A stretch of DNA of 42,363 bases from positions 1 to 42,363 of the forward strand of contig JAICNB010000024.1 in assembly GCA_025928935.1 (NCBI GenBank). Reading direction: 5' to 3'. The notes under the pieces were generated by a model that was given only the letters and a program-made list of their open reading frames with translations, did no database searches and was not told the origin of the DNA. The position numbers were made by a program, and so were the translations under genes. The stretch is from Acidimicrobiia bacterium (GTDB lineage Bacteria; Actinomycetota; Acidimicrobiia; Spongiisociales; ZC4RG35). Below are positions 1 through 42,363 of the stretch, piece by piece (the first letter of the stretch is position 1; every line of letters begins with the position of its first letter).

Positions 1-1095
1 GACTTCCAGTCCAAACTCACCCTCATGTCGGAGTCGCTGCGCAACGACGGGCGCATCTGGGTGCCGAAACAACCCAACGACAACCGCGCCCCAGACGCGA
101 TTCCTGAATCGGATCGCGACTACTTCCTCGAGAGGATCTATCCCTCCTTCGGCAACCTGGCGCCCCGCGACGTCGCCTCGCGGGCGGCCAAGCGGATGGT
201 CGACTCCGGTCGCGGAGTCGGACCTCGCAAGAACGGGGTCTACCTCGACTTCGGTCAGTCCCTGCAAAGGCTCGGGTTGGAGGCGATCAAAGAGCGGTAC
301 GGCAACCTGTTCGAGATGTATCAGCGGATTACCGACGAAGACCCCTACCGCGTGCCGATGCGGATCTACCCGGCGCCGCACTACACCATGGGCGGGCTCT
401 GGGTGGACTACAACCTGATGACCACCATCCCCGGTCTCTATGCGATCGGTGAGGCCAATTTCTCAGACCACGGGGCCAACCGCCTCGGCGCGTCGGCCCT
501 GATGCAGGGTCTGGCCGACGGGTACTTCGTGCTCCCCATCACCGTTGGTGACTACCTGGCGGGCTTCCTCGGTCAGGCGCCGGTACCCGCCGACGACCCG
601 GTGTTCGACGAGGCCCGAGCCGGCGTCGACGACCGGGTAGACAGGTTTATCGCCGCTAGGGGCAGCCGCACCGTCGATTGGTTCCACAAGGAGCTGGGCA
701 AGATCATGCTCGAGTACTGCGGGATGTCTCGCAGCGCCCCCGGCCTCGAGAAGGCACTGTCCGAGATCCCCGCTCTGTACGAGGAATTCCGGACCGATCT
801 GCGCGTTCTCGGGACCGCCGGCGGGTTCAACCAGGCGCTGGAGCGGGCGGGGCGGGTGGAGGATTTCTTCGAGCTATCCCAGGCGATGTGCATCGACGCC
901 CTGGACCGGGAAGAGTCGTGCGGAGGCCATTTCCGGGAGGAGCATCAGAGCGAGGAGGGTGAAGCATTGCGTCGGGACGACGACTTCTCCCATGTCTCAG
1001 TTTGGGAATGGACCGGTGACCCCGGCCGGCCAGCCCTCTACCTCGAGCATCTCAACTTCGAGACACTCAAACCGTCGACCCGGAGCTACAAGTGA
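1..1095 (+). CDS. sdhA: Succinate dehydrogenase/fumarate reductase flavoprotein subunit, C-terminal part (5' end outside window)
   Basis: The reading frame is open from base 1, so the gene enters the window from upstream; only the C-terminal ~364 residues are present. The FAD-linked catalytic subunit oxidises succinate to fumarate at the cytoplasmic face of the membrane. Visible are the [10 protein letters not shown] substrate/flavin segment, the [20 protein letters not shown] flavin-binding segment and the C-terminal [10 protein letters not shown] motif, all typical of the SdhA/FrdA family. The long form ending in a [12 protein letters not shown]-like tail resembles the non-E. coli SdhA found in Actinobacteria and Bacteroidetes. 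The stop codon overlaps the GTG start of sdhB, so the two are translationally coupled. A membrane-anchor gene (sdhC) would be expected upstream but cannot be seen. Confidence 0.95.
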
Positions 1096-1853
1096 ACCTG
1101 GTCCTCCAGGTCTGGCGTCAGGAAGCGCCGGACCGACCCGGCGGGTTCAAGATCTATGAGATCGACGGGATCTCGGAGGAGATGTCATTCCTCGAGATGC
1201 TCGACGCTCTCAACGAGCGTCTCTCCGGCCAGGGCGAGGAGCCAATCGCATTCGACCACGACTGCCGCGAGGGGATCTGCGGGTCGTGCGGGGTGATGAT
1301 CGACGGTCAGGCGCACGGGCCGCAGCTCGGCACCGCCACCTGCCAGCTCCACATGCGCAAGTTCGAGAACGGGTCGACCATCACGGTGGAGCCGTGGCGA
1401 GCGGCCGGGTTCCCACTGATCAAGGATCTGGTGGTGGACCGCAGCGCCTTCGACCGCATCGTCGAGGCCGGTGGCTACATCACGGTCGACACCGGATCGG
1501 CCCCTGACGCCAACCTGACCCCGGTTCCGAAGCCGGTCGCCGATACCGCATTCGACGCCGCGGCCTGCATCGGTTGTGGCGCCTGTGTCGCAGCCTGCCC
1601 CAACGGAGCGGCCAGCCTGTTCACCGCAGCCAAGATCAGCCATCTCAACCTCCTCCCCCAGGGCCAGGCCGAGCGCTGGACCCGGACCGAGAACATGGTC
1701 GAGGTGATGGAGAAGTACTTCGGGTCGTGCACCAACCACGGAGAGTGCGAGAAGGCGTGCCCCAAATCGATCTCCATCGACTTCATCGCCCTGATGAATT
1801 CCGACTACCTCCGGTCGAAGATCAAGAACCGGCGTCTGGTCGCCCAGTTGTAG
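1092..1853 (+). CDS. sdhB: Succinate dehydrogenase iron-sulfur subunit
   Basis: This 253-residue subunit passes electrons from the SdhA flavin to the membrane quinone. The [2Fe-2S] domain carries [10 protein letters not shown] with a further Cys in the GTATCQLHM segment. The [4Fe-4S] motif is [12 protein letters not shown], and the last cluster motif is [14 protein letters not shown]. This is the full cysteine set of the family. The start is a GTG overlapping the sdhA stop codon (GTGA), which fixes the N-terminus as [10 protein letters not shown]. The gene ends the visible sdh operon; the next gene is behind its own promoter about 160 bases downstream. The GTG start and lack of a separate RBS fit coupling to sdhA. 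Confidence 0.96.
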
Positions 1854-1880
1854 CCACTTGGGGGTTGTCGCTACTCCCCC

Positions 1881-1908
1881 TTGCCAACGAAAATCCCTGA
1901 CGTAGCCT
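1881..1908 (+). promoter_or_regulatory. Candidate promoter of the first TadE/TadG operon
   Basis: A -35-like TTGCCA (1881-1886) and a -10-like TAGCCT (1903-1908) are separated by 16 bases. Transcription would start near 1915, giving a leader of about 100 bases before the ATG at 2014. A weak GGGGG/CCCCC inverted repeat (about 1859-1880) lies just upstream, after sdhB, and could help end sdhB transcription, but it has no T-run. Confidence 0.4.
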
Positions 1909-1919
1909 GACCACACGCA

Positions 1920-1980
1920 GAGCAGGCTCCTGCTCACGATGGTCGAGGTCCTTGACCACTACGGGTGAGAACTGCTCACC
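1920..1980 (+). other. Three consecutive inverted repeats in the predicted leader of the TadE/TadG operon
   Basis: Three inverted repeats follow each other closely. 1920-1935 is GAGCAG-GCTC-CTGCTC. 1941-1957 is GGTCGAGG-T-CCTTGACC, nearly palindromic with one G:T pair. 1964-1980 is GGTGAG-AACTG-CTCACC. All fall between the candidate promoter and the start of the first TadE-like gene. They could be RNA hairpins or protein operators. No known riboswitch consensus was recognised, and the second operon copy does not carry the same set. Confidence 0.45.
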
Positions 1981-2013
1981 GGCTGTGGTGGGTCCTCGAC
2001 GGGATGGGGCTTG

Positions 2014-2592
2014 ATGGCGACCGGTAACAAGGACGATCGAGGGGCGACCCTCGTCGAAGCGGCTTTGGTGTACGCCTTGCTCTTTCTAGCCCTTTTCGCC
2101 GTCGTCGAGTTCGGTTTGGCCTTCAAGGACTGGCTCTCGGTCAGCCATGCCGCCCGTGAGGGGGCTCGCGCCGGGGCCACCTACGGCGACGACCCCACCG
2201 CCGACATCCAGATCCTGCGCGATGTCGAGCGCACCCTGGCCCCGGCCGGCATCGACGAGAACATCAACGTCCGCGTCTTCGACGCCGCCTCACCCGGCAC
2301 AGGTGAGGACTACACCTACACCCCGGGCAGCGACTGCAGCGACAACACCCCCGTGGGCTTGCCCGCACTGGTCGGGTGCTGTGACTGGACCCCGTGCCCG
2401 GAGCCATTCCGCGACTCCTACAGCGTCCCCGGCTGGGATCCCTCCACCCGTGACGTGGAGGCGCCCGATCTCGATCGGATCGCGGTCGAGGTCGCGTTCA
2501 CCCACCAGTGGCTGACCAACTACTTCGTCCCTTCGTCCGACTTCACTACGGTCACCGACTTCCAGATCGAGCCTCAGGTGTTCGAGTCATGA
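2014..2592 (+). CDS. TadE-like pseudopilin-type protein, operon copy 1, first gene
   Basis: The 192-residue protein has a short charged N-terminus, then DRGATLVE followed by a long hydrophobic helix (YALLFLALFAVVEFGLAF), the hallmark of TadE/TadF-like minor pseudopilins of Flp-type pili or secretion systems. The G-ATLVE arrangement (Gly, then Glu at +5) resembles a prepilin peptidase site. The AAREGAR motif after the helix is typical of TadE proteins. The extracellular part has CCDW and CPEPF cysteines that may form disulfides. A TTG at 2011 precedes the ATG at 2014; the ATG is preferred, with a GGGATGGGG ribosome-binding region just upstream. It overlaps the next gene by ATGA. Its exact role is unknown, and no Tad ATPase or secretin is present here. 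Confidence 0.85.
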   Translation: MATGNKDDRGATLVEAALVYALLFLALFAVVEFGLAFKDWLSVSHAAREGARAGATYGDDPTADIQILRDVERTLAPAGIDENINVRVFDAASPGTGEDYTYTPGSDCSDNTPVGLPALVGCCDWTPCPEPFRDSYSVPGWDPSTRDVEAPDLDRIAVEVAFTHQWLTNYFVPSSDFTTVTDFQIEPQVFES

Positions 2593-3140
2593 GGAGTCTC
2601 CGTGAGAAGGGTGCCTCTCTGGTCGAGGTCGGGATCATCCTCCCCATCCTGATCCTCCTCGCCATCGGCCTCTCCGAGATCGGGTTTCTGGTCGTCGACT
2701 ACCTAACCGTCACCAACGCCGCCCGGGAAGGGGCGCGCACCGGGGCGGCCGCGGCCGATTTCAACCTGGGTGGCGTCGATGCCGACGATCTGATCCTGGA
2801 GTCGGTAGAGGAGGCGGCCTGCAACCTCCGATTCGGAGACCTGGAGAAGGTGGTCATCTTCAAGGCCGACGGTGTCGGCGATCCGATCACGGGTTCGATC
2901 AACGAGTACTCCCCGACCGGGTACCTCGATTGTGACTCTTCCTCCAATGCGCTCGGGTGCGACAACGGCTGTCCGTGGGCGCCCCCAGGCCGGGACCGGG
3001 TTCCACCCACACTCGACGTCCTCGGGGTAGAGGTGACGTTCTCTCATACCAGCGTGACCGGGCTGTTCCCCTTCCCCACCGTGGACTGGACCGAGACGGC
3101 CGTCATGCAGATCGAGCCCGACACCCGAGGGACCCAATGA
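2589..3140 (+). CDS. TadE-like pseudopilin-type protein, operon copy 1, second gene
   Basis: This 183-residue protein begins MRSLREKGASLVE and continues into a hydrophobic helix (ILPILILLAIGLSEIGFLVV), again with Gly followed by Glu at +5 as in prepilin-peptidase substrates. The AAREGARTGAAAA segment follows the helix as in TadE. The outer part contains paired cysteines (ACNLRF, LDCD, LGCDNGCPW) and ends MQIEPDTRGTQ. The start is the ATG overlapping the previous stop. Reading the frame from 2508 would add an unsupported N-terminus inside the upstream gene. It probably pairs with the first TadE-like protein in an envelope complex; this is inference. Confidence 0.85.
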   Translation: MRSLREKGASLVEVGIILPILILLAIGLSEIGFLVVDYLTVTNAAREGARTGAAAADFNLGGVDADDLILESVEEAACNLRFGDLEKVVIFKADGVGDPITGSINEYSPTGYLDCDSSSNALGCDNGCPWAPPGRDRVPPTLDVLGVEVTFSHTSVTGLFPFPTVDWTETAVMQIEPDTRGTQ

Positions 3141-4633
3141 GGCGCCTGTTCCGTAGGGCGCGGGATGATGACCGGGGAGCCGCCCTGGCGTTGGTGGCCG
3201 GCTCCCTGGTCGTCCTGATGGGCATGGCCGCGTTCGGGTCGGACCTCGCCTGGTTCTACCTGAACGCAAGCCGAATCCAGAGATCCGCCGACGCCGCCGC
3301 CCTGGGCGGGGTGATCTGGCTCCCGGCCGAGGCGGGAACGGCCAACGCCACCGCGGTCGATATCGCCCTGCGCAATGGCTACGACGACGGTCTCACCGAC
3401 GTGGAGGTGACCCCCGCCGGCGTGCCCGGCGAGCCCAACAAGCTGGAGGTGACCATCACCGACGTGGTGCCCACTTTCTTCGCCAAGATCCTCGGCTTCG
3501 ACACGATGACCATCTCCCGATCCGCCGTGGCCGAGTACATCCCGCCCTTGAAGCTGGGCAGCCCGGAGAACCAGTTCGGCAACTCCTGCGATCCCGAGCA
3601 GCCCGGCTGCAGCGGGCAGGCCAACTTCTGGGCCAACATCCACGGCAAGTGGACCGACAACGAGATGGGTGACGCCTACTCGTCCTGGTGTACCAGCGGC
3701 AACGACAACCCGACCTGCCCCCAGAACAACTGGGCGCGCTCTACGGGATACCTGTACGGCATCGAGTCGTCATCCTCGTTCACCCTCCAGTTCAACGATC
3801 TCGCCTTTCACAACAACTCGGGAACCCAGGTGTCCGGCGACGGGATCCGCACCGGTGACCGGGGCTGTGAGGACTGGACCCCGAGCACCGCCCCCAATTG
3901 TGGGCCGACCATGTATGTCGCCCTGTACGCCCCCGACCCCACACCACTCGATGTGTCGGACAACGCGCTCTTGTGTCAGGCCACGGTCCCGCCGGTGCCC
4001 CAGGTACCTGAGACCGATCCTTATGCATTCAGCGCACCCGACGGCCAGTCCTGCTGGAGCCAGTCCGGGACAGGCGTGTACGTGGTCCAGGTGCGACATG
4101 TCGATCCCGGAGCTCTGGCCGATCGATCGGGCCTCAACCGGTACTCGGTCAGGTCCAGCACCGGGAAGCTCTACGCCCTCGGGGACTTCTCCATCTACAA
4201 CAACGCCAGCGGGTCGACCACGGCCTTCTACCTGGCCGAAGTCCCTAGCTACTACCACGGAAAGACCTTCGTCGTGGAGTTCTTCGACGCCGGGGAGTCT
4301 GCGGCGACAGGCACCCTGCAGATGGTCAGCCCGGACGGGTCGGTGTTCAACGACGGGCAGTGCCGGATCTACACCCGCAACAACCCGGGTCAGGACTGGA
4401 GTCTCCAAACCACCATCCCCACCGGGAGCGGGTGCCAGGAATCGGTGAGCCCACAGGAGTACCACGATCGCTGGCTCAAGTTCGAGATGGACCTGCCCCC
4501 CGAGTACGCCTGCACCGAAGGCGGAGTGCCCGGCTGCTGGTGGAAGGTCAACTACGCCTATCCCTCTGGTGTCAACGACACCACTACCTGGAAGGCGTAC
4601 ATGATCGGCAACCCGATCCATCTCGTCGAGTAG
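3137..4633 (+). CDS. TadG-like envelope protein with large Cys-containing ectodomain, operon copy 1
   Basis: This protein has 498 residues. Residues ~10-60 (DDRGAALALVAGSLVVLMGM, then SDLAWFYLNASRIQRSADAAALGG) match the TadG N-terminal (Flp pilus-assembly) region with one membrane helix. The remaining ~400 residues form an extracellular region with many Cys, Trp, Tyr and Asn residues, including FWANIHGKW, RTGDRGCEDWT, FALGD-like FSIYNN and WLKFEMDLPP. No von Willebrand A domain is evident, unlike classical TadG. The start is the ATG overlapping the previous gene (ATGA). I do not recognise the ectodomain; a beta-rich adhesion or structural domain is a guess. Confidence 0.8.
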   Translation: MRRLFRRARDDDRGAALALVAGSLVVLMGMAAFGSDLAWFYLNASRIQRSADAAALGGVIWLPAEAGTANATAVDIALRNGYDDGLTDVEVTPAGVPGEPNKLEVTITDVVPTFFAKILGFDTMTISRSAVAEYIPPLKLGSPENQFGNSCDPEQPGCSGQANFWANIHGKWTDNEMGDAYSSWCTSGNDNPTCPQNNWARSTGYLYGIESSSSFTLQFNDLAFHNNSGTQVSGDGIRTGDRGCEDWTPSTAPNCGPTMYVALYAPDPTPLDVSDNALLCQATVPPVPQVPETDPYAFSAPDGQSCWSQSGTGVYVVQVRHVDPGALADRSGLNRYSVRSSTGKLYALGDFSIYNNASGSTTAFYLAEVPSYYHGKTFVVEFFDAGESAATGTLQMVSPDGSVFNDGQCRIYTRNNPGQDWSLQTTIPTGSGCQESVSPQEYHDRWLKFEMDLPPEYACTEGGVPGCWWKVNYAYPSGVNDTTTWKAYMIGNPIHLVE

Positions 4634-4649
4634 CCGCGCGCGCCTCCCG

Positions 4650-4724
4650 GCCACCACGGTGGCGAATGGGCGCAGCACCAATTGGGCCTTGGGTCCCGTT
4701 GCAGCCGCCCCCCCCGCATTCGCC
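4650..4724 (+). other. Inter-operon region with inverted repeats and a C8 tract
   Basis: Between the two operon copies are GCCACC-AC-GGTGGC (4650-4663), a longer-range pair GGCGAATG (4661-4668) with CATTCGCC (4717-4724), and a run of eight C (4708-4715) followed by an A-rich stretch. The first hairpin lies just after the TadG-like stop and could be a terminator, but there is no downstream T-run. The C8 tract is the longest homopolymer noticed in the window's non-coding DNA. Confidence 0.35.
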
Positions 4725-4798
4725 TACAGAAAAAAGCCGTTCCTGCCGAAACACTCCCCGGATTCGGTCATCGATACCGGTGGGTGAAAGAACACGAC

Positions 4799-5389
4799 GT
4801 GATCGATATCAAACGCATGAAGGCCATCCTCGATCGAGACCGTGGAGCCACGCTCGTCGAGGCGGCCGTGGTGTATGGATTGCTGTTCCTGACGTTGTTC
4901 GCCGTGGTCGAGTTCGGCCTTGCCTTCAAAGACTGGCTGTCCGTCAGTCATGCCGCCCGCGAGGGCGCCCGGGCGGGGGCCACATACGGAGACGACCCCA
5001 GAGCCGACATCCAGATTCTTCGCGACGTAGAGCGGACACTGGCGCCGGCAGGCATCGCCGATGGAATGGGTGTACGGATCTTCGAGGCCAAGAGCGGCGG
5101 GGAATCGACGTCGTACGGCTATGCCCCGGGTACCGGTTGCGCCAGTACCGTCACCCCTGCGCTGCCCGGCTGTTGTGATTGGTCACCCTGTCCCGAGCCT
5201 TTCCGCACCAACTACATCGTGCCAGTCTGGGATCCGGCCGATCGAGACGTAGAGGCGCCCACCACAGACCGCATCGGCGTCGAAGTCGAGTTCACCCATG
5301 TCTGGCTCACCAACTACTTCGTCCCCTCTTCGGACTTCACGACCTCCACTGACTTCCAAGTAGAGCCCCAGGTTTTCGGACCGTCATGA
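4799..5389 (+). CDS. TadE-like pseudopilin-type protein, operon copy 2, first gene
   Basis: This is a paralogue of the gene at 2014, nearly identical from DRGATLVEAA through the hydrophobic helix to LAPAGI, then diverging in the middle and converging again at CCDWSPCPEPF and LTNYFVPSSDFTT. It has the same Gly-x4-Glu prepilin-like site and AAREGAR motif. The start chosen is GTG at 4799 (protein VIDIKRMKAILDRDRG) with a weak GAAAG upstream; ATG at 4817 is a plausible alternative. Extension to 4682 would read through the C8 and A6 tracts and is not supported. It overlaps the next gene by ATGA. Confidence 0.83.
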   Translation: MIDIKRMKAILDRDRGATLVEAAVVYGLLFLTLFAVVEFGLAFKDWLSVSHAAREGARAGATYGDDPRADIQILRDVERTLAPAGIADGMGVRIFEAKSGGESTSYGYAPGTGCASTVTPALPGCCDWSPCPEPFRTNYIVPVWDPADRDVEAPTTDRIGVEVEFTHVWLTNYFVPSSDFTTSTDFQVEPQVFGPS

Positions 5390-5937
5390 GAGCCTCCCCA
5401 GAGAAGGGCGCCAGCCTGGTCGAAGCCTCGATCGTGATCCCTGTGCTGATCCTGCTCGCCGTCGGTCTGTCGGAAATCGGGTTCTTGGTCGTTGACTACC
5501 TCACCGTGAGCAACTCGGCCCGTGAGGGTGCTCGGACCGGCGCCGCCGCGGCCAATTTCAACCAGGGTGGAATCGACGCCGACGATTTGATCCTCGCCGC
5601 GGTCGAGGAGTCGGCCTGCAACCTTCGCTTCGGTGAGCTGGAGGAGGTCCAGATCTTCAAGGCCGACTCCAACGGTGACCCGATCACGGGGTCGGTCAAC
5701 ATCTACTCACCGACCGGGGCACTGGCATGCTCCAACGCAGCCACCAACCTTGGCTGTGACAACGGGTGTCCTTGGGCCCCAGCCGGCAGGGATCGAGTGC
5801 CACCGACATTCGACGACCTCGGAGTTGAGGTCACCTTCTCGCATAGCGACATCACCGGTGTTTTCCCCTTCCCCACCGTGAACTGGTCCGAGACAGCGAT
5901 CATGCAGATCGAGCCGGACACGAGGGGGACCCAATGA
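5386..5937 (+). CDS. TadE-like pseudopilin-type protein, operon copy 2, second gene
   Basis: This 183-residue protein is a paralogue of the gene at 2589, with the same length, the same KGASLVE site, the same GLSEIGFLVVDYLTV helix end and the same LGCDNGCPWAP cysteine block. Differences cluster at residues ~60-80 and ~110-120. The start ATG overlaps the previous stop, and its own stop overlaps the next ATG, reproducing copy 1 exactly. This suggests that a fixed stoichiometry among the three products matters. Function beyond a pseudopilin-like envelope role is not recognised. Confidence 0.85.
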   Translation: MRASPEKGASLVEASIVIPVLILLAVGLSEIGFLVVDYLTVSNSAREGARTGAAAANFNQGGIDADDLILAAVEESACNLRFGELEEVQIFKADSNGDPITGSVNIYSPTGALACSNAATNLGCDNGCPWAPAGRDRVPPTFDDLGVEVTFSHSDITGVFPFPTVNWSETAIMQIEPDTRGTQ

Positions 5938-7436
5938 GCTGGCTCATCTCGAGGGCACGTGCCCAGGATCGCGGAGCCGCGATGGTCCTGGTCGCCATGT
6001 CGATCGTGCTGCTGATGGGAATGGCTGCCTTCGGTTCCGATCTCGCCTGGTACTACCTCAACGCCAGCCGGGTTCAGCGTGCGGCAGACGCGGCCGCTCT
6101 CGGAGGAGTGGTGTGGCTACCGGGCAACACGGGGACAGCGAACTCGACCGCGATCTCCATCGCAGACCAGAACGGGTACGACGACGCAACGCCGGAGGTC
6201 CAGGTGACGTCGGGAGCCGTGAGCGGCGAGCCCAACCAGCTGGAGGTATCCGTACAGGACACGGTCCCGACCTTCTTCCTCAAGATTTTCGGGTTCGATG
6301 AAATGGAGATCGAACGATCCGCCATCGCCGAGTACATCCCCCCGTTGAAGCTGGGAAGCCCCACCAACCAGTTCGGCAACAGTTGTGCCCCTGGCGCCGG
6401 TTGCACAGGCCAGCCCAACTTCTGGGCCAACATCCATGGCAAGTGGACCGACACCACGTATGGGGACGCCTACGCCTCCTACTGTGTCGGAAGCTCGGAC
6501 AATCCGAACTGCACTCAGAATCCCATCGCCCGTCCTGGTGGCTACCTGTTCGGGATCGAGAAGGGATCGGGAAGCTTCACTGTCCAGGGTCTGGACCTCA
6601 GATTCTTCAACATCTCAGGGGGCCAGACCACCAGCGACTCCATCCGAACCGGGGATCGTGGCTGTGAGGACTGGACCTCGAGCACATCAGCGAGTTGCGG
6701 GCCGACAATGCGTGTTCGGCTCTATGCCCCGGATCCGACCCCACTGGATCTCTCCGACAACGGGGCTCCATTGTGCTCGACCGCCATCGCCCCGGCTGCT
6801 CAGGTGGCACCAACGTCCACCTACACCTGGGCGACACCCAACGGAAGCTCGTGCTGGACCCAGTCCGGAAGCGGGATCTACGTCCTACAGATCAGCCACG
6901 TCGACCCGGGATCCACACCTACCACGAACCAGAACCTCTCCGGGCTGAATCGATACTCGGTCCGGGCCAACGGCACCGGGGCCAAGCTGTTCGCACTCGG
7001 CGACTTCTCCATCTACAACAACGCCAACGGGACCACCACCGCCTTCCATCTGGCCGAAGTTCCCACCTACTACCACGGCAAGACCTTCGTGATCGAGCTC
7101 TACGATGCCGGGGAGTCGGCCGACCCCGGGACCCTGGCCGTGGTCGATCCCTCAGGCTCCACTTTCGACGACGGTCAGTGCCGGATCTACAGCCGGAACA
7201 ACCCATCCGTCGCCTGGAACCTGCAGCAGACGATCCCTGCCGGCTCCGCCTGCCAGGAGACGGTGGCACCCAGCGAGTACCAGGGTCGTTGGCTCAAGTT
7301 CGAGATGGACCTGCCCCCCAACTACACGTGCACCACGTGCTGGTGGAAGATGAACTACGTATACACCTCTTCGGTCAACGACACCACCACCTGGCGGGCC
7401 TACATGATCGGCAACCCGATCCACCTCATCGACTGA
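5934..7436 (+). CDS. TadG-like envelope protein with large Cys-containing ectodomain, operon copy 2
   Basis: This 500-residue paralogue of the gene at 3137 has the TadG-type N-terminus (QDRGAAMVLVAMSIVLLMGM, then SDLAWYYLNASRVQRAADAA). It also has the same ectodomain landmarks: FWANIHGKWTD, SIRTGDRGCEDWTSS, LNRYSVR, FALGDFSIYNNANG, YYHGKTFVIELYDAGES, and WLKFEMDLPPNY followed by TCTTCWW. The cysteine positions are largely kept between copies, which supports disulfide-stabilised folding outside the cell. The start is the ATG overlapping the preceding stop. The gene ends 31 bases before an unrelated aldolase with its own promoter. Confidence 0.8.
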   Translation: MSWLISRARAQDRGAAMVLVAMSIVLLMGMAAFGSDLAWYYLNASRVQRAADAAALGGVVWLPGNTGTANSTAISIADQNGYDDATPEVQVTSGAVSGEPNQLEVSVQDTVPTFFLKIFGFDEMEIERSAIAEYIPPLKLGSPTNQFGNSCAPGAGCTGQPNFWANIHGKWTDTTYGDAYASYCVGSSDNPNCTQNPIARPGGYLFGIEKGSGSFTVQGLDLRFFNISGGQTTSDSIRTGDRGCEDWTSSTSASCGPTMRVRLYAPDPTPLDLSDNGAPLCSTAIAPAAQVAPTSTYTWATPNGSSCWTQSGSGIYVLQISHVDPGSTPTTNQNLSGLNRYSVRANGTGAKLFALGDFSIYNNANGTTTAFHLAEVPTYYHGKTFVIELYDAGESADPGTLAVVDPSGSTFDDGQCRIYSRNNPSVAWNLQQTIPAGSACQETVAPSEYQGRWLKFEMDLPPNYTCTTCWWKMNYVYTSSVNDTTTWRAYMIGNPIHLID

Positions 7437-7460
7437 CCCTCCGGCACCGGCATCTACTCT
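7433..7460 (+). promoter_or_regulatory. Candidate leaderless promoter of the DapA/HOGA-like gene
   Basis: A CTGACC -35-like hexamer (7433-7438) and TACTCT -10 (7455-7460) are separated by 16 bases. Only 7 bases lie between the -10 and the ATG at 7468, so the transcript would begin at or next to the start codon. No Shine-Dalgarno is present. Confidence 0.45.
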
Positions 7461-7467
7461 TCCGCCG

Positions 7468-8319
7468 ATGCCAGCCCCTCCGGAATACATGCCCGCGTTG
7501 ATAACGCCCTTCACCCGCGGGGGTGAGATCGACACCCGGGCACATACCCACAACCTGAAAACCCTGGCAGAGGCCGGCATCGACGGGTTCGTCATCGGCG
7601 GGTCCAATGGAGAGGGGCCCTACCTCGAGCCTGGCGAGCGGAATCGCCTGGTCAAGGCGGGTCGGCGTCGCAAGTCACACTTCATGGTGGGTGTCGCTGC
7701 GGAGTCCACCCGGGTGGCCCTCGCCCAGGTGGCCGAGGCGATAGATGGCGGCGCCGACACCGTCCTCGTCCTCACCCCTACCACCCTGGCCCGGGGCCGG
7801 GACGAAGCCGTACATCGCTTCTATCGCACCATCGCCGACATGTCGACGGTCCCGGTGTTCCTCTACTCGGTCCCGTCCGTGACCGGTTACAACCTGCCCG
7901 TCGAGCTGGTCTGGAGACTGTCCCGGCACGAGAACATCGTCGGGATGAAGGACTCCAGCGGTGACGTGGTCCGCCTCCAGTCGATCATCGATGCTGCGCC
8001 GTCAGACTTCATCCTCTACTCGGGCTCATCCCGCGCCCTGACCGCGGCGATGGCGATAGGTTGTCACGGCGCGATCACAGGGTCAGGCAACTACGTCCCA
8101 CAATTGGTCCTCCAGACGTTGGCCGCAGCAAAAGCCGACCCGAGCAAGGCGAGGAAACTGCAGAAGCGGCTCAGCGCGATCAGTGCCGATGTGGAGGCCC
8201 ATGGCGTCCCCGGGGTCAAGGCGGCGGCCAAGACGGCCGGTCTCGACCCCGGCCACCCCCGAGAGCCGTTGACCCGACTCTCCCGCGGGGCCGAGACGTC
8301 GATCGCCAAGCTGATCTGA
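7468..8319 (+). CDS. DapA/NAL superfamily aldolase, HOGA-like
   Basis: This 283-residue TIM-barrel class I aldolase has the Schiff-base Lys161 in GMKDSSGD and Tyr133 in FLYSVPSVTG, the same numbers as in E. coli DapA. The pyruvate-binding loop reads GGSNGEGPYL. The Thr-Thr of true dihydrodipicolinate synthases is replaced by Ser-Asn, which is the signature of 4-hydroxy-2-oxoglutarate aldolase (HOGA)-type members. The pyruvate-type carbonyl substrate is family knowledge; the second substrate cannot be set from sequence. It stands alone behind its own promoter and has no lysine-biosynthesis neighbours, which argues against a DapA role. A later in-frame ATG (7489) is possible but the leaderless -10 supports 7468. 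Confidence 0.82.
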   Translation: MPAPPEYMPALITPFTRGGEIDTRAHTHNLKTLAEAGIDGFVIGGSNGEGPYLEPGERNRLVKAGRRRKSHFMVGVAAESTRVALAQVAEAIDGGADTVLVLTPTTLARGRDEAVHRFYRTIADMSTVPVFLYSVPSVTGYNLPVELVWRLSRHENIVGMKDSSGDVVRLQSIIDAAPSDFILYSGSSRALTAAMAIGCHGAITGSGNYVPQLVLQTLAAAKADPSKARKLQKRLSAISADVEAHGVPGVKAAAKTAGLDPGHPREPLTRLSRGAETSIAKLI

Positions 8320-8322
8320 CCT

Positions 8323-8352
8323 TTACCTGAACGTGGCTACGGCCGGTACGAT
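8323..8352 (+). promoter_or_regulatory. Candidate promoter of the SCP2-like gene
   Basis: TTACCT (8323-8328) and TACGAT (8347-8352) are separated by 18 bases. The predicted start near 8359 leaves a leader of about 24 bases containing AGGAG (8371-8375), seven bases before the GTG start. The -35 hexamer and spacing match the candidate lemA promoter. Confidence 0.4.
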
Positions 8353-8382
8353 TCAGGCCTCCACCCTCCAAGGAGTGAATAC

Positions 8383-8766
8383 GTGTCCAAGTTCCTCAGC
8401 GACGACTGGGCCTCGGATGTGACCGCGGCCCTCAACAGCCACCAAGGGTTCAAGAACGCCATCGGCGACGCCGACCTCGGCATCCAGTTCACCACCACCG
8501 ATGCCCCCGACGGCGAGGTGGCCTACTACCTGAAGACCGGTGGCGGCGACGCCACCCTGGCCCTGGGCACCCTCGACGGGGCCGATGTCACCGTGAATCA
8601 GGGGTACGACACCGCCAGTGCCATCTCCAAGGGGGAATTGAACACACAGACCGCCTTCATGACCGGGAAGCTCAAGGTATCGGGCAACCTCGCCAAGTTG
8701 ATGATGCACCAGGGGGCCATCCAGCAATGGGGTTCGGCCGTGTCGAACCTGGAAGTCGAGTACTGA
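8383..8766 (+). CDS. SCP2 sterol-binding domain-like protein
   Basis: This small 127-residue soluble protein has features of the SCP2/sterol-transfer fold: an N-terminal helical part, the strand pattern GEVAYYLKTGGGDATLALGTLDGADVTV as alternating hydrophobic strands, and the C-terminal AFMTGKLKVSGNLAKLM helix typical of bacterial SCP2 proteins. Such proteins bind lipids or acyl-CoA in a hydrophobic tunnel; the ligand here is unknown. The start is GTG with a clear AGGAG ribosome-binding site seven bases upstream. It is monocistronic or weakly linked to the next gene, separated by 82 bases that include an 18-base palindrome. Confidence 0.75.
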   Translation: MSKFLSDDWASDVTAALNSHQGFKNAIGDADLGIQFTTTDAPDGEVAYYLKTGGGDATLALGTLDGADVTVNQGYDTASAISKGELNTQTAFMTGKLKVSGNLAKLMMHQGAIQQWGSAVSNLEVEY

Positions 8767-8800
8767 TTCGACGAAGAAACCTGTCGATCGGCGTCACCCT

Positions 8801-8818
8801 CATGCGTCATTACGTATG
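8801..8818. promoter_or_regulatory. 18-base imperfect palindrome upstream of the YCII gene
   Basis: CATGCGTCATTACGTATG is self-complementary apart from one mismatched pair and one G:T. It lies 30 bases before the ATG of the YCII-family gene and overlaps a TATGTA (8815-8820) that could serve as its -10. A dimeric regulator could bind here; none is encoded next to it. Confidence 0.35.
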
Positions 8819-8848
8819 TAAGGCGTCCCCGAGAGAAGGGAATGACGG

Positions 8849-9232
8849 ATGCCCAAGTACGCAGCATTGATATACGGCCCGGCCGAGACCGAGGGTCAGG
8901 GCACACCGGAGGAGCAGCAGCAGGTGATGGTCGACTACATGGAGTTCGGCCAGAAAGCCGGCGAGGCCGGGGTGATGGTAGGTGGTGAGGCTCTACACGA
9001 CACCAACTCGGCCACCACGGTCCACGTCCCGAGTGGCAAGGGTGGGGAGCCGGTGTTCACCGACGGCCCCTTCGCCGAGACCAAGGAAGTGCTCGGAGGG
9101 TTCTATCTCCTCGACGTGGACGATTTGGACGAGGCCCTCAAGTGGGCAGCGCAGATCCCCGGCGCATGGAACGGACGGGTCGAGGTGCGCCCGATCATCG
9201 AGTTCGACGATCAGGGACAGCCGATCAGCTGA
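8849..9232 (+). CDS. YCII/DGPF-domain protein
   Basis: This 127-residue single-domain protein of the YCII-related family has the signature FTDGPFAETKEVLGGFYLLD, with the DGPF motif. The N-terminus MPKYAALIYGP is the typical first strand of the ferredoxin-like fold. In actinobacteria these proteins often sit next to ECF sigma factors and are thought to act in small-molecule turnover or sensing; here no sigma factor is adjacent. A GAGAGAAGGG ribosome-binding region lies just before the ATG. A 14-base palindrome CGATCAGCTGATCG (9222-9235) covers its stop codon. The molecular role is not known. Confidence 0.85.
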   Translation: MPKYAALIYGPAETEGQGTPEEQQQVMVDYMEFGQKAGEAGVMVGGEALHDTNSATTVHVPSGKGGEPVFTDGPFAETKEVLGGFYLLDVDDLDEALKWAAQIPGAWNGRVEVRPIIEFDDQGQPIS

Positions 9233-9250
9233 TCGATGTCCGAGAGCCAC

Positions 9251-9276
9251 CCGGCGGTCGCATCATTGGCCGCCGG
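9251..9276. terminator. Hairpin between convergent YCII gene and mdh
   Basis: CCGGCGG (9251-9257) and CCGCCGG (9270-9276) form a perfect 7-base-pair GC stem with a 12-base loop in the gap between two convergent genes. There is no T-run on either side, so a bidirectional terminator is only a suggestion from position and stability. Confidence 0.35.
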
Positions 9277-9354
9277 CACTGGATCGACCGACTGTTCCTG
9301 GCGAAGACGGGTTGGTTCGTTGTGATGCTGGGCGCGATGGTGGGCAGGGCCTTC

Positions 9355-10344
9355 CTAGATCAGACCGAGCTCCCGCACCGTCTCACGCTCCACTGCCAAT
9401 TCGGCCACCGAGGCGTCGATCCGGGCCCGTGACACCTCGTCGATCTCGAGTCCTTGCACGATCTCCCATCTCCCTCCCCGGCAGATGCAGGGGAACGATG
9501 ACACCAGGCCCTCCGGCACGTCATAGGACCCGTCGGAGGGCACACCCATCGAGACCCAGTCACCTTCCGGGGTGTCGTGCCACCAATCACGTACATGGTC
9601 GATGGCGGCGTTGGCTGCCGATGCCGCCGACGACGCACCCCGGGCCTGGATGATCGCACCACCCCTCTTGGCCACGGTTGGGATGAAATCCGTGTCCACC
9701 CACGTCCGGTCCTGGACCAGGTCGAGCGCCGGAGCCCCGTCGACCTCACAATGGGTCAGATCGGGGTACTGGGTGTCCGAATGATTGCCCCAAATAGTCA
9801 TACGGCGGATCGATGAGACGGGCCTGCCCACCTTCCTGGCCAGCTGGCCGACCGCCCGATTGTGGTCGAGCCGGGTCATGGCGGTGAAACCGGCGGGGTT
9901 CATGCCTTGTGCATTGTTCATGGCGATGAGGGCATTGGTGTTGGCCGGGTTGCCCACCACGAGCACCTTGACAGCGGGGCTCGCCGCCTCGGCGATGGCC
10001 TTGCCCTGGGTGGTGAAGATGGCGCCGTTCGCCGCGAGCAGATCAGACCTATCCATGTCCGCCTTCCTCGGCATGGCCCCGACCAGCACTGCGATATCGG
10101 CTCCTGCGAAAGCAGTCTCGGGGTCGTCGGATGAGACCATTCCGGCGAGCAGGGGGAAGGCGCCGTCCTCGAGCTCCATGGCGACCCCGTCAAGGGCACC
10201 CAACGCCTGAGGTATCTCCAGCATCTGGAGGACAACTGGCTGGTCGGGCCCGAGCATGTCCCCTGCCGCGATCCGGAAGAGGAGGCTGTAGCCGATCTGC
10301 CCGGCCGCGCCGGTCACCGCCACCCGCACTGGTTCTTCGATCAT
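9355..10344 (-). CDS. mdh: Malate dehydrogenase
   Basis: This 329-residue NAD-dependent enzyme interconverts malate and oxaloacetate. Seen in order: nucleotide-binding [22 protein letters not shown], the mobile-loop arginines in [23 protein letters not shown], the catalytic Asp in RLDHNRA and the catalytic His in [11 protein letters not shown]. This pattern is the cytosolic-type (group 2) malate dehydrogenase. ATG at 10344 is preferred over a GTG at 10365 because a TAACTT -10 sits seven bases upstream, implying a leaderless transcript. It lies 27 bases downstream of nadC but appears to have its own promoter. The enzyme also feeds oxaloacetate/aspartate metabolism used by the neighbouring nad genes. 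Confidence 0.95.
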
Positions 10345-10351
10345 GACGTCG

Positions 10352-10357
10352 AAGTTA
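10352..10357 (-). promoter_or_regulatory. -10 element of a candidate leaderless mdh promoter
   Basis: On the minus strand TAACTT lies 7 bases before the mdh ATG. A weak TTTCAC (10381-10376) at 18-base spacing inside the end of nadC could be the -35. No Shine-Dalgarno fits the gap. Confidence 0.4.
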
Positions 10358-10371
10358 TCCCGCACTCTCGG

Positions 10372-11205
10372 TCACGTGAAATCCAGGCCGATGTCGAGCT
10401 GAGGGGCGGAATGTGTGATCCAGCCCACCGAGATGATGTCCACGCCCGTCTCTGCGATCCGGCGGACGTTGTCCTTGGTCACGCCACCCGAGGCCTCGGT
10501 GGTGATGCGACCGGCCACCATCCCGACTGCCTCTCTCAGCATCTCCGGGGCCATGTTGTCGAGGAGCACCCGGTCGGCGTCCGTCTCGATCACTTCCGCC
10601 AATTGGCCAAGAGTGGTCACTTCGACCTCGATCATGACACCCGGGCTCACGGAGGCCCGGGCTGCTGCGACCGCCGATGCGATGTCGCCGACGGCGGCAA
10701 GGTGGTTGTCCTTGATCAGCACAGCGTCGTAGAGCCCGAAGCGATGGTTCATGCCTCCTCCGACCCGCACCGCGTACTTGTCGAGCGCTCTCAGACCGGG
10801 CATGGTCTTGCGAGTGTCCGATATGCGGGCCTCGGTCCCGCTGACGGCGTCGACCAGCCGTGACGTCGCCGTGGCCACACCTGACATCCGCCCCAACACG
10901 TTGAGTGCGGTGCGCTCGCCACTCAGGACGGGGCGGGAAAGGCCGGCGACTACCGCTAGCTGCCCACCTGCCGGGATTCGGTCGCCGTCTTCGATCAGGG
11001 CGTCGAAGACGACAGTGGGATCGAGGGCCTCGAAGACATATGCGGCCACCTCGAGCCCGGCAACCACCCCTTCACCGCGCGCCACGAAAATGCCACGGCT
11101 CATCGAGTCTTCGGGGATCACAGAATCAGAGGTGATGTCACCGTTGGGGCCGAGGTCTTCGGAGAGGGCGCGGCCGACCACTTCGACGTAGTCGGCCCGG
11201 AGCAT
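10372..11205 (-). CDS. nadC: Nicotinate-nucleotide diphosphorylase (carboxylating), quinolinate phosphoribosyltransferase
   Basis: This 277-residue enzyme converts quinolinate and PRPP to nicotinate mononucleotide, CO2 and diphosphate, the third step of de novo NAD synthesis. Family landmarks include EDLGPNGDITSD near the N-terminus, SGERTALNVLGRMSG, ARISDTRKTMPGLR, KYAVRVGGGMNHRFGLYDAVLIKDNH, EVEVTTLGQL, LLDNM and EASGGVT. The ATG overlaps the nadB stop (TGATG), so nadC is translationally coupled to nadB. A longer frame upstream to 11664 is an open antisense-free extension within nadB and is not used. The gene closes the nadA-nadB-nadC operon. Confidence 0.97.
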   Translation of the reverse strand: MLRADYVEVVGRALSEDLGPNGDITSDSVIPEDSMSRGIFVARGEGVVAGLEVAAYVFEALDPTVVFDALIEDGDRIPAGGQLAVVAGLSRPVLSGERTALNVLGRMSGVATATSRLVDAVSGTEARISDTRKTMPGLRALDKYAVRVGGGMNHRFGLYDAVLIKDNHLAAVGDIASAVAAARASVSPGVMIEVEVTTLGQLAEVIETDADRVLLDNMAPEMLREAVGMVAGRITTEASGGVTKDNVRRIAETGVDIISVGWITHSAPQLDIGLDFT

Positions 11206-12722
11206 CAGCTGACCCCGGTCATCTGCGCCCGGGCGGGATCGATGAGGGTCCGATGCTCCTGCATCGGATCCGGCTCGGGATAGTCGGCCCGGTAATGGCC
11301 ACCTCTCGATTCGGAGCGTCTCAAGGCGGCCAGGGTCACCATGAGGGACAACTCGACGGCGACCCGGCCCGCCACGGTTCGTCTCAAGACAGTCTCCAGC
11401 TCGAGGAGGCTGTTGCGCGCCTCCCATAGTCCGGGGCCGGTGCGGACCAAGCCGACACGGTCCCACATGATCTGACGGAGGTCCTCCAGGGCCGGTCCCG
11501 CCACCAGGGGCAGATCGAACGCCTCCTTTGGGGCGATGGGCTCGCCCATCGGCTCCACCATCGAGACCGACACGTCGGCCGAGACCCGGGCCCCGAAGAC
11601 CAGACCCTCGAGCAGCGAATTGGAGGCGAGCCGGTTGGCACCATGGACACCGGTGGAGCTGCACTCCCCGACAGCCCAGAGGCCCGGCACCGAGGTGCGG
11701 CCATTGACATCGGCGTCGATGCCCCCCATGTAGTAGTGAGCCGCCGGGGACACGGGGAGAAGATGCTCGGAAGGGTCGAGACCGACGGAGTGGGCGTGGG
11801 CGTTGACTGTCGGGAAGCGACCGGCGAAGTCGATGATCGAGCTGGCATCGAGGTAGGCCCCACCCAGGCCCCGGTCGTACTGCCAGAAGATCGCCCGGGC
11901 CACGATGTCACGCGGTGCGAGCTCGGCCATCGGGTGGTACTGGGGCATGAATCGGCGTCCGTGGGCGTCGACCAGGATCGCGCCGTCTCCACGCAGTGCC
12001 TCGGTGAGGAGAGGCATCGGGTCCTTTCCCACGTCGAGGGCGGTGGGGTGGAACTGGACGAACTCCATGTCGGCCAACCTGGCGCCGGCCCGGCCCGCCA
12101 TCGCGATGCCCTCTCCGGTCACGGCGGGCGGGTTGGTGGTGTGTGAGTAGAGCCGCCCTGCCCCGCCGGTGGCGAGCACTACCGCCGGGGCCAGGAGCAC
12201 CTCCCGCTTCTTGCCCTCGCTGGTGACCACACCGGTGACCCTGTCTCCGATCATCACCAGGTCGAGGACGCGCCGGGGGATGGTCACGATCCGGTCGTCG
12301 CTCTCGACCGCGGCAAGCAGGGCTCGCATCACCTCGGCTCCGGTGGCGTCGCCGTCGGCGTGAAGCACACGACGGGTGCGATGCCCGCCCTCCCTGGCCA
12401 GCAGGAGCTCGCCATCGGGGTCGCGGTCGAACTGGGCACCGAGCGCGATGAGGTTCTCCACCGCAGCGGGTCCGCCCTTGGTGAGGATCTCGACGATCTG
12501 CTCGACGCCGAGCCCGCCCGAGACCGCCAGTGTGTCGTCCGCGTGCTGACGCGGCGAGTCGTCCGATGACCAGGCGACGGCGATGCCCCCCTGGGCCCAC
12601 CAGGTCGAGCCCATGTCGGGCGGGGAGATCACGTAGACCCGGGGCAGCCCCAGGGCGACCGTCAGCCCGGCGACGCCGGAGCCCACCACCAATGGGGCAT
12701 CGAGTCGGGTGATCCGGGTCAC
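11205..12722 (-). CDS. nadB: L-aspartate oxidase
   Basis: This 505-residue flavoenzyme oxidises aspartate to iminoaspartate for quinolinate synthesis. It has the dinucleotide-binding GSGVAGLTVAL near the N-terminus, WAQGGIAVAW, ATGGAGRLYSHTTNP, the substrate region EFVQFHPTAL, HYYMGGI and the flavin segment VGECSSTGVHGANRLASNSL, all typical of the NadB/SdhA/FrdA family, with NadB-type rather than SdhA-type C-terminus. The start is GTG, 12 bases after the nadA stop. Coupled to nadC by TGATG. The iminoaspartate product is unstable, so close coupling to NadA is expected. Confidence 0.96.
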   Translation of the reverse strand: MTRITRLDAPLVVGSGVAGLTVALGLPRVYVISPPDMGSTWWAQGGIAVAWSSDDSPRQHADDTLAVSGGLGVEQIVEILTKGGPAAVENLIALGAQFDRDPDGELLLAREGGHRTRRVLHADGDATGAEVMRALLAAVESDDRIVTIPRRVLDLVMIGDRVTGVVTSEGKKREVLLAPAVVLATGGAGRLYSHTTNPPAVTGEGIAMAGRAGARLADMEFVQFHPTALDVGKDPMPLLTEALRGDGAILVDAHGRRFMPQYHPMAELAPRDIVARAIFWQYDRGLGGAYLDASSIIDFAGRFPTVNAHAHSVGLDPSEHLLPVSPAAHYYMGGIDADVNGRTSVPGLWAVGECSSTGVHGANRLASNSLLEGLVFGARVSADVSVSMVEPMGEPIAPKEAFDLPLVAGPALEDLRQIMWDRVGLVRTGPGLWEARNSLLELETVLRRTVAGRVAVELSLMVTLAALRRSESRGGHYRADYPEPDPMQEHRTLIDPARAQMTGVS

Positions 12723-12734
12723 CGGGGGCGGGCC

Positions 12735-13703
12735 TCAGTCCTTACGGCCCACCTCGAGCATCCGCATCACCGCTCGCCTCGCCCGATCCGCCACTTCGGG
12801 GGCGATCTCGACCGAATGGGTCATCGTTTCCAAAGAGGCCCTGATGTTGTCGAGGGTGATGCGCTTCATGTAAGGGCAGAGGTTGCAGGGCCGGACGTAC
12901 TCGGTATTCGGGGTTGCCTCCGCCACGTTGTCCGCCATCGAGCACTCGGTGAGCATCATCACCTTGTCCGGCTGGCGGGTGGTTACCCACTCGATCATGG
13001 CGTGAGTGGATCCGACGAAGTCGGCCTCCGCAAGGACGTCAGGGGGGCACTCGGGGTGGGCGATCACCGGGATGTCCCCGAGTGTCATCCGATGCTGGGC
13101 GATCTCCTCGCCGGTGAACCGCTCGTGGACGATGCAGGAACCCTCCCAGAGGATCACGTCCGTGTCGGTCTGGGTGGCGACCCAGCGCCCCAGGTACTGG
13201 TCCGGGGTGAAGATCACCCGGTCGACGCCGAGTGACTCGACCACCGCCACCGCGTTGGACGAGGTGCAGGTGATGTCCGACTCGGCCTTGACGTCGGCCG
13301 ATGTGTTGACGTAAGTCACCACAGGCACACCCGGGTGTTCCTCTTTGAGACGACGGACGTCGGCCCCCGTGATGCCGTCGGCAAGAGAGCAACCGGCCGC
13401 TAGGTCGGGGATGAGAACCGTCTTCTCCGGGTTGATGAGCTTGGCCGTCTCCGCCATGAAATGGACACCGGCCAGGACGATGACATCTGCATCCGTATCC
13501 AGCGCCAGTTGGGCAAGGGCGAGAGAATCGCCGGTGATGTCCGCCGCCAGGTGATAGATGTCGGGCGTCATGTAGTTGTGGGCGGCGACGATGGCGTTCC
13601 GCTCGACCTTGAGACGCTGGATGTCCTCGATCAGCGGGGTGAGCGCAGCCACCTCCTCGGCGGGTAGGACGTCCGCGGAACGTGTGATTTGGAGGGTGGT
13701 CAT
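12735..13703 (-). CDS. nadA: Quinolinate synthase A
   Basis: This 322-residue [4Fe-4S] enzyme condenses iminoaspartate with dihydroxyacetone phosphate to quinolinate. The three domains each supply a cluster cysteine, seen in AGCSLAD, the ECSMADNV region and NLCPYMK. AHNYMTPDIYHLAA and GVHFMAETAKLINPEK form the N-terminal active-site segments, and HPECPPDV is also conserved. It is the first gene of the nad operon, with a candidate promoter and an inverted repeat upstream and a GCGGGAG ribosome-binding sequence before the ATG. The aspartate route being intact means NAD does not depend on the kynurenine genes further along. Confidence 0.97.
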   Translation of the reverse strand: MTTLQITRSADVLPAEEVAALTPLIEDIQRLKVERNAIVAAHNYMTPDIYHLAADITGDSLALAQLALDTDADVIVLAGVHFMAETAKLINPEKTVLIPDLAAGCSLADGITGADVRRLKEEHPGVPVVTYVNTSADVKAESDITCTSSNAVAVVESLGVDRVIFTPDQYLGRWVATQTDTDVILWEGSCIVHERFTGEEIAQHRMTLGDIPVIAHPECPPDVLAEADFVGSTHAMIEWVTTRQPDKVMMLTECSMADNVAEATPNTEYVRPCNLCPYMKRITLDNIRASLETMTHSVEIAPEVADRARRAVMRMLEVGRKD

Positions 13704-13725
13704 GGGCTCCCGCTCGACTGACCCG

Positions 13726-13754
13726 AGTCTAGGAGTGACCGGTGCTCACTCGTC
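13726..13754 (-). promoter_or_regulatory. Candidate nadA promoter with an operator-like inverted repeat
   Basis: On the minus strand TAGACT (13731-13726) is a good -10, 22 bases before the nadA ATG. GAGTGA (13733-13738) and TCACTC (13746-13751) form a perfect 6-base inverted repeat with a 7-base spacer, placed between the -10 and the expected -35. This position suits a repressor site for the NAD operon. The sequence does not match the NrtR or NiaR boxes I know, and it could instead be part of an icd terminator. Confidence 0.35.
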
Positions 13755-13807
13755 CGGTGTGTGCAGGACGCCACCCCAACGGTGACCAGATGCACACGCC
13801 ATGGGCT

Positions 13808-15010
13808 CTACATGTGCCCGATGATGGCGTCGCCGAACTCCGAGGTCTTCACCTCGGTGGCATCGTCAGAGAGACGGGCGAAGTCGTAGGTCACCGTCTT
13901 CGCCTTTATCGCCCCCTCGAGGCCCCGGATGATGAGATCGGCCGCCGCGTCCCACCCCATGTAGCGGAACATCATCTCACCGGACAGGATCACCGATCCG
14001 GGATTCACCTTGTCCTGGCCGGCGTACTTTGGCGCGGTGCCGTGGGTCGCCTCGAACACGGCCACACCTGTGTCGTAGTTGATGTTGCCGCCGGGAGCGA
14101 TCCCGATTCCGCCCACCTGGGCGGCCAGGGCATCGGAGATGTAGTCGCCGTTGAGGTTCGTGGTGGCGATCACGTCATAGTTGGCCGGTCGGGTCAGCAC
14201 CTGCTGGAGCATGGCGTCGGCGATGACGTCCTGGACGAGAAGCTTGTCCCCGGCGTCGCCACCGGAGTCCTCCCATGACACGGCGACGTCGGAGAACTCC
14301 TCCTTGACCAGTTCGTATCCCCAGTTCCGGAAGGCGCCCTCGGTGTACTTCTGGATGTTCCCCTTGTGGACCAATGTCACCGACTTGCGCCCGGTGGCCA
14401 GGGCGAAGATGATGGCCGCCCGGATCAGCCGCTTGGAGCCGGTGACTGAGATCGGCTTGAGGCCGATGCCGGAGTCCGGCCTCACCTCCCACCCGTACTC
14501 GGACTTGACGAATTCGATGAGTCGGGCGGCGTCTTCGCCATTGGCCTCGAGCTCGAGACCGGCGTACACGTCCTCGGTGTTCTCACGGAAGATGACCATG
14601 TCCACCTGCCCGGGGTCTTTGACCGGCGAGGGCACTCCCTCGAACCAACGGACCGGGCGCACACAGGCGTAGAGGTCCATCAGCTGGCGCAGGGCGACGT
14701 TCAACGACCGGATCCCGCCGCCCACCGGCGTCGTGAGCGGCCCCTTGATACCGACCAGTTGCTGGCGGAAGGCATCGACCGTCTCGTCGGGCAGCCACGA
14801 GCCCGTCTCGTTGAAGGCCTTTTCCCCGGCCAGGACCTCGGTCCAGGCGACCGCCCTCTCGTCCCCGTAGGCCCCCTTCACGGCGGCGTCGAAGACACGC
14901 ACCGAGGCTGCCCAGATATCAGGGCCGATGCCGTCGCCTTCTATGAAGGGGATTATCGGGTCTGTGGGGACGACGAGCCCGTCGGGGCCCATGGTTATCG
15001 AAGTTGCCAT
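13808..15010 (-). CDS. icd: NADP-dependent isocitrate dehydrogenase
   Basis: This 400-residue enzyme oxidatively decarboxylates isocitrate to 2-oxoglutarate. The substrate loop [20 protein letters not shown] is nearly the same as in E. coli Icd, followed by [28 protein letters not shown], the NLNGDYISD segment with metal-binding Asp residues, and [15 protein letters not shown] for the nucleotide. This is the homodimeric E. coli-like type rather than the monomeric type common in some actinobacteria. ATG at 15010 is preceded by a TAACCT nine bases upstream, suggesting a near-leaderless start. Its neighbours are nadA downstream and a lipoprotein upstream. Confidence 0.95.
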
Positions 15011-15019
15011 ACAGCGGCG

Positions 15020-15025
15020 AGGTTA
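15020..15025 (-). promoter_or_regulatory. -10 element of a candidate near-leaderless icd promoter
   Basis: TAACCT on the minus strand ends nine bases before the icd ATG. There is no purine-rich Shine-Dalgarno in the gap (CGCCGCTGT). Confidence 0.35.
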
Positions 15026-15052
15026 GCCCCGCACCGGATGGTGTCCTCCAGG

Positions 15053-15490
15053 TCAGATGCCCATTCCCTGGAGTGTCCCGGCCACCTTTTCCAGGTCCAT
15101 GCGATAGATGAAGCAGGCCACGACACGGTCGCCGGCATCCCAGGTCTCGGCAGTGGGCACGAGCCAGCCGAAGTCGAGGACCGAGGTCTGGTAGTCGAGA
15201 CCGACGAAGCCCTCGAAGGCGTCGAGGCAGACTTCGTCTGCCTCGGTCCGCATGGCGATCTCCCCGGGGAACCGGTCACCATCTATGCCGACGACGGCGT
15301 AGACCTCGTTGTCGTGAGGCTCGGAGCATTCCACCATCGGCACCTCACCGACCTCTTCGACCCCCTCGACGGACATATCACCGTCGTCGAAGCAGTCCCC
15401 CACAGCCAGGTCGAAGACATTGCCCGAGCAGGCGGCGACCACGAGACCCAGGACCACTGACGAGACGATGACTTGCATGCGTCGGCGCAC
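15053..15490 (-). CDS. Lipoprotein of the septum-formation (PF13845-like) type
   Basis: The 145-residue protein starts with two to three arginines, a hydrophobic stretch and a lipobox VVAACSG, so Cys21 is expected to be lipidated and the protein anchored outside the membrane. The mature part has GDCFDD, VECSEPHDNEVYAV and CFIYRMD, matching the pattern of actinobacterial 'septum formation' domains, with paired cysteines and the C..PHD.EVYA motif. The real role of this domain is poorly defined. The start may be GTG at 15490 or ATG at 15478; both leave the lipobox intact. It sits between folD and icd with short gaps, apparently a passenger in the metabolic gene run. Confidence 0.75.
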   Translation of the reverse strand: MRRRMQVIVSSVVLGLVVAACSGNVFDLAVGDCFDDGDMSVEGVEEVGEVPMVECSEPHDNEVYAVVGIDGDRFPGEIAMRTEADEVCLDAFEGFVGLDYQTSVLDFGWLVPTAETWDAGDRVVACFIYRMDLEKVAGTLQGMGI

Positions 15491-15521
15491 GACAGATTTT
15501 CGGCCGAACGGGCTCCAGTCT

Positions 15522-16370
15522 TTACGCCCCGCGACGGGCCTTGGCCGCCTTCAGCGTGTTGGCCAGCAACATGGCCCTCGTCATCGGGCCGACGCCACCG
15601 GGCACCGGTGTGATCGAACCGGCGATCTCGCGCACAGAGTCGAAGTCGACGTCACCGGCCAGCCCATCCTCGACCCGGTTGATGCCCACGTCGACGACCG
15701 CGGCGCCGGGCTTGATGAACTCCGCCGTCACCAGCCTGGGAACACCGACGGCGGCAACCAGGATGTCGGCGTCCCGGGCCACCTCGGCCAGTTGGGGGGT
15801 GCGCGAGTGAGCCATGGTCACGGTTGCGTCGACCCCCTTGCTCGCCATCATCAGGGCCAGAGGCCGGCCCACCAGGAATGAGCGGCCGATCACCACCGCC
15901 GTGCGGCCCGCGACGACTACGTCGTTGTCCTCGAGCATGCGCATCACACCACTCGGTGTGCACGGGCGCAGACCGGGCCGGCCCAGGACGAGAAGCCCCA
16001 TGTTGTAGGGGTGGAGCCCGTCGACGTCCTTGGCAGGATCGATCCGGGCTACGACACGCTCCGAGTCGAGGCCACCGGGCAGTGGAAGCTGGACCAGGAT
16101 CCCGTCCACCTCGTCGTTGGAGTTGAGCTGGTCGATGAGCATCTCCAGGTCGGCCTGTGGCACGTCGCCGGGCAGTTCGTGATGGGTAGATCGGATCCCC
16201 ACCTCCTCGGCGTCGCTTCTCTTCCCCTTGACGTAGGTGTGCGAGGCCGGATCGTCCCCGACCAGGACCGTGGCCAGACCGGGCCGGTACTGCAGGCCGG
16301 CAACCAGCTCGGCCACCTCGGCCTTCACCTGTCGGGCCGACTCCTTGCCGTCGATGATCCGCGCGCCCAT
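15522..16370 (-). CDS. folD: Bifunctional methylenetetrahydrofolate dehydrogenase/cyclohydrolase
   Basis: This 282-residue enzyme interconverts 5,10-methylene-THF, 5,10-methenyl-THF and 10-formyl-THF. It contains SHTYVKGKRSDAEEVGI with the catalytic Lys/Tyr region, LVQLPLPGGLD, the GRTAVVIGRSFLVGRPLALM nucleotide site and the C-terminal PVPGGVGPMTRAMLLANT motif. The ATG overlaps the purH stop (TGATG). The product 10-formyl-THF is the cofactor of both upstream neighbours, PurN and PurH, so purN-purH-folD forms a logical one-carbon/purine operon. Confidence 0.97.
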   Translation of the reverse strand: MGARIIDGKESARQVKAEVAELVAGLQYRPGLATVLVGDDPASHTYVKGKRSDAEEVGIRSTHHELPGDVPQADLEMLIDQLNSNDEVDGILVQLPLPGGLDSERVVARIDPAKDVDGLHPYNMGLLVLGRPGLRPCTPSGVMRMLEDNDVVVAGRTAVVIGRSFLVGRPLALMMASKGVDATVTMAHSRTPQLAEVARDADILVAAVGVPRLVTAEFIKPGAAVVDVGINRVEDGLAGDVDFDSVREIAGSITPVPGGVGPMTRAMLLANTLKAAKARRGA

Positions 16371-17872
16371 CAGTGCCTGAAGTGCCGCCGGCCGGAGAAG
16401 AGGAGCGCGATCCCATGCTCGTCGGCGGCGTCGATCAGCTCCTGGTCATTGCGTGAGCCACCCGGCTCGACGATCGCGGTGACACCGGCGTTCGCCAGGG
16501 CATCTAGCCCGTCCCGGAACGGGAAGAACGCGTCCGATGCGGCGACGGCCCCCACCGCACGATCTCCGGCTCGGGCCAGTGCCCGCCCGGCGGCCCCGAC
16601 CCGCGATTGGTCCCCTGCCCCCACCCCGACTGCGGCGCGGTCTTTGGCGACCACGATGGCGTTCGACTTGGTGTGCATCGCCACCTTCCAGGCGAACTCG
16701 AGCTCGGTGCGCTCCGCGTCCGAGGGAGCGCGCTGGGAAACAACCTCCCAGTCCTCGCCCTCGGTCGTGTCCCGATCCTGGATGAGCAAACCGGACTCGA
16801 TACGCCGGATGTCGGCATCGGAATCTCCGGGGGGCGCAGCCTCCAGCACACGCAACCCCTCCTTCCGTCCCAGCACTTCCCTGGCCTCGTCCTCGATCGC
16901 GGCGCATACGACCACCTCGACGAACTTGCCGGCAATCGATTCCGCCGTCGTGCCGTCGAGCTTCCCGTTGATCCCGACCACGCCCCCAAAGGCCGACAGG
17001 GGATCACATGCCCACGCGCGCTCGAATGTGTCGGCGATCTCCTCCCCGTAGGCGGCACCGCAGGCATTGGTGTGCTTGACGATGGCCACACAACCCGGCT
17101 GACTCGTGGCCAGACGCCAGGCGGCCTCGGCATCCACGTAGTTGTTGAACGACATCTCCTTGCCCTGATGGATGGTGGCCTCGGCCCACCAGGGAGCGGT
17201 GAGATCCTCGACATAGACAGCCGCAGACTGATGCGGGTTCTCCCCATAGCGCAGGCCGGAGACATGGCGCAGCGGGATGACCCGGTCAGAACCGATCCAT
17301 CCGACGATGGCGGCGTCGTAGGAGGCGGTATGGAAGAAAGCCGCCGCGGCTAGCTCTTTCCTCAGGTCATCGTCGAGCCCTCCCCCCTCCACTGCCTCGG
17401 CCACGACCCCATACTGATCGGCGGAGGTCACGACCCCGACGTAGCGATGGTTCTTGGCCGCAGCCCGGATCATGGCCGGGCCACCTATGTCGATCTTCTC
17501 GATGATCTCCGCGTCGGTCGCGCCGGTGGTGGCCAGCGTCTCACGGAACGGGTAGAGGCTCACCACGACCAGCTGGAAGGGCTCGATTCCCTGGGCAGCG
17601 AGGTCGGCCAGGTCACCTTCGTCGTCGGCCCGGGCCAGAATCGCGGCATGGACCGAGGGGTGGAGCGTCTTCACCCGGCCGCCCAGCATCTCGGGCGCAC
17701 CGGTCACCTCGCTCACCGTGCTCACCTCGATTCCGGCGACGGTGAGGGCGACCGCGGTGCCACCGGACGACACGATCTCGACACCCGAAGCAGCCAGTCG
17801 CCGGGCGAATGCTGCGAGGCCGGTCTTGTCGTACACGCTGATCAGCGCTCGCTCCACCGGGATGCGGCTCAT
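16370..17872 (-). CDS. purH: Bifunctional AICAR transformylase/IMP cyclohydrolase
   Basis: This ~500-residue enzyme performs the last two steps of IMP synthesis. The N-terminal cyclohydrolase domain shows ALISVYDKTGL, SSGGTA, GGRVKTLHPSVHAAIL and NIDIGGP-like KIDIGGPAMIRAAAKN. The C-terminal transformylase domain shows RYGENPHQSA, the KHTNACGAA catalytic Lys-His segment, SDAFFPFRDG, and the family ending SGRRHFRH. The ATG at 17872 overlaps the purN stop as ATGA; an ATG two codons upstream (17878) is closer to an AAGGG sequence and remains possible. Cotranscribed with purN and folD. Confidence 0.97.
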   Translation of the reverse strand: MSRIPVERALISVYDKTGLAAFARRLAASGVEIVSSGGTAVALTVAGIEVSTVSEVTGAPEMLGGRVKTLHPSVHAAILARADDEGDLADLAAQGIEPFQLVVVSLYPFRETLATTGATDAEIIEKIDIGGPAMIRAAAKNHRYVGVVTSADQYGVVAEAVEGGGLDDDLRKELAAAAFFHTASYDAAIVGWIGSDRVIPLRHVSGLRYGENPHQSAAVYVEDLTAPWWAEATIHQGKEMSFNNYVDAEAAWRLATSQPGCVAIVKHTNACGAAYGEEIADTFERAWACDPLSAFGGVVGINGKLDGTTAESIAGKFVEVVVCAAIEDEAREVLGRKEGLRVLEAAPPGDSDADIRRIESGLLIQDRDTTEGEDWEVVSQRAPSDAERTELEFAWKVAMHTKSNAIVVAKDRAAVGVGAGDQSRVGAAGRALARAGDRAVGAVAASDAFFPFRDGLDALANAGVTAIVEPGGSRNDQELIDAADEHGIALLFSGRRHFRH

Positions 17873-18471
17873 TCCCATCTCACCCTTCGACCATCGACCA
17901 CGATCCGGCCACGGGCGAACGCTGACACCACCCGCGGATAGAGGGCGTGCTCCTCTATCTGGATCCGGGCATGGAGGCTCTCCCGATCGTCGTCGGGGAG
18001 AACCGGGACCGATTGTTGGGCGATGATTGGCCCGTGATCTACCTTCTCGTCGACGAAATGAACGGTGACCCCGGTGACCTTCACGCCGTGCTCGAGGGCT
18101 TGGCCCACTGCATCAGCCCCCGGGAAGGCAGGGAGAAGGGAGGGGTGGATGTTGAGGATCCGGTCCTTCCATGCGGAGACCAAACCCCCGTCGAGGACAC
18201 GCATGAACCCTGCGAGCACGAGGGCCTCGACTCCCGCACCGTCGGCGACCTCGTTCAATGCCGAACAGAACTCCGCGCGCGAGCCGTACTCGCCGTAGGG
18301 CACGACTGCGGACTCGATGCCGGCGTCGTGGGCACGGTCGAGGGCCACGATGCCTGGCCGGTCGGACACCACGAGGGATATCTCGGCACCGAGGTCGGGA
18401 GCGTCGATCAAGGCCTGGAGGTTGGTCCCGGACCCGGAGGCAAGGACTGCGATTTTGATGTTCACCTCCAC
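17869..18471 (-). CDS. purN: Phosphoribosylglycinamide formyltransferase
   Basis: This 200-residue folate-dependent GAR transformylase has the N-terminal VLASGSGTNLQALID phosphate site, AGFMRVL, the catalytic Asn/His in ILNIHPSLLPAFPG, GVTVHFVDEKVDHGPII with the catalytic Asp and the C-terminal HALYPRVV. It is the first gene of the purN-purH-folD set. The GTG start at 18471 has a GAAGG sequence four bases upstream; a second GTG at 18465 would leave no room for an RBS. A TACACT about 19 bases further upstream could be the -10. The next gene upstream is divergent, separated by 122 bases rich in inverted repeats. Confidence 0.96.
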   Translation of the reverse strand: MEVNIKIAVLASGSGTNLQALIDAPDLGAEISLVVSDRPGIVALDRAHDAGIESAVVPYGEYGSRAEFCSALNEVADGAGVEALVLAGFMRVLDGGLVSAWKDRILNIHPSLLPAFPGADAVGQALEHGVKVTGVTVHFVDEKVDHGPIIAQQSVPVLPDDDRESLHARIQIEEHALYPRVVSAFARGRIVVDGRRVRWE

Positions 18472-18525
18472 TCGACCTTCGACCGCGGCGGGAGTGTAGG
18501 GAGGACGGGTGTCCCCCCACGTTCC

Positions 18526-18584
18526 GTGAGGATCTACCGCGCTTCAAGCCGCCGAATCCTCACAGAGCGAATGATCGGCTTGAA
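18526..18584 (+). other. Interlocked inverted repeats (pseudoknot topology) before the rhodanese gene
   Basis: GTGAGGAT (18526-18533) pairs perfectly with ATCCTCAC (18556-18563). TTCAAGCCG (18543-18551), inside that loop, pairs perfectly with CGGCTTGAA (18576-18584), outside it. The two stems therefore interlock as in an H-type pseudoknot. The last arm ends nine bases before the rhodanese ATG, next to its possible GAGG ribosome-binding site. It matches no riboswitch class I can recognise. A protein operator pair is the alternative. Confidence 0.45.
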
Positions 18585-18593
18585 TCGAGGCCC

Positions 18594-18890
18594 ATGATCG
18601 AGAACGTCCCCGCCGCGGATTGGGAGAGCTGGCTCTCCGACAACGAAGGCGTCGTCCTGGACATACGGGAGCCGTTCGAGTGGGATCAAGGCGTCCTCCC
18701 CGCCGCGGTTCAGATCTCGATGGGTGAGATACCGACTCGGATGAGCGAGCTGGACACCGAACGGGCCTATCTCGTCGTCTGTCGCTCCGGGGGGAGGAGC
18801 CATCAGGTGGCGAGCTACCTGGCGATGAATGGCTACGGGCAGGTGGCCAACCTCGCCGGAGGGATGAAAGCCCTCGGTCTTCAGGACTGA
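18594..18890 (+). CDS. Single-domain rhodanese-like sulfurtransferase
   Basis: This 98-residue protein consists of one rhodanese domain: VVLDIREPFEWDQGVLPAA, the short active-site loop CRSGGRS with the catalytic Cys, and the closing YGQVANLAGGMKAL motif. Such PspE/GlpE-like enzymes move sulfane sulfur to thiol or cyanide acceptors in the cytoplasm; no signal peptide is seen. The six-residue loop after the Cys fits sulfur rather than phosphate/arsenate substrates. It is divergent from purN and followed by an unrelated membrane-anchored protein. The leader has interlocked inverted repeats that could control translation. Confidence 0.9.
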   Translation: MIENVPAADWESWLSDNEGVVLDIREPFEWDQGVLPAAVQISMGEIPTRMSELDTERAYLVVCRSGGRSHQVASYLAMNGYGQVANLAGGMKALGLQD

Positions 18891-18904
18891 ACCAGAGGCT
18901 CCCG

Positions 18905-19384
18905 ATGACGGGGTTGGAGCCTGCGACAATGAGCGACATGGATGAGGCACGCAGGGTGCCCGGGTGGGTCTTTCCCGCGATCGGTGTGGCGACGGTCGTC
19001 CTCCTGGTCGTGATCGGGCTCAATCGTGAACCGGAGCAGTTCGACCCGGACACCGCGGCAGGGACGGTGCAGTCCTACATAGCCGCGCTGACCGCGGGTG
19101 ATTTCGACACCGCTGCCGCGTACTGGTCCGATGACGGGTGCATCCCGGAATCGGATCAGCCGACAGGAGGGGTTCCGGACATCTCGGCGACCCTGGTCAG
19201 GGTCGATGGCAACGACGACGAAGCCACGGTCGTGATCGGGATCACCGACAACAAGGCGGACCCGGTGGATGGGATCTATCAGCACGACGAATGGTTCAGC
19301 CTGGTGCACCAGGACGACGGATGGAAGATCCGCCAGCCGGCCTGGCCGTACTACGACCAGATCTGTGAAGAAGTGATGACATGA
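18905..19384 (+). CDS. Membrane-anchored protein with extracytoplasmic NTF2-like domain, function unknown
   Basis: The protein has a short cytoplasmic tail, one helix (WVFPAIGVATVVLLVVIGL) and a ~110-residue outer domain. The outer segment TVQSYIAALTAGDFDTAAAYWSDDG resembles the first helices of NTF2/DUF4878-like domains, ending WFSLVHQDDGWKI. Two Cys residues (GCIP and QICEE) may pair. The start is unclear: ATG at 18905, 18929 or 18938 are in frame; the anchor is present in all. The stop overlaps the next ATG (ATGA), so it is coupled to the DUF5671 membrane protein and probably works with it. Substrate or partner is unknown. Confidence 0.65.
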   Translation: MTGLEPATMSDMDEARRVPGWVFPAIGVATVVLLVVIGLNREPEQFDPDTAAGTVQSYIAALTAGDFDTAAAYWSDDGCIPESDQPTGGVPDISATLVRVDGNDDEATVVIGITDNKADPVDGIYQHDEWFSLVHQDDGWKIRQPAWPYYDQICEEVMT

Positions 19385-21009
19385 GGGCGACTCTCGCCGC
19401 CGTCATCCTCCTGGCGGTGATCGTCGGGCTGATCGTCGCGGCTGCGAGGATCTGGAGGCGCCGGGCCCAGGGTGGTGAGGTCGACGGCGGGGTGGACATC
19501 ATTCCCTACCTCCTGCTCGCCCTCGCCGTCGGGACCGCCGGGTTCACCCTGGCCGCCCTGGCCCGGTCCAGCCTGACTGGCAACCAGTTGGCGGGGCGGC
19601 CCACGGGAGAGATCGCAGGGGCCTTGGCCGGGTTGGTGGTGTCCGCACCGATCGCCTTCCTGCTCTGGCGCCGTCAGGCCGCCCGCCGCAAGATCTATCC
19701 CGAGGCAGCGGGGTGGCCGGTGTACCTGACCCTCATCGAGCTGGCCTTCCTCGCCGCGTTCTTCTTCTCGGTTTGGGATCTGGCCGGAGCAATCTTCGGA
19801 GAAGGGGCGGGTGCCAACTGGACCGACCTCCTGGTCTACGGCGGGATCGTCGCGTTCAACTGGTGGTCGGAGCGGCGGGAGCCTGCTCGAGGGGATGCGA
19901 GAGATCTCCCCAGGCTCACCGGCTCGGGGGTCGCTCTGATCGCGCTTGCGATCGGCCTGATCGGGTCTTTGACCTGGCTGCTGTCCCTCGCCTATGACGG
20001 GATATGGGGGCTCGACAATGTCCCGGAACCGGCCACCCCCCTGACGTTGCTTTTCGTCGCGGGGCCGATCTGGGCCTACCGGTGGCTCCCCCCGTGGGAG
20101 GACGAACCAGGCTCACTGCTCAACTTCTACCTCGGGCTGACCACCACCGTCACCCTGACAATGGTGATCGGTGCCCTCCTGACTGTGGTCGTCATGGTCA
20201 TCACCTTCTTCTTCGGCGAGCGCCCAGCGCCGGCGAGTGACCATTTCAGCGATTTGCCAGTGACCCTGGCGGTCCTGCTTGGAGCCGGTCCGCTGTGGTG
20301 GCATCACGTGAGGCGGCTGGCCCGCGAGCGAACCGGAGCCAGGCGCGGCTACGAATACGCCATGGCCGCCGTTGGCCTGGCGACTCTGGTGGGGTCATCG
20401 GTGGCGCTGGTCGAAGCTGCCTTCACCCCGACCCTGGCCGGCACCGACAACGCGGCGACTCTCCTCACGCTGGGTTGCATCGTGATCACCGCCGGTTGGG
20501 TCTGGCTCTATTTCTGGCGCAGGGCCCAGAGGGCATCGCCACGACAACAGGAGGTCCGGGCGTTACCCCGCAGGTTCTACCTGGTGGGGATGGCAATCGT
20601 GCTTGGCCTGACTGCCGCAGGGTCGCTGATCGCCGTCCTGGTGATCGTGTTCCGTGCTCTGCTGGGCGAGGTGGACGGCATGGGCGGGAACCTCCGATTG
20701 CCGGTCGCTCTGACCCTCGTGTCGGGTCTGGCCACCTGGCACCTGGTCGACCAGCTCAGGGACGACCGGGCCGGGACGGCAGCCACCACCGTGAAACCGT
20801 TCAGTGTCACCGTCATTTGCTCCCATCCGGGAAACCTGGGTGCGATGTTCCCCCGGGAAGCAAGAGTCAGGGTCATCTATCGCGATGACAACCTCGCAGT
20901 GATCGATGAGGACATGGCTTCGGCCATCGTGACCGCAATCGATGGCCGGTCCTCGTTCGTCTGGGTCGACCAAGACGGATTCCGCATCGCCCCGGCACGG
21001 GAGAGGTGA
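19381..21009 (+). CDS. DUF5671-type polytopic membrane protein built of internal repeats
   Basis: This 542-residue protein has about 13-14 predicted membrane helices, arranged as repeated ~85-100-residue units. Each unit has two to three helices and ends in an aromatic/basic stretch: AFLLWRRQAARRK, AFNWWSERREPAR, IWAYRWLPPWEDE, PLWWHHVRRLARER, VWLYFWRRAQRA and TWHLVDQLRDDRA. This pattern fits the DUF5671 family of actinobacteria and Chloroflexi. A soluble C-terminal tail of ~80 residues follows (from VTVICSHPGN to APARER). ATGA overlap with the preceding membrane-anchored gene suggests one complex. No enzymatic motif was recognised. Confidence 0.75.
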   Translation: MRATLAAVILLAVIVGLIVAAARIWRRRAQGGEVDGGVDIIPYLLLALAVGTAGFTLAALARSSLTGNQLAGRPTGEIAGALAGLVVSAPIAFLLWRRQAARRKIYPEAAGWPVYLTLIELAFLAAFFFSVWDLAGAIFGEGAGANWTDLLVYGGIVAFNWWSERREPARGDARDLPRLTGSGVALIALAIGLIGSLTWLLSLAYDGIWGLDNVPEPATPLTLLFVAGPIWAYRWLPPWEDEPGSLLNFYLGLTTTVTLTMVIGALLTVVVMVITFFFGERPAPASDHFSDLPVTLAVLLGAGPLWWHHVRRLARERTGARRGYEYAMAAVGLATLVGSSVALVEAAFTPTLAGTDNAATLLTLGCIVITAGWVWLYFWRRAQRASPRQQEVRALPRRFYLVGMAIVLGLTAAGSLIAVLVIVFRALLGEVDGMGGNLRLPVALTLVSGLATWHLVDQLRDDRAGTAATTVKPFSVTVICSHPGNLGAMFPREARVRVIYRDDNLAVIDEDMASAIVTAIDGRSSFVWVDQDGFRIAPARER

Positions 21010-21037
21010 TCTGTATCGACCACCGGGGCGCACCCCC

Positions 21038-21604
21038 ATGATCCGGCTGGCCGAGAGATGGCTCAAATGGCGGGGATGGCAGTTCATCGGGCATATGCCC
21101 GACCTGGAGAAGTTCGTCATCATCGGCGCCCCACACACCAGCAACTGGGACTTCGTCCTCTTCCTCGGAGCCATAGGGCATTGGAAGATCACGCCCGCGT
21201 TCGTGGGCAAGCACACCCTGTTCCGCTGGCCTTTCGGCTCCTTCTTCCGTCGGTTGGGCGGGTTACCGGTCGACCGCGACCGGCCCGGTGGCATGGTCCG
21301 CCAGGTCGCCGAGGAGTTCGAACGATCCGAGAGGTTGATCCTGGTAGTGGCTCCGGAGGGAACCCGCAAGGCTGCCCCCTACTGGAAATCGGGCTTCGCC
21401 AGGATCGCCGCCGCCGCCCGGGTCCCGATCGTCCCCGTCTACGTCGACTACCCGGGGAAGAGGCTGGTGGTGGGTGAGCCGATCTCATACGACGGGGGCG
21501 AGAGGGCCCTCATGGACCGGCTGCGCATCTTCTTCGAGGCAGGGGTGGGCAAAGACGGGAAGGGCAAGGGGCCGGTTCGCCTGAAGGAGGAACACTCAGT
21601 CTGA
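21038..21604 (+). CDS. PlsC-family 1-acylglycerol-3-phosphate acyltransferase-like protein
   Basis: This 188-residue protein has the acyltransferase block I H-x4-D as HTSNWD (FVIIGAPHTSNWDF), block II/III around GGLPVDRDRPGG, the PEGTRK motif (VVAPEGTRKAAPYWKSG) and block IV around VPIVPVYVDY. These residues transfer an acyl chain to a glycerophospholipid or related acceptor at the membrane. It is shorter than classical PlsC and lacks an N-terminal membrane helix, like the small actinobacterial members that often serve glycerophosphate-like acceptors. The ATG at 21038 is chosen; the longer frame from 20942 overlaps the preceding gene. Its last nine bases overlap convergent dinB. Confidence 0.88.
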   Translation: MIRLAERWLKWRGWQFIGHMPDLEKFVIIGAPHTSNWDFVLFLGAIGHWKITPAFVGKHTLFRWPFGSFFRRLGGLPVDRDRPGGMVRQVAEEFERSERLILVVAPEGTRKAAPYWKSGFARIAAAARVPIVPVYVDYPGKRLVVGEPISYDGGERALMDRLRIFFEAGVGKDGKGKGPVRLKEEHSV

Positions 21605-22825
21605 GTGCTCTGCGAGTCTCCTGAACTCCTCTGGAGCGACTCCTCGCTCGGGGGCGGAGCCCAGCTTGAGCAGATCCCTGCCGAACCTCTCCCGTATCTC
21701 GTCGACCGACACGTCGAGTGCTCTCCGTTTCAGGTCCAAGGTGCTGCCGGCCCGCAGGACGTCACCCGCGTCGATCTCCAGCTCCAGTTGGAGGTAGTCG
21801 TCGGTGCTGAGATTGGAGAGTGACATCCCAACCAGCGTGACTGGCTCGGATTCCCCCTCGATGGCGCGCCTCAGCAGGGCCCCACCCAGCTCGGCCAGGG
21901 CGGCCGTCGAGGAAGTCGGTGAGGAGAGCGTGTGACTCCGCGAGAGGACACGGGGCCCCGGGAACCGGGCCCGCAGGGTCAGGGTCGAGCCTGACCGGCC
22001 CTTCTTGCGGGCCCGCCTGCCGATCCGATCCGCCAGACCGAGCACCACGACGGCCAGCTCGTCGGGGTCGGTCAGACCCCGCCCCAGCGCCTGTTGGCTC
22101 CCGATGCTCCCCGCCCGACGACCGCCGCGCACCACCCTGGGGTCCCGATTCCAGGAGAGGGCATGCAATGCCCCCGAGGCGCCGGGACCGAGGGAGCTCG
22201 AGAAGGCGCCGGACGGGACTGCGGCCAGATCGCCGATCGTCATGATGCCGTAACGATGCAGGTTGGCCGCAGTGACTCGCCCCACTCCCCACATGGCCTC
22301 GACCGGGAGGGGATGAAGGAAGTCGAGCTCCGCGCCAAATGGCACTACTACCAGGCCACCGGGCTTGGCCCGCGCCGAGGCGATCTTGGCCAGGAACTTC
22401 GTCGAGGCGATGCCGATCGAGATGGGCAGGCCGATCTCGTCGGCGACCCGGGCACGTATGCACCGGGCGATGGTGGACGGCGTCCCGAGGAGATGCGTAG
22501 AGCCCCGCACGTCGAGGAAGGCCTCGTCGATCGAGATCTGCTCGATGATCGGCGAAGCGTCCTCCAGCACCTCCATCACCTGGGACGAGAGGTCCAGGTA
22601 TTTTTCGAAATGACCGTGGACCACCACGGCGTCAGGGCAGAGCCGAAGGGCATCGCGGGTGGGCATCGGCGAGCGGACCCCGTGGGCGCGCGCCTCATAG
22701 GAGGCAGCGAGGACGATGCCCACGCCGACCAGGACGGGTCTTCCCTTCAACGACGGGTCGAGCATCTGCTCGACCGACGCGTAGAACGCATCCAGATCGG
22801 CGTGGAGGATGGTCGGCTCACCCAT
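21596..22825 (-). CDS. dinB: DNA polymerase IV (Y-family)
   Basis: This 409-residue translesion polymerase has the first metal-binding motif ILHADLDAFYASVEQ, ASYEARAHGVRSPMP, the catalytic SIDEAFLDV with Asp-Glu, SIGIASTKFLAKIAS and the helix-hairpin-helix GVGRVTAANLHRYGI, followed by a little-finger domain. All Y-family active-site acids are present. ATG at 22825 is chosen; upstream extension to 23302 has no family similarity. A CATACT lies six bases before the ATG, implying leaderless expression. No SOS/LexA-type box was recognised near it, so damage induction is not supported by sequence. The 3' end overlaps convergent plsC-like gene by nine bases. Confidence 0.96.
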   Translation of the reverse strand: MGEPTILHADLDAFYASVEQMLDPSLKGRPVLVGVGIVLAASYEARAHGVRSPMPTRDALRLCPDAVVVHGHFEKYLDLSSQVMEVLEDASPIIEQISIDEAFLDVRGSTHLLGTPSTIARCIRARVADEIGLPISIGIASTKFLAKIASARAKPGGLVVVPFGAELDFLHPLPVEAMWGVGRVTAANLHRYGIMTIGDLAAVPSGAFSSSLGPGASGALHALSWNRDPRVVRGGRRAGSIGSQQALGRGLTDPDELAVVVLGLADRIGRRARKKGRSGSTLTLRARFPGPRVLSRSHTLSSPTSSTAALAELGGALLRRAIEGESEPVTLVGMSLSNLSTDDYLQLELEIDAGDVLRAGSTLDLKRRALDVSVDEIRERFGRDLLKLGSAPERGVAPEEFRRLAEHSD

Positions 22826-22831
22826 CCCGCC

Positions 22832-22837
22832 AGTATG
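22832..22837 (-). promoter_or_regulatory. -10 element of a candidate leaderless dinB promoter
   Basis: CATACT on the minus strand, followed by GGCGGG and the dinB ATG. A GTGACC about 18 bases further upstream could be a -35. The same CATACT-N6-ATG arrangement precedes the acyl-CoA dehydrogenase gene at 33128. Confidence 0.45.
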
Positions 22838-22946
22838 CCGGGCCGCTGGGACACCGGTCACGGACAAGAGCCGCGCGGATGGAAATACCATGTCGCCCCG
22901 GGTGGGAGCCAGTAATCCGTGGTGCGACGACGAGTGAGGCACAGAG

Positions 22947-23861
22947 ATGAAGGTCTTTTTCACCGGGGCAACGGGGGTGATGGGGCGAGTGGCTGTCCCA
23001 CTCCTGGTCGCCGCGGGGCACGACGTCATCGGGTTGGCACGAACCATCGAGGGGCGGGACTGGTTGACGCGGTCCGGAGCTGAGCCGAGCGAGGTCGACC
23101 TGCTGGACGAAGAGGCGGTGGTTAGGGCGACGCAGGGCGTCGACGTCGTGATCCACTTCGCCACCAGCATCCCGAACCTGGTGGCGATGGTGAAACCCGA
23201 GTCGTGGGCGGCCAACGACACTCTTCGGGATACAGCCACAGGGATCCTCGTCGACGCTGCGCTGGCCAACGGCGCGGGCCGGTTCATCCAGGAGTCGATC
23301 ACCTTCTTCTACGCCGACGGCGGGGCCGAATGGCTCGATGAGTCGGCGCCCATCGACCTGACGTTCCGATCGCTCGCCTCGGCGCTGGCAGCCGAGGGCC
23401 ATGTGGACAGATTTCGCCGCGGCGGGGGTACCGGGGTTAGTCTCCGCTTCGCCCGGCTCTACGGGCCCGGGGACACTTCGCGGGAGTACATCGATGCAGT
23501 GCGCAAGCGGGACATCCCGGTGGTGGGCCGGGGAGTCAACTATGTCTCGAGTCTGCATATCGAGGACGCCGGCACCGCGGTCCTGACGGCCATGTCGTCG
23601 GCCGACGGCACCTACAACGTCTGTGACGACGAGCCGGTCCAGTCGGCGGTGTACGTCGACACGCTGGCGGAGGCGCTCAAAGCCCCCAGACCAAGGCGGC
23701 TCCCCAGGGCCGCGGTCAAGCTCGCCCTGGGCAGGTCGGTCGGGCTGCTGGCGTCGTCGCACCGCGTAGCGAACCGAAAATTTCGGGAAACGACCGGATG
23801 GATGCCCCAGCACCCATCGGTGGTGGAGGGCTGGCGGGAGGTGCTCGCCAGTCCCGCCTGA
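22947..23861 (+). CDS. Extended-SDR (NAD-dependent epimerase-like) protein lacking the catalytic Tyr/Lys
   Basis: The 304-residue protein begins MKVFFTGATGVMGR, the TGxxGxxG Rossmann motif of extended SDRs, and keeps IHFATSIP, RFARLYGPGDTS and the C-terminal TGWMPQHPSVVEGW. At the place of the YxxSK catalytic motif it reads S142-L-A-S-A146 (aligned on the following LAAE), so both Tyr and Lys are missing. It is therefore probably a cofactor-binding, non-reductase member (atypical SDR) rather than a sugar epimerase. It stands alone, divergent from dinB, with three bases to the convergent CoA ligase. Function is not recognised. Confidence 0.8.
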   Translation: MKVFFTGATGVMGRVAVPLLVAAGHDVIGLARTIEGRDWLTRSGAEPSEVDLLDEEAVVRATQGVDVVIHFATSIPNLVAMVKPESWAANDTLRDTATGILVDAALANGAGRFIQESITFFYADGGAEWLDESAPIDLTFRSLASALAAEGHVDRFRRGGGTGVSLRFARLYGPGDTSREYIDAVRKRDIPVVGRGVNYVSSLHIEDAGTAVLTAMSSADGTYNVCDDEPVQSAVYVDTLAEALKAPRPRRLPRAAVKLALGRSVGLLASSHRVANRKFRETTGWMPQHPSVVEGWREVLASPA

Positions 23862-23864
23862 GGG

Positions 23865-25376
23865 TCAGCTCTCTGCAGCCAGTTGCTTGAGCGCTCCTCG
23901 ATCCACCTTCCCCAGGTGGGTCTGGGGCAGCTGGTCTACGAACACGATGCGCCGGGGATGTTTGTAGGCCTCCATGTGGGTGAGTGACCATTCGGTCAGC
24001 TCCTCCGCGGTGACGTCGGTGCCCACGACGAAGGCGACAGGCCGGGGCAGGCCCGCTTCGTCCTCAACGGCGATCACAGCGCACTGCCGCACAGACGGGT
24101 GATCGAGTAGGACCGATTCGACCTCCTGGGGCCGGAACCACCGGCCCTTCACCTTGATGGCCTCATCGGCACGGCCACGATGGGTGACGTACCCGTCGTC
24201 GTCGATCGAGACCAGGTCCCCCCCGGCGAACCAGTCACCCCGAAAGGCCTCGGCGGTCGCCTCCGCGTTCTCGTGATAGCCGAGGCCGAGCGATTCACCT
24301 CTCACCCACAGACGTCCCACCTCACCCGGCCCGACGGCCAGCCCGCCTTCGTCGCAGGCCTTGATATCGAAGCCGGGCACCACCTGTCCCAGCGTTCCCG
24401 GTCTCACCTCTCCGATCCGGTTCGAGACGAAGATGTGCCACATCTCGGCAGTTCCCAGCCCGTCGAGCAGTTCGACCTCGAATCGGCCCATCCACCGTCG
24501 ACACAGGGTCTCGGGCAACGGCTCACCGGCCGACGTCGCCAGCCGCAGCGAGGACAGATCTCGCTCGGCTGAGTCGGGATGAGCCAGCATCTGGCTGATC
24601 GCCGACGGCACGTTGATCAGCACGGTCGCCCGGTGCCGCTCGATCCTGTCCAACAGCGCCCCGGGCGTCGAGGGCTCTTCGAAAAGAACGGTCGAGGCGC
24701 CGACCGAGAACGGGAAGAACAGGTTCGATCCGAGCGCATAGCCGAAGTAGAGCTTCGGCACTGCGATCGTCACGTCGTCCGCGTCGAGGCCGAGGATTCC
24801 CTTTCCGTAGAGCTCTGTCGTGTTGGCGAAGGAGCGATGGGTCTGCACGACCGCCTTGGGGAGCCCGGTGGTGCCGCCGGAGAAGATCCAGAGCGCCGGG
24901 TCGAGAGCGGAGGTGTCGAAGCTGGCCAGGTCGCGGTCTGGAAGCTCCGTGGCGTCATCGACGATCACCAGCGGAGGGATGCCGACCGCTTGGGTGGTGA
25001 GGGCCGAGACCACCCTCTCCCGGTGCCGTGGATGGACCACGACCGAGGTGGGCCGAGCCAGGCGGGCGATACCGGCGAGGTCGGCCTCGGTCATTCCCGG
25101 GTTGATGAGCAACCCGACCGCCCCGAGCCGGAGCACCCCGAACAGCGCGGCGACATAGGCCAGCCCGTCCGGCATCACCATCAGTACCCGGTCTCCCGGG
25201 CTCACTCCTCGCTCGCTGAGGAGCTGCGCCATCCCCGAGGCGGCCCGGTCGACCTCGGAGTAGGTGATCGGGCGCTCGTCGAGACGCAGGGCGATTCGGT
25301 CACCCAGGCCTTCCTCGAGACGGCGCCGAAGGAGGTGCTGGTCGATGTTGAGCCGATCCGGCCAGCGTGATGTCAC
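23865..25376 (-). CDS. Benzoate-CoA ligase family acyl/aryl-CoA synthetase
   Basis: This 503-residue ANL-superfamily enzyme activates a carboxylate with ATP to an adenylate and then to the CoA thioester. Motifs: the P-loop IFSGGTTGLPKAV, DGLGTAEMWHIF, GRLWVRGESLGLGYH, the hinge GDLVSIDDDGYV and GRADEAIKVKGRWFRPQEVE, and the adenylation Lys in LGKVDRG. The stretch PKLYFGYALGSNLFFPFSVGA is typical of benzoate-CoA ligases, so benzoate, 2-aminobenzoate or another aromatic acid is a plausible substrate. GTG at 25376 is preceded by TAGCGT seven bases upstream. Anthranilate from the kynureninase-like gene nearby is a possible substrate, by inference. Confidence 0.85.
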   Translation of the reverse strand: MTSRWPDRLNIDQHLLRRRLEEGLGDRIALRLDERPITYSEVDRAASGMAQLLSERGVSPGDRVLMVMPDGLAYVAALFGVLRLGAVGLLINPGMTEADLAGIARLARPTSVVVHPRHRERVVSALTTQAVGIPPLVIVDDATELPDRDLASFDTSALDPALWIFSGGTTGLPKAVVQTHRSFANTTELYGKGILGLDADDVTIAVPKLYFGYALGSNLFFPFSVGASTVLFEEPSTPGALLDRIERHRATVLINVPSAISQMLAHPDSAERDLSSLRLATSAGEPLPETLCRRWMGRFEVELLDGLGTAEMWHIFVSNRIGEVRPGTLGQVVPGFDIKACDEGGLAVGPGEVGRLWVRGESLGLGYHENAEATAEAFRGDWFAGGDLVSIDDDGYVTHRGRADEAIKVKGRWFRPQEVESVLLDHPSVRQCAVIAVEDEAGLPRPVAFVVGTDVTAEELTEWSLTHMEAYKHPRRIVFVDQLPQTHLGKVDRGALKQLAAES

Positions 25377-25383
25377 CGCGTCG

Positions 25384-25389
25384 ACGCTA
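25384..25389 (-). promoter_or_regulatory. -10 element of a candidate leaderless CoA-ligase promoter, overlapping the cbiO stop
   Basis: TAGCGT on the minus strand ends seven bases before the ligase GTG. Its first three bases are the TAG stop of the upstream cbiO gene, so the two genes share DNA while the ligase may be separately transcribed. Confidence 0.4.
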
Positions 25390-26136
25390 CCGGTCCGTTC
25401 CTCCTCGCGGGTCGAACCGGTAGGGGAGCTCGAGACGATGTGCCTTCATGAGGACCTCATCACCGAGGATCTCCACCGTCTCGTCGCCGGCCACGATCGA
25501 CCCCTCGTCCATGACCAGGGCTCGAGGACAGAGTTCGAGGGCGAATGGCAGGTCGTGGGTCACCACCAGTTGGGTGATCGGGAGAGCTCGCAGCACGTCG
25601 ATCAACTCCCGTCTCGAGGCAGGGTCCAGATTGGAGGTCGGCTCATCGAGGACCAGGATCTCGGGCCTCATGGCCAGGACGGTGGCGATGGCGACCCGGC
25701 GTCTCTCCCCGTAACTGAGATGGTGGGGGGCTCGATCGATCGCCTCGAGCATCGACACGGCGCCGAGGGCGTCGGCCACCCTGGAATCGAGCTCCGCCCC
25801 GATCAGACCGAAGTTGGCCGGCCCGAAAGCCACGTCCTGGCCGACCGTGGGCATGAAGAGCTGGTCGTCGGGATCCTGGAACACCAGACCCACCCGTCGC
25901 CGCACTTCCATGGCTGCTTCATCGGACACATCGAGCCCGGCGACCCGCACCGTTCCGGCGTCCGGTCGAAGGATGCCGTTGAGATGGAGGAGCAGGGTCG
26001 TCTTGCCCGCTCCATTCGGGCCGAGCAGTGCGACCCGCTCGCCGTGATGGACATGGAGATCGACGCCACCCAGTGCCCGATGGCCGTCGGGATAGCTGAA
26101 GACGAGCCCGGCGACCTCGAGTGATGGCTCACTCAT
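25387..26136 (-). CDS. cbiO: ECF transporter ATP-binding subunit for nickel/cobalt
   Basis: This 249-residue ABC ATPase has Walker A GPNGAGKT, the Q-loop VFQDPDDQLF with the extended ECF-type pattern, the signature HLSYGERRRVAIA, Walker B ILVLDEPTSNLD and the switch His in VTHD. The LSYGE(R/K)(R/K)R signature is typical of CbiO/NikO. It energises the CbiM/CbiQ importer. The ATG at 26136 overlaps the cbiQ stop (ATGA); a longer frame from 26205 enters cbiQ and is rejected. It is the last gene of the transporter operon. Confidence 0.93.
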   Translation of the reverse strand: MSEPSLEVAGLVFSYPDGHRALGGVDLHVHHGERVALLGPNGAGKTTLLLHLNGILRPDAGTVRVAGLDVSDEAAMEVRRRVGLVFQDPDDQLFMPTVGQDVAFGPANFGLIGAELDSRVADALGAVSMLEAIDRAPHHLSYGERRRVAIATVLAMRPEILVLDEPTSNLDPASRRELIDVLRALPITQLVVTHDLPFALELCPRALVMDEGSIVAGDETVEILGDEVLMKAHRLELPYRFDPRGGTDR

Positions 26137-26852
26137 CGAATCACGGTGACGGAGAGCAAGACGAGGATGGCAGCGGCTGCAGGCACCGACAATCCGATGG
26201 CCCATTCCCGGAGCGAGGCGGGTTGGTCACCGTAGGCAGGCATCCGCCCGGTGAAGCCCCGGGCCACCATCGCCTGGTGGACCCGCTCCCCCCGCTCGTA
26301 CGAGCGGATGAACAACGAGCCGGCGGAATGGGCCAACGGGCCGCCTTGCCACGGCCATCTCGGCTCGTAGCCACGCGAGGCCATGGCCACACGGCGGCGT
26401 GCGAACTCCCCGGCCACGATGTCGAGATACCGCACCATGAACCCGGCGATGGCGGTGATGACCCGTGGGACCCGGATCCGGTCGAGCCCGCGGATGATGT
26501 CGGGGATCGTCGTGGTCGCCGACACCACCACCGACGCACCCACCCCGATGGTTGCCTTGGCGATGATGGTCCAGGCTCCCCACAACCCTTCGACCGAGAG
26601 TGTGAGTCCGAGGACCTGGGTCGTCGGTTCCTGTCCGAAGAAGGGGAGCAGCAGCGCGAAGACGAGGATCGGCACCTCCACCAGCATGCGTCTTGCCACG
26701 AAACCGGCGGGTAGCTCGGCCAGGATCATGACCCCGGCGATCAGGCAACCGGCCAAGGCATGAGCCCAGAACGCCTCCCTGGGTATCGCAACGACTGCGA
26801 TGACGAAGACCAGGAGCGCCACCACCTTTACCTGAGGCGGAAGCCGATGCAC
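26133..26852 (-). CDS. cbiQ: ECF transporter transmembrane subunit for nickel/cobalt
   Basis: This 239-residue integral membrane protein has about five helices and the coupling motifs of EcfT/CbiQ proteins: the Ala-Arg-Gly-like MASRGYEP and MVARGFTGRMP segments, which contact the ATPase grooves. It links CbiM to CbiO. The start is GTG at 26852 with GGAGA six bases upstream. The gene lies 47 bases after cbiM and overlaps cbiO by ATGA. ECF energising subunits can serve several substrates in general, but the dedicated CbiM neighbour and the Nur box point to nickel. Confidence 0.92.
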   Translation of the reverse strand: MHRLPPQVKVVALLVFVIAVVAIPREAFWAHALAGCLIAGVMILAELPAGFVARRMLVEVPILVFALLLPFFGQEPTTQVLGLTLSVEGLWGAWTIIAKATIGVGASVVVSATTTIPDIIRGLDRIRVPRVITAIAGFMVRYLDIVAGEFARRRVAMASRGYEPRWPWQGGPLAHSAGSLFIRSYERGERVHQAMVARGFTGRMPAYGDQPASLREWAIGLSVPAAAAILVLLSVTVIR

Positions 26853-26899
26853 CGGCGTCTCCCCATGCCGATACAGAGCGTGGGCGTGTGCCGTTCCGC

Positions 26900-27886
26900 T
26901 CAGAGCGGTGTCGTGCTCCGCTTTCTCATCATCACGAACGCCCCGACGATTGCGGCACCCACACCGAAGGTGATCAGAACACCGATCAGACCGGAGAGCC
27001 GGGTCCCGGTGGCCTCGTCCTCGACTCCCGACACCCCGTAATCGGCCAAAGGAGACTCGGCCAGGACGTGGTCCTCCGCAGAGTCGGCGAAACCCTGGTC
27101 GATGGCCGCTCGCTCCAGCCCATCGGGCTCCTCCGATGCCAGGGGCGCCACCACCATCACGAGCAGGACGGCTACCGCCAGGCCGGCGGCAGCAAAGCCC
27201 CAGGCTCCGGCCCGGACCTTCTTCTTCTCCTTGTCGAGGAGGTCGAGGTCCTGCACCCCGGCGATCAACTCGGGTCGTGTCGCCGCCGCACCGACCATCG
27301 CCGAGGAGATCAGACCCTCACCGATGCCGATGAGGAAATGGACACCCGCCATGGCTGCGAGCACCGTCGCCACATCGACGTTGCCTCGTCCTCCGAAGGC
27401 GTACTCGATGACGAACGCGATGGAGGACGCAACCACCGAGGCCAGGGCTGCGGTGAAGGTCGACACCAATACCGTGGTCCAGGATCTGGGGAGGATCTTC
27501 ACCATCGTTCGGAACACAACCCAGCCGACGAACCCGGTCACCAGGGCCATGTTGAGAACGTTGGCCCCCAAAGCCGATATCCCGCCATCGGCGAGCAGAA
27601 GAGCCTGGACGATCACAACGACGCTCACGGCGGTGATCCCCAGCCAGGGGCCGACCAGGATGACCGCCAGCGCCCCGCCGAGGAGATGGCCCGACGTGCC
27701 TGCAGCCACCGGGAAGTTGAGCATCTGGAGTGCGAAGATGAACGCGGCGACCAGCCCGGTGAGCGCGATCCGATTGTCCTGGAGATAGGCCCCCGCCCGC
27801 TTGATGGAATACCCGAGGCCACCAGCTGCGACCACAGCGGTGCCGGCCGAGGCGGCCCCGTTCAAGAACCCGTCTGGTATGTGCAA
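26900..27886 (-). CDS. cbiM: CbiM/NikM substrate-binding subunit with C-terminal CbiN-like (PDGLE) part
   Basis: This 328-residue membrane protein is the metal-capturing component. The TTG start at 27886 gives the N-terminus M-H-I-P-D-G-F, the conserved CbiM start in which the amino group and His2 bind the metal. With this start the conserved His in GTSGHLLGG is residue 67, as in NikM. An AAAGGA ribosome-binding site lies six bases upstream. The longer frame to 27916 would bury the metal-binding N-terminus and is rejected. After the CbiM helices come two more helices with the PDGLE motif (EEPDGLERA), so the CbiN-like subunit is fused, as in NikMN. First gene after nur. Confidence 0.93.
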   Translation of the reverse strand: MHIPDGFLNGAASAGTAVVAAGGLGYSIKRAGAYLQDNRIALTGLVAAFIFALQMLNFPVAAGTSGHLLGGALAVILVGPWLGITAVSVVVIVQALLLADGGISALGANVLNMALVTGFVGWVVFRTMVKILPRSWTTVLVSTFTAALASVVASSIAFVIEYAFGGRGNVDVATVLAAMAGVHFLIGIGEGLISSAMVGAAATRPELIAGVQDLDLLDKEKKKVRAGAWGFAAAGLAVAVLLVMVVAPLASEEPDGLERAAIDQGFADSAEDHVLAESPLADYGVSGVEDEATGTRLSGLIGVLITFGVGAAIVGAFVMMRKRSTTPL

Positions 27887-27899
27887 GATCCATCCTTTC

Positions 27900-27916
27900 T
27901 TGCAACCGTGTCGCAA
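27900..27916 (-). promoter_or_regulatory. Nur box (nickel-uptake regulator operator) upstream of cbiM
   Basis: TTGCAA-CCGTG-TCGCAA (plus strand) matches the published Streptomyces Nur box TTGCAA-N5-TTGCAA with one mismatch, and is embedded in a perfect 7-base inverted repeat TTCTTGC (27897-27903)/GCAAGAA (27913-27919). It lies between the nur stop and cbiM, just upstream of the cbiM ribosome-binding site and downstream of a TAGCTA/TACTCT -10-like region, a typical repressor position. Confidence 0.7.
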
Positions 27917-27934
27917 GAAGAGTAGCTAGCCGAC

Positions 27935-28378
27935 TCAGATGTCGTCCAACGCGGCGCAATCGGCGCACAGACCGGAGACGGCGAAATGGTTCAGGTCGGC
28001 AACGAACCCGGTCGAGGCGATGATGGCATCTGCGATGAGATCGGCCTCCTCGCGAGGCAGCGTCATGGTCTGACCGCAATTCCGACAGATGAGATGCTGA
28101 TGCCCCGCGTCCTCGGCGAGGTGATAGACCGAGGGGCCATGACCAAGATGGGAATGGGCGAGCAGGCCGGCGTCCTCCAATGCCTCGAGGGTTCGGTACA
28201 CCGTGGACCGGTCGAGACGTGTGCCGCTGGTCTCACGTGCTCGCTGATAGATGTCGGCCGCGCTGAGGTGCTCGTCATGAGCGGCCGCCACCACCTCACA
28301 AACCGCACGCCGCGCCATCGTGATCCGGTATCCGCGCTCGCCGAGGGCGTCGACGAGCTTGGATGCGGTGATGTGCAC
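27935..28378 (-). CDS. nur: Fur-family regulator, Nur-like (nickel-responsive repressor)
   Basis: This 147-residue protein has an N-terminal winged helix (RLDRSTVYRTLEALEDAGLL) and a C-terminal dimerisation domain with HQHLICRNCG and CADC cysteine pairs. His75 and His77 in AHSHLGHG, together with His131 in LNHFAV, correspond by a constant offset of five to the nickel-site residues His70, His72 and His126 that I recall for Streptomyces Nur. A Nur box lies just downstream before cbiM, and the next genes encode a nickel/cobalt ECF importer. Under nickel sufficiency it should repress the importer. The GTG start at 28378 has TAGCCT six bases upstream. Zur or a cobalt regulator is the alternative. 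Confidence 0.8.
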   Translation of the reverse strand: MHITASKLVDALGERGYRITMARRAVCEVVAAAHDEHLSAADIYQRARETSGTRLDRSTVYRTLEALEDAGLLAHSHLGHGPSVYHLAEDAGHQHLICRNCGQTMTLPREEADLIADAIIASTGFVADLNHFAVSGLCADCAALDDI

Positions 28379-28384
28379 CGGAAC

Positions 28385-28390
28385 AGGCTA
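28385..28390 (-). promoter_or_regulatory. -10 element of a candidate leaderless nur promoter
   Basis: TAGCCT on the minus strand is followed by GTTCCG and the nur GTG start. No clear -35 was found. The perfect palindrome GCCACCGGTGGC (28420-28431) lies upstream in this divergent gap and could serve either gene. Confidence 0.4.
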
Positions 28391-28438
28391 AGCGCGGCCA
28401 TTCCGTTGACCTTCGGGCGGCCACCGGTGGCATGTCAC

Positions 28439-28444
28439 TAGCTT
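28439..28444 (+). promoter_or_regulatory. -10 element of a candidate leaderless SDR promoter
   Basis: TAGCTT lies three bases before an ATG at 28448 and six bases before a second in-frame ATG at 28451. The six-base spacing seen elsewhere in the window favours 28451 as the real start. Confidence 0.35.
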
Positions 28445-28450
28445 GCGATG

Positions 28451-29257
28451 ATGCCCGTCGCCCTGGTCACAGGCCCCGGCTCAGGCATCGGTCGGGCGAC
28501 AGCGGTGGATCTGGGCCGGGCCGGGTTCCACGTGATCGCTGCCGGCCGCCATCCCGAGAGGATCGAGCCTGTGGTCGAAGAAGTGGCCTCCGCCGGGGGG
28601 AGCGGCGAGTTCCTCGACCTCGATCTGGCTTCTCTTCGCTCGGTGCGTGATGCGGCCCGGCGCGTGGTGGCCTCGGGGCGGCCCATCGACGTCCTCGTCA
28701 ACAACGCCGGGATCGGGATCAACAGACGCGGCCTGACCGAGGACGGGTTCGAGGTCCATTTCGGGATAAATCATCTCGGCCATTTCGCCCTCACTAGAGA
28801 GCTGGGGCCGGTCCTTTCATCGGGGGCCAGGGTGGTGAGTCTGACCAGCGCCATGCACCACCGGGCCCGGGGCATCGACTTCGAACGCCTCCGGAGGCCG
28901 ACGGCCCTGATCGGCGTGGCCGAGTACGCCACGTCGAAGCTGGCCAACGTCCTCTTCATCAGAGAGCTGGCCCGGCGCCGGCCCCAGGTGAGCTCCTACG
29001 CCGTCCATCCCGGCTTGGCGCGCACCCGCCTCATCCCCGGCCCTCTGAGGGCGATCTCCGGTAAGGGCATGCTCACCCCAGAGCAAGGCGCCGACACGGT
29101 TCTGTGGTGTGCCACGTCGGACGAAGTCGCATCGGAGAGCGGCCAGTACTACGAACAGCGGACACGTCTGCTGCCCTCACCGTGGGCCCAGGACGACGAC
29201 CTCGCCAGGGAGCTCTGGGTGCGGTCCGAGGCTTGGTCCGGCGGGGCGGAAGCCTGA
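28451..29257 (+). CDS. Classical short-chain dehydrogenase/reductase
   Basis: This 268-residue oxidoreductase has the cofactor motif TGPGSGIG, the NNAGIG stabilising motif, Ser in SLTSAMHH and the catalytic YATSK (Tyr-x3-Lys), i.e. the complete SDR active site. The AGRHPER segment after strand 2 carries an Arg typical of NADP preference. The overall pattern (INHLGHFALTREL, SYAVHPGLARTRL) is that of retinol-dehydrogenase/WWOX-like SDRs that reduce or oxidise lipophilic carbonyls. It is divergent from nur and upstream of the tryptophan dioxygenase with an 88-base gap. The substrate is unknown. ATG 28448 is an alternative start adding one Met. Confidence 0.88.
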   Translation: MPVALVTGPGSGIGRATAVDLGRAGFHVIAAGRHPERIEPVVEEVASAGGSGEFLDLDLASLRSVRDAARRVVASGRPIDVLVNNAGIGINRRGLTEDGFEVHFGINHLGHFALTRELGPVLSSGARVVSLTSAMHHRARGIDFERLRRPTALIGVAEYATSKLANVLFIRELARRRPQVSSYAVHPGLARTRLIPGPLRAISGKGMLTPEQGADTVLWCATSDEVASESGQYYEQRTRLLPSPWAQDDDLARELWVRSEAWSGGAEA

Positions 29258-29331
29258 ACGAGGCTGGCCCCGGGATCAAAGGGGGGCACATGCACATCGA
29301 CGTGAACGGGGACGCTTCGACGTATCCGCGG

Positions 29332-29337
29332 TAGCGT
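29332..29337 (+). promoter_or_regulatory. -10 element of a candidate leaderless promoter for the kynA-kynU pair
   Basis: TAGCGT lies eight bases before the ATG of the dioxygenase gene. The downstream bases (TAGCGTGCCCCGC) match those before the CoA-binding gene at 34639 on the other strand. Confidence 0.35.
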
Positions 29338-29345
29338 GCCCCGCG

Positions 29346-30428
29346 ATGGACCCTGATCTCTACTACGGGGGCTACCTCAAGCTGGACAAGCTCCTCGACG
29401 CCCAGGACCTGGAGAGCACCAAGGCCGGGGACACTGTGCATGACGAGATGCTTTTCATCGTGGTCCATCAGGCGTACGAGCTCTGGTTCAAGCAGATCCT
29501 ATGGGAGCTCGACGAGGTGAGGCGCATCTTCGGCCTGGGCACGGTCGACGAAGCCGACATGGGAACCGCGGTGTCCCTGCTGCGCCGTGTCGTCGAGATC
29601 CAGAAGCTCTTGGTCCAGCAGGTGAGCGTGCTGGAGACGATGACCCCTCTGGATTTTCTCGACTTCAGAGACCACCTTTTCCCCGCCTCGGGTTTCCAAT
29701 CGGCCCAGTTCCGCCTGGTGGAGAACAAGCTCGGTCTTCGTGTCGAGGACCGTCTCAAGCTCGGTGGCTCGCCCTACACCTCCCGATTCAATCCGGAGGA
29801 CCGTGACCTGGTCACACGGAGCGAGGTCGAGCCATCCTTGTTCGATCTGGTGGAAGGCTGGCTGGAGCGGACCCCGTTCCTCGACTTCGAGGACTTCTCG
29901 TTTCGCGCGGCCTTCCAGGATGCGGTAAAGCGCCGGCTCGAAGCCGACCGGGCGATCGTCGAGTCCAACCCGAGGCTGTCCGACCTAGAGAAGGCAGCCC
30001 AACTCAAGGACTTCGAGGTCACTTTCGAGCAGTACGAGGCGGTCTTCGACCCGGTCAAGCACGCCGAGCAGCAGGCCGCGGGCAGGCTACGTATGTCCCA
30101 TCGCGCCTTCCAGGCTGCCTTGTTCATCACCCTCTACCGGGACCAGCCCGCCCTCCAGGAGCCATTCCGGCTTCTCGAGCACTTGATGGACATCGATGAG
30201 GGCTTCACCGTGTGGCGTTACCGCCACGCCCAGATGGTCCTCCGCATGATCGGGCGCCGGATCGGGACCGGTGGCTCGGCCGGAGCCAAGTACCTGGAGC
30301 GCTCGGCGGAGCGGAGCCGCGTCTTCGGGGATCTGTACAACCTGTCCACGTTCCTCATCCCCAGGGCCGACCGGCCGCCCCTGCCCGATGGGATCACCGA
30401 GTCCATGCGATTCAAGTACGAGGGATGA
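29346..30428 (+). CDS. kynA: Tryptophan 2,3-dioxygenase
   Basis: This 360-residue heme enzyme opens the indole ring of L-tryptophan to N-formylkynurenine. Landmarks are YGGYLKLDKLLDAQ, the active-site His41 in FIVVHQAYELWFKQILWEL, FQSAQFRLVENKLG with the substrate Arg, the heme-ligand His in VWRYRHAQMVLRMIG and the GTGGSAGAKYL substrate loop. The length is longer than the ~280-residue Xanthomonas type and closer to the animal type. ATG at 29346 removes an unrelated N-terminal extension of the open frame. It is coupled by ATGA to a kynureninase-like gene. No kynurenine formamidase is present in the window. Confidence 0.95.
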   Translation: MDPDLYYGGYLKLDKLLDAQDLESTKAGDTVHDEMLFIVVHQAYELWFKQILWELDEVRRIFGLGTVDEADMGTAVSLLRRVVEIQKLLVQQVSVLETMTPLDFLDFRDHLFPASGFQSAQFRLVENKLGLRVEDRLKLGGSPYTSRFNPEDRDLVTRSEVEPSLFDLVEGWLERTPFLDFEDFSFRAAFQDAVKRRLEADRAIVESNPRLSDLEKAAQLKDFEVTFEQYEAVFDPVKHAEQQAAGRLRMSHRAFQAALFITLYRDQPALQEPFRLLEHLMDIDEGFTVWRYRHAQMVLRMIGRRIGTGGSAGAKYLERSAERSRVFGDLYNLSTFLIPRADRPPLPDGITESMRFKYEG

Positions 30429-31621
30429 ACCTCAAGCCCCACTTCTCCCGGTTCCTGGAGGCCGGGCCCGGCCCAGCGGGAGTCTGGAGGTCGCTTCCTG
30501 GATCTGAACGTCTTCATTTCGCAGCCCACTCTCATCATCCCTGGCCCGATGTCTCATTCGGTGCTCATCAGCAGGCGTGGCTCGACGCGGCAGCGATGAT
30601 GGACGACAAGTGGGACCACGTGTTCGGTGAGCTCATCCCGACCACACGCAGCCAGATTGCCCGTGTCCTCGGGCTGGCCGACCCATCGACGATGACCTTT
30701 GGCCCCAACACCCACTCCTTCCTGATGCGCATCTTCTCCTGCCTGGACCCGCCGGTGCGCGTTCTCTCCACCGACGCCGAGTTCCACTCGTTCAACCGGC
30801 AATCCCGCCGTTGGGAGGAGGCCGGGCTGGCCATCGTCGACCGCATCCCCACCGAGCCGTTCGACACCTTTCCCGAGCGTCTCACCCGTGAGGCCAGGGC
30901 CGGCGCCCACGATTTGATATATCTCAGCCAGGTCCTGTTCGACTCGGGGCTGCGGCTGGACGGGCTGGACCAGATCGTGTCCTCGGTCCCGGAGAACCGG
31001 ACCTTTATCGTCATCGACGGATATCACGCATTCATGGCCTTGCCGGTGAGCCTCGGGGCCATCCAGGATCGAGTCTTCTTCCTGGCTGGTGGTTACAAAT
31101 ACGCCATGTCCGGTGAGGGAGCCTGTTTCCTCCACTCCCCTGCCGGATACGGGCCTCGGCCGGTGGACACCGGCTGGTATGCGGGCTTCGGCCAGTTGGA
31201 GACGGGCGTCGGAAAGGAGGTCACCTACGGCTCCGACGGTTCTCGGTTCTCCGGGGCCACCTTCGACCCCTCAGGTGTCTACCGGATGAATGCGGTCCTG
31301 GGGTGGCTGGAGACGGAGGGGATCACCCCGGTCGAGATCCACCGTCATGTCCTCGATCTGCAAGAGCGATTCCTGGCCGGGGCGCCCGATCTGGGTGAGC
31401 TCCTAATCACGGACCCCGACCGCCGCGGGAACTTCCTCACATTCAGGTCGAGTACCGCGGCCGACCGCTACACGGCCCTCCATCAGCGCGGGGTGGTGAC
31501 CGACTACAGGGGTGATCGACTTCGGATCGGCTTCGGGATCTATCACGACGAGTCCGACGTCGACCGTCTCCTCGAGCATGTCCACGAAATTGGGACCGCC
31601 AGGTCCCGTATACGACGCTGA
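30425..31621 (+). CDS. kynU: Kynureninase-like PLP-dependent (aminotransferase class V) enzyme
   Basis: This 398-residue fold-type I PLP enzyme has Asp198 and His201 in VIDGYHAFMALP for cofactor binding and Lys225 in FFLAGGYKYAMSGEGACF as the Schiff-base lysine. The fold matches the class V/kynureninase group, and the ATGA overlap with tryptophan 2,3-dioxygenase strongly suggests kynurenine (or 3-hydroxykynurenine) cleavage to anthranilate (or 3-hydroxyanthranilate) and alanine. The N-terminal ERLHFAAHSHHPWPD differs from classical kynureninases, so it is a divergent member; another beta-cleavage or transamination role is possible. It ends 20 bases before the convergent RidA gene. Confidence 0.7.
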   Translation: MNLKPHFSRFLEAGPGPAGVWRSLPGSERLHFAAHSHHPWPDVSFGAHQQAWLDAAAMMDDKWDHVFGELIPTTRSQIARVLGLADPSTMTFGPNTHSFLMRIFSCLDPPVRVLSTDAEFHSFNRQSRRWEEAGLAIVDRIPTEPFDTFPERLTREARAGAHDLIYLSQVLFDSGLRLDGLDQIVSSVPENRTFIVIDGYHAFMALPVSLGAIQDRVFFLAGGYKYAMSGEGACFLHSPAGYGPRPVDTGWYAGFGQLETGVGKEVTYGSDGSRFSGATFDPSGVYRMNAVLGWLETEGITPVEIHRHVLDLQERFLAGAPDLGELLITDPDRRGNFLTFRSSTAADRYTALHQRGVVTDYRGDRLRIGFGIYHDESDVDRLLEHVHEIGTARSRIRR

Positions 31622-31641
31622 GGCTCCCAATTACGAGGGGA

Positions 31642-32043
31642 TCAAGCAGGGATCACGGCGATGCCGACCAACTCCACCTTGGCCCTCGGATCGAAGAGGT
31701 CGGCCACTCCGATCAAGGCCATTGGCGGGTAGTGGTTGTCGAACACGGCCCGGTAGGCCTCCCCAATCCGCCCCAGGTGATCCTTGTATCCGGCGATGTC
31801 CGTGGTGTAGATGGTCAATGACACCAGGTCGCCCGGCCCGCCACCTGCCTCGTCGATGACAGTCGCCACTGCAACGCAGGCCCGGGCGAACTGTTCGACG
31901 ATGCCATCGTCGATGGCCTGGTCGGGGTGATGGCCGGTCTGCCCGGCGATGTAGAGCGTCCTGCCCTCGGCGGCCACTGCCCCGTGCGAAAAGCCATGTG
32001 GCGGGGCGAGATCTGTTGGGTTCAGGAATTGGTGCCCGCTCAT
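31642..32043 (-). CDS. RidA (YjgF/YER057c/UK114) family protein, non-archetypal
   Basis: This 133-residue protein of the chorismate-mutase-like trimeric family shows FSHGAVAAEGRTLYIAGQTG, LVSLTIYTTDI and the C-terminal VELVGIAVIPA strand. Archetypal RidA proteins have an Arg (E. coli Arg105) in an ARLPKD-like segment before that strand; here it reads ADLFDPRAKVEL, so the imine-hydrolysing Arg is replaced by Asp. That points to a Rid4-7-type member. Such proteins occur in aromatic catabolism, for example as 2-aminomuconate deaminase. The ATG at 32043 overlaps the hydratase stop (ATGA), so it is cotranscribed with it. Confidence 0.82.
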   Translation of the reverse strand: MSGHQFLNPTDLAPPHGFSHGAVAAEGRTLYIAGQTGHHPDQAIDDGIVEQFARACVAVATVIDEAGGGPGDLVSLTIYTTDIAGYKDHLGRIGEAYRAVFDNHYPPMALIGVADLFDPRAKVELVGIAVIPA

Positions 32044-32867
32044 CGGCCTTTCCATTCCGGGGGCCGCTTCCCCGTGAACGCCCGATAGAACTCGGCGTGG
32101 TCTTCGCTGGTCATGAGCAGGGCCTGGGCGAAGGCCTCGAACTCGATTGCCGCGCCGAGGTCCATGTCCAGCTCACGGTCGATCATCATCTTGGTGGCCG
32201 CGTAGGCGAACGCAGGCCCCGAGGCCAGCTCTTGGGCGAGAGACCGGGCCTCGGACGTCAGGTCGGCGTCGGCGACGACCCGGGTGGCGAGACCGATGGC
32301 CATGGCGTAGTCGGCTTCGATCTTCTCCCCGAGGAAGAGCAACTCGCTGGCCCGGCCCAGCCCGACCACGCGTGGCAGCAGATAGGCAGCGCCCATGTCG
32401 CCGCCGGACAATCCGACCCTCGTGAATAGGAAGCTGAGGGACGCCGACTCGGCCAGGATCCTGATGTCGGAGGCCAGGGCGATGACTGCACCGGCGCCGG
32501 CGGCCACACCGTTCACTGCGGCGATGACCGGGAGGGGGAGCCGTCGGATCCGCTCCACCACCGCTCCGGTCATCCGGGTGAACTCGAGCAGACGGCTGCT
32601 CCCCATTCCCTGCAGCGCGCCGATGATCTCATCGACATCGCCACCCGAGCAGAATCCCCGGCCGGAGCCGGTGATCACCAGCACCCGGACGTCGTCACGC
32701 TGCTCCAGCTCACCGAGAAGATCCCGCAGGTCGGCGTATACCTCGAACGTGAGGGCGTTGAGCCGGTCGGGACGATCGAACGTGACGATCGCGACCCCGT
32801 CGGACACCTCGAACCCGAAGTGCCCCCAGCTGTCGGTAAAGCCGGCCGAGGCGCGAAAGGGGCTCAT
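32040..32867 (-). CDS. Enoyl-CoA hydratase/isomerase family protein
   Basis: This 275-residue crotonase-fold enzyme has the CoA-binding and oxyanion segments GFCSGGDVDEI and NGVAAGAGAVIALASDIRI, followed by FLFTRVGLSGGDMGAAYLLPRVVG. The position of the usual catalytic Glu near 'GLSGGDMGAAY' suggests a hydratase/isomerase with altered acid-base residues, so the exact reaction is open. The start is ATG at 32867; an in-frame TTG at 32972 would add a hydrophobic helix (see the broken ORF entry). It is coupled to ridA and divergent from an acyl-CoA dehydrogenase, a usual beta-oxidation partner. It may act on CoA intermediates formed by the aryl-CoA ligase. Confidence 0.88.
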   Translation of the reverse strand: MSPFRASAGFTDSWGHFGFEVSDGVAIVTFDRPDRLNALTFEVYADLRDLLGELEQRDDVRVLVITGSGRGFCSGGDVDEIIGALQGMGSSRLLEFTRMTGAVVERIRRLPLPVIAAVNGVAAGAGAVIALASDIRILAESASLSFLFTRVGLSGGDMGAAYLLPRVVGLGRASELLFLGEKIEADYAMAIGLATRVVADADLTSEARSLAQELASGPAFAYAATKMMIDRELDMDLGAAIEFEAFAQALLMTSEDHAEFYRAFTGKRPPEWKGR

Positions 32868-33024
32868 GCCGGAGTCTTCAGACGCGCACCTCGGCCGCCA
32901 TCGGTCGCGCCCCCTGGCTCTCAGGTAGGTGTAGATCCCATAGAGGAGTGCGACACCGAGGACCGGGGTCAATATCCGCTTTGGGACCGAACAGGTTGCG
33001 GACGCTTGGCGGCATCGTGTGCAT
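32868..33024 (-). pseudogene. Apparently frameshifted small membrane-protein ORF
   Basis: The ATG at 33024 (minus strand) has a strong AGGAAACGGGAG ribosome-binding region and codes MHTMPPSVRNLFGP. One base later in frame, the sequence reads KRILTPVLGVALLYGIYTYL followed by an Arg-rich tail, a convincing single membrane helix with high G/C third positions. The original frame instead turns into A/T-rich third positions and a Pro-rich tail ending at 32878. A +1 shift at GGTCCCAAAGCGG would join the two halves and, without a stop, run into the hydratase. It is either a decayed gene, a sequencing indel or a real frameshift. Confidence 0.4.
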
Positions 33025-33090
33025 GACTCCCGTTTCCTTCTTCTCGGTTGATCGATTCTGGCACCGGACGGCCCTCGGGCGGGGCCAAAC

Positions 33091-33121
33091 CTGACATGCC
33101 TGCCCTGACAAAGCGCATACT
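33091..33121 (+). promoter_or_regulatory. Candidate leaderless promoter of the acyl-CoA dehydrogenase gene
   Basis: CTGACA (33091-33096) and CATACT (33116-33121) are spaced by 19 bases, and the ATG follows after GGGGCG. CCTGACA occurs twice, 14 bases apart (33090-33096, 33104-33110), between or over the promoter elements, and could be a regulator-binding repeat. Confidence 0.4.
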
Positions 33122-33127
33122 GGGGCG

Positions 33128-34231
33128 ATGACCAGGGCCCTCGTGGAGGAATGCGAGCGGGTGGGACACGCCCTGGTCGAGGTGGCCGAGTCCGGAGAGC
33201 CGGGCAAGGTCAATCGCAGCCTGGTCGAGGCCATCGCCAGTCACGGGTTGTTCGATCGCCTCTTCTCCGACAACACGGTGACCGCCACCGATCTATGCGC
33301 CATGCGCCAGGGCCTGGCCCGTGTCTCGACCGAGTCCGAGACCGCGTTCGCCGTCCAGGGCCTCGGGGCCATCCCCATCCATCTGACCGGCCAGGCCGCG
33401 CTCAAGGGGCGAGTCATCCCCGAGGTACGCCGCGGGGGGACCGTCGCCGCGTTTGCCCTAACCGAGCCCGGTGCGGGCTCGGACGCCGGCGCCCTCGTCA
33501 CCACCGCCGAGCGAGACGGCGACGGGTTCCGGTTGAGTGGTGAGAAGGCGTACATCTCGAATGCGCCGGAGGCAGACGTGTACACCCTGTTCGCCCGGAC
33601 GACACCCGACGCAGGCTCCCGTGGCATCACCGCCTTCGTCGTGACCTCCGACATGGACGGTCTCAGCGGCGAGCACATCCCGATGCTCTCCCCTCACCCT
33701 CTGGGCCGGCTCCATCTCGACGGGGTGTTCGTCCCCGGCGAGAACGTGTTGGGCCAGGTCGACAATGGCTTCCGGGTGGCGATGCAGACACTCGACCTGT
33801 TCCGACCCAGTGTCGGGGCCTTCGCACTCGGCATGGCCGAGGCCGCTCTCCGCATCGCCACCTCGCATGCGACGACCCGCACGGCTTTCGGTGCCCCCAT
33901 CTCCGATTTTCAGGGGGTGTCCCATCAGCTGGCCGATGTCCGGCTCGCCATCGAGTCGGCCGAGCTACTGGTCTATTCGGCCGCAGCCGCTCATGACGAC
34001 AGCGACACAGAGACCCTCACGGGAAAAGCGGCGATGGCCAAGCTCCATGCCACCGAGACGGCGCAGCTCGCGGTGGACACGGCCATCCAGGTGCTAGGAG
34101 CCAGAGGCCTCGAGGCGGATTCGACCTTGGCTCACCTCTATCTCGAGGTGCGGGCCCCGCGCATCTACGAAGGCACCTCCGAGATCCAGCGGAACATCAT
34201 CGCCCGGGAGATGTTCAACGGGCGAATCTGA
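33128..34231 (+). CDS. Acyl-CoA dehydrogenase
   Basis: This 367-residue FAD enzyme introduces a 2,3-double bond in an acyl-CoA and passes electrons to ETF. It shows AFALTEPGAGSDAGAL (flavin/substrate loop), LSGEKAYISNAPEAD, TRTAFGAPISDFQGV, QVLGARGLEADSTL and the C-terminal catalytic base Glu348 in RIYEGTSEIQRNIIA. The N-terminal domain is somewhat short. It is divergent from the hydratase/RidA pair, with a leaderless promoter. Its stop is directly adjacent to the stop of the convergent CoA-binding protein gene. The acyl substrate cannot be read from sequence. Confidence 0.92.
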   Translation: MTRALVEECERVGHALVEVAESGEPGKVNRSLVEAIASHGLFDRLFSDNTVTATDLCAMRQGLARVSTESETAFAVQGLGAIPIHLTGQAALKGRVIPEVRRGGTVAAFALTEPGAGSDAGALVTTAERDGDGFRLSGEKAYISNAPEADVYTLFARTTPDAGSRGITAFVVTSDMDGLSGEHIPMLSPHPLGRLHLDGVFVPGENVLGQVDNGFRVAMQTLDLFRPSVGAFALGMAEAALRIATSHATTRTAFGAPISDFQGVSHQLADVRLAIESAELLVYSAAAAHDDSDTETLTGKAAMAKLHATETAQLAVDTAIQVLGARGLEADSTLAHLYLEVRAPRIYEGTSEIQRNIIAREMFNGRI

Positions 34232-34639
34232 TCATCCGCGGTCCGGCGCCAGCGAGGCACGGACCATGATGCAGGCGTGGGCCAGCCAATCGAATGGGCC
34301 GGACTCGAGACGCTCGATGATGTCGGCCGACTCGGCGCCAGGCTGTAGCCAGATATTGCGGATCCCCGCCTGTTCACATTCTTCGAGCACGTCCAGCCCT
34401 CGTCGTGCTGGTATGACGAAATCGGCGATAGTCGGGGGCTCCGGCAGGTCGAGCACCGTCTTCCAGCACGGGTCGCCGTCCACCGTCTCCCGGTACGGGT
34501 TGACGGCGAAGACCCGATAGCCCTTGCGTTTCAGATCCCGATAGATGATCCCCCCGTATTTGGAGCGGTGATCGGTGGCGCCGATGACGGCGATCGTGAC
34601 ACCTGGCTCTGACAGAAGCGGGCTGAGGTCGGTCATCAT
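34232..34639 (-). CDS. CoA-binding domain (YccU-like) protein
   Basis: This 135-residue protein is a single Rossmann-like CoA-binding domain: ITIAVIGATDHRSKYGG at the nucleotide loop, GYRVFAVNPYRETVDG, ADFVIPARR and GIRNIWLQPGAES, ending in the LAHACIMV segment that usually carries the D-R-C-x-M motif. Small stand-alone members bind CoA, and some act in CoA-linked thiol protection or regulation; the function here is unknown. It fills the gap between acyl-CoA dehydrogenase and hutH, with no space at its 3' end. A TAGCGT lies nine bases before the ATG. Confidence 0.88.
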   Translation of the reverse strand: MMTDLSPLLSEPGVTIAVIGATDHRSKYGGIIYRDLKRKGYRVFAVNPYRETVDGDPCWKTVLDLPEPPTIADFVIPARRGLDVLEECEQAGIRNIWLQPGAESADIIERLESGPFDWLAHACIMVRASLAPDRG

Positions 34640-34648
34640 GTGCGGGGC

Positions 34649-34654
34649 ACGCTA
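34649..34654 (-). promoter_or_regulatory. -10 element of a candidate near-leaderless promoter for the CoA-binding gene
   Basis: TAGCGT on the minus strand ends nine bases before the ATG at 34639. The gap GCCCCGCAC contains no Shine-Dalgarno. Confidence 0.35.
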
Positions 34655-34687
34655 TCCACCTCGCCGGCCTGTCAGGAATCAAGCCGG

Positions 34688-34693
34688 TACCGT
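34688..34693 (+). promoter_or_regulatory. -10 element of a candidate leaderless hutH promoter
   Basis: TACCGT is followed by GCCTCC and the GTG start at 34700. It supports the short start of hutH over the longer frame from 34640. No good -35 was found. Confidence 0.38.
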
Positions 34694-34699
34694 GCCTCC

Positions 34700-36208
34700 G
34701 TGACCGAAGTCGTCGTCGACGGCGGGCCGCTCACCCCCGGCCAGGTGGTGGAGGTCGCCCAGCGCCGGGCCCGGGCGATTCCCGGGCCCGACATCGCCGC
34801 ACAGATGGAGCCGGCCCGGGCAATAGTGGATGCGACGGTCGCCTCGGGCGACGTCGTGTACGGGATAACGACCGGATTCGGGGCCCTGGCCTCGACACGC
34901 ATCGCCCCCGACGAGGCGGAGACACTGCAGTACAACCTGATCCGCTCCCACGCCTCCGGGGTCGGTCCTCCCCTTCCCGACCCTTTGGTGCGGGCCATCC
35001 TCCTGCTCCGGGCTCGCACCCTGGCCCAGGGTCACTCGGGGGTGCGGCCCGTCGTGGTCCAACGCTTGCTCGAGATGCTCGACCGGGACATCCTCCCCGT
35101 CATCCCCTCCCAGGGCTCCGTGGGAGCTTCGGGGGACCTGGCCCCATTCGCCCACATGGCGCTTCCGCTCATCGGGGAGGGCCGAGTGAAGGTCGATGGC
35201 CAGGTCGTAGCCTCCTCGGAAGTGGATCTGGAGCCACTGATGCTCCAGGCGAAGGAGGGGCTCTCGCTTTTGAACGGGACAGAGGGGATGGCGGCGATGG
35301 GCGCCCTGGCGCTACACGACGCCCACCTGCTCCTGATGGCGGCCGACGCCGCCTGCGCCATGACCATCGAGGCGATGATGGGCAGTGCCCGGCCGTTTCG
35401 GGAGGACGTCCACCGTCTCCGCCCTCATCCCGGCCAGATCGCGTCGGCAAGGCGAATCGCCACTCTCATCGAGGGGAGCCCCATCGGAGGGAGCCATGTC
35501 GACGACTTCGACCACGCCGTGCAGGACGCCTATTCGTTGCGCTGCGCCCCCCAGGTGCACGGGGCAGCCTCCGACACTTTCGACCACATGGAGGATGTGC
35601 TCACCCGTGAGCTCGGCGCGGTGGTGGACAACCCCGTTGTCTTCCCCGAGACAGGTGAGGTGGTGTCGGCGGGCAACTTCCACGGCCAGCCCCTGGCCTT
35701 CGTACTCGACTTCGCCGCGATAGCGGTGGCCGAGCTCGGCTCGATCTCCGAGCGGCGCACCGACCGCCTCCTCGACCCGGCCCGCTCACGGGGCCTCCCC
35801 GCCTTCCTAGCCACCGATCCGGGAGTGCAGTCGGGCTACATGATCAGCCAATACGTGCAGGCCGCCCTCGTAGCCGAGAACAAGGTCCTGGCCCACCCCG
35901 CATCGGTGGACACGATCCCCACCTCAGGCACCCAGGAGGATCATGTCTCGATGGGATGGGGGGCCGGGCTCAAGCTCGGCCAGGTGTTGGCCAACGCCCG
36001 GAATGTGGTCGCCATCGAGCTGCTCTGCGCCGCTCAAGGCATCGAGCACCGCCGGCCGCTCCAGCCTGCTCCCGGCACGACCGCCCTGGTCGACCTGGTC
36101 CGTTCCCATGTCCCACCCCTGACCGAGGATCGCTCCCTCACCGACGAGATCGAGCTCGTCGCCGGGCTGATCGAAAACGGGTCGGTTGCGGCCGCAGCAG
36201 ACTCGTGA
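34700..36208 (+). CDS. hutH: Histidine ammonia-lyase
   Basis: This 502-residue enzyme deaminates L-histidine to trans-urocanate. The MIO cofactor forms from Ala143-Ser144-Gly145 in SQGSVGASGDLAPFAHM, one residue off the classic Pseudomonas numbering. Tyr54 in VVYGITTGFG, NGTEGMAA and QDAYSLRCAPQVHG complete the active site, with the C-terminal QEDHVSMGW motif. These point to histidine rather than phenylalanine or tyrosine as substrate. The GTG start at 34700 matches family N-termini and the -10 spacing. It overlaps hutI by GTGA. No urocanase gene lies beside it. Confidence 0.95.
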   Translation: MTEVVVDGGPLTPGQVVEVAQRRARAIPGPDIAAQMEPARAIVDATVASGDVVYGITTGFGALASTRIAPDEAETLQYNLIRSHASGVGPPLPDPLVRAILLLRARTLAQGHSGVRPVVVQRLLEMLDRDILPVIPSQGSVGASGDLAPFAHMALPLIGEGRVKVDGQVVASSEVDLEPLMLQAKEGLSLLNGTEGMAAMGALALHDAHLLLMAADAACAMTIEAMMGSARPFREDVHRLRPHPGQIASARRIATLIEGSPIGGSHVDDFDHAVQDAYSLRCAPQVHGAASDTFDHMEDVLTRELGAVVDNPVVFPETGEVVSAGNFHGQPLAFVLDFAAIAVAELGSISERRTDRLLDPARSRGLPAFLATDPGVQSGYMISQYVQAALVAENKVLAHPASVDTIPTSGTQEDHVSMGWGAGLKLGQVLANARNVVAIELLCAAQGIEHRRPLQPAPGTTALVDLVRSHVPPLTEDRSLTDEIELVAGLIENGSVAAAADS

Positions 36209-37404
36209 CCGACCTCCTCCTCACCGGGATCGGACGCCTCACCACCAATGCCGGGGACACGGTCGCCGATGCGGTGGTGATGATCGTCGATGGTGAGATC
36301 ACCTACGCCGGCACCTCGTCGGGCGCCCCCGATCAGGGCCGTGCCGACCGCGTCGACTGCGAGGGACGTGCGGTGATCCCCGGTTTCGTCGACGCACACA
36401 CCCATGTCGTGTTCGCCGGGGACCGGGCCGACGAGTTCGGGCTGAAGATGCAGGGCGCCTCATACGCCGACATCGCAGGGCTCGGGGGCGGCATCGTCTC
36501 CACGGTCGCCGCCACGCGGGCAGCCGGTGAGGACGAGCTGTTCCAAGAAGCGGCGGCGCGGGTGCGAAGGATGATCGAGTCCGGCACCACCACAATCGAG
36601 ATCAAGTCGGGCTACGGGCTCGATCTGGGCACCGAGATGGCCCTCCTCAGGGTGGCGCGAAGGGTGGGCGACGAGCTGCCGGTGACGGTCAAGACGACCT
36701 TTCTCGGTGCGCATGCGCTCCCGCCGGAGTACCGGGACGATCGGAAGGGCTATCTGGACCTGGTGGTCGAGGAGATGCTGCCCGCCGCCGCCCCTCTGGC
36801 GGACTACTGCGACGTCTTCGTGGAGGAGGGCGCCTTCAGCGTGGATGAGGCACTACGTGTCTTCGAAGCGGCGGCGGATCTCGGGATGGGCGCCCGGGTC
36901 CATGCCGAACAGCTCACACATTCGGGGGGAGCCGCCCTCGCCGCCGGGATCGGAGCGGTGAGCGCCGACCACCTCGACCATGTCACCGTGGACGACGCCG
37001 GTGCCCTTGCCGAGGCCGGAGTGGTGGCCGTCCTGGTCCCGGGTGCCTCCTACACCCTTCGTTCCCCCCAGGCACCTGGGCCGATGCTGCTCGACCAGGG
37101 CATGACCGTGGCCCTGGCCACGGACTGCAATCCGGGCACGTCGTACCTCGAGTCGATGAGCATGGTGATGAGCCTGGCCGTGGTGCAGATGGGCCTCTCC
37201 ATCGACCAGGCCATCCACGCCGCGACCCGGGGAGGCGCCCTTTCCCTCCAGATGCCCGATCACGGTCTCCTCTCGCCGGGATCGGCAGGCGACCTGGTGA
37301 TCATCGACGCCCCATCCGCCGCTCACATCCCCTATCGGCCTGCCACCAACCTCGTGTGGAAGACGATCAAGGCCGGCCGGGTCGTCGCCGGCATCGGCCA
37401 TTAG
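36205..37404 (+). CDS. hutI: Imidazolonepropionase
   Basis: This 399-residue amidohydrolase opens 4-imidazolone-5-propionate to N-formimino-L-glutamate. Metal ligands are His65 and His67 in FVDAHTHVVFAG, His in the TFLGAHALPPEY region, His in RVHAEQLTHSGG and Asp in LATDCNPGTSY; IEIKSGYGLD is also family-specific. GTG at 36205 overlaps the hutH stop (GTGA). HutH and HutI without HutU means the intermediate enzyme must be encoded elsewhere, or lost. The stop codon TAG forms the first half of a -10 for the following gene. Confidence 0.95.
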   Translation: MTDLLLTGIGRLTTNAGDTVADAVVMIVDGEITYAGTSSGAPDQGRADRVDCEGRAVIPGFVDAHTHVVFAGDRADEFGLKMQGASYADIAGLGGGIVSTVAATRAAGEDELFQEAAARVRRMIESGTTTIEIKSGYGLDLGTEMALLRVARRVGDELPVTVKTTFLGAHALPPEYRDDRKGYLDLVVEEMLPAAAPLADYCDVFVEEGAFSVDEALRVFEAAADLGMGARVHAEQLTHSGGAALAAGIGAVSADHLDHVTVDDAGALAEAGVVAVLVPGASYTLRSPQAPGPMLLDQGMTVALATDCNPGTSYLESMSMVMSLAVVQMGLSIDQAIHAATRGGALSLQMPDHGLLSPGSAGDLVIIDAPSAAHIPYRPATNLVWKTIKAGRVVAGIGH

Positions 37405-37407
37405 GGT
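37402..37407 (+). promoter_or_regulatory. -10 element of a candidate leaderless promoter of the DUF2269-like gene, overlapping the hutI stop
   Basis: TAGGGT begins with the TAG stop codon of hutI and ends six bases before the ATG at 37414. The AGGG could alternatively act as a ribosome-binding site for the same ATG. Confidence 0.3.
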
Positions 37408-37413
37408 CGCGTG

Positions 37414-37857
37414 ATGCGCGATTTCCTCCTGTTCCTCCACATAGTCGGGGCGGCGGGCTGGATCGGCGGTGGTCTCTTCGCGATGTTCGCTTACCCCGCA
37501 GTTGCCCGCTCCGGGCCGCCGGCGGCGGCGAGCATCCTCAAGGGCTTCGAGAAGCGGAGCGGGGCCTTTTTCGGGATCACCTCGGGCCTGGTCTTGCTCT
37601 CAGGCATTGCCCTCGTGCTCACATCGGACGCCTTTGGCTGGGGGGACGCTTTCGTCCTGATCGGCCTGGGCGCGTTCCTGATCTCGGGATTGGTCGAGTC
37701 CACCATGGGTCGAAGAGTCAACGAGCGACTCGCCTCAGCGGCGGAGAGTGGATCCGATCTCCCCCAGGCGGTCCGCGCGTGGCGCCAGATCTCCATCATC
37801 GGCCTCGTGGTCCTCTTCGTCGTCGTCTGGGCGATGATCACCAAGCTCGGAACCTGA
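37414..37857 (+). CDS. DUF2269/CopD-like small membrane protein
   Basis: This 147-residue protein has four membrane helices. It begins FLLFLHIVGAAGWIGGGLFA, with His in the first helix and a Trp-Ile-Gly-Gly pattern typical of DUF2269/CopD-like proteins, followed by GITSGLVLLSGIALVLT and FVLIGLGAFLISGLVEST. The helix-1 His could bind heme or copper in relatives. A GTG at 37411 is an alternative start; ATG at 37414 fits the -10 spacing. It is followed after three bases by a methyltransferase. No specific function can be assigned. Confidence 0.7.
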   Translation: MRDFLLFLHIVGAAGWIGGGLFAMFAYPAVARSGPPAAASILKGFEKRSGAFFGITSGLVLLSGIALVLTSDAFGWGDAFVLIGLGAFLISGLVESTMGRRVNERLASAAESGSDLPQAVRAWRQISIIGLVVLFVVVWAMITKLGT

Positions 37858-37860
37858 CCG

Positions 37861-38910
37861 GTGGACCGGGTCAAGATCGACGCTTTCCTCGACAGGTTCA
37901 TCGAGTTCGCCGCTGGGGCCACCACGATCGGACTCCTCGCCGTGGCCGATCGGTCTGGCCTATCCCGTCATCTCGGGGAGGTCGGCGGCGGCACCGTCCA
38001 GGACCTGGCCGAGGGCGCGGGCCTCCAAAGCCGATATGTCCAGGAGATCTTGTCAGGTCTGGCCGCCGCCGGCGTCGTCGAGTACGACCCGGGCACTCAG
38101 CGATTCGAACTCCCACCCGAACATGCCCTTCTCACCTCCGACGAGTCGAGCCCTTACTTCATGGGTGGATTCCTCGATGTCCTCCCCGCGTTCCTCGGGC
38201 AGATCGATGGTGTGGCTCGTGCCACGGTCCACGGGGGCGGTGTCGTCTTCGAGGATTTCGGCGAGGCAGCGGTCAGAGGCATCTCTCGGGCACAGACACC
38301 CTCTCAGCGGACGTTCCTCTTATCGAGATGGCTGCCAGCCATCCCCGGTGTCATCCCTCGTCTCGAGTCAGGCATCCGGGTGGCCGATGTCGGATGTGGC
38401 TCTGGGACGGTTGCCATCCTCCTCGCCGAGGCCTTTCCCGAGTCCTGGGTCCTCGGCTATGACGTGTCGTCTGAGGCGATCGCCACAGCCACGGAGCGAT
38501 CCACGACCGTGCCCAATGTCGAATTCGAGAACCGCGGCATAGAAGACCTCCCCCTCGACCCGCCCTTCGAGCTGATAACGACCTTCGACGTGATCCACGA
38601 CCTGACCGACCCACTCGGGGGGATGAAGCGGGTCAGGGATGCGCTGGCGGAGGGTGGGCAGTATCTGATGATGGAGCCGAACGCGAGCTCCAACCTCGAG
38701 GACAACCTATCGCCTAGAGGAGCGATGCTCTATGGGACCTCGACGCTGCACTGCCTGACCCAGTCGCTGGCCGGTGGGGGCGTGGGGCTGGGCGCGGCTT
38801 GGGGCCGCCAGCGAGCCGAGGAGATGGCCGCGGAAGCCGGATTCGGTTCATTCGAGCCACTGGACGAGATCAGCAACCGGTTCTCCGCCTTCTACCTCCT
38901 CACCCGATAA
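37861..38910 (+). CDS. SAM-dependent methyltransferase with N-terminal winged-helix dimerisation domain
   Basis: This 349-residue protein has an N-terminal helical/winged-helix part (residues ~20-90, LAEGAGLQSRYVQEILSGLAAAGVV) as in O-methyltransferase-like and Rv2258c-type enzymes. The Rossmann methyltransferase domain has the SAM motif VADVGCGSGT, the acidic end of strand 2 in GYDVSSEAI and FDVIHDLTDP as motif IV. The small-molecule acceptor is unknown. The start is GTG at 37861, three bases after the previous stop, so it is probably cotranscribed. Its last 11 bases overlap the end of the convergent peptidase gene. Confidence 0.85.
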   Translation: MDRVKIDAFLDRFIEFAAGATTIGLLAVADRSGLSRHLGEVGGGTVQDLAEGAGLQSRYVQEILSGLAAAGVVEYDPGTQRFELPPEHALLTSDESSPYFMGGFLDVLPAFLGQIDGVARATVHGGGVVFEDFGEAAVRGISRAQTPSQRTFLLSRWLPAIPGVIPRLESGIRVADVGCGSGTVAILLAEAFPESWVLGYDVSSEAIATATERSTTVPNVEFENRGIEDLPLDPPFELITTFDVIHDLTDPLGGMKRVRDALAEGGQYLMMEPNASSNLEDNLSPRGAMLYGTSTLHCLTQSLAGGGVGLGAAWGRQRAEEMAAEAGFGSFEPLDEISNRFSAFYLLTR

Positions 38911-39730
38911 TGGCCAGAGGCCCCCAATGACGCCGGCGAGCGTTCCGGTCGAGGGCGAACTCGATCGGCGCCTGACCGCCCGGGTGACGTGCCAGCGGCC
39001 CGCTGGCCGCCTCGACACAGGGCATCCCACATCGGATCAGGTCCACTCCCACCCACACGAACTCCCACGGCTCGGGGTTGGGCCCCTGAGTCGTCACGTC
39101 ATCCGGATACGAGGGGATGAAGCCGAATCGCTTTGCATTCAGGAAGTTGTCCGTCGCCAGCCAGGCGTAATCGGGTGTGTCCCGGAACTCACCAAACGTT
39201 CCGTCGGCGTATCTGAAGTCGAGGGCGTAGCCACCATGGTGCTTGGACGTGCCGGGGATCGAATACCAGGTGAGTGCAGCGTCGATCGCCTCGTCGGTGG
39301 TGCCGCGCAGCTTGGAGTTGAACTGGGTTCGCTGGCTGTCGGGTGATCGGTAGGCAGAGGAGACGACGAACGGATGCCCGGCGGCGCGAGCCGCCTCCTT
39401 CAGCTGCTCCCAAGCAGCAGCTGCTTGGGGCTGCATCGGCACCCCGTCGGCACTGCCCAGATCGGGGCCTGCCACCGGTCTGAGAACATAGCCGCGTGCA
39501 GTGGCGATGTCCCAGATCCGATCGTCCAGGTCGGGATCCCCGGTGACCGGGAGCCGACCGCTGGGGGGGACGAGGTTGGGCAGCTCATGTCGAACTGCAT
39601 GGTCGTAGAGCGCTTTGAACTCGTCCCCCGTATAGATCGGGAACGGCTCCTCGAGAGGTGATTCGGTGGTTGCCACCATGGCCAGCACCATGGCCAGGGC
39701 GACGGACAGGGATCTCAATCCACCAGACAC
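38900..39730 (-). CDS. Secreted VanY-like (M15B) D-alanyl-D-alanine carboxypeptidase with altered zinc site
   Basis: This 276-residue protein has an N-terminal signal-like helix (SVALAMVLAMVA) and the M15 motifs SSAYRSPDSQ and S162-K-H164-H-G-G167-Y-A169-L-D171, with zinc ligands His164 and Asp171. The third ligand in VanY is His in an EPWH motif; here it reads E220-P-W-E223, so Glu replaces His. The enzyme should trim the terminal D-Ala of peptidoglycan stems outside the cell, but activity or metal preference may differ. The start is GTG at 39730. The gene is separate from the DUF2207 gene upstream by 34 bases. No vancomycin-resistance genes are nearby. Confidence 0.8.
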   Translation of the reverse strand: MSGGLRSLSVALAMVLAMVATTESPLEEPFPIYTGDEFKALYDHAVRHELPNLVPPSGRLPVTGDPDLDDRIWDIATARGYVLRPVAGPDLGSADGVPMQPQAAAAWEQLKEAARAAGHPFVVSSAYRSPDSQRTQFNSKLRGTTDEAIDAALTWYSIPGTSKHHGGYALDFRYADGTFGEFRDTPDYAWLATDNFLNAKRFGFIPSYPDDVTTQGPNPEPWEFVWVGVDLIRCGMPCVEAASGPLARHPGGQAPIEFALDRNARRRHWGPLAIIG

Positions 39731-39764
39731 GCTAAACCGGCGGTCGACCTCGGCGGGTCACCAG

Positions 39765-41621
39765 CTACCAGGCGCCGCCGCCGCCTCCGCCGCCACCACC
39801 TCCACCGCCGCCCCCGCCGCCGGAGAAGCCTCCACCCCCGCCGCTGGACGAAGGCGGCGTGAAGGCCCCGACCAGAGCAGAGTTGAGGCCGGCAAACGCA
39901 TTCTCGGTGTGGCCCCCCGAATAGCCGTAGTTCCCGAACCAGTAGATCGAGGAGGTCTGCTCCAGCTCAGGCGGGGCGTGGAGCCGGGCCTGCTGCAGCA
40001 CCTCCTCGGCTACGCCAAAGACGATGGCATAGACGAGGAACTTGTCCCATAGCTCGAGCGAGATGGGTGGCGCCTCCTCGAGCCTGGAGAAATCGGTGAG
40101 ATAGCGTCGGAAGGCATCCCAACGCTCGGCCTCTAGCGCACCGTCTTTCGATCGGCGCACCCTAACCCGGCGGAAGAGGAGGAAGATGAACAGGGCCAGT
40201 GCGCCGAGGACCATGCCGACGATGATGAGTACCGCCATGGTCTGGCCCCCAGGTCGACGTCCGAGAATGTCGGGGAGGAACACGATGGCCCCGAATATGA
40301 GAAGCCCGACCCCGATCGCGACCAGCCAGGCGACACCGTTCCCCCGCTCGTCGATCAACCCGGCCCGTTTCACTGCTCCAAGGACCTTGCCCCGGAAGGT
40401 CTGATACGTGGAGGCGTTCGCCGACGCGTCCTCCTGGATCTGCTCCCGGAACTCATGGAGGGGACGAGGCCCCTCGTCGAGGACACGCCCGACCACGGTC
40501 AGGACCGACTGCTCGTAGTCCCTGTATCCGGTGGATTGGTCGGTCAGCTCCAGCACCAGGTCGGTGATCGTCTCGTTGCGGAGCCCTCCCCAAGTGCTGC
40601 GCTCCACCTGCGACGGCGTCGCCTTGATCGCCCCCTGTCGGATCAGGTCGAACATGGTGGCGGTGAACTCCTTCTCCGTGACCGCTCCTTGGGAGAGGAG
40701 GGCACCGACCTCGGCAGGCTTCAGCTCGGTGGGCGGCTCCTGTTCGTACTCGCGGTCGTAGTCGACCCGCGGCTCCCGGCCGTATCCGAAATAGACCAGA
40801 CCTCCCAGACCGAGCGAAAGGGCCAGGGCGAGCACCGACCCCCAGATCACCCCGGATCGTTGGGCGGTGGCGGCGTCCGATGCCTCCCGGGCGAACTCGT
40901 CTTCCTCGGCCAAGATCCCATCGAGGCCGTCGCCGGCGAGGACGGTGGCGCCATCGGTGGAGGTGAGCATCTCTCGCGGGAAGACCGTTCTCAGCTCCAC
41001 CCAGCGATAAGCCGGGATGTTGTTCGCCTCCAAGGAGGTCTGTCCGTCCCCGAGGGTCGTCGAGCCGTCGACGCTGTATGGGTGCCCGTACACCCTCACG
41101 TCGCCTTGCTCCCCGATGGCGGGAAGGGACATCCGGGCGTCGAGACGGTCCAGTCCCACCGCCCACTGGTCACCCCACACCTGGACGTTGACATCGACCA
41201 CGTCGTCGTAGGCGATGGCCAGCCCTGTCATGGTGTACGACAGCTGGAACGTTCTCTGCTCGCTGAGCGACGAGTGGTGCCAGACGATCCGGACCAGGTC
41301 GCTCTGTTCCTCTACCCCATAGGTCCCAGGGGCCGAGGAGCATCCGAGCTCGGTGCACCCTCCCGGGGTGTAGCTCGTCGTCTCGTCGCGAACCGTGACA
41401 TCGCTTATCGCCTCGCCGGGGCGGAGCGGGATGTCCCGATAGGCGCCGGAGAAATCGCCGTCGAAGTCGTAGGTCAAGGTCTCGGTCACCAGAAGGGTTC
41501 CGTCCTCCTGGATCACGATGTCCACATCGGCGCTGCTCATCCAGAACGACTTGGCCAGCGCCGCCGTCGCCGGTACGGCGACCAGGAAGAGGACGATCAG
41601 AGCCCGGGAGAGGCGCCGCAA
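39765..41621 (-). CDS. DUF2207 family membrane protein with Gly-rich C-terminus
   Basis: This 618-residue protein starts with a signal peptide (ALIVLFLVAVPATAALA) and an extracytoplasmic domain (from DVDIVIQEDGTLLVTETLTY to ~residue 240) typical of DUF2207. Then come a helix (IWGSVLALALSLGLGGLVYFG), a cytoplasmic winged-helix-like region and two further helices near residues 430-480. The last ~30 residues are almost all Gly, as is usual in the family. It follows LemA with one base between the stop and the TTG start, and LemA/DUF2207 pairs are common. The function of the pair in the envelope is unknown. The TTG start is accepted because no ATG or GTG precedes the signal peptide. Confidence 0.88.
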   Translation of the reverse strand: MRRLSRALIVLFLVAVPATAALAKSFWMSSADVDIVIQEDGTLLVTETLTYDFDGDFSGAYRDIPLRPGEAISDVTVRDETTSYTPGGCTELGCSSAPGTYGVEEQSDLVRIVWHHSSLSEQRTFQLSYTMTGLAIAYDDVVDVNVQVWGDQWAVGLDRLDARMSLPAIGEQGDVRVYGHPYSVDGSTTLGDGQTSLEANNIPAYRWVELRTVFPREMLTSTDGATVLAGDGLDGILAEEDEFAREASDAATAQRSGVIWGSVLALALSLGLGGLVYFGYGREPRVDYDREYEQEPPTELKPAEVGALLSQGAVTEKEFTATMFDLIRQGAIKATPSQVERSTWGGLRNETITDLVLELTDQSTGYRDYEQSVLTVVGRVLDEGPRPLHEFREQIQEDASANASTYQTFRGKVLGAVKRAGLIDERGNGVAWLVAIGVGLLIFGAIVFLPDILGRRPGGQTMAVLIIVGMVLGALALFIFLLFRRVRVRRSKDGALEAERWDAFRRYLTDFSRLEEAPPISLELWDKFLVYAIVFGVAEEVLQQARLHAPPELEQTSSIYWFGNYGYSGGHTENAFAGLNSALVGAFTPPSSSGGGGGFSGGGGGGGGGGGGGGGGAW

Positions 41622-41622
41622 G

Positions 41623-42207
41623 TCAGAAATCGACGGTAGGCGCCTCGGCCGCCTCTGCGCCGGCCTCGAAGAACTCTCGGACGTCGAACCCCGTCATGGA
41701 GGCAACGATGTTGGTGGGGATCTGCTGCACCTTGTTGTTGTAGGTGAGGACGGTGTCGTTGTAGATCTGTCGTGACACCGCGATCTTGTTCTCGGTCACC
41801 GCCAGCTCGTTCTGCAGGTTTTGGAAGTTCTCGGTGGCCCGCAGCTCCGGGTATGCCTCGGCAACGGCGAACAACTGACGCAACGCCTGGGTCAGAAACC
41901 CCTCGGCCTGGGCCTGCTCGGCCGGCCCGGTTGCCGCCTGGGCGGCGCTCCTGGCCTGGGTGACCCGCTCGAACGTCTCCCGCTCGTGGGACGCATACCC
42001 CTTCACCGTCTCCACCAGGTTGGGGATCAGGTCGTAACGACGCTTGAGCTGGACGTCGACCTGGGCCCAGGAGTTGTCGACCCGGTTCCGGGACTGGACC
42101 AGCCCGTTGTAGATGCCGATGAAGGCGAACACCAGGATGGCAACCACCACCAGAATGCCGATAACCAGGCTGAATACGTTGAAAAAGTGGGTGTCCTGCT
42201 TGCTCAC
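41623..42207 (-). CDS. lemA: LemA family protein
   Basis: This 194-residue protein has one N-terminal membrane helix (VFSLVIGILVVVAILVFAFI) and the helical LemA body with the signature NRVDNSWAQVDVQLKRRYDL, IPNLVETVKGYASHE and the C-terminal YNNKVQQIPTNIVASMTGF. It probably faces the cytoplasm/membrane surface as a long helical bundle. LemA proteins are widespread but without a proven biochemical activity. It is the first gene of the lemA-DUF2207 pair. The GTG at 42207 is chosen because the family starts just before the helix. A candidate promoter lies about 45 bases upstream. Confidence 0.92.
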   Translation of the reverse strand: MSKQDTHFFNVFSLVIGILVVVAILVFAFIGIYNGLVQSRNRVDNSWAQVDVQLKRRYDLIPNLVETVKGYASHERETFERVTQARSAAQAATGPAEQAQAEGFLTQALRQLFAVAEAYPELRATENFQNLQNELAVTENKIAVSRQIYNDTVLTYNNKVQQIPTNIVASMTGFDVREFFEAGAEAAEAPTVDF

Positions 42208-42249
42208 AATGCTGCTCGTGCTGCCGGAGGGGGTTTTTGCCGGGCGCGG

Positions 42250-42279
42250 AGTATAGCGGCAGCGGGGGGAGGCAGGTAA
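42250..42279 (-). promoter_or_regulatory. Candidate lemA promoter
   Basis: On the minus strand TTACCT (42279-42274) and TATACT (42255-42250) are spaced by 18 bases; TATACT is the best -10 match in the window. The leader would be about 36 bases. From here to the end of the window (42280-42363) no gene is seen. Confidence 0.45.
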
Positions 42280-42363
42280 TCCGGGGGCTTACGCAGATCG
42301 TGAGCCGCAGCGTGAGGGCGGTCGGTGGCGCCGGCGGTCAGAGGGTCGGAAGATCCTGCCACC

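Follow-up and report, generated by a model that had tools for sequence, protein, structure and literature searches.

The targets of Nur in Streptomyces are nikABCDE and sodF, and the nickel site of the protein consists of three histidines, an arrangement that may be a crystallisation artefact (PMC7055735). The other described systems closest to the locus reported here are NikMNQO and the CbiMNQO cobalt ECF transporters. A survey of nickel and cobalt utilisation left 13 actinobacterial CbiM/NikM systems unassigned, assigned none of them to nickel and makes no mention of Nur (PMC2667541). Our search of the open-access literature, outside whose scope most subscription papers lie, found no paper linking Nur to CbiMQO and no earlier description of an ECF target for a Nur-type regulator.

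The window, i.e., the whole stretch of DNA that was analysed (42,363 nucleotides), is an entire contig (C117) of the genome of an uncultured Acidimicrobiia bacterium, hereafter the host (G000; 3.08 Mb, 144 contigs). Here a gene for a Fur-family regulator adjoins genes for CbiMQO, and we consider it probable that together they constitute a self-contained Nur-type nickel-uptake circuit, in which the regulator represses cbiMQO and the importer chiefly supplies nickel superoxide dismutase (Ni-SOD); we infer binding, nickel specificity, repression, promoter position and substrate. The regulator resembles S. coelicolor Nur (3eyy) in its Fur fold, its HxHLGHG motif and the C-terminal histidine of its nickel site, and the locus in its TTGCAA-N5-TTGCAA-type operator and, by prediction, in the control of a nickel importer. 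Unlike the Streptomyces system, the target is an ECF importer rather than nikABCDE, no sodF was found here to control, the regulator gene adjoins its own target (nur adjoins ygfZ in S. coelicolor), and one presumed M-site histidine is replaced. The importer is like NikMNQO in having M, Q and O components and a small membrane domain (PDGLE here) fused to M, but its genes match cobalt-named models, its regulator belongs to the Fur family rather than being NikR, and its metal specificity is a prediction. With the CbiMNQO cobalt transporters it shares homologous M, Q and O components; it differs from them in that it lacks Pfam CbiN, and searches found neither a cobalamin riboswitch in the window nor corrin-synthesis markers in the genome.

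Genes of the module

On the minus strand, the Fur-family regulator gene (27935..28378; 147 aa, GTG start; Pfam FUR, 1.4e-24) is followed after a 48-bp gap by cbiM/nikM, the S component with its fused PDGLE domain (26900..27886; 328 aa; Pfam CbiM, 1.5e-51, and PDGLE, 1.9e-17), then by cbiQ, the ECF transmembrane coupling component (26133..26852; TIGR02454 ECF_T_CbiQ above cut-off; Pfam CbiQ, 2e-28), and cbiO, the ECF ATPase (25387..26136; TIGR01166 cbiO above cut-off; ABC_tran, 7.7e-33). The M, Q and O components are all present in one operon. The earlier note had placed the module at 26900-28378, which covers the regulator and cbiM and leaves cbiQ and cbiO outside; since these come next on the same strand, the whole module extends from about 25387 to 28378. 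The start codon of cbiM is TTG (27886-27884), giving a product that begins MHIPDGF, in agreement with the orthologues, and a ribosome-binding-site-like AAAGGA can be read upstream of it (27893..27898, minus strand). Among named records, Acidimicrobiia bacterium isolate TY_ISSM_2_bin.47 comes nearest at the regulator locus (91% identity). Elsewhere in the window, at 29346-31621 on the plus strand, genes for tryptophan 2,3-dioxygenase and then a kynureninase-like PLP enzyme form part of a tryptophan breakdown route.

The best match of the regulator among PDB sequences was S. coelicolor Nur (6e-27; the next was 1.7e-16). Its AlphaFold model (pLDDT 81) likewise matched 3eyy best (E 6.2e-11, TM 0.61-0.66), other Fur proteins following with similar TM-scores. 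The earlier note had proposed that His75, His77 and His131 keep the spacing of the Nur nickel ligands, and they do align with His70, His72 and His126 of 3eyy, which we take to be the nickel-site residues; all three are invariant in 10 relatives. Because the three-histidine site may be a crystal artefact, this matching of ligands is by itself no proof of nickel. In the presumed four-histidine M site, three histidines are kept (His37, His93 and His95) and the equivalent of His86 is Ala91, a replacement that also occurs in Nur-like proteins of Streptosporangiaceae. A tree neither supported nor rejected a clade uniting the regulator with Streptomyces Nur by common descent (p-AU 0.19).

The operator upstream of cbiM

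A Nur box with one mismatch to TTGCAA-N5-TTGCAA had been read between the regulator gene and cbiM, and it lies there as described: TTGCAACCGTGTCGCAA at 27900-27916 on the plus strand, or, as a putative operator of the minus-strand genes, TTGCGACACGGTTGCAA (27900..27916), ending 13 nt upstream of the cbiM start codon. It belongs to a palindrome longer than the one first noticed, TTC-TTGCGA-N5-TTGCAA-GAA (27897-27919), i.e., TTCTTGCGA-N5-TTGCAAGAA. A pattern search of the whole 3.08-Mb genome returned this as the sole site with at most one mismatch to the Nur consensus. With up to two mismatches there were 11 sites and also 11 in a reversed-pattern control, so the other boxes look like chance and were rejected as Nur boxes; the search for further boxes that the earlier note had recommended therefore left 27900-27916 as the best site, with the remainder no commoner than the control. 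Within the window, matches with up to three mismatches were not enriched (2 found, 2.65 expected from shuffles). The host has a second exact site of the form TTGCRA-N5-TYGCAA, on contig C25, which we rejected as a further regulon member: neither cbiM nor a Fur gene is nearby, and no related gene adjoins it. Taken as a whole, the operator search suggests that the regulator may have one target in the host.

Two bases upstream of the operator lies a -10-like hexamer, TACTCT (27919..27924, minus strand), a candidate promoter element; most class-A loci have a TANNNT-like hexamer at this position or close to it. As a scan for consensus sigma-70 promoters found none, we can only infer the position of the promoter upstream of cbiM. 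A search for a terminator also found none.

The operator is conserved well beyond the host. Among the 34 genomes sampled from the family, cbiM is present in 17, a count that leaves out one weak match, and in all 15 that have upstream sequence the palindrome is no more than about 60 bp from the cbiM start (the contigs of G017 and G031 break upstream of cbiM). It also precedes cbiM in one more Acidimicrobiia record (L126), so that loss of the box from orthologous loci, which the earlier note had named as grounds for abandoning its reading, was looked for and the box was found each time. When 15 promoters were aligned (14 from the family and that of L126), 8 of the 12 half-site positions are invariant, two agree in 14/15 and the remaining two are almost wholly purine or pyrimidine; the sequence is close to random in the spacer and beyond three bases upstream. 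The form typical of the family can be written approximately as TTR-TTGCRA-N5-TYGCAA-WAR, and the outer palindrome bases covary in some rows (TTC/GAA in the host, TTG/CAA in G030). A 60-bp stretch would contain a match with up to two mismatches by chance with a probability of at most 0.0037, an upper bound because the pool from which it was estimated contains real sites. Across the family, exact TTGCRA-N5-TYGCAA occurs at 18 sites, 12 of them upstream of cbiM (control, 8).

Nickel demand and the metal imported

Searches for the nickel enzymes that the earlier note had suggested found Ni-SOD in 32/34 family genomes, the host included, and no match in the host to urease alpha or NiFe-hydrogenase. 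The host Ni-SOD (L061, on contig C118) scores above the TIGR02753 cut-off and adjoins a maturation-protease-like gene (whose match to the protease family falls short of the cut-off); the Ni-SOD hook, HCDLFCGVY, keeps the nickel ligands and has Phe in place of the Pro of the usual hook. Fe/Mn-SOD was found in 0/34 family genomes by a search that matched 12/14 control genomes. As Ni-SOD is nearly universal in the family and Fe/Mn-SOD was undetected there, nickel supply may limit oxygen defence. No Nur box with up to two mismatches was found near 20 family Ni-SOD loci. As half of the family has Ni-SOD but lacks cbiM, nickel must also enter by other routes. Nur-like genes in genomes with no cbiM match were seen at L018 (G021), L020 (G023), L021 (G022), L023 (G014), L024 (G015) and L028 (G028).

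The presence of Ni-SOD, the missing Fe/Mn-SOD and corrin markers, and a separate Zur-like gene together favour nickel over cobalt or zinc. When nickel is sufficient, a nickel-bound dimer of the regulator would occupy the palindrome upstream of cbiM, covering the probable start of transcription, and would prevent cbiM-cbiQ-cbiO from being transcribed. Under nickel scarcity, the dimer would leave the operator and repression would be lifted; the ECF importer (CbiM with PDGLE as S, CbiQ as T and CbiO as ATPase) would then bring in nickel, chiefly for Ni-SOD. Nickel-repressed nickel import, as the earlier note had predicted, is supported by the conserved operator, the Ni-SOD and the missing corrin markers, with nickel specificity the predicted element; its interpretation of the locus as a real, coherent nickel-uptake circuit is largely borne out.

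We regard as improbable a mixed nickel and cobalt importer that is controlled by a nickel sensor of the Nur type and takes up some cobalt for non-corrin uses. Assigning an ECF system of this family to a single metal is difficult, as the 13 actinobacterial systems left unassigned illustrate (PMC2667541). However, the markers tested revealed no demand for cobalt, and the regulator retains its nickel-site histidines.

That the existing annotation is right, and that the operon imports cobalt for cobalamin synthesis under a Fur protein that senses cobalt, we consider very unlikely. The CbiMQO family names and the NCBIfam "cobalt" models speak for cobalt, CbiM-type S components bind either nickel or cobalt, and the metal ligands of CbiM do not tell one from the other. 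The host protein is nonetheless closer to 4m5b/4m58 (8e-20), the latter of which we take to be NikM2, than to the cobalt CbiM 5x3x (4e-12), and its C-terminal domain matches PDGLE rather than Pfam CbiN, with weak matches below the cut-off to CbiN-named NCBIfam models. Nor is a corrin pathway apparent: CbiC was found in 0/34 family genomes and CobN in 1/34, which is not the host. A cobalamin riboswitch was not found in the window (one sub-threshold match lies elsewhere in the host), and control of cbiMQO by such a riboswitch was rejected. The "cobalt transporter" label, which the earlier note had doubted, is therefore probably wrong, a reading well supported by the conserved box, the Ni-SOD and the missing corrin-synthesis markers. 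Returning to the Nur-type nickel circuit, its operator, where it stands upstream of cbiM, would offer a sequence-based way to assign nickel to such importers.

The operator and its regulators in other genomes

In six family genomes (G016, G018, G020, G029, G032 and G033), cbiMQO and the same kind of operator lie divergent from a different Fur paralogue (class B), which is without the nickel-site histidines; the loci, L204-L209, belong in that order to G033, G016, G029, G018, G020 and G032. On the far side of the class-B locus, G016, G029 and G033 have a Zur-like gene and an ABC ATPase gene. As the same operator adjoins Fur paralogues without these histidines, the operator alone does not prove nickel. 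Tentatively, the operator at cbiMQO may be a conserved unit whose reader has been swapped, read by Nur in some genera and elsewhere by a Fur paralogue that lacks those histidines and would sense nickel by another site; we think this possible, with the odds somewhat against it. An operator common to two Fur subfamilies would make the origin of nickel sensing in the Fur fold testable.

It is scarcely credible that the regulator belongs to the zinc or iron paralogues of the Fur family and lies beside cbiM by chance. The breadth of the Fur family, the missing M-site histidine and the class-B paralogues that adjoin the same operator without having the nickel site speak for that reading, but Nur is by far the best sequence match of the regulator and also the first by fold, a separate Zur-like gene of the host has a palindrome of another kind, and the position next to cbiM is found repeatedly in Acidimicrobiia and Chloroflexota. 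The Zur-like paralogue adjoins an ABC ATPase gene, and the palindrome upstream of it is TAATGATTCTCATTA.

The pairing of a Nur-type regulator with cbiM, central to the nickel circuit proposed here, is seen in Dehalococcoidia and Limnocylindria as well, where Nur-like genes adjoin cbiM and palindromes of the TTGCAA-N4-TTGCAA type lie upstream of the regulator. The spacer in Chloroflexota is thus 4 bases, one shorter than in the Nur box, with the same half-sites; exact TTGCAA-N4-TTGCAA stands before the nur-cbiM operons of L160, L179, L188 and L203, and forms with one mismatch occur in L156, L176, L185, L194 and L195. In the stretches examined, the Nur-like genes of Streptomyces and its relatives are not beside cbiM. 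On one Dehalococcoidia contig (L148), an exact TTGCAA-N5-TTGCAA (484-500) lies 58 bp upstream of a Nur-like gene, which is followed by genes that we named by eye as FmdE-like and metal-ABC-like.
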